This document shows, one piece after another, positions 1 to 34,162 of a stretch of DNA of 34,162 bases (position 1 is the first letter of the stretch; each line of letters starts with the position of its first letter). The position numbers and the translations under genes were made by a program. The notes below the pieces were generated by a model, which saw nothing but the letters and a program-made list of their open reading frames with translations, searched no databases and was not told where the DNA came from. This DNA comes from Candidatus Hydrogenedentota bacterium (GTDB taxonomy: Bacteria; Hydrogenedentota; Hydrogenedentia; Hydrogenedentales; CAITNO01). Where the stretch lies: positions 1 through 34,162 of the forward strand of contig JAAYBJ010000037.1 in the NCBI GenBank assembly GCA_012730105.1, read 5' to 3'.

Positions 1-93
1 ACCAGCAAGCTCCACTGCCGGGGACCGATGGCCCTGGAAGGGCTCACTTCCTTGAAATACGTTGTCCGCGGCGCGGGTCAGATCCGTGAGTAA
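1..93 (+). CDS. proA: Gamma-glutamyl phosphate reductase, C-terminal end (partial)
   Basis: Frame 1 is open from the left edge to a TAA at 91-93 and encodes 30 residues containing [13 protein letters not shown] and ending in [12 protein letters not shown]. This is the characteristic C-terminus of ProA, the NADPH-dependent reductase of gamma-glutamyl phosphate in proline synthesis (family ends resemble GPMGLEGLTTYKY followed by GQIR). Only this tail lies in the window. Its last 8 bases overlap the GTG start chosen for nadD, so the two genes are probably translationally coupled. A proA-nadD order is common in bacteria, which supports the call despite the short length. Confidence 0.88.
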
Positions 94-682
94 CCCCGAA
101 CGCATAGGGGTATTCGGAGGCACCTTTGACCCCATTCACCTCGGCCATCTCGCTATCGCGAAAACGGCGATGACCCAGGCGGAACTTAACAAGGTTCTCT
201 TTGTCATCGCCGCCGCCCCGCCGCACAAGCCGGGACAATCCATCACCCCGGCGGAAACGCGCGTGGCCATGACCGAAGCGGCCATTAAAAACGAGGCGGG
301 GTTCGAATTGAGCCGGATCGAGCTGGACCGGCCCGGGCCCTCCTACACGGCGGTCACCCTCGGCTTAATCCAGGAGGCCATGCCCGGCGCGCGGCTCTTT
401 TTCATTGTCGGGTATGACTCCGCGCTGGACTTGCCCCGATGGCATTGCCCGGATGAAATTCTGCGACGCGCCACGCTGCTGATCGCGCCCCGTCCCGAAA
501 ACAGGCGACCCCTGCCGCGCATGCTGAACAATCACCATGAGATGCTGGTTATGGCGGAGTCGCCCCTCTCCTCTTCCGATATCCGCGCGCGGCTAAAACG
601 GGGTGAAATGCCGTCCGATGCCTTGCCGGCGCCTGTTACTGAAATTATTCGCCGCGAAAGGCTCTACCAGTCATGCCCGTAG
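86..682 (+). CDS. nadD: Nicotinate-nucleotide adenylyltransferase
   Basis: This enzyme transfers AMP from ATP to nicotinate mononucleotide, giving deamido-NAD in cytosolic NAD synthesis. The 198-residue product begins with the nucleotidyltransferase signature [15 protein letters not shown], which holds the HxGH nucleotide-binding motif, and has SSSDIRARL near the C-terminus, matching the family's ISSTxIR motif. Length is typical. I chose the GTG at 86 because it starts just before the signature and overlaps the proA stop. An upstream TTG at 62 would add eight residues lying inside proA. The gene overlaps yqeK at its 3' end, in the common nadD-yqeK order. Confidence 0.93.
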
Positions 683-1251
683 CGCGCTGTCCCATGGCAA
701 AAATCTATCTCCAGGCCCTGCGGGAGCGCCTGCCTGAACAGCGGGTAAGGCACTGTGTGTTCACCGCGGAATACCTCGCTTCCTTCGCGCTATCCATCGG
801 GCTCGATCACGATGAGGCTGTGACGGCAGGACTGCTGCACGATTACAGCCGCGATCTTGATAAAGACGCCTTCCTCGAAGAAGCGCGCCGCCTGCGGCTG
901 CCTTTGAGTGAAATACACCTGGCAAAACCTTCTATGCTGCATGGCCCCGTAGCGGCGGAACTGTGCCGCAAGGAATTCGGCATTTCCGAGCCGGTGTATG
1001 AGGCCATTTATTGGCACACGACAGGCCGACCCGGACTGGGCAGGCTTGGACAGGCCCTCTACGTGGCGGATTTCGCCGAACCCGGCAGGACCTTCGAAGA
1101 GGCCGCGGAAACGCGCAGCCGCCTGCGAAAATCCGGATTCGACGACGCGCTGCGCTATGTCGCGGAAATGAAGGTGCATTTCAACCGGGAGAAACCGGTA
1201 ATCGACCCGAACACGGAAGCATTCCTCCTATGGCTCAAGAAGAACCCGTAA
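673..1251 (+). CDS. yqeK: YqeK-type HD-domain hydrolase (probable symmetrical Ap4A hydrolase)
   Basis: The 192-residue product carries an HD-superfamily metal site: an early His (RVRHCVFTAEYL), the HD pair in GLLHDYSRDLD, a later LHGPVAAEL His, and YWHTTGRPGLG followed by YVADFAEPGR. The HTTG and ADF-EPGR motifs are typical of YqeK, whose characterised members cleave diadenosine tetraphosphate symmetrically to two ADP. It overlaps nadD by 10 bases and the methyltransferase by 22 bases, so the cluster is likely one transcript. A second ATG at 694 is a possible alternative start; it would remove seven poorly conserved residues and the overlap with nadD. Confidence 0.9.
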   Translation: MPVARCPMAKIYLQALRERLPEQRVRHCVFTAEYLASFALSIGLDHDEAVTAGLLHDYSRDLDKDAFLEEARRLRLPLSEIHLAKPSMLHGPVAAELCRKEFGISEPVYEAIYWHTTGRPGLGRLGQALYVADFAEPGRTFEEAAETRSRLRKSGFDDALRYVAEMKVHFNREKPVIDPNTEAFLLWLKKNP

Positions 1252-2045
1252 ACACACCGGGGCTCGACGCCTTTTCACCCATAGCCAATCACTATGACGC
1301 CATCATGGAGCACGTTGACTACGCACGGTGGCGCCATATCGCCGAGCGGCTGGGCGACCTGCTGCCGCGGCCGATAGTGCATCTGGACGCGGGCTGCGGC
1401 ACCGGGGTGCTGATGGAACAACTGGCGGAGTCGGGCTGGCATTCCTTCGGCATCGACCTGTCCCCGTCCATGCTGCGCGTGGCTCGGCATCGGCGAAAAT
1501 TGACCACCCTGGCCTGTGCGGACCTGTGTGCGCTTCCGTTCCGGGAACAGTTCCATCTAATCACCTGCCTGTTCGATTCCGTGAATTTTCTGCTGCGGGA
1601 GGAACAGGTTCATAGCGCCATGGAATCCTTTTTCCGGGCGCTGAAGCCGGGGGGCATGCTGTATTTCGACATTGTGACACGGCGCATGATCAGCGATCAC
1701 TTCAACAACGAATGCTGGATGGAGGATCATGGCCGATTCCGAAGTTCATGGCGCAGCACCTACCATCGGGAACAACGCCTCTGCGAGACGCGGGTGCGCA
1801 TCAATTCCGGCACGGATTCCGTTACCCGGGAACGCGTGTACGACCCAGAGTTCATCCAGGACGCCGTCGGCCGGGCGGGCCTGTCACTGCTGTCCATGCG
1901 GGACGCTTACACCTGGAAAAAGCCGGGACGTGTCGTCACGCGTATTGATTTTGTGGCGGTCAAAGGCGGTGAGAAAGACCTTACCCGGCGCTTTGAAGCG
2001 GTGGAACGGGATATCCGGGCCGCACTCATCGGCAGACAAAGTTGA
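1230..2045 (+). CDS. Class I SAM-dependent methyltransferase
   Basis: The 271-residue product has a Rossmann methyltransferase fold signature: motif I HLDAGCGTGVLMEQL around residue 50, the acidic residue of motif II in FGIDLSPSML, CLFDSVNFLL, and LKPGGMLYFDI as the post-motif strand. It resembles the Methyltransf_11/25 group that acts on small molecules or sometimes tRNA; the substrate cannot be told. The frame is open further upstream to 1011, but that part is antisense-like sequence inside yqeK. The ATG at 1230 gives MAQEEPVNTPG and a normal N-terminus just before FSPIANHYDAIM. It overlaps the yqeK end by 22 bases. Confidence 0.85.
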   Translation: MAQEEPVNTPGLDAFSPIANHYDAIMEHVDYARWRHIAERLGDLLPRPIVHLDAGCGTGVLMEQLAESGWHSFGIDLSPSMLRVARHRRKLTTLACADLCALPFREQFHLITCLFDSVNFLLREEQVHSAMESFFRALKPGGMLYFDIVTRRMISDHFNNECWMEDHGRFRSSWRSTYHREQRLCETRVRINSGTDSVTRERVYDPEFIQDAVGRAGLSLLSMRDAYTWKKPGRVVTRIDFVAVKGGEKDLTRRFEAVERDIRAALIGRQS

Positions 2046-2193
2046 CTTGCCGCCGTCCGTAACCCTACTATAGGGATCCTTCCGGGGCGCGCGCCTTGCC
2101 GCGACAGCTACTATTCAGCCATTTATGTACCGGGAGCATGCTATACAATCCATTCCCTGTCAAAACCTTAAGCGAAAAACGGAGTTGTTGAAA

Positions 2194-3021
2194 ATGCGTA
2201 ACACCCTGCCCAATACGGATATCGAGTTAATCCATGAAATCGAACGGGGCCACATCAAGCATGTGCTGTTTGATTTCGACGGCACCATCAGCCGCCTGCG
2301 CGAGGGATGGCAGGACATCATGGCGCCGGTCTGCGTGGAAATGATTTGCGGGAACACCGAGCCCACCCCCGCCATTATCGAAGAAGTCGACCAAATGATC
2401 GATGAGACTACCGGCATCCAGACCATCTTCCAGATGCAGCGTCTGGAACAGATGGTGCGCGCCCATGGGCTCGTGCCCGAGGCGGAGGTGCGTACCCCGG
2501 CCGAGTACAAGAAAGTGTATAACGACCGCCTCATGGAACCGGTGCGCGCGCGCATCGCCCAGATTGAAAGCGGTGAAAAAAACGTGGAGGATTTCCTGAT
2601 GCGCGGCGCGCGGCATTTCCTGGAACTCATTGCCGCGAAAGATGTCACCCTGTACGTCTTCAGCGGCACCGACCGCGATGACGTGCGTAATGAGGCGAAA
2701 TGCCTGGGCGTGGACCACTACTTTAAGGAAATCTGGGGCGCACTGCCTAGTGTCGAGGAGTATTCCAAGGAGAAGGTCATCCGCGACATCATCGCCGAGC
2801 ACCAGCTGCGAGGCCCCCAGGTGCTCGCCGTGGGCGACGGGCCCGTGGAATTGCGCAATGTCAAAGACGCGGGCGGCATCGCGCTGGGCATCTGTTCTGA
2901 TGAAAAACGGGGCAGCGGCTGGGACGAATCCAAGCGGCCGCGGTTGCTTCGAGCCGGCGCGGACATACTCGTCTCCGATTTTGGGGAGGCGGAAGCGCTC
3001 ATCGGCTACCTGTTCCCCTGA
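2194..3021 (+). CDS. HAD-family hydrolase
   Basis: The 275-residue product is a haloacid dehalogenase-type phosphatase. Motif I is VLFDFDGTISRLR (nucleophile Asp and general acid Asp), motif II is YVFSGTDRDD, a lysine lies in EEYSKEKVIRDII, and motif IV is LAVGDGPVELRNV. A helical cap of about 120 residues follows motif I, as in phosphoglycolate phosphatase-like C1-cap enzymes. The substrate is unknown. I chose the ATG at 2194 because GGAG lies 9 bases upstream; an earlier in-frame ATG at 2125 lacks a ribosome site. The gene is preceded by a 148-base gap and probably has its own promoter. Confidence 0.87.
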   Translation: MRNTLPNTDIELIHEIERGHIKHVLFDFDGTISRLREGWQDIMAPVCVEMICGNTEPTPAIIEEVDQMIDETTGIQTIFQMQRLEQMVRAHGLVPEAEVRTPAEYKKVYNDRLMEPVRARIAQIESGEKNVEDFLMRGARHFLELIAAKDVTLYVFSGTDRDDVRNEAKCLGVDHYFKEIWGALPSVEEYSKEKVIRDIIAEHQLRGPQVLAVGDGPVELRNVKDAGGIALGICSDEKRGSGWDESKRPRLLRAGADILVSDFGEAEALIGYLFP

Positions 3022-3037
3022 GCCAGCCCTGAAGTTG

Positions 3038-3066
3038 ATCGGACCGATCCGTCCGATCGGTCCGAT
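3038..3066. terminator. Perfect 11-bp hairpin between convergent genes
   Basis: The arms ATCGGACCGAT (3038-3048) and ATCGGTCCGAT (3056-3066) are exact reverse complements around a 7-base loop. The element sits in the 57-base gap between the convergent HAD hydrolase and the first sulfatase, so a bidirectional terminator is the natural reading. It has no T-tract on either strand, so Rho-independent action is uncertain. The alternating GGACC/CCGAT pattern may instead be a dispersed palindromic repeat. Confidence 0.5.
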
Positions 3067-3075
3067 GTACCTCGT

Positions 3076-3094
3076 CCATTACCCCGGGTAATGG
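3076..3094 (-). terminator. Hairpin overlapping the sulfatase stop codon
   Basis: CCATTACC (3076-3083) and GGTAATGG (3087-3094) form a perfect 8-bp stem with loop CCG. The stem contains the TAA stop of the sulfatase that ends at 3079. There is no T-tract. It may protect the 3' end or act as a weak terminator. Confidence 0.4.
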
Positions 3095-4599
3095 GGCGAA
3101 TGGAGCATGGACTCCAGTCGTAATTGCAGCCGCCCGTCTTTTACCCAAGCGTCGCCCCGTTCCCGAAGATGGCTGGCAAGTTTGTCCTGCCATTCCGCGA
3201 GCAAGCCTGCATGTTCCGCCTGCCCGGCAAGGTTGACACACTCCCCGGGATCATTCACCAGGTCGAACAGCATCTCTCCGCCATCATAGGCATTAAAAAT
3301 ATATTTGGTCTTGCCGTCAGTCGCCGCGCTCCAATGGTTCGATTTGTCGTAGCAGATGTCATGCTCAAGATCGATAAAGGCGCGCCAGTCTGCCCCGTTG
3401 CCGTCCAGCAACGGCAAAATACTTTTCCCGTCCAGATCCTCCCCGCCGCCGATGCCCGCCGCATCAAGGAAGGTGGGCAGCACGTCGCGCAATTCAACCG
3501 GTTCGGGGCGCACCTGACCGCGCGGCCCGGCGGTCATGCCCTTCGGCCAGCGCGCCAGGAAGGGAATACGCGCGGATCCTTCATAGGCATACGTTTTTCT
3601 CCAGTGATGATGGTCGCCCAGCATGTCGCCATGATCCGCGACAAAGAGGATCAGCGTGTTTTCCAGCTGCTGTTTCTCTTCCAGCGCCGCCAGAATGCGG
3701 CCTACCTGTTCATCAATAAAGGTGACATTCCCGTAGTATCCCTCCCGGGAACGGCGCGTCTCTTCCGGGCCCACGTCGCCGTGCCAGATGTTGTCCGCCT
3801 CCCAGCTGCGCGGCGCGTAGCGGGCGCACCAGTCGCCCAGGAATCGCTCAGGGATCGCACGGTCCCGGTACAGGTCATAAAAGCGTTGCGGCGCGTCATA
3901 AGGACTATGGGGTCGCGCAAACGAAACTTTCAGGAAGAAGGGCGCCTCGCCGGAATGTTCTTTGATGTAGTTTACCGCAACATCGCCGGTCCACCGCGTG
4001 GGGTGCAGTTCTTCAGGCAGGACATAGGGCCGGCCGCGATAATCGTTCCAGCCAACACCCGTGGCATCGGGGTTGAGATCAGGCGCCATAGACTTGAACC
4101 ATGCCCGGTAGTCACTCAGGAAACCGGGATCCCGCACGCGGCCGGATTCATCCAGAATCAGCTGGTGATAGCCGTGCCCGTTGCGCTGAGGATGATAGTG
4201 GCACTTGCCGATGGCGCAGGTGCGGTACCCCGCCTCGCCCAGCATGCGCGGTTTTTCCTTGGCATACTTTTCCGCCACTTTACTATACCCGAGCATGCCG
4301 TTGCGCCAGGGGCCGAGCCCGGTAAGCAGCGCGGCCCGCGCCGGCGTACAGGAGGGCACACAGGTATAGGCATGACGAAAGCGGGCGCCTTCCCGGGCGA
4401 TCCGATCCAGGTTGGGCGTGACAATCGCCTCGTTGCCATCCACGCCCAGGCAGTCGCCCCGGTGCTGATCGCTCATAAGCAGCAGGATATTGGGCCGCTT
4501 CAGGGATTCCCCGACAGCCGCGCCGCCCATCGAAGTAGCCGCAAGGGCCCCCGCCGTAACGCCCATCCACTGCCGCCGTGTAATGTTTCTTTCGGTCAT
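3079..4599 (-). CDS. Secreted sulfatase, Cys-type, Tat signal
   Basis: A 506-residue sulfatase that would cleave sulfate esters from organic sulfates or sulfated glycans. The N-terminus NITRRQWMGVTAGALAA is a twin-arginine-like signal, so export to the periplasm is likely. The mature part starts PNILLLMSDQHRGD (metal-binding Asp). The CxPxR site is CTPAR with Cys84, which must be converted to formylglycine, and it is followed by AALLTG. IGKCHYHP and FVADHGDMLGDHH supply the other active-site residues. The DQHRGD form separates it from the DDLGYGD form of its neighbour, so the two probably have different substrates. GAGAGG lies 8 bases before the ATG. It is 24 bases downstream of the other sulfatase and likely in the same operon. 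Confidence 0.93.
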   Translation of the reverse strand: MTERNITRRQWMGVTAGALAATSMGGAAVGESLKRPNILLLMSDQHRGDCLGVDGNEAIVTPNLDRIAREGARFRHAYTCVPSCTPARAALLTGLGPWRNGMLGYSKVAEKYAKEKPRMLGEAGYRTCAIGKCHYHPQRNGHGYHQLILDESGRVRDPGFLSDYRAWFKSMAPDLNPDATGVGWNDYRGRPYVLPEELHPTRWTGDVAVNYIKEHSGEAPFFLKVSFARPHSPYDAPQRFYDLYRDRAIPERFLGDWCARYAPRSWEADNIWHGDVGPEETRRSREGYYGNVTFIDEQVGRILAALEEKQQLENTLILFVADHGDMLGDHHHWRKTYAYEGSARIPFLARWPKGMTAGPRGQVRPEPVELRDVLPTFLDAAGIGGGEDLDGKSILPLLDGNGADWRAFIDLEHDICYDKSNHWSAATDGKTKYIFNAYDGGEMLFDLVNDPGECVNLAGQAEHAGLLAEWQDKLASHLRERGDAWVKDGRLQLRLESMLHSPHYPG

Positions 4600-4623
4600 C
4601 AGTTCCTCTCCACGGTACCTACC

Positions 4624-5976
4624 TTAAGATTTATTGGCCGGCAAGGGCTGTAAGGAAGCCCAGAACGCGTCCATGGCCGCTTCCATCTCCGCCACGCGTT
4701 CCGGTTCGGCCTCCGCAAGGTTGTGCTGCTCGCCGGGGTCGGCCTCCAAGTCAAAGAGTAACGCTGGATGTTCCACGGGCTTGCCGTAAATACGACCCTT
4801 ATAGGGGCGCTTCAGTTTCCACTTGCCGGAGCGGAAGGCCTGATGCTGCCCCTGGTGGAAATAGTGAAATTCCTCCCGGTTCCGCCCCGTACCGTCAAGC
4901 AACAACGGGCGGATGTCTTCGCCGTCCAGGGCGCGGTCGGTGGGAGGTGCGCCGCCGGCCAGCCCGGCAAAGGTGGGCAGGAAATCGAGGGTGCTGGCCA
5001 TGCGGCGCTCCACGCGACCCGCCTCGATACGCCCCGGCCAGCGCATAATGCAGGGGACACGCATGCCGCCCTCAAAGGTGGTGCCCTTGCCTTCACGCAA
5101 GGAGCCCGCGCTGCCCCCATGTTCTTCTTTCACCAGCCAGGGTCCATTGTCACTGGTGAAAATCATCAGGGTGTTGTCGTCCACGCCGTTCACCTGGAGT
5201 GCGTTACGCAGTTCTCCGATGCCCCAGTCGAGTTCTTCGACCACATCGCCGTAGAGGCCGCCCTTTGACTTTCCGGAAAAGTCTTCAGAAACATGTAGCG
5301 GCACATGGGGCATGGTATGGGGAAGGTACAGGAAGAAAGGCCGGTCCCGGTGTTCGCCAATAAAGCGGATCGCTTCTTCCGTGTAGCGCCGGGTCAGCGT
5401 GTTCTGGTCGGCGGGTTGTTCAATGATTTCCTCATTCCGCATCAGGGGAACCGGCGGATCGCCCCGCTTCTCCACGTCCATGTCGTTGCTGTAGGGCAGC
5501 CCGAAGTAATAGTCAAAGCCGTGTCGCGTGGGCAGAAATTCAGGTTGGTGCCCGAGGTGCCACTTGCCGATGCAGGCGGTGGCGTAACCGTGTTCTTTCA
5601 GCAACTCCGCCACGCACACTTCCGAAACGTCCAGGCCGTCTTTGCTTTGGGGAAAGAAGACTGTGTTGATTCCCATGCGCACATGATACCGCCCGGTAAG
5701 CAACCCGGCCCGGGAGGGCGAACAGACCGCCGCACTGCAGTAAAAATCCGTGAACCGCACGCCTTCGCGCGCCATGCGGTCCAGATTGGGGGTGTTGATC
5801 AGCGGCGCGCCGTAACAACCAGGGTCGCCATAGCCCAGGTCATCGGCAAACACCACGACGATATTCGGGGGACGGCCATTTTCCGCTTCACGCGCCGCCG
5901 CGCCGCGCATCAGCATGCCGCCGGCGACACCTGCGCCCAGCATCCCCAGGGCTTCTCTTCGATTCATGGTTTTCAT
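4624..5976 (-). CDS. Secreted arylsulfatase-type sulfatase, Cys-type
   Basis: A 450-residue sulfatase. After an N-terminal signal (MNRREALGMLGAGVAGGML, with an Arg pair that could be Tat) come PNIVVVFADDLGYGDPGCYG (two metal-ligand Asp), the formylglycine site CSPSRAGLLTG with Cys85, CIGKWHLGHQP, and FTSDNGPW. This is the arylsulfatase A layout. I chose the ATG at 5976 because GAAGG lies a few bases upstream; the frame is open to 6132, but that extension has no signal and no homology I recognise. It is the first gene of the sulfatase pair. No formylglycine-generating enzyme or anSME maturase is encoded in the window, so maturation must rely on a gene elsewhere. Confidence 0.93.
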   Translation of the reverse strand: MKTMNRREALGMLGAGVAGGMLMRGAAAREAENGRPPNIVVVFADDLGYGDPGCYGAPLINTPNLDRMAREGVRFTDFYCSAAVCSPSRAGLLTGRYHVRMGINTVFFPQSKDGLDVSEVCVAELLKEHGYATACIGKWHLGHQPEFLPTRHGFDYYFGLPYSNDMDVEKRGDPPVPLMRNEEIIEQPADQNTLTRRYTEEAIRFIGEHRDRPFFLYLPHTMPHVPLHVSEDFSGKSKGGLYGDVVEELDWGIGELRNALQVNGVDDNTLMIFTSDNGPWLVKEEHGGSAGSLREGKGTTFEGGMRVPCIMRWPGRIEAGRVERRMASTLDFLPTFAGLAGGAPPTDRALDGEDIRPLLLDGTGRNREEFHYFHQGQHQAFRSGKWKLKRPYKGRIYGKPVEHPALLFDLEADPGEQHNLAEAEPERVAEMEAAMDAFWASLQPLPANKS

Positions 5977-6159
5977 AGATACCTTCAGGCAGTCGATTGT
6001 AATAGAATCAGGATTGGAGTGCAAGGGCTGCGCATCCCGATGGAACCAGAATGAGAAAGGGGCCCTAAGAAGTATTGGGCCGAAGGTCCAAGCCTTGAAC
6101 CGTCCGGCCTGATAGATTGATACTGTATGCAAACAAATACCAACGTAAAGGCTTTATAA

Positions 6160-7170
6160 ATGACGGAACCCAATACGCCATCTTGTTCAGGCGGAACTGA
6201 TGCCCGCCGCACTGTGGGCTTGAGACTCGCCGGCCTCCTGTTGTTTGCCGCAACCCTGCTGTTCTGCCTGCTGTTGCTGGAATTTGCGGGACGGGCCTAT
6301 ATCGCGCGCATAACCGAAAAGATGCCGGTAGATTTTACGGCCTACCAAACGGACTTTATCCATCAATACGATGGAAAACTCGGCTGGGCCATGCGGCCTA
6401 ATCTGGATGTGTCCCTGCCAACATACCGGCTCACCACGAACAGCCAGGGCCTGCGCAACAAGGAGATACGCCAGGCGAAAGGACAGGTGCGCATAGTGGC
6501 GCTGGGGGATTCGCGCACCTTTGGCGAAGGCGCGGACAATGAACACACCTGGCCCGCCCTGCTGGAGAAGAAACTGAATGAATACAAGCCGGGCCTGTTC
6601 GAGGTCATCAACGCGGGCGTGTCGGGCTATAACGCCTTTCAGGGGCTGCGTTACCTGGAAACGCGCGGCATGGAACTGAAGCCCAACCTGGTCATCAGCG
6701 CCTTTGGCGTGAATGAATGGGGAAAGGTGGAACCGGGTGGGGCCGGCTGGCTGGAATGGGAAGATCTGAGTTCCCAATGGGGCATTGAAGCCCTGCTTCG
6801 CGGCGCGATTAAAGGGTGCGCGGCCATGGTGTCACCGCCACCTTTTGGACCGCGCGAATTCCGCATGAGCCCCGGCGAATATGTGGATGCCTTGAATTGC
6901 ATGCAGAAACTATGCCGCCGCCAGGGAGCCGCGTTTTCAGTCCTCTACCTTCCTTCCGTTCCTGAAATCGGCATTACGGATATCTTCGCGGTAAGATGGC
7001 TGAGCGAGGGTATTGCCGGTTATTGTTCAGCCGCCTATTGGGACGCAACGGAAGCAATTCCTGCTCCTCCCGACGCGTACTATGTGGACCCCTTCCATTT
7101 TAATGCGTCAGGAAACGAGTTGATAGCGGACCATCTGTTTGAAAAGATCACCACCGGCCCGCTGTTTTAA
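6160..7170 (+). CDS. Membrane-anchored SGNH/GDSL hydrolase
   Basis: The 336-residue product has one N-terminal transmembrane segment (about residues 20-43, LRLAGLLLFAATLLFCLLLL) and an exported SGNH domain. Block I is VALGDSRTFGEG with nucleophile Ser118, block II Gly154 lies in NAGVSGYNAF, block III Asn185 lies in FGVNEWG, and block V is DPFHFN with Asp310 and His313. The family includes esterases and O-acetylesterases acting on carbohydrates. It is divergent from the sulfatase pair, so a shared role in degrading decorated polysaccharides is possible but unproven. The 183-base gap between the divergent starts must hold both promoters. Confidence 0.85.
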   Translation: MTEPNTPSCSGGTDARRTVGLRLAGLLLFAATLLFCLLLLEFAGRAYIARITEKMPVDFTAYQTDFIHQYDGKLGWAMRPNLDVSLPTYRLTTNSQGLRNKEIRQAKGQVRIVALGDSRTFGEGADNEHTWPALLEKKLNEYKPGLFEVINAGVSGYNAFQGLRYLETRGMELKPNLVISAFGVNEWGKVEPGGAGWLEWEDLSSQWGIEALLRGAIKGCAAMVSPPPFGPREFRMSPGEYVDALNCMQKLCRRQGAAFSVLYLPSVPEIGITDIFAVRWLSEGIAGYCSAAYWDATEAIPAPPDAYYVDPFHFNASGNELIADHLFEKITTGPLF

Positions 7171-7327
7171 AGCGTTCGCAAGCCGGCAGTCGTGAAGGCG
7201 GGTTCCGCTTTGCCTTATGTATGCCCCAAATGCTCACAATTCTTTTCAGCCTTAGATAGTGTTAAGCGGCATACCATATAGTTCCGCTCCACCCGGCCTA
7301 GAGCCAGAGAGTCGCACCTTTCTCTTC

Positions 7328-8770
7328 TTATGAAGGGTCTGTCCCGGTGACGGGCGTAATGATTTCCAGGCTGGGATTGGCCTCAGGATGTTCCGGGGAC
7401 GGCCCCTGGACGAGCACCGCCAAACCGTCTTCCTGAAGGCCATGGCTGCTTACCCAGTTCCGGGCGAAATCGCTCCAATCCCGCCGTTTTACCTGTTCAC
7501 AGCAGGGATGCACGCCATAAGAGAATTGGAGCGCCTGGCACACACTTTCTTCGGGACTGACCGCCGCAATCCATAGGGGCAGTTTGAAACGGGATATCAT
7601 GCGCGCCGTATGGCCCGAGGTGGTGGGCACAATGACGGCGGCGGGACGCAGGCTGTCCACCGTATGATTGATATTTCTCGAAATAAAATCGGTCAGGCCG
7701 GCGTCCTCGTCCCGGTCGTAGACCGATTGGGCTTCCCAGGCGGCTTCGGCGGGCCGGTGCGGTTCCGTGCTGGCGGCGATTCGCGAAAGCATTTCCACGG
7801 CCTCCACGGGAAACTTGCCCATGGCGGATTCTTCAGACAGCATGACAGCATCCGTGCCGTCCAGAATGGCGTTGGCCACGTCGGTCACCTCCGCGCGGGT
7901 GGGGCGCAGCCGGTTTACCATGGAGTCAAGCATGTGGGTTGCTGTGATGACAGGCTTCCCGAGCCGGTTCGCCTGACGCATCATATTTTTCTGAACAATG
8001 GCAATGGTCTCGAGAGGTATTTCCACACCGAGGTCGCCCCGGGCAATCATAATGCCATCGGCCGCCTTCATAATATCATCGGAACATTCCAGCGCCTGGG
8101 CGCGTTCCATCTTGGCGATGATAAAGGGTTTGCAGCCCAATGCTGCCGCGGCATCGCGAACCGCGTTAATATCGGCCGGGCCAGCCACAAAGGACTGGCT
8201 CACGGCGTCCACCCCGTTTTCCAACGCGAATTTCAGGCACGCATGGTCCTGTTCAGTAAAAGCACAGATTCCCAGCTCGATGCCCGGCAGATTCACCCCC
8301 TTTCGCGACCGTAAATCGCCCCCGACCAGCAAGCGGCAGGCAACATCGTTGCCGGACGCATGAATCACTTCGAGATGGATAATGCCGTCATTGATGAACA
8401 GGTGATCCCCCGGCTTGACGGCACGGGGCAGCGATGGCAGACTGACGTGAACGCGCCGCGCGTTGCCGACGATTTCCTCCGTCGTCAACACCAGCGTTTC
8501 GCCCTGGTTCAGGGGTATCGGCTCCTGTTCCAGCGACCCGACCCGGATCTTCGGCCCGGGGAGATCCGCCATAATGGCGAGGCGCCGGCCTTCCTGCCGC
8601 GCGGCGGCACGGAGGCGCTCGATAACCATCCCGTGCCAGTCAAAGGCCCCATGGGAAAAGTTCAGCCGGGCAATGTCCATCCCCGCCCGCAACAGCCGGG
8701 ACAGGACTTCCGGGGATTCCGAAGCGGGGCCAATGGTGCAGACAATCTTGGTTTTGTTCATGGGAAGCAT
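7328..8770 (-). CDS. pyk: Pyruvate kinase
   Basis: This enzyme converts phosphoenolpyruvate and ADP to pyruvate and ATP in glycolysis. The 480-residue product shows KIVCTIGPAS at the start, ARLNFSHG, MADLPGPKIRVG (B-domain boundary), SQSFVAGPADI, IIAKMERAQALE (catalytic Lys), MIARGDLGVEIP (signature metal and substrate loop), and THMLDSMVNRLRPTRAEVTDVANAILDGTD. A C-terminal alpha/beta domain follows (AVIVPTTSGHTARMISRF). I chose the ATG at 8770 with AAGGA 8 bases upstream; the frame extends to 8941 without homology. Length is normal. The next gene upstream on this strand (UroD-like) ends 119 bases away. Confidence 0.95.
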   Translation of the reverse strand: MLPMNKTKIVCTIGPASESPEVLSRLLRAGMDIARLNFSHGAFDWHGMVIERLRAAARQEGRRLAIMADLPGPKIRVGSLEQEPIPLNQGETLVLTTEEIVGNARRVHVSLPSLPRAVKPGDHLFINDGIIHLEVIHASGNDVACRLLVGGDLRSRKGVNLPGIELGICAFTEQDHACLKFALENGVDAVSQSFVAGPADINAVRDAAAALGCKPFIIAKMERAQALECSDDIMKAADGIMIARGDLGVEIPLETIAIVQKNMMRQANRLGKPVITATHMLDSMVNRLRPTRAEVTDVANAILDGTDAVMLSEESAMGKFPVEAVEMLSRIAASTEPHRPAEAAWEAQSVYDRDEDAGLTDFISRNINHTVDSLRPAAVIVPTTSGHTARMISRFKLPLWIAAVSPEESVCQALQFSYGVHPCCEQVKRRDWSDFARNWVSSHGLQEDGLAVLVQGPSPEHPEANPSLEIITPVTGTDPS

Positions 8771-8889
8771 GGCAGAGTTCCTTGTAAAACATACGCAACA
8801 ACACGTCCGGTCGATGCCGGCACATGCCATACCATAGTGGATGAAGGCCGGGGAAAACAAAAAGAAAGGACATGTGGCATACCGCCGCG

Positions 8890-10044
8890 TTACCCGAATA
8901 CCGCGCGCATCCTGTCGCAGTAATAGCGCACATTGTCCCACCTGGCGTCTGCGGCAATACGGTGATCCGGGCAGGGAAGATACCCGCCAAGATCGACCAG
9001 CGGCTTGAGCCGTTCGATTTCAGCGTCCACGGCGGCGAAGTCCCAGGCAAATACGTTCTTGTTCATGCCGCCCACGCCGCGCAGCGCCCTGCCGTATTGG
9101 CGCCGCCAGGGCGCGATGCTGGCCTGCCAGGTGCCCACCTCGATGGGGAACATGGTATTCACGCCGTTGTGCAGCCATGTCGGAATGAGCGCGTCAATGC
9201 ATCCGTCACAGTCCAGGGAGACGCTGGTAATGCCGTGCGCGGCGAGCAGATCTGTAATGCGTCTGTAATGAGGCCCGGCCAGGGCGTCGAACACGGAAGG
9301 AATCACGAGGGGGCCGTTTTTGAAGCAGATGTCTTCCCAGAAATGGCCGAAATCAAAGGCATAGTAGTGTTCCAGGGTATACGCCGCGCAGCGGTAGGCC
9401 AGTTGGCCCGCAGTGTCGATGATCTCCTCGTAGAGTTCCGGGTCTTCCGCATACAGATAGGACAGGCCGGTAACGCCCAGGATGTTGCGGATATTACCAA
9501 TGAGGCTGCCGCAGAAGAACCCGTAGGGATAGTCCCGTTCGTCCTTATTCAGGAATTCCAGGCCGCCTGCGTTGAAGGGTGTCGGGATCCCGTTGACGTT
9601 GACCGGGGCCGTCTGCACACGCGCCTCGTCCCATTGCAGGCGGTGCTTGTAATGTTCTTCCCAGTCGGGGCGCGTCTTGAGCGTGTGATCCACCTCGGAA
9701 GGTATGGTCGTGGTCCCCGGTTTTTCAAGCACAATGACGCCTTCCGGATTGCGCACCTTCTGCAGGCCGCCGGGAAGGTCTTCCAGCACTTCCCGTTCGA
9801 ATGCGGGAAACAAAGCGTTATAGGGGCTGAAGTTGTTCGCCCAGTTGAAGTCCCAGCCAATCGTGCGATTCAGACGCAGATCGGCAAAGTTGCTGTCGGC
9901 GTAGCCCTCGATATCCTCCGGCGCCAGGTGGCCTTCTTTTACCCATTTCTCCAGGGTTTCTTTCCAATAGCCAAAGTGCACGACCGGCATCCGGTCGTAT
10001 TGCTCATAATTCAATATCGCCCGGACGCGTTCACGGTTGTTCAT
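8890..10044 (-). CDS. Uroporphyrinogen decarboxylase (URO-D) family protein
   Basis: The 384-residue product has the URO-D-fold start MNNRERVRAILNYEQYDRMPV, which is typical of the non-haem members found in many copies in PVC-like and anaerobic bacteria, where relatives include corrinoid methyltransferases. Other landmarks are CGSLIGNIRNILGVTGLSYL, DPELYEEIIDTA, FWEDICFKNGPLVIP, VSLDCDGCIDALIP and GVGGMNKNVFA. The genuine HemE N-terminal substrate motif is not seen, so haem synthesis is unlikely. An HxCxG zinc site of the MtaA type is not evident, but LDCDGC provides a possible Cys pair. The chosen ATG has AGGAAG 6 bases upstream. No corrinoid protein gene is adjacent, so the substrate is unknown. 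Confidence 0.8.
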   Translation of the reverse strand: MNNRERVRAILNYEQYDRMPVVHFGYWKETLEKWVKEGHLAPEDIEGYADSNFADLRLNRTIGWDFNWANNFSPYNALFPAFEREVLEDLPGGLQKVRNPEGVIVLEKPGTTTIPSEVDHTLKTRPDWEEHYKHRLQWDEARVQTAPVNVNGIPTPFNAGGLEFLNKDERDYPYGFFCGSLIGNIRNILGVTGLSYLYAEDPELYEEIIDTAGQLAYRCAAYTLEHYYAFDFGHFWEDICFKNGPLVIPSVFDALAGPHYRRITDLLAAHGITSVSLDCDGCIDALIPTWLHNGVNTMFPIEVGTWQASIAPWRRQYGRALRGVGGMNKNVFAWDFAAVDAEIERLKPLVDLGGYLPCPDHRIAADARWDNVRYYCDRMRAVFG

Positions 10045-10115
10045 GATTTCTTCCTGGTAAACCAACGATCATAGCGATTAAGACACCAACGCGGGCTATA
10101 CCCGCAACCCAGCCA

Positions 10116-10421
10116 CCCGTATCAACGTACTTATCGTTTCATTATAAACAACCTTAAGCAGCGTCATTCCGGTTTTTTCGCGGTCTTTGGCCCGCATCGA
10201 AGAACGGTACTGGACAACGCGGAAAAGACCGGAATCCAGATCCGTCCCGCTGCAATAAATGCCCATTTCCCATCTTAAAAAATACATCTGACACGGGCTG
10301 TTCCTCACGTGCGGTTTCCAAAGATAGATTCCGGTCTTTTCGCGGCCTGGCACACGCTTCGATACAACTTTTTTTTCCACCGCGAAAAACCGGAATGACG
10401 TGTTGTTTTGGGGTCTTTGAG
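10116..10421. repeat. Interspersed repeat, copy 1 (REP/BIME-like, about 306 bp)
   Basis: This block matches 33858-34162 in the same orientation at roughly 95% identity, with a one-base gap. Its core is bounded by CGTCATTCCGG (starting 10162) and CCGGAATGACG (ending 10400), which are inverted. Inside are two hairpin-like halves: 10162-10236 (ATTCCGG paired with CCGGAAT) and 10327-10400 (ATTCCGG paired with CCGGAAT). The arms also contain T-rich stretches next to CGCGG. This organisation is that of a bacterial interspersed mosaic element. The long minus-strand open frame across it is not considered a gene. Confidence 0.88.
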
Positions 10422-10445
10422 ACAAATCAAAACAGAACACTCTTC

Positions 10446-10510
10446 TTGGTTACCTATATTTAAGACAGAACTCATGATTAATTGTCAGCGAAATGGCCTT
10501 AAGTCCCTTA
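10446..10510. repeat. Companion repeat segment B, copy 1
   Basis: About 60 bases containing CAGAACTCATGATTAATTG and TCAGCGAAATGGCCTTAAG recur with some changes at 33706-33766. Here the segment follows the larger repeat; at the right end of the window it precedes it. The pair therefore looks rotated, as expected if both are parts of one longer repeated unit. Confidence 0.7.
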
Positions 10511-10530
10511 AGTCCTTTCGGTCCTTTCTT
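10497..10530. repeat. Short 9-bp tandem repeat
   Basis: Two exact CCTTAAGTC units (10497-10505 and 10506-10514) are followed by a degenerate CTTTCGGTC (10515-10523) and a partial fourth unit. The array starts at the end of repeat segment B, in the gap downstream of lexA. Function unknown. Confidence 0.6.
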
Positions 10531-10655
10531 ATTACCGGTTTTCCCCGGATTAACTGACATTTTTAGGTTCAGAGAAGGAAAGTGCCGAAAAGATCTCCCT
10601 ATAAGCGCCCCCCCCCGCGCGCCTGCCCGGCTGTAAAGGGTGAAACTAACAGATC

Positions 10656-11288
10656 CTATTTGACCCTGCCCGACTCAAGATTACGCTGCAACGCCACCAC
10701 CACGCCCTGAACCTCCACCTGCACCGCCGGATACATCAAGGATTTCATCGACTGGTTGGCTGGCCGAAGTTCCACGGTATCAGACCTTGGGTAAAGGTAT
10801 TTGACAGTAGCCTCCCCGTCGATCAGGGCAACGACAATATCCCCCGGGCGCGGCTTGGCCGACCGGTCCACAACGATAATGTCCCCGGCCAGGATGCCCG
10901 CTTCAATCATGCTGTCCCCTGCAACCCTGAGGCAAAAAGCGTCTCGTTCCGCCAAATGTGACCGAACTGGAACATATTCCTCAATATTTTCCATCGCCAA
11001 CAGGGGCGCTCCCGCAGCGACCCTTCCCACCAACGGCAACGCCGGGCCGCCGGCCCTGCGCAACATGGCCATGGCCTTTTGCGTCAGGCGAATGCTCCGG
11101 GCCTTCGGGCTGCGTTCGATATACCCCTTCTTTTCCAAGGTCTTCAAATGGTCATACACACCATTGGTGGACACAATGCCGAAATGCCGGCCAATTTCCT
11201 GGATGGTTGGCGGATACCCCTGCGTTTCAATAATGTCCGCGATATACTCCAGTACCTTTTGCTGTCGCGTCGTAATCGTTGCAGTCAT
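10656..11288 (-). CDS. lexA: LexA repressor
   Basis: A 210-residue SOS repressor and self-cleaving S24 peptidase. The N-terminal winged helix-turn-helix (about residues 5-70) has LEYIADIIETQGYPPTIQEIG and VYDHLKTLEKKGYIER. The cleavage site is Ala92-Gly93 in GRVAAGAPLLA. The catalytic dyad is Ser126 in AGDSMIEAGI and Lys163 in GEATVKYLY. Length is typical. AGGAA lies 8 bases before the ATG. The presumed operator lies in the upstream region at 11329-11345 and implies autoregulation. The recognition part reads GIVSTNGVYDHLKTL, which need not recognise the E. coli or Bacillus box. No other SOS gene lies nearby. Confidence 0.96.
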   Translation of the reverse strand: MTATITTRQQKVLEYIADIIETQGYPPTIQEIGRHFGIVSTNGVYDHLKTLEKKGYIERSPKARSIRLTQKAMAMLRRAGGPALPLVGRVAAGAPLLAMENIEEYVPVRSHLAERDAFCLRVAGDSMIEAGILAGDIIVVDRSAKPRPGDIVVALIDGEATVKYLYPRSDTVELRPANQSMKSLMYPAVQVEVQGVVVALQRNLESGRVK

Positions 11289-11328
11289 GGCAAATATTCC
11301 TGTGAAAACCGATTTGGCAGAATGCTGA

Positions 11329-11367
11329 ATATACTTTCAGTATACCGAAAAGCAAGCGGTAATGCAA
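11329..11367 (-). promoter_or_regulatory. lexA promoter with candidate LexA operator
   Basis: On the minus strand, TTGCAT (11367-11362) is followed after exactly 17 bases by TATACT (11344-11339), a good -10 box. That -10 is one arm of a perfect inverted repeat, TATACT-GAA-AGTATA (11344-11330), about 42 bases before the lexA start. A palindrome over the -10 box of lexA is what an autoregulatory SOS operator would look like. It differs from the E. coli CTGT-N8-ACAG and the Bacillus GAAC-N4-GTTC boxes. Binding by LexA is an inference. Confidence 0.6.
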
Positions 11368-11437
11368 GGAAAATTTCTGAAAATTCTGGGAACACCGTAA
11401 AATGGCGCTAATTTAAGATTTAACATATACTATTTGT

Positions 11438-11677
11438 TTATGTTACGTATTTTTTCGCACTCTCTGTTGAGGTATCAAGAATTTGGCAGGAGAGTTCCTG
11501 CATTTTGGTCAATAGTTTCTCAGCTGTTTGGTTGTCATTAATGGCCTTGTGAAACATTTTCACTTGGGACACATCAAGATTTACACTGACCGTTTTCCCC
11601 GTGCCTTTGAATGTCCACTGGTAGTAGGAGTCTCCGAAATTTGACGTTGCGTTTATGTTATGGTTATACGAAGGAGG
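11438..11677 (-). pseudogene. Truncated ORF remnant without a start codon
   Basis: Read on the minus strand, this frame is open for 79 codons to a TAA at 11440-11438. It contains protein-like sequence such as NFGDSYYQWTFKGTG, VNLDVSQVKMFH and LLTKMQELSCQIL. There is no start codon before the internal ATG in the middle; the 5' part is cut at an in-frame TAA next to the ribosome site of the divergent membrane-protein gene. It looks like the 3' end of a gene whose upstream half was replaced. I do not recognise the family. Chance open sequence is the alternative. Confidence 0.4.
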
Positions 11678-11683
11678 TTAATC

Positions 11684-12982
11684 ATGAAACACTTTCGTCC
11701 AATCCTGTTGATTATGTTTATGGTGATGATGGTACTGTTGCCGCTTGTGGCTCATGCGAATGCCGGACCACCAGTTGCTGTGCCATTTAGCTTTCATCTT
11801 ATGTCCATAACTTGGATCATCGGAATTGGGGAAGCCTTATTACTCTGCGTGCTTTTTCGTACCTGCAAAGTTCGGATATTTCTTTCCATGATCGCCGCCA
11901 ACTATGCCTCCGCATTCTTCGGAATATGGTTTGTCAAGAGCGCGTATGCCGCCCGTATCATGGGCGATTTGACCATTGAAAACCTGGAATCAGTTTTCTG
12001 GACCATGGTATATGTCTCTTTTGTTTTGACCATAATTCTTGAGTTTCCCTTCTTTCTTGCTGCTCTTTACGGGCGGAAACATCTAATTCCAAAAACTATG
12101 GCAACAACACTTCTGGCGCACTGCATCGGCTATGCATTGATCTTCACTTTCTACATCGGTGAGGAATCTATAAGCATGGTGACAAAGCTTAAGGTCGTCC
12201 CAGCATCGACCTTTGAAATGAAAGAAGACTATGACCTGTATTATATCTCTGCGGATGGGAAACATGTCCTCTGCAGTGATATGGCCGGCAATGAAACGAA
12301 AGTGATCACCGAACTTGACATCGACGGCGTACCGGACCGGTTGTGCGCACGTCCAAGAAAGATCATGGAGGAAGAAACAGACAAGCAATTCCCTAATGAA
12401 CATGTCTGCTGGGAATACGGCTTTGATTTATTCGTTCTAATGCAGTATAACCACTTGTACAAAACAAAGTTACTCGTTGAAAATTTTTCTCCGCATTCCC
12501 CCGTTAGTTTTTGGGATGATGGATACCATGATTTTATGTGGGATACTGAAACTGATTCTGACTTTGGAGAGTTTCGAAATTCTGGTAATAACGAAAGATG
12601 GAAGTTCCAATCAGATTACTTGGGGCCTTTGTATGTTGTCAAAGCGAAGCAAGGATATCTTCCCTATGTTCGGCAATACAAAATGCATAACGAGCGCTAC
12701 GAAGAAGACACTTATATCCGTTACAGCGTAGATACACCCTTTGCGCAGTGGTCAGTACGTAATGGATCCCATATCGCCAGTGACTATGCCGTTTTCAAAC
12801 TTGGGAAGGACCAGATCTGCATCCTAGATCCCGAGAAGAAGCAAATTGCCCTGATTGCCCGAGGGTTTGGGCCGGTTGTCGCCAAACCACCCCTCGACAA
12901 CGCAGAAGCATTACCGGCCATAGCGGAGGAAACACTTCAAGAAAGCGTTAAACCAAACGAATCCTCATCGCAATCATCTTAG
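11684..12982 (+). CDS. Hypothetical multi-pass membrane protein with exported C-terminal domain
   Basis: I do not recognise this 432-residue protein. It starts with a signal or first membrane helix (MKHFRPILLIMFMVMMVLLP, possible cleavage after HANA), then has about four hydrophobic segments up to residue 160 (for example ITWIIGIGEALLLCVLF, VFWTMVYVSFVLTIILEF and LLAHCIGYALIFTFYI). A hydrophilic domain of about 260 residues follows, rich in Tyr, Asp and Trp. The segment DQICILDPEKKQIALIARG resembles one beta-propeller blade. The ATG at 11684 is fixed by a perfect AGGAGG at 11672-11677. Base composition is clearly more AT-rich than the flanking genes, suggesting transfer or relaxed selection. 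The C-terminus is Ser/Glu-rich. Confidence 0.75.
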   Translation: MKHFRPILLIMFMVMMVLLPLVAHANAGPPVAVPFSFHLMSITWIIGIGEALLLCVLFRTCKVRIFLSMIAANYASAFFGIWFVKSAYAARIMGDLTIENLESVFWTMVYVSFVLTIILEFPFFLAALYGRKHLIPKTMATTLLAHCIGYALIFTFYIGEESISMVTKLKVVPASTFEMKEDYDLYYISADGKHVLCSDMAGNETKVITELDIDGVPDRLCARPRKIMEEETDKQFPNEHVCWEYGFDLFVLMQYNHLYKTKLLVENFSPHSPVSFWDDGYHDFMWDTETDSDFGEFRNSGNNERWKFQSDYLGPLYVVKAKQGYLPYVRQYKMHNERYEEDTYIRYSVDTPFAQWSVRNGSHIASDYAVFKLGKDQICILDPEKKQIALIARGFGPVVAKPPLDNAEALPAIAEETLQESVKPNESSSQSS

Positions 12983-13067
12983 ACCGCCTAATCTCCTCCA
13001 CAAAAAGGCCTATAGTGTGAGTTCTCGATCTCAGGAGAGAAGGTACCGGAATCTTGAGGGGGCCTGA

Positions 13068-13829
13068 TTACATTTCCTGAAAGAAACCGGCCAAGAGAGC
13101 GGGACACCCATCACATCCCGGGGTGACCACACGGATATCATCGCAGACCTTTCGCGGGGCTTCCGGGTCATTCAAGATGTGTTTCAACCGCCCATCTTCC
13201 ACATGCCCAATACGGTAGGTATTGTTCCCCTCTACAAGCCCGCACGTATACAAAACACCGTTTTCGTTGACGAAAATCATACGTTTAGGCCCCAGGCACT
13301 TGGGTTTTTCCCCATCCGGTTGCGGATTGGCGGTCCAAACGGTGATTCCTTGCTTTTCTATTTTTTCAGGAACCTTTTTTGAAGTACATCGCAACAACAC
13401 CCTGGTTTTGTCCAGGTCCAGCTGACGGATCAGTTTTGTTTCCTTTCCGGTAAGGGAAGCACACTCCTTCAGATGGAGGCCCACCGTCATGCCATGAACC
13501 TGCTGGGCCCATTTGCTGATCGGCCATATGGACTCACATTCTTCCAGCGGATCGGCCAGCGAAAGCACAAGCCAATTCGCCCCCAGCGAGGCGGCTTCAT
13601 CGATAATATTGAGCCACTGATACATGGCCAAGGGTGAATCGCCGGACTTCTTGCCACAGAAGCCTTTTTTTAACCCGTCAGCCGTTACACATACCCACAA
13701 GTACGTGATATCTTCCTGTTCAGTACATGTTTTGCATGCTTTCAGCTTTCGCTTAAAGGTTTTAACCGTGCCAAAATAATTTTCATCCGCTTCAACGATC
13801 CCGGGTTTACCATGACTTTTAGCCGCCAC
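13068..13829 (-). CDS. Radical-SAM-like/SPASM protein with degenerate cluster motif
   Basis: The 253-residue product follows a small radical SAM layout: strand YLWVCVTAD, then the cluster loop, GANWLVLSLADPLEE (position of the usual GGEPL), and a C-terminal SPASM-like part, MIFVNENGVLYTCGLVEGN, RIGHVEDGRLKHIL and GCDGCP. In the cluster loop the expected CxxxCxxC is DGLKKGFC: Asp51, Lys55 and Cys58, so two of three iron-sulfur ligands are missing. Cysteines in the SPASM part (KCLGP, YTCGL, KVCDD, CDGC) remain. I chose the GTG at 13829 because AGGAGAG lies 5 bases upstream; the frame continues to an ATG at 13874 that has no such site. It lies downstream of the enolase-superfamily gene on the same strand. 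Confidence 0.7.
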   Translation of the reverse strand: MAAKSHGKPGIVEADENYFGTVKTFKRKLKACKTCTEQEDITYLWVCVTADGLKKGFCGKKSGDSPLAMYQWLNIIDEAASLGANWLVLSLADPLEECESIWPISKWAQQVHGMTVGLHLKECASLTGKETKLIRQLDLDKTRVLLRCTSKKVPEKIEKQGITVWTANPQPDGEKPKCLGPKRMIFVNENGVLYTCGLVEGNNTYRIGHVEDGRLKHILNDPEAPRKVCDDIRVVTPGCDGCPALLAGFFQEM

Positions 13830-13992
13830 CTTAACTCTCCTGCAAAATTTTAAAATAACAATAAATCCAACCACCTATTCGACTTACAATGTAAACTAAC
13901 AAAATTACACCCCAGTTTGTTCCCAACCGATGCAAGCGGTGAAGGTAAACTGGTGAACGAACAAGTATTTTAAAATCAACATGTTGCTTTGA

Positions 13993-15381
13993 TTATTCGG
14001 GCGCAGGCATTCTTCTTTGTATGGTATCGGCCTGGTAGCCGAAACCCGGGCCTCTCAACGTACTCAAATCGATATGACCCTGCCGACGCGTGTAAATCCC
14101 CGGATGTATCAAGGATTCCGGCTGACTTGCCTCCGGATAAAACTGCATGCCATTGGTTTCCACGCCCATGATGGTACCGGCGTGGGCGGCCAGGAGGACA
14201 TGCGGAATCTGTGCCAGCATCGGGTTCGTAAGGTCCTGAACCATGAGCGTCATGCCATGGGCTTTGGCCCAGCATAGACTCAGTACCGCCCCGGTCTGTG
14301 TCTTGCAGGTCTTCAGCGCCACCCCCGTCCATCCCAGTTCCCTCCCGCGCCTTATCAGGCGCCAATCATGGGCGCTTTCGTCCATAAACAACGGTTTCCG
14401 CGCGGAAACGGAACGGACATCGATCGCGTACCGTTCCAATTCATACGGAAAGGGCTGCTCCACATAGAGGATCATACCGTAAACCCGCGGCTCTTCCCGC
14501 AACAGGCGGTCCAATATCTCATTTACGTACGCGGGATCTGTAACCGTACAATTAAAATCCGCCGTGAGCCACAAAACATTTTCTTCAACCGCGATACGCC
14601 CCACCGCCACCAGGCGATTATAATCCCACGCACCGTCATTACCGCGCAGTTTGATTTTAAGGCAGAAAAGCCCGTCCCTCCGAATCCACTCGCGCAAACA
14701 GACAGGATAGCCGTCATCCGGTTCAGAACCGTCGCATTCGGAAGGCTCCAGCAGATCCATGCCGCCCACCAGATGCCAGGCGGGAATCCGGTCCGGCCCC
14801 GGCAAACACATGAACTCCACCGGGTACCTGTCGGCAAAGGAAACTGCGGTGTCCCGGGCAGGCGTGAGAAAGGCACTTAAGTCGGCGTTCATCCATTCCC
14901 GTGAATAGATTTCATAAACCGGAACGCCGTGCAGCATGCCATATGCGTCATGCAACGCGATGTCGAAGGCGGAACAGCATACCAGGGCGGCCAGCCAGGG
15001 CATTTCCCGGCCGCTACGGGGCCGGTTGAATTCACGAAGGAGCTCGGGCAGGGTTGTCTCCAGGAAAGCGACCCCGACTTCCATCGGGTGGCCCGCCACG
15101 GGAAACGAAGACCAAGCTGCCGCCAGGTGCGTGCAGAAAGTGCGCATCGCCTGATGACGTTCCTCATAGGTCAAGGAGGAAGGCCAGACCCACTGGACAC
15201 TTAGCGGGGTTTCTCCCCAGCCGGACGCGCTTCGCCCCGCCCGATCCTGTACGCGCAGACACACCCGTGCACAGGTTACCGCGGTAAGCGTTTCCGTGCC
15301 GAACTTGAGCGGCACACGCGTCTCTACAGGCAGGAAATAAAGGTCGGCGGCGTTACACCGCACATCATATGCGTTGCCCAT
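13993..15381 (-). CDS. Enolase-superfamily (mandelate racemase/muconate lactonizing type) enzyme
   Basis: The 462-residue product has the superfamily barrel. The KxK acid/base motif is LKIKLRG with Lys242 and Lys244. The three metal ligands are Asp275 in TADFN, Glu308 in YVEQPFP and Asp334 in FMDESAHD, and the opposing Lys357 lies in VALKTCKTQTG. This pattern is the MLE/MR group, which abstracts a proton alpha to a carboxylate: sugar-acid dehydratases, epimerases or lactonizing enzymes. The N-terminal capping domain contains LKFGTETLTAVTCARVCLRV. It is longer than most members (about 370-400). It lies 18 bases after the FadR-type regulator and beside an SDR dehydrogenase, so acid-sugar breakdown is likely; the exact substrate is not known. 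Confidence 0.85.
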   Translation of the reverse strand: MGNAYDVRCNAADLYFLPVETRVPLKFGTETLTAVTCARVCLRVQDRAGRSASGWGETPLSVQWVWPSSLTYEERHQAMRTFCTHLAAAWSSFPVAGHPMEVGVAFLETTLPELLREFNRPRSGREMPWLAALVCCSAFDIALHDAYGMLHGVPVYEIYSREWMNADLSAFLTPARDTAVSFADRYPVEFMCLPGPDRIPAWHLVGGMDLLEPSECDGSEPDDGYPVCLREWIRRDGLFCLKIKLRGNDGAWDYNRLVAVGRIAVEENVLWLTADFNCTVTDPAYVNEILDRLLREEPRVYGMILYVEQPFPYELERYAIDVRSVSARKPLFMDESAHDWRLIRRGRELGWTGVALKTCKTQTGAVLSLCWAKAHGMTLMVQDLTNPMLAQIPHVLLAAHAGTIMGVETNGMQFYPEASQPESLIHPGIYTRRQGHIDLSTLRGPGFGYQADTIQRRMPAPE

Positions 15382-15399
15382 GGATAGTCCGGGCCCGCG

Positions 15400-16152
15400 C
15401 TATGCGCCCTGCCGGTCCTCTTCGGGGATACAGAACGGCGCCAGGGCCTGCTCCATAATCTGCAGCCATCCGGCGATGATTTCTACCGCAACCGTCTTGT
15501 CCGAACGCTCAAAAGCCTCGCGCAACCGTAACAGGTCATCGGTTGAAATCTTGTCGTCGGGCAGCTCTTTCGCGAGAGCATTTCGAATATTCCTGAAAAC
15601 CTGGCTCAAGGTGACAAAGACCAGGGTGTACACCCGGTTTTGGGTGGCCGCGGCAATTTGTTCAAAAAAGGAGTAACCGAGTGCGGTTTCGTCTTCCAGG
15701 AGTCCTTTTCGACGATTAAAAATGATATCATCAATGATTCGGCAGATACGCCCCAGTTCACGGGGCTTCCGGCGCTCCGCGGCAAGCTGCGTCATGTTAA
15801 TCATGACATGCCGCCTGAAATCAAGCATATTGCTCAGGAAAGTAGGTTCCACGGAACCGTCCGCCCGGAATAACATGGCGTCGAAAATTTCAACGCCTGC
15901 AGTCAAGTGCAAGGGTTGGACATAAATGCCCGATCCGTGCTTGATTTCCACCAGACCGATGGCCTCAAGACGTTTCAGGGCCTCACGCACCGCATGCCGG
16001 TTTACTTTAAATTCTTCCGACAGCAACCGTTCCGTGGGCAGTTTTGATCTTACCGGATATTCCCCGGCAACAATGCGCCGTGTCAAAATTTCTGCCACAT
16101 TGCAGGAAAGCGTTCTGTTGTGACGGCCGTCTGTATGATTATTCATGTCCAT
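15400..16152 (-). CDS. GntR-family transcriptional regulator, FadR subfamily
   Basis: The 250-residue product has an N-terminal winged helix (about 15-80): AEILTRRIVAGEYPVRSKLP, TERLLSEEFKVNRHAVREAL and GSGIYVQP. It is followed by an all-helical FCD-like ligand-binding domain (FRRHVMINMTQLAAERR, then GYSFFEQIAAATQNRVYTLV). FadR-type GntR proteins such as UxuR, ExuR and LldR usually sense carboxylates and repress catabolic operons. Its place between the HAD phosphatase and the enolase-superfamily gene points to local control of this operon. A second ATG two codons later is an equally possible start. Confidence 0.88.
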   Translation of the reverse strand: MDMNNHTDGRHNRTLSCNVAEILTRRIVAGEYPVRSKLPTERLLSEEFKVNRHAVREALKRLEAIGLVEIKHGSGIYVQPLHLTAGVEIFDAMLFRADGSVEPTFLSNMLDFRRHVMINMTQLAAERRKPRELGRICRIIDDIIFNRRKGLLEDETALGYSFFEQIAAATQNRVYTLVFVTLSQVFRNIRNALAKELPDDKISTDDLLRLREAFERSDKTVAVEIIAGWLQIMEQALAPFCIPEEDRQGA

Positions 16153-16303
16153 TCTCTGGCTTATTGTCCTTCTGTTGAAACCTAAGGTTACTCATAAACT
16201 GTTGCTGGCTGCAAAACGGCCTCGTGCGACCGCCCTCTCCGACAACGCTTTCTCACACGCGCCCATCACACAAACACCCTTTATGCAAACAGGCTCCAGG
16301 CAC

Positions 16304-17203
16304 CTACCGTTTCCATGGCGGCACTTCGGGGAGATACTCCTCGAACTCGGCCAGCAAGGACGCTTCATAGGCTCCGGCGAAACGTCCCGAGAAAAAACGG
16401 TCGAGGCCTTCTTCAAACAATCGTTGCCACGACTGCTCTTCATTGCCCGGGTTGATCGGGAAAAACATGGCGCCATTGCCGCGCGCCGCTTTCAGGTCCC
16501 CAAAGGCATCACCAATCATCAGTATTTTGTCTTTGTCATATTTGTTTTCAGACGCGTACTGAATATGTTCTGTCTTGGTACCCATCTCCTGACCATTGAT
16601 ACAAAATACAAACTGTTTTAAATCCTGTTCCTCCCACTCCCGAATCAGAGCTTCGGTCGGTGTTTGGGAACAGACCATAATATCAGCCTTGCTTCGCGCT
16701 TCCTCCAGGCATTCCCGCACATACGGGAAGGGCGGCAAACCACCTTGCACGACGTCTGTCACTGCCTCGTTCACGGCAAGACTCCATGCCAGCGTGCAAT
16801 GCATATCCGGAGCTTCCTCACGGCTGTGCCTGGCGCACCAGGCCTGAAGCGCCGGATTGCCGAGTTTTGTCTCTTCAAGAATCCATTGCCGCAAGGTGTC
16901 TATTTTGGGCATTTCAAATTTTCGGGCCTTGACCGCGTCCCATTCGGACAGCAAATCAAATGTTTTTACAAGGGCGGGAAAGCGATTGTAACCACGCCAT
17001 CTCGAATACAAGTTGACAAATTCCGCCGCTGTCCGGACATACTTGGATATCGGCTGTAAAGACCAATATTTAATGATGTTCGGTATAAAACACTCTTTTT
17101 GCTTGATCTCCATGGTGTCAAAGGCACAACCATCGCTATCAATCGCAATAAGATATTTGTGCTGGGGAACGCGGTCCCGCAACACACTTACAGCATCTAT
17201 CAT
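16304..17203 (-). CDS. HAD-family hydrolase
   Basis: The 299-residue product has motif I IAIDSDGCAFDT with Asp22 and Asp24, motif II MVCSQTPTEALI, a lysine before motif IV (ENKYDKDKIL), and motif IV MIGDAFGDLKAA. The helical cap between motifs I and II is large (about 150 residues), with repeated Trp and Tyr. It probably dephosphorylates a sugar phosphate or a similar metabolite. AGGAGA lies about 9 bases before the ATG. It sits 90 bases downstream of the SDR gene and 151 bases upstream of the GntR gene, all on the same strand. It is not closely similar to the HAD proteins at 2194 and 30438. Confidence 0.85.
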   Translation of the reverse strand: MIDAVSVLRDRVPQHKYLIAIDSDGCAFDTMEIKQKECFIPNIIKYWSLQPISKYVRTAAEFVNLYSRWRGYNRFPALVKTFDLLSEWDAVKARKFEMPKIDTLRQWILEETKLGNPALQAWCARHSREEAPDMHCTLAWSLAVNEAVTDVVQGGLPPFPYVRECLEEARSKADIMVCSQTPTEALIREWEEQDLKQFVFCINGQEMGTKTEHIQYASENKYDKDKILMIGDAFGDLKAARGNGAMFFPINPGNEEQSWQRLFEEGLDRFFSGRFAGAYEASLLAEFEEYLPEVPPWKR

Positions 17204-17292
17204 AAAACAAATTCTCCTCTTATCACAAAATTATGTACCCAGACGAATTCAGATTCGCACATTGAACAAACCGATAATCAACCGTCACCTTT

Positions 17293-18123
17293 TTAAACAC
17301 CGGAAAAGGCGGAAAATCCGCCATCTATGGGAAGAACAACACCGGTTACAAAACGGGAGGCATCGCTGGCAAGCCAAAGCACGGCGCCAACAAGGTCATC
17401 GGGATCTCCAAAGCGGCCCATGGGCGTATGCGCAAGAATTGTGTTGCCACGGGCAGTCAAGTTACCCGTCTCTTTTTCCGTCATGAGGTAGCGGTTCTGT
17501 TCCGTAAGAAAGAAACCAGGCGCGATGGCATTAACCCGGATCAGGGGCTTATATTCCTGGGCAAGGTGAACCGCCAGCCACTGGGTGAAATTGCTGACCG
17601 CCGCTTTGGCCGCGCTGTAGCCCGGGATACGCGTCAATGGCCGAAAGGCGTTCATGGAAGATATGTTAATGATCACGCCGCCGTCTCTATTGGACAGCAT
17701 GGGCTTCACGAAAACCTGGCTGGGTACCACAACCCCGCCAATGAGGTTAAGTTCCATGACTTTGCTTAACGCCCCAACCGGCAACTGGAAAAAAGATTGC
17801 TCCGGCGCGGTGGTTGCCCCTTTCATATTACCGCCTACGGCATTCACCAGGATGTTCACCGTCCCGAAGTCGGCAACCACATCTTGACAACATTTGTTAA
17901 TGGTTTCCGGATTGAACACATCCATGCCATAGGCCTTGGCTACGCCGCCAGCCGCCAGAATTTGCTTTACGCGGCTCTCGGCCATATCCGGCAGCAAATC
18001 GGCAACAGCCACAGCCGCCCCCGCTTCGGCAAGACCCGAAGCGATGGCTCCTCCAAGTACACCGCCGCCGCCGGTGACAACCGCAGTCTTGCCTTTCAGG
18101 CCGAACAGGTTAGACAAATCCAT
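17293..18123 (-). CDS. SDR-family oxidoreductase, D-mannonate/D-fructuronate type
   Basis: The 276-residue short-chain dehydrogenase has the NAD(P)-binding TGGGGVLGGAI, NILVNAVGGN, structural Asn126 in MELNLIG, catalytic Ser155 in NISSM, and the Tyr169-x3-Lys173 pair in GYSAAKAAV. Segments such as APGFFLTEQNRYLM and IPIDGGF-like VLPIDGGFSAFSGV are typical of the SDR D-mannonate oxidoreductase and gluconate 5-dehydrogenase group. It would interconvert a keto sugar acid and its hydroxy form. It is the first gene of the minus-strand cluster with HAD, GntR and enolase-superfamily genes. GGGAGAAA lies before the ATG. Confidence 0.85.
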   Translation of the reverse strand: MDLSNLFGLKGKTAVVTGGGGVLGGAIASGLAEAGAAVAVADLLPDMAESRVKQILAAGGVAKAYGMDVFNPETINKCCQDVVADFGTVNILVNAVGGNMKGATTAPEQSFFQLPVGALSKVMELNLIGGVVVPSQVFVKPMLSNRDGGVIINISSMNAFRPLTRIPGYSAAKAAVSNFTQWLAVHLAQEYKPLIRVNAIAPGFFLTEQNRYLMTEKETGNLTARGNTILAHTPMGRFGDPDDLVGAVLWLASDASRFVTGVVLPIDGGFSAFSGV

Positions 18124-18141
18124 CGAAAATTTCTCCCAGAT

Positions 18142-18170
18142 ACACTACAAACAACAATTTTGAATGTCAA
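18142..18170 (-). promoter_or_regulatory. Possible promoter of the sugar-acid operon
   Basis: On the minus strand, an exact TTGACA (18170-18165) is followed after 17 bases by TAGTGT (18147-18142), a weak -10 box, about 20 bases before the start of the SDR gene. The nearby AT-rich sequence could hold the GntR operator, but no clear palindrome was found. Confidence 0.35.
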
Positions 18171-18373
18171 TATTACATACGGGCGGACCGGCTGAAACTG
18201 CTCACGGCCTACTCCCCGTAGTTTATTCAGCCCTTACACATTTTTTATCCTGAATATTCACTACTACGGAGACCACCCTGATCTTCCGGACGCTTTCCCC
18301 TCTTGGTCTCATTGTCTGCCGCTACTATAGCATATAGCCCATGCACAACGCACCATGCATCCGGTTTGGGTTG

Positions 18374-18394
18374 AGCGGCAACTATGTTGCCGCT
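18374..18394 (-). terminator. Perfect 9-bp hairpin spanning the NrdD-like stop codon
   Basis: AGCGGCAAC and GTTGCCGCT flank a 3-base loop, and the TAG stop of the NrdD-like gene (18384-18382) lies within the structure. No T-tract follows. It resembles the hairpin over the sulfatase stop at 3076-3094, so both may be 3'-end stabilising structures. Confidence 0.45.
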
Positions 18395-20655
18395 ATCCGG
18401 TCCAACAACAAGGCCCTGCAATTTGTCTGAAGAAACACTTTTTTCAACAAGTCGCCAAGGGTCGTTTCAGAGGCATTCTGCAGAGGCATCGGAATTCTGG
18501 TAAAAGCACGCCCCCCGAGTTTTTGCTGCAAGTCGCCCTCTACACGGGCAATCTCCATTGGATTCAGGGCGGAACAGAACGGCAACGCCACGCCGGAGGT
18601 ATAGGCAAGGGTTTGGGTGTCTTCTTTCATTTTAATGACAGCGTCCACCAGACTCGGATAGAGTCCGGCATCCACACTGGCAAAGCGTTTGCTGATTTCA
18701 GGGTTTATATTAGCCGAGAGGGGGCACGAAATGCTTTCAATCTCAGACAGACGTTTCAGCGTAGTACGGAGATACTCCAGCACTTCCTGCATAAACTGAA
18801 CCCGCTTGACGAACAAGGCCTGGCCCGAACCGAGAAAGATTTCAGCACATTCGTATAAACCATCCACGTCGACCATGAAAAGGGCTTTTTCGACGGCAAG
18901 GCTTTTCCGTCCCTGCAGGGACCGCGCGAAAACGGCAAGGGGGGAACATCCTTCCGGATAAAGCATGGATTCGATAAACTGCCTCTTCTCCACGTGCGCC
19001 CGCACGGCGATCTGGCAAATACGCTCCAATTCATTCCAAAGAGCCTCTTCGTTTCCGGCGCTGACGGCGGCCCTTGGCAAATTCAAGGCCACCCGGTGCC
19101 ACACGATGTCCCGGAACTCCATAGTTCCGCCGGCCTTCGGCATAGTGAGGGGTTCCATATCTTCCTTCATTATGAAACGGATCCCGGGCCTTTCCAAAGC
19201 GGCCCGCGCGGCTTGCAACAGGCCGGCGTTCCCCTCGAAAGCCTGGAAAAGCCCCTGCTCCAGATGAACATCCACCAGCGGCGCCGAGAAATCACCTTCC
19301 CGGGCATCACCTGCCCGATATACTTCCAGCATAGCCACAAACAAGCGGCGCGCCGCGCTTTCCAGCGCCTTATACGGCTCTGGGTCCATCCCTCCCTTGA
19401 AACTGTCCGTCAACGAAGTTGGAACGCTCCAATGCAGGGAGATACGCATGGGTTCCCGGGAAGCGGCGCGATGCGCACATTCCAGGATGAAATTCCTGCA
19501 AAACGCCCGCATCTGCCGGTCATCCGCCTTCAAAACAAAGGGAGCGGCCATAAAATTGAACCCATGCCACGCCAGCTGTCCTCGGAAATAGTCCTGCGTA
19601 CAATCGTAAAGCCTCATCAGCCTGGATATGAGATCCGCGGGAACAAGATCCCCGGCATGCTGCACGGATGCCTCTTCACCGGAACCGCGCCGCTCCGGCG
19701 AATCGAGATAGACGAGTTCGCCTTCATGGAGCCTGTCCACGCATTCAAGGTCATTCAAATGTATCTGGCCCAAAAGATGCGCCTGAGTCACGGGCGCTGA
19801 AAACACCTCGGCCAGGGCATATTCTTTTTTTACGGCGCGGGCAAGAATCGTATCGGTGTCATGGGGAGTGGCGTATAGGGTTTCCGGGGTACACCCCCTA
19901 ATGATCCTTGAGGCATCATAAAGCGGCACCCCCAAACGTCTTCGCAATTCATTTTCCTCGGCAAGGCCGTGTTCAATAAGTTTTGCCCCCACCAGTTCCC
20001 GTATCAAGGACGCGGTCAGCACTGTGATGCCCGCGCTTTGTATCTGCCGCTCCACCTCGGCCGCAATAATGCTTGCCAGCGCGGCCTCCATCCCGGTTTC
20101 CAACTGCAGGGCGGCGACAATCCGGCTGCGGTCCCATTCGACCAGCCTGTCCTGGCTGGTCTGCACATGAAGCGCCAGATCCCTCGCCAGGGCCGCGCCC
20201 CGTTCATGACGCGCCTCTTCAAGTTCGCTTAGGAGTACCCGCATATCGCCCTTGCGCAGCCGGCGAATACGGGCGCGCCTGTCCCGGTAGCGGGCATACG
20301 CCAGGGCGACTTCCGCCTGGGACATATGGATAAGGACCCGTTCCACAGCGTCACTTACCTGGTCGGCCGTGGCCGGTCTGCCGTTTATCTGTTTTGACAG
20401 GAAAATAGACACCGCGGAGGCAATACTATCGGCCATGCCGGATTCCATCAGGGCGCCTTCCGGCGCCGCTTTCAGAATGGCTTGTGCGATTTTTGTCCGG
20501 TCGAAGGGTTCCCGGCGGCCGTCCCGTTTCATGATTTCCCGAACAGGCTCCGCCCATGGCATGGACGGAAGCGGCAATGTCAATTGCGCATCGAACATGC
20601 CCTCTTCGTCATTGGCCTTTTCAAAAGGCAATTTTCCCTGTGTATCATCCATCAC
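18382..20655 (-). CDS. NrdD-like protein with tandem ATP cones, apparently non-catalytic
   Basis: The 757-residue protein begins with an ATP-cone domain (about 38-130: EIMKRDGRREPFDRTKIAQA, then AYARYRDRRARIRRL) followed by a second cone-like region (about 172-235: LVEWDRSRIVAALQLETG). The rest follows the anaerobic ribonucleotide reductase NrdD: QAHLLGQIHLNDLECVDR, DYFRGQLAWHGFNFMAAP, VALNLPRAA and KALFMVDVDGLYECAEIF. Key catalytic parts are not visible. The C-terminus ends LLLDRIAAT without the RVxGY glycyl-radical loop or the paired CxxC zinc motifs, and the usual Cys before the GSxGVVTINLPR segment is replaced (around GGTMEFRDIVWHRVALNLPR). No NrdG activase gene is adjacent. A nucleotide-sensing role is a guess. 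A second ATG follows immediately. Confidence 0.7.
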   Translation of the reverse strand: MMDDTQGKLPFEKANDEEGMFDAQLTLPLPSMPWAEPVREIMKRDGRREPFDRTKIAQAILKAAPEGALMESGMADSIASAVSIFLSKQINGRPATADQVSDAVERVLIHMSQAEVALAYARYRDRRARIRRLRKGDMRVLLSELEEARHERGAALARDLALHVQTSQDRLVEWDRSRIVAALQLETGMEAALASIIAAEVERQIQSAGITVLTASLIRELVGAKLIEHGLAEENELRRRLGVPLYDASRIIRGCTPETLYATPHDTDTILARAVKKEYALAEVFSAPVTQAHLLGQIHLNDLECVDRLHEGELVYLDSPERRGSGEEASVQHAGDLVPADLISRLMRLYDCTQDYFRGQLAWHGFNFMAAPFVLKADDRQMRAFCRNFILECAHRAASREPMRISLHWSVPTSLTDSFKGGMDPEPYKALESAARRLFVAMLEVYRAGDAREGDFSAPLVDVHLEQGLFQAFEGNAGLLQAARAALERPGIRFIMKEDMEPLTMPKAGGTMEFRDIVWHRVALNLPRAAVSAGNEEALWNELERICQIAVRAHVEKRQFIESMLYPEGCSPLAVFARSLQGRKSLAVEKALFMVDVDGLYECAEIFLGSGQALFVKRVQFMQEVLEYLRTTLKRLSEIESISCPLSANINPEISKRFASVDAGLYPSLVDAVIKMKEDTQTLAYTSGVALPFCSALNPMEIARVEGDLQQKLGGRAFTRIPMPLQNASETTLGDLLKKVFLQTNCRALLLDRIAAT

Positions 20656-20759
20656 CGATTATAACGTGCTCCAAAGATAAATGCAGCGCGCACCCAAAGC
20701 GCGTTGCGATACGACACGCCCTGCGCACCGCCGGCCGATACAGCCCTGCCATCGAACGC

Positions 20760-22685
20760 TCAGGAAATCGCGGGGCCCTCACTCTTTTCCAGGAAGGCGC
20801 TCCGGCGCTCTATGGAAAAGACCATGCTTTCCATGAACGCCAGAACCAGCATGTAAAGCACCATGATCAATACCTGAACGGAAAGCCAGTAGTAGGTACC
20901 GTAATCCTGCTTCCAAACCGCATAGAACCAATAACCGGACATGGCGGTAAGATACATCAGGCACAGCCCGAGCGCGTATCGTCCCTGTTCGATACGCGGG
21001 GCAAAAAACAGCAACGGCAGCAGCAACATGATGTAATAATAATACGTGGGCGAAATGAGATAAAACAAGGGGACAAAGCCGAGAATATAGGCGCGGTAAT
21101 CCTTTAATCCCATACAGGCGAACACCGTCAGCAACAGGATCAAAATCTGGGTGTGCCACCATTCATCTTGACGGTCACGGTACCATTCACTGCGCACCCT
21201 GGGCTGCCAGGACTTGATCGGCTTTTCAATATAACTGAAATCGTCGCCAAAATCCGCCATGAAAATATATTTGTACCCTACGCGCCACGTGCTGATATCG
21301 GTGTTGTGCTTTGTAATCTTGGTGGTGTAATCATTCCAATACTCTGTGCCATGCCAAAAAAGATGGGAAAGGCCGAGGAGCCCCACGGTCGTCACGGCAA
21401 AGGCGGCCAGAAAATAAAAATACCGGCGCTCCAGCAGTTTTTTCCAGAATCCCCACACAGCCAGCGCGGCCAGGCCCAGGCCGAGAACAACCCAGACCAC
21501 AAATATGCCCGCCTGCAAAAACGGGGAATAGCCTCCCGTCCCGGAAACCAGCATGGTGAAGAAAGTACCCAGGCCGGGTTCTTCCCCCCCAAGCCAAGGA
21601 ATCACCACCCCGTAGACCAGCGCGGAAGTTCTCCAGAAAAACAACGCCAGAAAAACGAGCGCCGTCACCTTGAAAAGCATCCTGACTTCAAAGGGCTGGC
21701 GATGCATCCCGGCACGCCGGTACAGGGACCTGACCTGGGCGACGGCGAGGTCCATCACGTTCCAAAAAAGTTTGGCCGCAATGCCGATGATCAGTACGGC
21801 GGGGAAAAGCCGCGCCAACGCAGAATATCCCGTGAGCGCCCCGGCGGCGGTAAATTTATTTTTCCGCACCAGGCAAGCCGACATGACCAGGCACATGGCC
21901 CAGTCGGTGCGAAGATAGGCCCCTTTCATGTGCCACCATTTCATCATGTAATGGGTGCCGAACAGGACAATCATCAGCAGGGCGGTGCGCGGTCCGAAGG
22001 CCCAGACCACCATGAGAAAGGTGATCAAAATCAGGAGCGGATCCAACAGGGCGAGAAACATCATCCCCCATTCATTGTCCGTGGAAATGCGGTTGCTCAA
22101 GAAGGTGCCCACAAGCATGGACCATACCGGTGTGCCGTTGTACCCCTTGTCTCGCAGGATACCATTCCACCGGTAGTCCACAAGACGTCCCTTGAACCAC
22201 ACGATATCCTTTTTGAACTCTTCCCATCGTTCCGGGGTGAACTTTGCCTTGTATTCATCCGCCCTTTCCAGAAAATGCTTGTGGTTCACATGGCGCCCCG
22301 TGGCCAGGTCCCGAATGGTGCCGGATTTGTCCTTCCATTTCATCCCGGTTTCAGAATCCGCGATAAGCGACGCTGCGTACATGTCCGTATAGCCCACTTC
22401 CCGGGCATACTTGGTGCCGATGTAGTAATGATAAAACTCGTACGCGTTAAGATAGCTGTTAAAGCGGTAATAATCGGTCGCTACGTAATTAAAAACGGCG
22501 AGCAACCCGACCACTGCCAGCACCCCCGTGAGTATCCAATAGGCCGCCTTGCGCCGGTATTCTCCCAAAAGTTGTTGCACAGGCGCACGGCGCAACAGGT
22601 AATACAGCACCACAAGCATGATCGCCGCAGTGGGCAGATAAAAGCGAAGTATGGTGTTTAAGGGATACAAGGTAGTCAGGTTCAT
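20760..22685 (-). CDS. Large multi-pass membrane protein, possibly GT87/GT39-like glycosyltransferase
   Basis: The 641-residue product has about a dozen hydrophobic segments spread over its length. A soluble loop of about 130 residues follows the second helix (FNYVATDYYRFNSYLNAYEF, then YYIGTKYAREVGYTDMY). That loop, with an acidic/aromatic pattern and a YxGTKY-like start, recalls polyprenol-phosphate-dependent mannosyltransferases such as GT87 and related GT-C enzymes. I see no decisive active-site motif, so the assignment is weak. The ATG at 22685 is favoured because GGAGG lies about 10 bases upstream; a TTG at 22691 is nearer but too close. Some neighbours contain similar Tyr-rich soluble loops, but no partner gene is evident. 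Confidence 0.6.
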   Translation of the reverse strand: MNLTTLYPLNTILRFYLPTAAIMLVVLYYLLRRAPVQQLLGEYRRKAAYWILTGVLAVVGLLAVFNYVATDYYRFNSYLNAYEFYHYYIGTKYAREVGYTDMYAASLIADSETGMKWKDKSGTIRDLATGRHVNHKHFLERADEYKAKFTPERWEEFKKDIVWFKGRLVDYRWNGILRDKGYNGTPVWSMLVGTFLSNRISTDNEWGMMFLALLDPLLILITFLMVVWAFGPRTALLMIVLFGTHYMMKWWHMKGAYLRTDWAMCLVMSACLVRKNKFTAAGALTGYSALARLFPAVLIIGIAAKLFWNVMDLAVAQVRSLYRRAGMHRQPFEVRMLFKVTALVFLALFFWRTSALVYGVVIPWLGGEEPGLGTFFTMLVSGTGGYSPFLQAGIFVVWVVLGLGLAALAVWGFWKKLLERRYFYFLAAFAVTTVGLLGLSHLFWHGTEYWNDYTTKITKHNTDISTWRVGYKYIFMADFGDDFSYIEKPIKSWQPRVRSEWYRDRQDEWWHTQILILLLTVFACMGLKDYRAYILGFVPLFYLISPTYYYYIMLLLPLLFFAPRIEQGRYALGLCLMYLTAMSGYWFYAVWKQDYGTYYWLSVQVLIMVLYMLVLAFMESMVFSIERRSAFLEKSEGPAIS

Positions 22686-22745
22686 GGGCAAAGGCCTCCA
22701 AAGGACGAAAATAAACTCCTTAGACGCGTGGGGAACACACGTATC

Positions 22746-22767
22746 CAGCGGGTTACTTTACGCTGGC
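22746..22767 (-). terminator. Weak hairpin between the DUF1569 and membrane-protein genes
   Basis: CCAGCG and CGCTGG form a 6-bp stem with a 10-base loop in the 159-base gap. There is no T-tract. It could end the DUF1569 transcript or lie in the leader of the membrane-protein gene. Confidence 0.25.
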
Positions 22768-22844
22768 TCCACTTGAAAATGCAAGAAGAACGGCACCCGC
22801 CCGCCTGTTCGCAGGGAACGCACCCGGCAATAGCACGGGAGGGG

Positions 22845-23309
22845 TTAAACGTTGAATTGCCGCAAATGGTGTTCAAAGTGCAGGACATGAAGCTGGTCCC
22901 AATCATCAATGTTCATTTTGCCAAGAAAGGGATGCGGATAGGGAACCAGTTCGTCATCCTGTACGCGCCTGAGATATTCCTCCACAAGGGCCTGCAAGGT
23001 TTCCATGTCTCCGGGCTCGGACAGCTGTACTCCCTGTTTTGCCAGTTGTTCCGGTAATTTGATATTTTTGGGAATCGGCACATACCCTCCCAGCAGAAGT
23101 GGTTTGAGAATCGTGCGGGTAAACCATGTGCTGCAGTCCGGAACTTTGGTTGATTTCCCCATGGCATGCTTGAGCGACCAGATGAAATGTTCGATAAGGC
23201 CGGAGCGGCGCAGTTTTCCCCATCGCGGCGCCTTGTCCGGAGAAATGCTCTCGATACGAAGGCACAACCGTTCGGCGTAATCCGTATCAAAATGCTGCAT
23301 GGGCACCAT
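22845..23309 (-). CDS. DinB-like/DUF1569 protein
   Basis: The 154-residue product fits the small DUF1569 branch of the DinB four-helix metal-binding family: PRWGKLRRSGLIEHFIWSLK near the N-terminus (one His ligand), a central GGYVPIPKNIKLPE, and a C-terminal WDQLHVLHFEHHLRQF with more His residues. These His could hold a metal, as in bacillithiol or mycothiol S-transferases, but function is unknown for this branch. The frame is open to 23414, overlapping the end of rluB. I chose the ATG at 23309, near AAGGA; ATG 23300 is also possible. The start remains uncertain. Confidence 0.75.
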   Translation of the reverse strand: MVPMQHFDTDYAERLCLRIESISPDKAPRWGKLRRSGLIEHFIWSLKHAMGKSTKVPDCSTWFTRTILKPLLLGGYVPIPKNIKLPEQLAKQGVQLSEPGDMETLQALVEEYLRRVQDDELVPYPHPFLGKMNIDDWDQLHVLHFEHHLRQFNV

Positions 23310-23356
23310 ATTCCTTGACCGTGAGGGCATACACCCGGACAGATCCCCACAATTCG

Positions 23357-24076
23357 TTACAATCCGACGCACTGGAACAATTGGCGAATTTCTTCTCCAC
23401 TTAACCTGCGCCATTCGCCCGGACGCAAGCCCTTAACCTGAATGTTGGCAAACGCCACACGATGCAGTTTCTCAACAGGATGCCCCACGGCGGCGCACAT
23501 GCGTTTGACTTCCCGTTTTCTGCCTTCATGGAGAACAAGTTTCAGCAGTGTGGTCCTGTTTCCAGCCTGCAAAATCGCCGCCGTGGCCGGGGAGGTCATG
23601 CCGTCCTCCAACCGTATACCCTGCTCAAGCCGCTTTAACGTTTCCGGCTGCACCTGCCCTTTTACCCACGCCATGTAGACCTTGTTGATTTTAAAACTGG
23701 GATGCATCAGCCGGAAGGCCAGGTCGCCGTCGTTTGTAAACAGGAGCACCCCTTCGACATCACAGTCAAGACGACCCACGGGGAAAACCCGGACATCCAG
23801 GCCTTCCAGATAATCCATCACTGTTTTCCTGCCGTGTGTATCCCTGGCGGTGGTAATGACATTGGGAGGCTTATTCATAACGACATATACTTTGTCATCG
23901 CAGGTTACGGGCTTGTTCTCCACCTGAATGCGGTCCACCCCCGGAACGACCTGCTGGCCTAATTGCGCGACCTCGCCGTTCACAAGCACTTTCCCCTCCC
24001 GGATAAGCGACTCACAGGCACGACGGGAATCGACACCGCATTCGGCCATATACTTTTGAAGGCGGACCTTTTCCAT
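23357..24076 (-). CDS. rluB: 23S rRNA pseudouridine synthase, RluB/RsuA family
   Basis: The 239-residue enzyme isomerises a uridine in ribosomal RNA. An N-terminal S4 RNA-binding domain (about 3-60: VRLQKYMAECGVDSRRACE, then LVNGEVAQLG) is followed by the catalytic domain with VYVVMNKPPNVITTARD, the active-site motif FPVGRLDCDVEGVLLFTNDG (catalytic Asp104), NKVYMAWVKG and HEGRKREVKRMCAAVGHPV. RluB, RluE, RluF and RsuA share these motifs; the genomic link with scpB, which ends 2 bases upstream, is typical of RluB. Length and start are normal. Confidence 0.93.
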   Translation of the reverse strand: MEKVRLQKYMAECGVDSRRACESLIREGKVLVNGEVAQLGQQVVPGVDRIQVENKPVTCDDKVYVVMNKPPNVITTARDTHGRKTVMDYLEGLDVRVFPVGRLDCDVEGVLLFTNDGDLAFRLMHPSFKINKVYMAWVKGQVQPETLKRLEQGIRLEDGMTSPATAAILQAGNRTTLLKLVLHEGRKREVKRMCAAVGHPVEKLHRVAFANIQVKGLRPGEWRRLSGEEIRQLFQCVGL

Positions 24077-24078
24077 GA

Positions 24079-24660
24079 TTAATCCAGGACCCGCAATTCA
24101 TCCAGGGAAGGGAGTTCTTTTATGCTTTTCAAGCCGAAGCTGACGAGGAACTCGTCCGTGGTACGATACAATTTCGGACGGCCCGGAAGTTCCGCTATGC
24201 CGCTGATTTTGATGAGCCTTTTTTCCTGCAGTTGATCGAAGGCGTAGGAAACGCTTACACCGCGGATCGCCTCGACCTCGGCGCGGGTGACCGGCTGTTT
24301 ATAGGCAATGACAGCGAGGGTTTCCAGCAGCGCCTTGCTCAGGCGACCGCTTTTCTTTACCTGGAGAAACCTGCGTATATAGGGCGCAAAGACTGGCTTG
24401 GTCGCCAGTTGATAGCCGCCGGCGATCTCATGCAGTTCATACGGCAGTCCCTCACGGCCGTTCAATTCGGCCTTCAACTCCTCCAGGAGATTGGCTACGA
24501 TGTCGGAATCCATATCGCCAAGGGCCTCTGAGAGACGCGCCGCGCTCACGGGCCGATCGCTCACGAACAACAGCGCATACAAGGCACGCCGCGACTCATC
24601 GCGTCCCAAGGTTTCCAGGGATTCCAGGAACTCCTCATTATCCAACACGTCATCACTCAT
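24079..24660 (-). CDS. scpB: Segregation and condensation protein B
   Basis: The 193-residue protein is the ScpB kleisin-associated subunit of the SMC condensin. Two winged helices are visible: ALYALLFVSDRPVSAARLSE near the N-terminus and LLETLAVIAYKQPVTRAEVE, which is followed by IRGVSVSYAFDQLQEKRLIK and GRPKLYRTTDEFLVSFGL. The latter segments are highly characteristic. I chose the ATG at 24660; the frame extends to 24927 over the DAHP synthase end, with no family similarity. The usual partner scpA is not next to it: DAHP synthase is upstream. It is followed directly by rluB with a 2-base gap, so co-transcription is likely. Confidence 0.94.
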   Translation of the reverse strand: MSDDVLDNEEFLESLETLGRDESRRALYALLFVSDRPVSAARLSEALGDMDSDIVANLLEELKAELNGREGLPYELHEIAGGYQLATKPVFAPYIRRFLQVKKSGRLSKALLETLAVIAYKQPVTRAEVEAIRGVSVSYAFDQLQEKRLIKISGIAELPGRPKLYRTTDEFLVSFGLKSIKELPSLDELRVLD

Positions 24661-24709
24661 GTGTGGTTTACCTATAGTCTTGATTGATACCGCAGCCTGA
24701 TCGTTTACC

Positions 24710-25726
24710 TTACCCGGAGACTTTTCCCATGACATTGAGCAAGGGCAGAATCGTCTCCATAAGTTTGCCGAACTTGGAAGGACGCAGGGACTGCTGCCCG
24801 TCGGAAAGGGCGAGTTCGGGATGCTCATGCACTTCGACGATGATGCCGTCCGCCCCTGCGGCAACGGCCGCGCACGCCATTGGAATGACAATATCCCACC
24901 GCCCTGCGGCGTGGCTGGGATCCACAATAACGGGCAAATGACTGTGCAGTTTTATAACCGGCACCGCCTGTATATCCAGGGTATTGCGCGTCTCCGTTTC
25001 AAAGGTGCGGATACCCCGTTCACAAAGCACCACGTTGGGATTACCTTCCGAAAGGATATATTCCGCCGACATGAGGAACTCGTTGATGGTGCACATCATG
25101 CCCCTTTTCAAAAGCACCGGCTTCTGAGCCTTGCCCGCGGCACGCAACAAGCCGTAATTCTGCATGTTCCGGGCACCGATTTGAATCATATCGGCATACT
25201 GCGCCACAACCGGCACTTGTTCCGGCGTTGTGGCCTCCGTGATAATGGGAATCTCAAATGTTTTGCCTGCCTTGCGCAGAATACGAAGGCCCTCAAGCTC
25301 CATTCCCTGGAAACTGTAGGGAGAGGTTCTCGGTTTAAACGCCCCGCCGCGCAATACATTCGCGCCGGCGTCTTTTACGGCCCGGGCGGTCCCAAACATC
25401 TGTTCTTCTGATTCTACCGAGCACGGTCCCGCCATGACGCAGAAGTGCCCACCGCCGATCTTCGTGCCGCCGCATGTGACAACGGTGTCCTCCTTCTTAA
25501 CCTCCCGGCCGGCCAGTTTGAACGGCTTTAAGACCCGGATGACCTGCTCGACATAGGGTAGCGCCTCCAAGGATGTCAGCCGTTCCTTGCCGCGTTCATC
25601 CCCGACCGCCGCCACAACCGTGCGTTCCACACCGTATATTACATGCGCCTTATAGCCCAGTTCCTCAACGCGGGTAACGACATGATTGACATCGTCCCTG
25701 TTAGAAGATGACATTACGATAATCAT
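24710..25726 (-). CDS. aroF: 3-deoxy-7-phosphoheptulonate synthase, class I-beta
   Basis: This enzyme condenses phosphoenolpyruvate and erythrose 4-phosphate, the first step of aromatic amino acid synthesis. The 338-residue protein has an N-terminal ferredoxin-like regulatory domain (MIIVMSSSNRDDVNHVV, about 1-68) and the class I-beta barrel: FCVMAGPCSVES, RGGAFKPRTSPYSFQG, PIITEATTP, IQIGARNMQNYGLL, LLKRGM, VIVDPSHAAGR and GIIVEVHEHPE, holding substrate and metal ligands. This layout matches the Thermotoga and Bacillus-type enzymes. AAGGA is about 11 bases before the ATG. A TATACT box on the minus strand at 25783-25778 could be the -10 element. The symbol is the common name for this type. 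Confidence 0.94.
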   Translation of the reverse strand: MIIVMSSSNRDDVNHVVTRVEELGYKAHVIYGVERTVVAAVGDERGKERLTSLEALPYVEQVIRVLKPFKLAGREVKKEDTVVTCGGTKIGGGHFCVMAGPCSVESEEQMFGTARAVKDAGANVLRGGAFKPRTSPYSFQGMELEGLRILRKAGKTFEIPIITEATTPEQVPVVAQYADMIQIGARNMQNYGLLRAAGKAQKPVLLKRGMMCTINEFLMSAEYILSEGNPNVVLCERGIRTFETETRNTLDIQAVPVIKLHSHLPVIVDPSHAAGRWDIVIPMACAAVAAGADGIIVEVHEHPELALSDGQQSLRPSKFGKLMETILPLLNVMGKVSG

Positions 25727-25848
25727 AATACAGTAAATCCTTTAGTATCAGGTTGACCCCCCTTCGCGCCCCGTAAAAGTATACTATTTCCCGGACTGGA
25801 AATTAAACTGTGCAGCCAGGGTTTATGCAGGAAATATTATTCCGCCCC

Positions 25849-28266
25849 TTAGGGATTTTTGGGCGGCGAAGCAGGCTTCCGATCCTGGTCAACAGCGCGC
25901 CGGATGGCTTTTATAAGATCCTTGGTAATGATTGGCTTGAACACCACTTCCCGAATACCGCTTTCGGCCAGCACTGATGGCAGGATTTCATCACTGAATC
26001 CCGTAAACAGAATGATGGGCATGCGCGGGGAATTAAGGTGTATCTCCTTTGCCAGATCCAAGCCGGACATTTTCGGCATAATCTGGTCGGTAATTACCAG
26101 ATCGAAATCCACAGCATGCTGCAGGAACGTATTCAGCCCCTCTTCGCCATCCCTGCACATAGTCACTTTGAAACCCAGCCTGGGCAGAGCGGATTCAGCG
26201 AAATGCAGCACGGCGGCATCGTCATCGACAAAAAGTATCCGCTCGTGTCCTTTCGGAAGGCTTTCCTGCGGCCCGTTCTCTTCCACCTGGACGCCCGCAA
26301 TGCGCGGCAGAAAGGCGTCAAATCTGGAGCCCGCTCCAAGTTTACTCATCGCCGACACCGCCCCTCCATGGTCCGTGATGATGCCATGCACGACGGCGAG
26401 TCCCATTCCGGTTCCTTCCCCGGGTCCCTTGGTGGTAAAGAAGGGGTCAAATACGCGCGCCAGAACCGATTCCGACATGCCATGGCCGGAATCCATCACG
26501 GAAAGCTGCACATAGGGTCCCGGCTTAAGCCCGGGATATTTACGCGCATCATTTTCATCTAAATCAATGTCCTGCACCCGTACTTCTATGGTCCCGGATT
26601 TGTTCACCATGGCTTGAGCGGCGTTCGTGGAAAAATTGGTTATGACTTGGTACATCTGCGCGGCGTTGGCGAGGACAGCCCCGGAATGCACATCCGCGCA
26701 GTCAATAATCTCTATATTGGGCGGCAACGAGGCACTCAGCAGTTTGATGACTTCGCGCGCGACGATGTGCAGGTAGATGGGACTCCGTTCCTGGCCGGAC
26801 TGGCGGCTGAACGCCAATATCTGTCGCACCAGTTCTTTGGCGCGATTGGCGGCCTGCAGCACTTCGGTCAAATCCTCATGCACAAAGGTGTCCACGGGCA
26901 CTTCCCGAAGGGCCAGGTCGGTCAAGCCGATAATGCCCGCCAGAATATTATTGAAATCGTGGGCGATACCCCCTGCCAGCACCCCGAGACTTTCCAATCG
27001 CTGGGAATGCTGCAGTTCGTTTTCGAGACGTTGACGCTGTTCCTCGGCCTGCACGCGCAAGGTGATATCTTTCATGGTACCCAAGATGCGGACCGCAGTG
27101 CCGGATTCGTCCGGCAGCACCACGCCATGGTCCTCTATATAACGGATATCGCCGGACTTGTGAACAATCCGGTATTCAACTTCATATTTGTCCAATTTTC
27201 TGGTGGCATGGTTGATGGTGGCCACGACACGGTGATAATCCTCGGACACGATACGCTCGCGCCACCCTTTCATGCCAAGGCGCATAATCTGCTGGGCGGG
27301 ATACCCGGTAATCTCCGCGACGGCTCCGCCCAATATCATTTGCTGCGTTTTGAGATTGCCGTCGTACATCAGCAATCCGGTCTGGGAAGCCATGAACCGG
27401 TAGTCTTCGCTGGCCTCGTCCTTTCCCTGGCCCGGGGTGGAATGGTCAAACAGGCGGGCGAGGATAATGACGCGATAACGCTCCCCCTCAAGGGCGAATG
27501 TCCGTGTGATGACCTCCACGGGAATTTTCGTCCCGTCTTTCCGCTGCATCATGGTCTCAAAAAACATCTCCTTGCGTTTCAGGATGCTGTCCACCTTGTT
27601 GGAGGCCTTGTTGTGGTTGCTGAAAGAGAACAGCTGCTTCAGGGAAAACTCGGCCCCGTGGTCCCTGACATAGCCGAACCATTTGACAGCAACCTCATTA
27701 ACCTCCTTCAACACCCCATTCGCGCCGTTCCGATCGACCTCGAGCACCATAATCGCGTCACTGCAGGCATTAAACAAGAAACGGTACAGTTCCTCACTCT
27801 CATGCATGGCGCGCGCATGATCCTCCACCACCTCCACGAGGCGCTGATTGACCGAACGTAACGTGCCCTCAACGCGGTGGGCGCGGACAAGGCCCGCCAC
27901 GGCGTGAAACAGCATCTTGCTTGTATTCGCCATGACATATACATACGAATAGCCAGCCTCTTGAATTTCCCCGCGCAGTTTTTCACAGACATCGTTATCG
28001 GCCAGAAGCAATATGGGCGTGTGATGCTTCGCCCCGGACCCGCACAGCTTTACATAGTCTTTTTGGGCCGCTTTGTTTTTTTTCACCTCATAGAGAACGC
28101 AATCCACGGCGTTTTCGTCGGTAAAACCGATCAGCCCTGAAACGTTCGGCTTTTCCTCCACCGCCAAGTCCACAGCGGCATCCCGCGCGGCGTCGCGCAA
28201 GGCCTCCAGCAGCTCTTCCGGAATGCAACAGGCAATTTTTACCGCAGAATCCTTGTTACTTTCCAT
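25849..28266 (-). CDS. Hybrid sensor histidine kinase with C-terminal receiver
   Basis: The 805-residue protein has no transmembrane helix, so it should be cytosolic. An N-terminal region (about 8-130) resembles a receiver fold without clear phospho-acceptor residues (TPILLLADND, SYVYVMANTSK). A coiled linker, PAS domain 1 (about 160-273: YRFLFNACSDAIMVLEVD) and PAS domain 2 (about 289-403: EVEYRIVHKSGDIRYIEDHG) follow. The NtrB-like HisKA motif is GGIAHDFNNILAG with His436. The HATPase has FSTNAAQAM, MDSGHGMS and FFTTKGPGEGTGMGLA. The REC domain has FVDDDAAVLH, acceptor Asp727 in VITDQIMPKMSG, and FKP. I chose the ATG at 28266, with AGAAGG 10 bases upstream. It is an orphan; no partner regulator is adjacent. 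Confidence 0.9.
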   Translation of the reverse strand: MESNKDSAVKIACCIPEELLEALRDAARDAAVDLAVEEKPNVSGLIGFTDENAVDCVLYEVKKNKAAQKDYVKLCGSGAKHHTPILLLADNDVCEKLRGEIQEAGYSYVYVMANTSKMLFHAVAGLVRAHRVEGTLRSVNQRLVEVVEDHARAMHESEELYRFLFNACSDAIMVLEVDRNGANGVLKEVNEVAVKWFGYVRDHGAEFSLKQLFSFSNHNKASNKVDSILKRKEMFFETMMQRKDGTKIPVEVITRTFALEGERYRVIILARLFDHSTPGQGKDEASEDYRFMASQTGLLMYDGNLKTQQMILGGAVAEITGYPAQQIMRLGMKGWRERIVSEDYHRVVATINHATRKLDKYEVEYRIVHKSGDIRYIEDHGVVLPDESGTAVRILGTMKDITLRVQAEEQRQRLENELQHSQRLESLGVLAGGIAHDFNNILAGIIGLTDLALREVPVDTFVHEDLTEVLQAANRAKELVRQILAFSRQSGQERSPIYLHIVAREVIKLLSASLPPNIEIIDCADVHSGAVLANAAQMYQVITNFSTNAAQAMVNKSGTIEVRVQDIDLDENDARKYPGLKPGPYVQLSVMDSGHGMSESVLARVFDPFFTTKGPGEGTGMGLAVVHGIITDHGGAVSAMSKLGAGSRFDAFLPRIAGVQVEENGPQESLPKGHERILFVDDDAAVLHFAESALPRLGFKVTMCRDGEEGLNTFLQHAVDFDLVITDQIMPKMSGLDLAKEIHLNSPRMPIILFTGFSDEILPSVLAESGIREVVFKPIITKDLIKAIRRAVDQDRKPASPPKNP

Positions 28267-28506
28267 TCGGTGCAAGCCTTCTACTACAGTTCCGATGTCC
28301 CCTGCCACAGGATTACCCCTGCATATCGGCATAACATCAATCCCGCGTGATAAACCGGATTATGCTTTAAGAATGCGACCTTGCCGCATCCGAAAGATTG
28401 CCCGACCATTCTTTTCATCCTTGAAACAACCAATCCCGGGATTGTGAGAATTTCCTTCATATAGGTATTCATGGTAGTACGAACGCCTACGACGCTTCAA
28501 CCTTTC

Positions 28507-28540
28507 AAGGAGGCGAAAAACGCCACCTTTCCCATGGGAA
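28507..28540. promoter_or_regulatory. Hairpin and palindrome in the divergent region
   Basis: AAGG-A-GGCG (28507-28515), loop AAAAA, and CGCC-A-CCTT (28521-28529) form an 8-bp stem with one A-A mismatch. It abuts the 12-base palindrome TTCCCATGGGAA (28529-28540). The gap of about 520 bases between the divergent histidine kinase and lipoprotein genes should hold both promoters; this could be a regulator site or RNA structure. Confidence 0.35.
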
Positions 28541-28619
28541 CTTGACAAAGGGCAAGGGCTAACAGGATAATTTCCCAAACAAGGTGATTTTAATGGGATG
28601 CCTTATATGAATCGGGAGG

Positions 28620-28785
28620 CCCCTGGCGGGAGTTTCCGCCAAACGACCTGTAGCCGGGTGCGGCTGATGTCGCCGCGCGGGAAGGATGAACGGGTGCAAT
28701 CCGTGCATTGACCCTGAAATAGGGACCGGGTGGCAGTTGTTTCACCAGGGTAAAGGTCATCAACAACCAGGAAAGGATTGTGACG
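28620..28785 (+). other. Structured leader of the lipoprotein gene (unidentified)
   Basis: Several short stems follow each other just before the lipoprotein start: GGCGG/CCGCC, GCGGC/GCCGC, ACGG/CCGT, CCCT/AGGG and GTTGTT/AACAAC. Around 28655-28710 the order GGGTGCGGC, GCGGGAAGGATG, GGGTGCAATCC and GACCC faintly recalls the core of cobalamin riboswitches (GGGAA, GGTG, AAxTCC, CCC). The 3' part of that motif is not convincing. No specific class is assigned. Confidence 0.25.
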
Positions 28786-29343
28786 ATGCATAAAAGTTCG
28801 GCTCTGCTACTACTCGGCCTTTTTTGTTTTGCAGCAGGTTGCGCCAGTATAGGGAATCCCTTCACAAAACTTACCCCGGATTATTCCACGGTCCCGGAAG
28901 AAGAGCTTCGGGCTTTTGCCGGGGCAGTCGAACAGTTTGTCCTGCAGGGGGAACGGGAACCCACTTTTGAGGATTATCCTTCCATTGCCACGGACAATGA
29001 GGAAATCCGGCAGGCTATTCGCACCCGGGCCGCCCGGGCGGAAATTCTTCGGGAACTGCTGGACACCGGCTTCGCTTATGAGCAGAAATCAGGCACGGTT
29101 TCCATCATTCGCAGCCGCGACTACAAACGCTCCACGGACAAGCGCAAGCGTGACCAGAACGCGCTGCTGGTAATGAGCGAGAATGCCAACCGCTGGACAC
29201 TTTATGAAACTCTGGTCAAAGCTTCCCATTGGCAGCCCGGATCTCTGGGCGCGGTTCAAAACGCCTTTTTCGAAGCGCGCCGCAACCTGTTGTCTCCCGG
29301 CCAGAAATACGAAGGGCCTGACGGCAACTTAGTCGAAAAATGA
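28786..29343 (+). CDS. Lipoprotein, DUF1318/YdbL-like
   Basis: The 185-residue product has a lipoprotein signal (MHKSSALLLLGLFCFAAGC, lipidated Cys19). The mature part has REPTFEDYPSIAT, then RTRAARAEILRELLDTGFAYE, and the C-terminal segment SENANRWTLYETLVKAS and FEARRNLLSPGQKYEGPDG. The last part follows the DUF1318 pattern of ENADR, LY and a Gly/Pro-rich end, seen in small periplasmic proteins of unknown function such as YdbL. I chose the ATG at 28786 because AAAGGA is 8 bases upstream; a GTG at 28780 is too close. Its stop overlaps the next start as ATGA, so it is coupled to the threonine aldolase gene. Confidence 0.75.
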   Translation: MHKSSALLLLGLFCFAAGCASIGNPFTKLTPDYSTVPEEELRAFAGAVEQFVLQGEREPTFEDYPSIATDNEEIRQAIRTRAARAEILRELLDTGFAYEQKSGTVSIIRSRDYKRSTDKRKRDQNALLVMSENANRWTLYETLVKASHWQPGSLGAVQNAFFEARRNLLSPGQKYEGPDGNLVEK

Positions 29344-30389
29344 CACCTGCTGATTGTCCAGAGAAACCCGTCGTCGATTTGCGCAGCGACACCCTGACCC
29401 GGCCTTCGGCGGGCATGCGCAAGGCCATGGCCGGGGCCGAGGTCGGCGATGACGTCTACGGGGAGGACCCCACCGTAAAACGTCTCGAGACTGTTGCCGC
29501 CGAGATGCTGGGTAAACCGTGCGCCTTGTTTCTACCCACAGGCACCATGGCGAACCTGGTCGCCTTCCTGGCCCAGACGCGGCCGGGGGATTCCATTATC
29601 CTGAGCGAATCGGCCCATCCGATTCACTACGAGAATGCGAATCTGTCTATGGTTGCGGGATTGCTTCCCTGTGTTATCCACGATGCGTTGGGCAAATTTA
29701 CAGCGGACCAGGTAGAGCAAAGGATCGTGCGCGAAGACGACCCGCACCTGTCCTGGACGACATTGGTATCGGTGGAAAACACAACGAACCGGGGCGGGGG
29801 CGCGTGCTGGGAATTACATGAGATGGAAAGCATAGCGGCCCTTTGCCGGCGTCACGGCATGCGCCTGCACTGTGACGGAGCGAGGATTTTCAACGCGTGC
29901 GCTGTAACCAACATCGAGGCGCGGTACTACGCGAAGTGTTGCGACACGCTCTGTTTCTGCCTGTCCAAGGGGCTCGGCGCGCCCGCGGGATCTCTCCTCG
30001 CGGGAGATCCGGAAACCATGCATAAAGCGCTCCGTTTCCGCAAAATGCTCGGCGGCGGCATGCGCCAGTCGGGCATCCTGGCGGCGGCTGGGTTATACGC
30101 GCTCGAACATCACCTTGGCGACCTGGCAGAGGACCACCGCCGCGCGCGCCGGTTTCGACAGGCGCTGGAAGCCGAAGGGTTCGAGTTCTGCCTGCCGTCG
30201 CCTACGAATATTCTTTATATCCGCGTCGAAAATTCCCTCCGTGCTGTGAAAACGTTGAAGCGGCGTGGGGTTTTAACCCTCGCCCACGGACAGGATCAAA
30301 TCCGCGCGGTCTTCCATCGGGATATTGATGACAAGGCGATGGAAGACGCCATTGAATGTTTCAAGCAGGCCCTGGCACTTCCCCGGTAA
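29340..30389 (+). CDS. ltaE: Low-specificity L-threonine aldolase
   Basis: This PLP enzyme splits L-threonine or L-allo-threonine into glycine and acetaldehyde. The 349-residue product has the N-terminal VVDLRSDTLTRPSAGMRKAM, GDDVYGEDPTVKRLE, FLPTGTMANLVAFLA (PLP phosphate region), VSVENTTNRGGG, LHCDGARIFNA (Asp179 and Arg182 near PLP), and the Schiff-base Lys210 in CLSKGLGAPAGS. KMLGGGMRQSGILAAAGLYAL is also typical. It starts at the ATGA overlap with the lipoprotein gene. The HAD phosphatase gene follows after a 48-base gap. Confidence 0.94.
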   Translation: MTPADCPEKPVVDLRSDTLTRPSAGMRKAMAGAEVGDDVYGEDPTVKRLETVAAEMLGKPCALFLPTGTMANLVAFLAQTRPGDSIILSESAHPIHYENANLSMVAGLLPCVIHDALGKFTADQVEQRIVREDDPHLSWTTLVSVENTTNRGGGACWELHEMESIAALCRRHGMRLHCDGARIFNACAVTNIEARYYAKCCDTLCFCLSKGLGAPAGSLLAGDPETMHKALRFRKMLGGGMRQSGILAAAGLYALEHHLGDLAEDHRRARRFRQALEAEGFEFCLPSPTNILYIRVENSLRAVKTLKRRGVLTLAHGQDQIRAVFHRDIDDKAMEDAIECFKQALALPR

Positions 30390-30437
30390 TGCTCCTGTCG
30401 GCCCGATACACATCAAGCATGAAAGCGCAATGACACC

Positions 30438-31202
30438 ATGGAACCCCCAAAAAATTATTTAATAGACATGGACGGCGTGTTGGTCCGGGGTAAACAGGCC
30501 ATTCCCGGCGCCCAGGACTTTATCAACCGTCTTAAAGAACGGTCCGCGAAATTTCTAGTGGTCACCAATAATCCCCTGTACACCCAAGCGGACCTGGCGT
30601 ATCGCCTTCAGGCCATCGGTCTGAACATACCGTCGGCCAATATTTTTACCTCGGCCATGGCAACCGCATTATTTCTAAATGCCCAGCGTCCCAGGGGAAC
30701 CGCTTTTGTCATCGGGGAAAGCGGCCTGACCAGCGCGCTTCACGAAATCGGGTATATTATCACGGATCACAACCCCGAATATGTGGTGCTGGGCGAAACG
30801 TATTCCTATAATTTTGAACAAATCGCGAAAGCGGTGCGCCTTGTGAACGCCGGCTCCCGTTTTATCGCCACCAATCCCGACCCCGCCGGCCCCACGGAAA
30901 GCGGTATTGTCCCCGCCTGCGGCGCTATGGCGGCGTTGATCGAGAAAACAACGGGGCGTGTTCCATTCTTTGTGGGCAAACCGGCGCCTCTGATGATGCG
31001 CTATGCCATGAATTACCTTGAAGTCCATTCACAGAACACCATCATGGTGGGCGACCGCATGGACACCGACATTATCGCCGGAATGCAGGCGGGCATGGAC
31101 ACGATACTCGTATTGACCGGCCTTACCGCGCGCGAAGATTTGAACGCGTATCCCTTCCGACCCACCCTTGTGCTGGATACGGTGGCCGACATCGAACCGT
31201 AA
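30438..31202 (+). CDS. HAD-IIA phosphatase, NagD type
   Basis: The 254-residue product is a NagD/p-nitrophenyl phosphatase-like HAD enzyme with a C2 cap. Motif I is [12 protein letters not shown], motif II is [11 protein letters not shown], the cap has [13 protein letters not shown], the lysine motif is [10 protein letters not shown], and motif IV is [20 protein letters not shown] followed by LVLTGLT. NagD enzymes dephosphorylate nucleotides and sugar phosphates as housekeeping or repair phosphatases; the true substrate is unknown. It follows ltaE on the same strand and precedes the broken transporter by 34 bases, so these genes could share a transcript. Confidence 0.9.
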
Positions 31203-31236
31203 CACAGCCCATTGCCATAAGAAATAATTTACGACC

Positions 31237-32612
31237 ATGAATATTCCCCTTATCCCCGGACTGAAAGTACTAGGCCGTCCCCCCCCGGCGGTTTCTCGTT
31301 TATGTTGCCATAAACGTCGTTTCCTGGCAGAATATCGTCGGGCCCGCCATGGTCCTTCTGGCCCGTAAAATTGACATGCCTGAATCCTTGGTAGGATTGC
31401 TGCTCTCTTTTATGCCCTTCACTTCGATGCTGCTGCTTTTCACCCTGCCGTTGATTGTGCGTTTGGGCCCCAAGCGGGTGATGCTCTGGGCATGGTTTCT
31501 GCGAAACGTCATCGCGTGCATTGTTTTCCTGATGCCTCTGGCCCTGGCCACTGGTAGCAAGCAGCTTGCCTGGATTGTGCTTGTGGTGGCCATTCTGGGT
31601 TTCTGTATCATGCGGGCCATCGGTGCAGGAGGATGGCTCCCCTGGCTCCACGAAATCGTACCGGTACACCTCCGCGCCACCTATTTCAGCACGGAGACCT
31701 CGATTACCCAGGTAATCAACGTGGGCGTGCTGTTTCTCCAAGCCCGCTTGCTGGCAGTGCCAGACCCCAGCATTAACCGTTTCCTCCTTATTTTTGCCGT
31801 AGGCATATTCATGGGATTTATCAGCCTGCTCTGGATGCGGCGAATTCCCGGCGGAGAGGGCACGCAGGAGTTTGATGCCCATATCGGCCTGCGCGCTTAC
31901 GCGCGCGCGGCCGGAGACCGGCGTTACCTCGTTTTCCTGATGATTACAACGTTTGCCCTGTCCGGCATGGTATGGTTCGGCGCGTCTTACGTGATGTACC
32001 TGCGCGATCATCTGGCCGTACAGGACAGCATGACCATGACCCTGACTTCGCTGGGCGGTTTGGGTATCCTCCTGACGGTCGGCTCCTGGGCCCGGTTTAC
32101 TGAGGTCGGCGGAAGCGGACTTGCCATGGCTAAAACCCTGCTGGGGCACACCATCGCACCGGTGTTGCTGTTCCTTGCCGGTACCGGCCTTCCAGGCCAG
32201 CAGTGGATGGCTGCCTGCCGCAGTAACGCTTGCCTGCATCTTCAGCGCCGCCTTTGGCGTTGCAATTAACCGCGCCATGCTTAACCAGGTGCCGGACCAT
32301 GACCGCATCGGGTATACGGCATTGTGGACCGTTTCCACCTCGCTCGCCCATGGCATCACGCCGGTCCTGGCCGGATTGCTGATCGAATATTTTGATGTTT
32401 GGGGATTTCGAATATGCTTTTTGATGTCCATGGGGTTTACCGTGTCCGGTGCGCTGCTTTGCCTTTTTTTCATCCATGACCTGCATATGGAAGGCAAAGG
32501 ATGGGTATACATGCTGAACCCCTCATTGCCCCTGCGAACCGCGGGCAGGATACTCTGGATTACCTTTGGGTTGCATGAGAGCAACCGCGCAGATACCCCT
32601 ACCGAGCACTGA
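31237..32612 (+). pseudogene. MFS transporter broken by two frameshifts
   Basis: An inner-membrane major facilitator-type protein is spread over three frames. It starts at the ATG at 31237 (MNIPLIPGLKVLGR) and shifts at a run of eight C (31279-31286). Removing one C continues the helix VYVAINVVSWQNIVGPAMVL into the long middle segment ending near 32215. A second one-base shift at about 32211-32217 leads to TLACIFSAAFGVAINRAML and on to the stop at 32612. In all, about 12 hydrophobic helices and a 458-residue protein would result. The C-run suggests a sequencing or polymerase slip; the second site has no homopolymer, so real decay is also possible. Substrate unknown. Confidence 0.75.
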
Positions 32613-32682
32613 TTCCTTCCCTACCGCCTGTGTTCCCAAACCCGCCAGTCGCCGATTTCGATACAGATAGATATTTTGGATC

Positions 32683-32716
32683 AAAAAAAAGCCTTGCGGA
32701 CATGTGTCGCAAGGCT
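32683..32716 (-). terminator. Strong Rho-independent terminator on the minus strand
   Basis: On the minus strand, AGCCTTGCG and CGCAAGGCT form a perfect 9-bp stem (32716-32708 and 32698-32690) with a 9-base loop, followed directly by a run of T (the complement of eight A at 32683-32690). It is the best intrinsic terminator in the window. No protein gene ends there on the minus strand, so it implies a minus-strand RNA from the repeats to its right. On the plus strand, the broken MFS transporter ends 70 bases before it. Confidence 0.85.
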
Positions 32717-32728
32717 ATAACTGCAAAG

Positions 32729-32820
32729 GGTGGAGATGCCGAGAGGGGGGAACTCGACATCTCCGGTGAGGTGTTTTGGCTCTGAGGGGGAACAGAGCGT
32801 TGCAGAGGAAAAACTATAAA
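32729..32820. repeat. Tandem repeat unit 1 (92 bp)
   Basis: This unit is 97% identical to 32829-32920, offset by exactly 100 bases, with three base changes. All three changes fall in the loop of the larger hairpin (32744-32752); stems are unchanged. The spacing is not a multiple of three, so any reading frame through both copies would differ between them, arguing against a coding repeat. Confidence 0.95.
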
Positions 32821-32828
32821 GACTATTA

Positions 32829-32920
32829 GGTGGAGATGCCGAGAGGGGGCGGCTCGACATCTCCGGTGAGGTGTTTTGGCTCTGAGGGGGAACAGAGCGT
32901 TGCAGAGGAAAAACTATAAA
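32829..32920. repeat. Tandem repeat unit 2 (92 bp)
   Basis: This is the second copy of the unit at 32729-32820. Its larger hairpin spans 32832-32864 and its smaller hairpin 32879-32898, with loops AGGGGGCGG and AGGGGGAA on the plus strand. Both copies begin on the minus strand with TTTATAGTTTTTCC. Confidence 0.95.
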
Positions 32921-33007
32921 ATACCTGAGGACAAATCCCCATGCCGTTCGCAGGAACAACATTGGCATTACACGTACGTACTTTTCACATCACCTTTCCC
33001 AAAGCAG

Positions 33008-33036
33008 ATTCAATTATCAAATATTACTGTTCACAA
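33008..33036 (-). promoter_or_regulatory. Possible promoter for the minus-strand RNA
   Basis: On the minus strand, TTGTGA (33036-33031) and TTGAAT (33013-33008) are separated by 17 bases, matching the -35 and -10 consensus at four of six positions each. A transcript from here would run through both repeat units to the terminator at 32683. The region is AT-rich, so a chance match is quite possible. Confidence 0.3.
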
Positions 33037-33039
33037 AAA

Positions 33040-33700
33040 AACTTATTGATTCCCCACGTGCGAATTGAGTGGCTGTAATCTTCACATGCAACTACTCACC
33101 ACACAACATCTTCACGTTAACGGGCGTTAGTATAAACTATCAGAAACGTAAAAGCAACCTTTTTTTACTGTACGATTTTCATTTTTTTGAAAGACGTTCT
33201 CAGCCCGTGAATTGTTTATACCTTTGGATAAATAGAGGCACAATCGCAGTATTCATTTAAGTTTTCAATAGACACGTATTGTCCATCGCATAATACACAA
33301 AATATCCTGAAAGTTTGTTTATCTTATTGCGAATCATTATTTTTGACAAAACTGCATCTTTCCGAGCAGGCTTATAAGAGACTTTACACAGCATTTCAGA
33401 TCTTACATTTCTTGGCAGAAAAAATGTTATCTGGATTACAAATGATTCGCACGCTTACGGGGGTAAATAAAACCCGGACCCTGACCGTTTATTTTTTTCT
33501 GTCCTCTTCAATGCAAGGTGCTTCAGGCTCCTCCCCCCCAAGCGCGCTGTGATACCCGCATACCAAAATGTGCGCTACGTACGTTTGGAACCTGTCCCCA
33601 GACGCACACTTCGCCCGCAACAAACCACTTCGCCTTTCATCACAAAGAACCCCACGCACTTTTATTCCGATTTTATGAACCCAGTCAAAATATGCCATCC
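33040..33700. other. AT-rich stretch without a recognisable gene
   Basis: About 660 bases of low-GC sequence, unlike the flanking coding regions. Short open frames occur on both strands, but none has a clear ribosome site, recognisable motif or coding-like codon use. I see no tRNA, array or long repeat here. Confidence 0.6.
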
Positions 33701-33705
33701 CTCTG

Positions 33706-33766
33706 GGTTGCTTACATTTAAAGCAGAACTCATAATCAATTGTCAGCGAAATAGCCTTAAGCCCCT
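33706..33766. repeat. Companion repeat segment B, copy 2
   Basis: It matches 10446-10510 with roughly 85% identity, sharing CAGAACTCAT, CAATTGTCAGCGAAAT/TAATTGTCAGCGAAAT and GCCTTAAG. It lies about 90 bases before the large repeat copy, while at the other locus it lies 25 bases after it. Confidence 0.7.
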
Positions 33767-33857
33767 ACGCTTCGTCCGGGACTTCGCCCGGAAGAAGTGG
33801 CGCTTTCGGCGCAACCAAAACGCAGTATCTCAGTCAGAAAGAAACACATGGAGCACG

Positions 33858-34162
33858 CCCGTATCAACGTATTTTTCGTTTCACTATAAACAACCTTAAG
33901 CCGCGTCATTCCGGTTTTTTCGCGGTCTTTGGCCAGCATCGAAGAACGGTACTGTACAACACGAAAAAGACCGGAATCCAGATTCGTCCCGCTGCAATGA
34001 ATGCCCATTTCCCATCTTAAAAAATACATCTGACATGGGCTGTTCCTCACGTGCGCATCCAAAGATAGATTCCGGTCTTTTCGCGGCCTGGCACACGCTT
34101 CGATACAACTTTTTTTTCCACCGCGAAAAACCGGAATGACGTGTTGTTTTGGGGTCTTTGAG
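33858..34162. repeat. Interspersed repeat, copy 2 (REP/BIME-like), cut at the window edge
   Basis: This copy aligns to 10116-10421 in the same orientation with scattered substitutions and one single-base gap. The inverted ends CGTCATTCCGG (33904) and CCGGAATGACG (ending 34141) and both internal hairpins (33904-33976 and 34067-34141) are kept. It ends exactly at the window boundary, so its true right limit is not visible. Confidence 0.88.

Follow-up and report, generated by a model that had tools for sequence, protein, structure and literature searches.

A tandem array on the minus strand

The window, that is, the whole stretch of 34,162 nt from a Candidatus Hydrogenedentota bacterium that was analysed, carries towards one end a tandem repeat that a sequence-only reading had taken for a functional small RNA, perhaps one that pairs with G-rich ribosome-binding sites. 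Is this array indeed an RNA gene, and how would its product act? Within 32683-32920, the minus strand has two units of 92 nt whose starts are 100 nt apart and which share 97% identity, and an intrinsic terminator closes the array:

32829-32920, minus strand: repeat unit 1, which would be transcribed first (match to covariance model R1 at 32832-32908, E 1.1e-17)
32879-32898, minus strand: hairpin A of unit 1, loop UUCCCCCU (fold; six of six helix 1 pairs covary)
32865-32873, minus strand: conserved single-stranded linker CACCUCACC of unit 1 (same in 35 of 35 units of alignment A1)
32832-32864, minus strand: hairpin B of unit 1, 12-bp stem, CCCCCU in the loop (fold and covariation)
32729-32820, minus strand: repeat unit 2 (R1 match at 32732-32808, E 5.7e-17)
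32779-32798, minus strand: hairpin A of unit 2 (fold and covariation)
32765-32773, minus strand: linker CACCUCACC of unit 2 (identity in alignment A1)
32732-32764, minus strand: hairpin B of unit 2 (fold and covariation)
32683-32717, minus strand: intrinsic terminator, 9-bp stem and U-run (sequence and folds; relatives have a terminator in the same place)

In each unit, CCUCUGC is followed by hairpin A and then by hairpin B with its CCCCCU loop; the single strand between the two hairpins is GCACCUCACC, and the linker ends in CACCUCACC. On folding, the minus strand reaches -83 kcal/mol (z = -8.7 versus shuffles, compared with z = -4.0 for the plus strand); in each unit, hairpin A has a stem of 6 bp and a C5 loop, and hairpin B a stem of 12 bp and C5-C6 within its loop. 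In the terminator, 32690-32698 pairs with 32709-32717, and a U-run follows on the minus strand only; the element does not appear in a simple terminator scan, where the maximum loop is 8 nt and its own measures 10 nt. Sequence and folds thus agree with the initial description of two near-identical 92-nt units 100 nt apart, of two hairpins with C-run loops in each, of a 9-bp terminator with a T-run beyond them, and of a U-G pair present on the minus strand alone. The three differences between the units are likewise confined to a loop, which is that of hairpin B. As for the extent first proposed, 32683-33001, it rightly takes in array and terminator, yet the feature does not stop at 33001, as the putative transcription unit would reach to a promoter-like site at 33129-33157. 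The initial description makes no mention of the conserved linker, and the spread of the RNA through the phylum, its linkage to a cohesin gene, the promoter-like site and the boxA also go beyond it.

A structured RNA family in Hydrogenedentota

The repeat is not a product of chance, since both the unit and its pairing are conserved across the phylum. When 77 distinct units were aligned by fitting to the covariance model, with which the independent MAFFT alignment A1 agrees, 98.8% of cells proved to be standard pairs and 12 of 17 pairs showed two-sided changes. There are 102 cells with two-sided changes, whereas shuffling leaves 16 and sliding of the partners no more than 14; relatives hence carry the compensatory, not the stem-breaking, changes that a covariance analysis had been proposed to look for. 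Furthermore, 32 cells are G-U and only 2 are A-C on the minus strand, which indicates that this is the transcribed RNA strand. Covariation, wobble pairs and terminator together support the notion of a structured minus-strand non-coding RNA with a terminator of its own.

While the stems drift, two different single-stranded motifs are nearly invariant phylum-wide. The unpaired bases are rich in C (55%) and poor in G (9%), and the linker CACCUCACC is missing in family f7 alone and altered in a few others. At the f7 loci (L094, L136, L137 and L138), hairpin B and its CCCCCU loop are kept where the linker is lost or altered. Arrays comprise up to seven units, single-unit loci being common, and identity between units is 0.91 within arrays versus 0.80 between arrays, a likeness that points to recent duplication or homogenisation.

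A 95-aa ORF runs across the array on the minus strand, and one could therefore suppose that there is no RNA but a coding repeat, or else a DNA repeat or a plus-strand feature. Unit spacings of 86-116, mostly 94-103, are, however, mostly not multiples of three, so that the frame of this ORF is not kept, and it has no Pfam match; coding was rejected on these grounds. Given also the covariation of the stems and the wobble pairs in favour of the minus strand, an explanation without RNA is hardly credible. A CRISPR array was rejected as well, because whole 92-nt units stand head to tail and the unit structure is conserved between species.

With covariance model R1, built on one unit, the family was found in 40 of 68 Hydrogenedentota genomes (E <= 0.001), most absences falling in family f5, and a DNA search recovered the repeat in 27 of 40 relatives. 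Among 84,980 species represented by a single genome each, a degenerate pattern scan found 27 stretches. The label Candidatus Hydrogenedentes or Hydrogenedentota applies to 23 of these; three of the other four probably belong to genomes of the phylum as well, and one lies in a metagenome-assembled genome labelled Chloroflexi. This last locus (L051:7366-7439, minus strand) has one good unit of 63 bits with no cohesin ORF before it, and may reflect transfer, mis-binning or mislabelling. In genus g7, a second, diverged single-unit locus (L142:4368-4454 and L143:1330-1413, both minus strand) lies apart from the cohesin gene; the loop of its hairpin B is enlarged (ACCCTCCCCCTCCC), and it has a terminator of its own. 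The exact hairpin pattern had no match in the genome and viral collections, nor a looser one in viral contigs, nor the repeat in plasmid and phage BLAST; hence there is no sign of a mobile element.

A comparison with Rfam had also been suggested. Neither the window nor any of eight relatives has a match at gathering level, and at E 10 no family lies above its cut-off in 32600-33100; the RNA is absent from that catalogue. The best sub-threshold matches are two alphaproteobacterial sRNAs, suhB/mmgR (RF00519; 24.5 bits, cut-off 41) and ar7 (RF02342; 20.7 bits, cut-off 60), and membership of either was rejected. Our literature search found no paper on small RNAs of Hydrogenedentes or Hydrogenedentota. 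Judged from sequence comparison, this is a real and previously uncatalogued family of non-coding RNA that extends across an uncultured phylum.

Promoter-like site and boxA

Two further elements lie upstream of unit 1:

33129-33157, minus strand: predicted sigma70-type promoter, TTGCTT at 33152-33157, 17-nt spacer, TATACT at 33129-33134 (start predicted near 33122)
33007-33025, minus strand: boxA-like antitermination element AATATTTGATAATTGAATC (14.9 bits on the rRNA boxA matrix)

The hexamers TTGCTT and TATACT are the same in a congeneric genome (G001), and all nine stand-alone loci of the family have a promoter-like match 100-402 nt upstream of the first unit, as compared with 22 of 278 control windows; a stricter consensus promoter scan does not list the site at 33129-33157. 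The RNA of the window probably has its own promoter.

The boxA matrix was built from 11 rRNA boxA sites, and none of 763 control windows reaches 14 bits. Of the cohesin-linked loci in the window's family, which are described below, all seven score 17-26, whereas the 13 cohesin genes that lack the RNA all stay at or below 0. Given that the element is absent from the latter and kept at stand-alone RNAs, we rejected that boxA is a by-product of cohesin coding. The rRNA spacer boxA of the window's genus is TATTTGACAGTTGAATG, to which the window's TATTTGATAATTGAATC is close, and at the seven cohesin-linked loci as well as in the window the leader matches the organism's own rRNA boxA. The full form, G(C/T)TCTTTGACAATTGAA, also precedes the 16S and 23S rRNA genes of the phylum, where position and sequence are as expected from the E. 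coli boxA consensus GYTCTTTAANA (PMC5725501). A(A/G)TTGAA stands upstream of the first unit at 29 of 40 loci, versus 7% of control windows. Outside the window's family, mostly just this 3' half (ARTTGAA) is conserved and many loci score low on the full matrix, so that boxA function there is doubtful. Within the family, we take the upstream element to be of boxA type, strong in the cohesin-linked relatives and slightly diverged in the window.

Its resemblance to boxA-led rRNA operons and CRISPR arrays lies in an rRNA-operon boxA sequence that precedes a repetitive untranslated RNA; it differs in that this RNA is neither rRNA nor CRISPR and that the boxA of cohesin-linked loci belongs to a coding sequence, in its 3' portion. 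A boxA placed ahead of a CRISPR array is reported to promote the expression of distal spacers (Stringer et al. as cited in PMC7862264). Fitting that use, an rRNA-type boxA TCTTTGACAGTTGAA was seen in genome G035 (L200, G035:C70, ~1500-2144) ~50 nt ahead of a CRISPR array whose 29-nt repeats GTTTTCCCCACACCCGTGGGGATGGACCG recur every 61 nt. At L189 (G016:C508), two boxA-like TCTTTGACAGTTGAA sites lie 889 nt apart on one strand in a stretch without rRNA.

Linkage to a cohesin gene

In most families, the RNA lies in a 3'UTR, starting 2-77 nt past the stop codon of an ORF of 335-456 aa. This ORF encodes a cohesin domain (PF00963; four of five tested lie above the curated cut-off) and ends in a C-terminal hydrophobic stretch and a basic tail, as in a membrane protein. 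At the cohesin-linked loci, an extra hairpin often precedes the first unit, in many with GAGGAU..AUCCUC, and at many single-unit loci a U-run follows immediately after hairpin B. The position directly 3' of the stop codon and this U-run would suit a cis element, namely a terminator or stability structure of the cohesin mRNA that has no function in trans.

In the window's genus (G000-G003) and in g3 and g6, however, a profile of the cohesin protein found nothing at E <= 1e-10, and all of these carry the RNA, at stand-alone loci that mostly have two to four tandem units. Conversely, many f5 genomes have the cohesin gene and lack the RNA; the two are thus separable, and the persistence of the RNA where the gene is absent implies a role of its own. 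That the RNA is kept, amplified and preceded by a promoter-like site in these genera speaks against the cis element, as do the conserved unpaired motifs, which a terminator would not need. As a general explanation we regard it as improbable: a cis role is possible in the cohesin-linked families and unlikely to be the whole role at stand-alone loci.

Mode of action

Hfq was detected in none of the 68 Hydrogenedentota genomes by a search that was positive in 5 of 14 control genomes, and an Hfq-dependent sRNA was rejected for this reason. CACCUC has the sequence of the 16S tail GGAUCACCUCC, and the C loops could pair with AGGGGG, as would be fitting for a general anti-Shine-Dalgarno RNA that acts on G-rich ribosome-binding sites. 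The Shine-Dalgarno sequence of the host, derived from 346 upstream regions of the same genome, is however AAAGGA/AAGGAG (AAAGGAG), and these regions contain AGGGGG twice and GAGGTG once. Moreover, across 17 family genomes, complements of linker and loops are not commoner before ATG than scrambled controls (232 versus 223 for GTGAGGTG, 744 versus 994 for AGGGGGCG). The target tests covered ~0.54 Mb of the window's genome in addition to the pattern counts. The general pairing mode suggested at the outset hence fails and is very unlikely, while a few specific targets are possible. Towards 16S and 23S rRNA, complementarity amounts to scattered 6- to 8-mers, whose positions are not conserved between the rRNAs examined.

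The explanation that we favour, if tentatively and at less than even confidence, is a boxA-protected, Hfq-independent, trans-acting RNA with C-rich loops, like 6C or sX13. The minus strand would give rise to a non-coding RNA of ~440 nt, from a unit of promoter, boxA leader, tandem two-hairpin stretches and intrinsic terminator. The boxA would recruit the NusB-S10 antitermination complex, by which RNA polymerase and Rho would be kept from stopping in an untranslated stretch rich in C and in hairpins. The finished RNA would then work in trans without Hfq, using the C-rich loops and the CACCUCACC linkers as binding sites, of which tandem copies provide more; its partners would most likely be G-rich stretches in a limited set of RNAs, as for 6C/B11 and sX13. 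We favour this reading because Hfq was not found in the phylum's genomes and because C-loop RNAs that act without Hfq are known, namely sX13 and 6C/B11.

The main rival, to which we give nearly equal weight although we hold it for the less probable of the two, is a protein sponge, in which the C-rich single strands titrate an RNA-binding protein (Rho, for example, or one with a KH domain), the dose depending on the size of the array. CsrB is a sponge that titrates CsrA. The near-invariance of two unrelated unpaired motifs over drifting stems and the amplification to seven homogenised units are explained by a sponge about as well as by pairing; C-rich, G-poor unpaired regions and the lack of an mRNA target signal would also suit it, and if Rho were the protein, boxA would keep the transcript immune. 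No candidate protein was found, however, C-loop RNAs of known function use base pairing, and single-unit loci are common. A variant that unites several of these elements appears rather unlikely. It would be a new class of RNA, a multi-unit sponge of C motifs, antiterminated through boxA, that arose from the 3'UTR of the cohesin mRNA, became a stand-alone gene in one clade, and perhaps titrates Rho or a KH-domain protein while being itself Rho-immune.

Comparison with known RNAs

With 6C RNA, or mycobacterial B11, which we take to be Rfam family RF01066, the favoured trans-acting RNA shares hairpins with C-rich loops and hosts that lack Hfq; it differs in its phylum, its conserved linker, its tandem amplification and its boxA. 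At E values up to 10, the model RF01066 did not match anywhere in 32600-33100, and at gathering level it matched neither the window nor the eight relatives. The C4-C6 runs occur in two hairpins per unit, and many relatives have ACGCCCGU-like hairpin-A loops; for B11, pairing of its two C-rich loops with a G6 tract has been put to the test (PMC10470900). sX13 of Xanthomonas represses through C-rich loops, independently of Hfq and on targets with G-rich motifs (PMC3771888), and its C-loop hairpins are matched here, in hosts without detectable Hfq. sX13 is gammaproteobacterial, with three single hairpins, no tandem units and no conserved linker; the likeness drawn here is one of description. Many repeated hairpins in one terminator-ended RNA also recall CsrB/RsmZ, yet the loops on the supported strand are C runs and not GGA, and assignment to that class was rejected.

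The kind of RNA, C-loop and Hfq-independent, is known; what is new, as far as our searches reach, is its combination with tandem amplification, a conserved CACCUCACC linker and a boxA of rRNA type. It provides a conserved, covarying RNA family in a phylum without small RNAs in the literature searched and in hosts without detectable Hfq. A C-loop RNA is here joined to the antitermination signal of rRNA operons, and boxA control would then cover one more non-coding RNA. The family further allows an mRNA 3'UTR element to be compared with a stand-alone RNA gene inside one bacterial family.

Other features of the window

A gene that resembles a membrane transporter (weak MFS match) occupies 31349-32612 on the plus strand. 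Its open frames, 31349-32269 and 32121-32612, differ and overlap, and either a frameshift or an error of assembly would account for the split. At 33904-34141, near the contig end, CGTCATTCCGGTTTTT and GATTCCGGTCTTTT each occur in inverted copies, which suggest a short dispersed repeat element.
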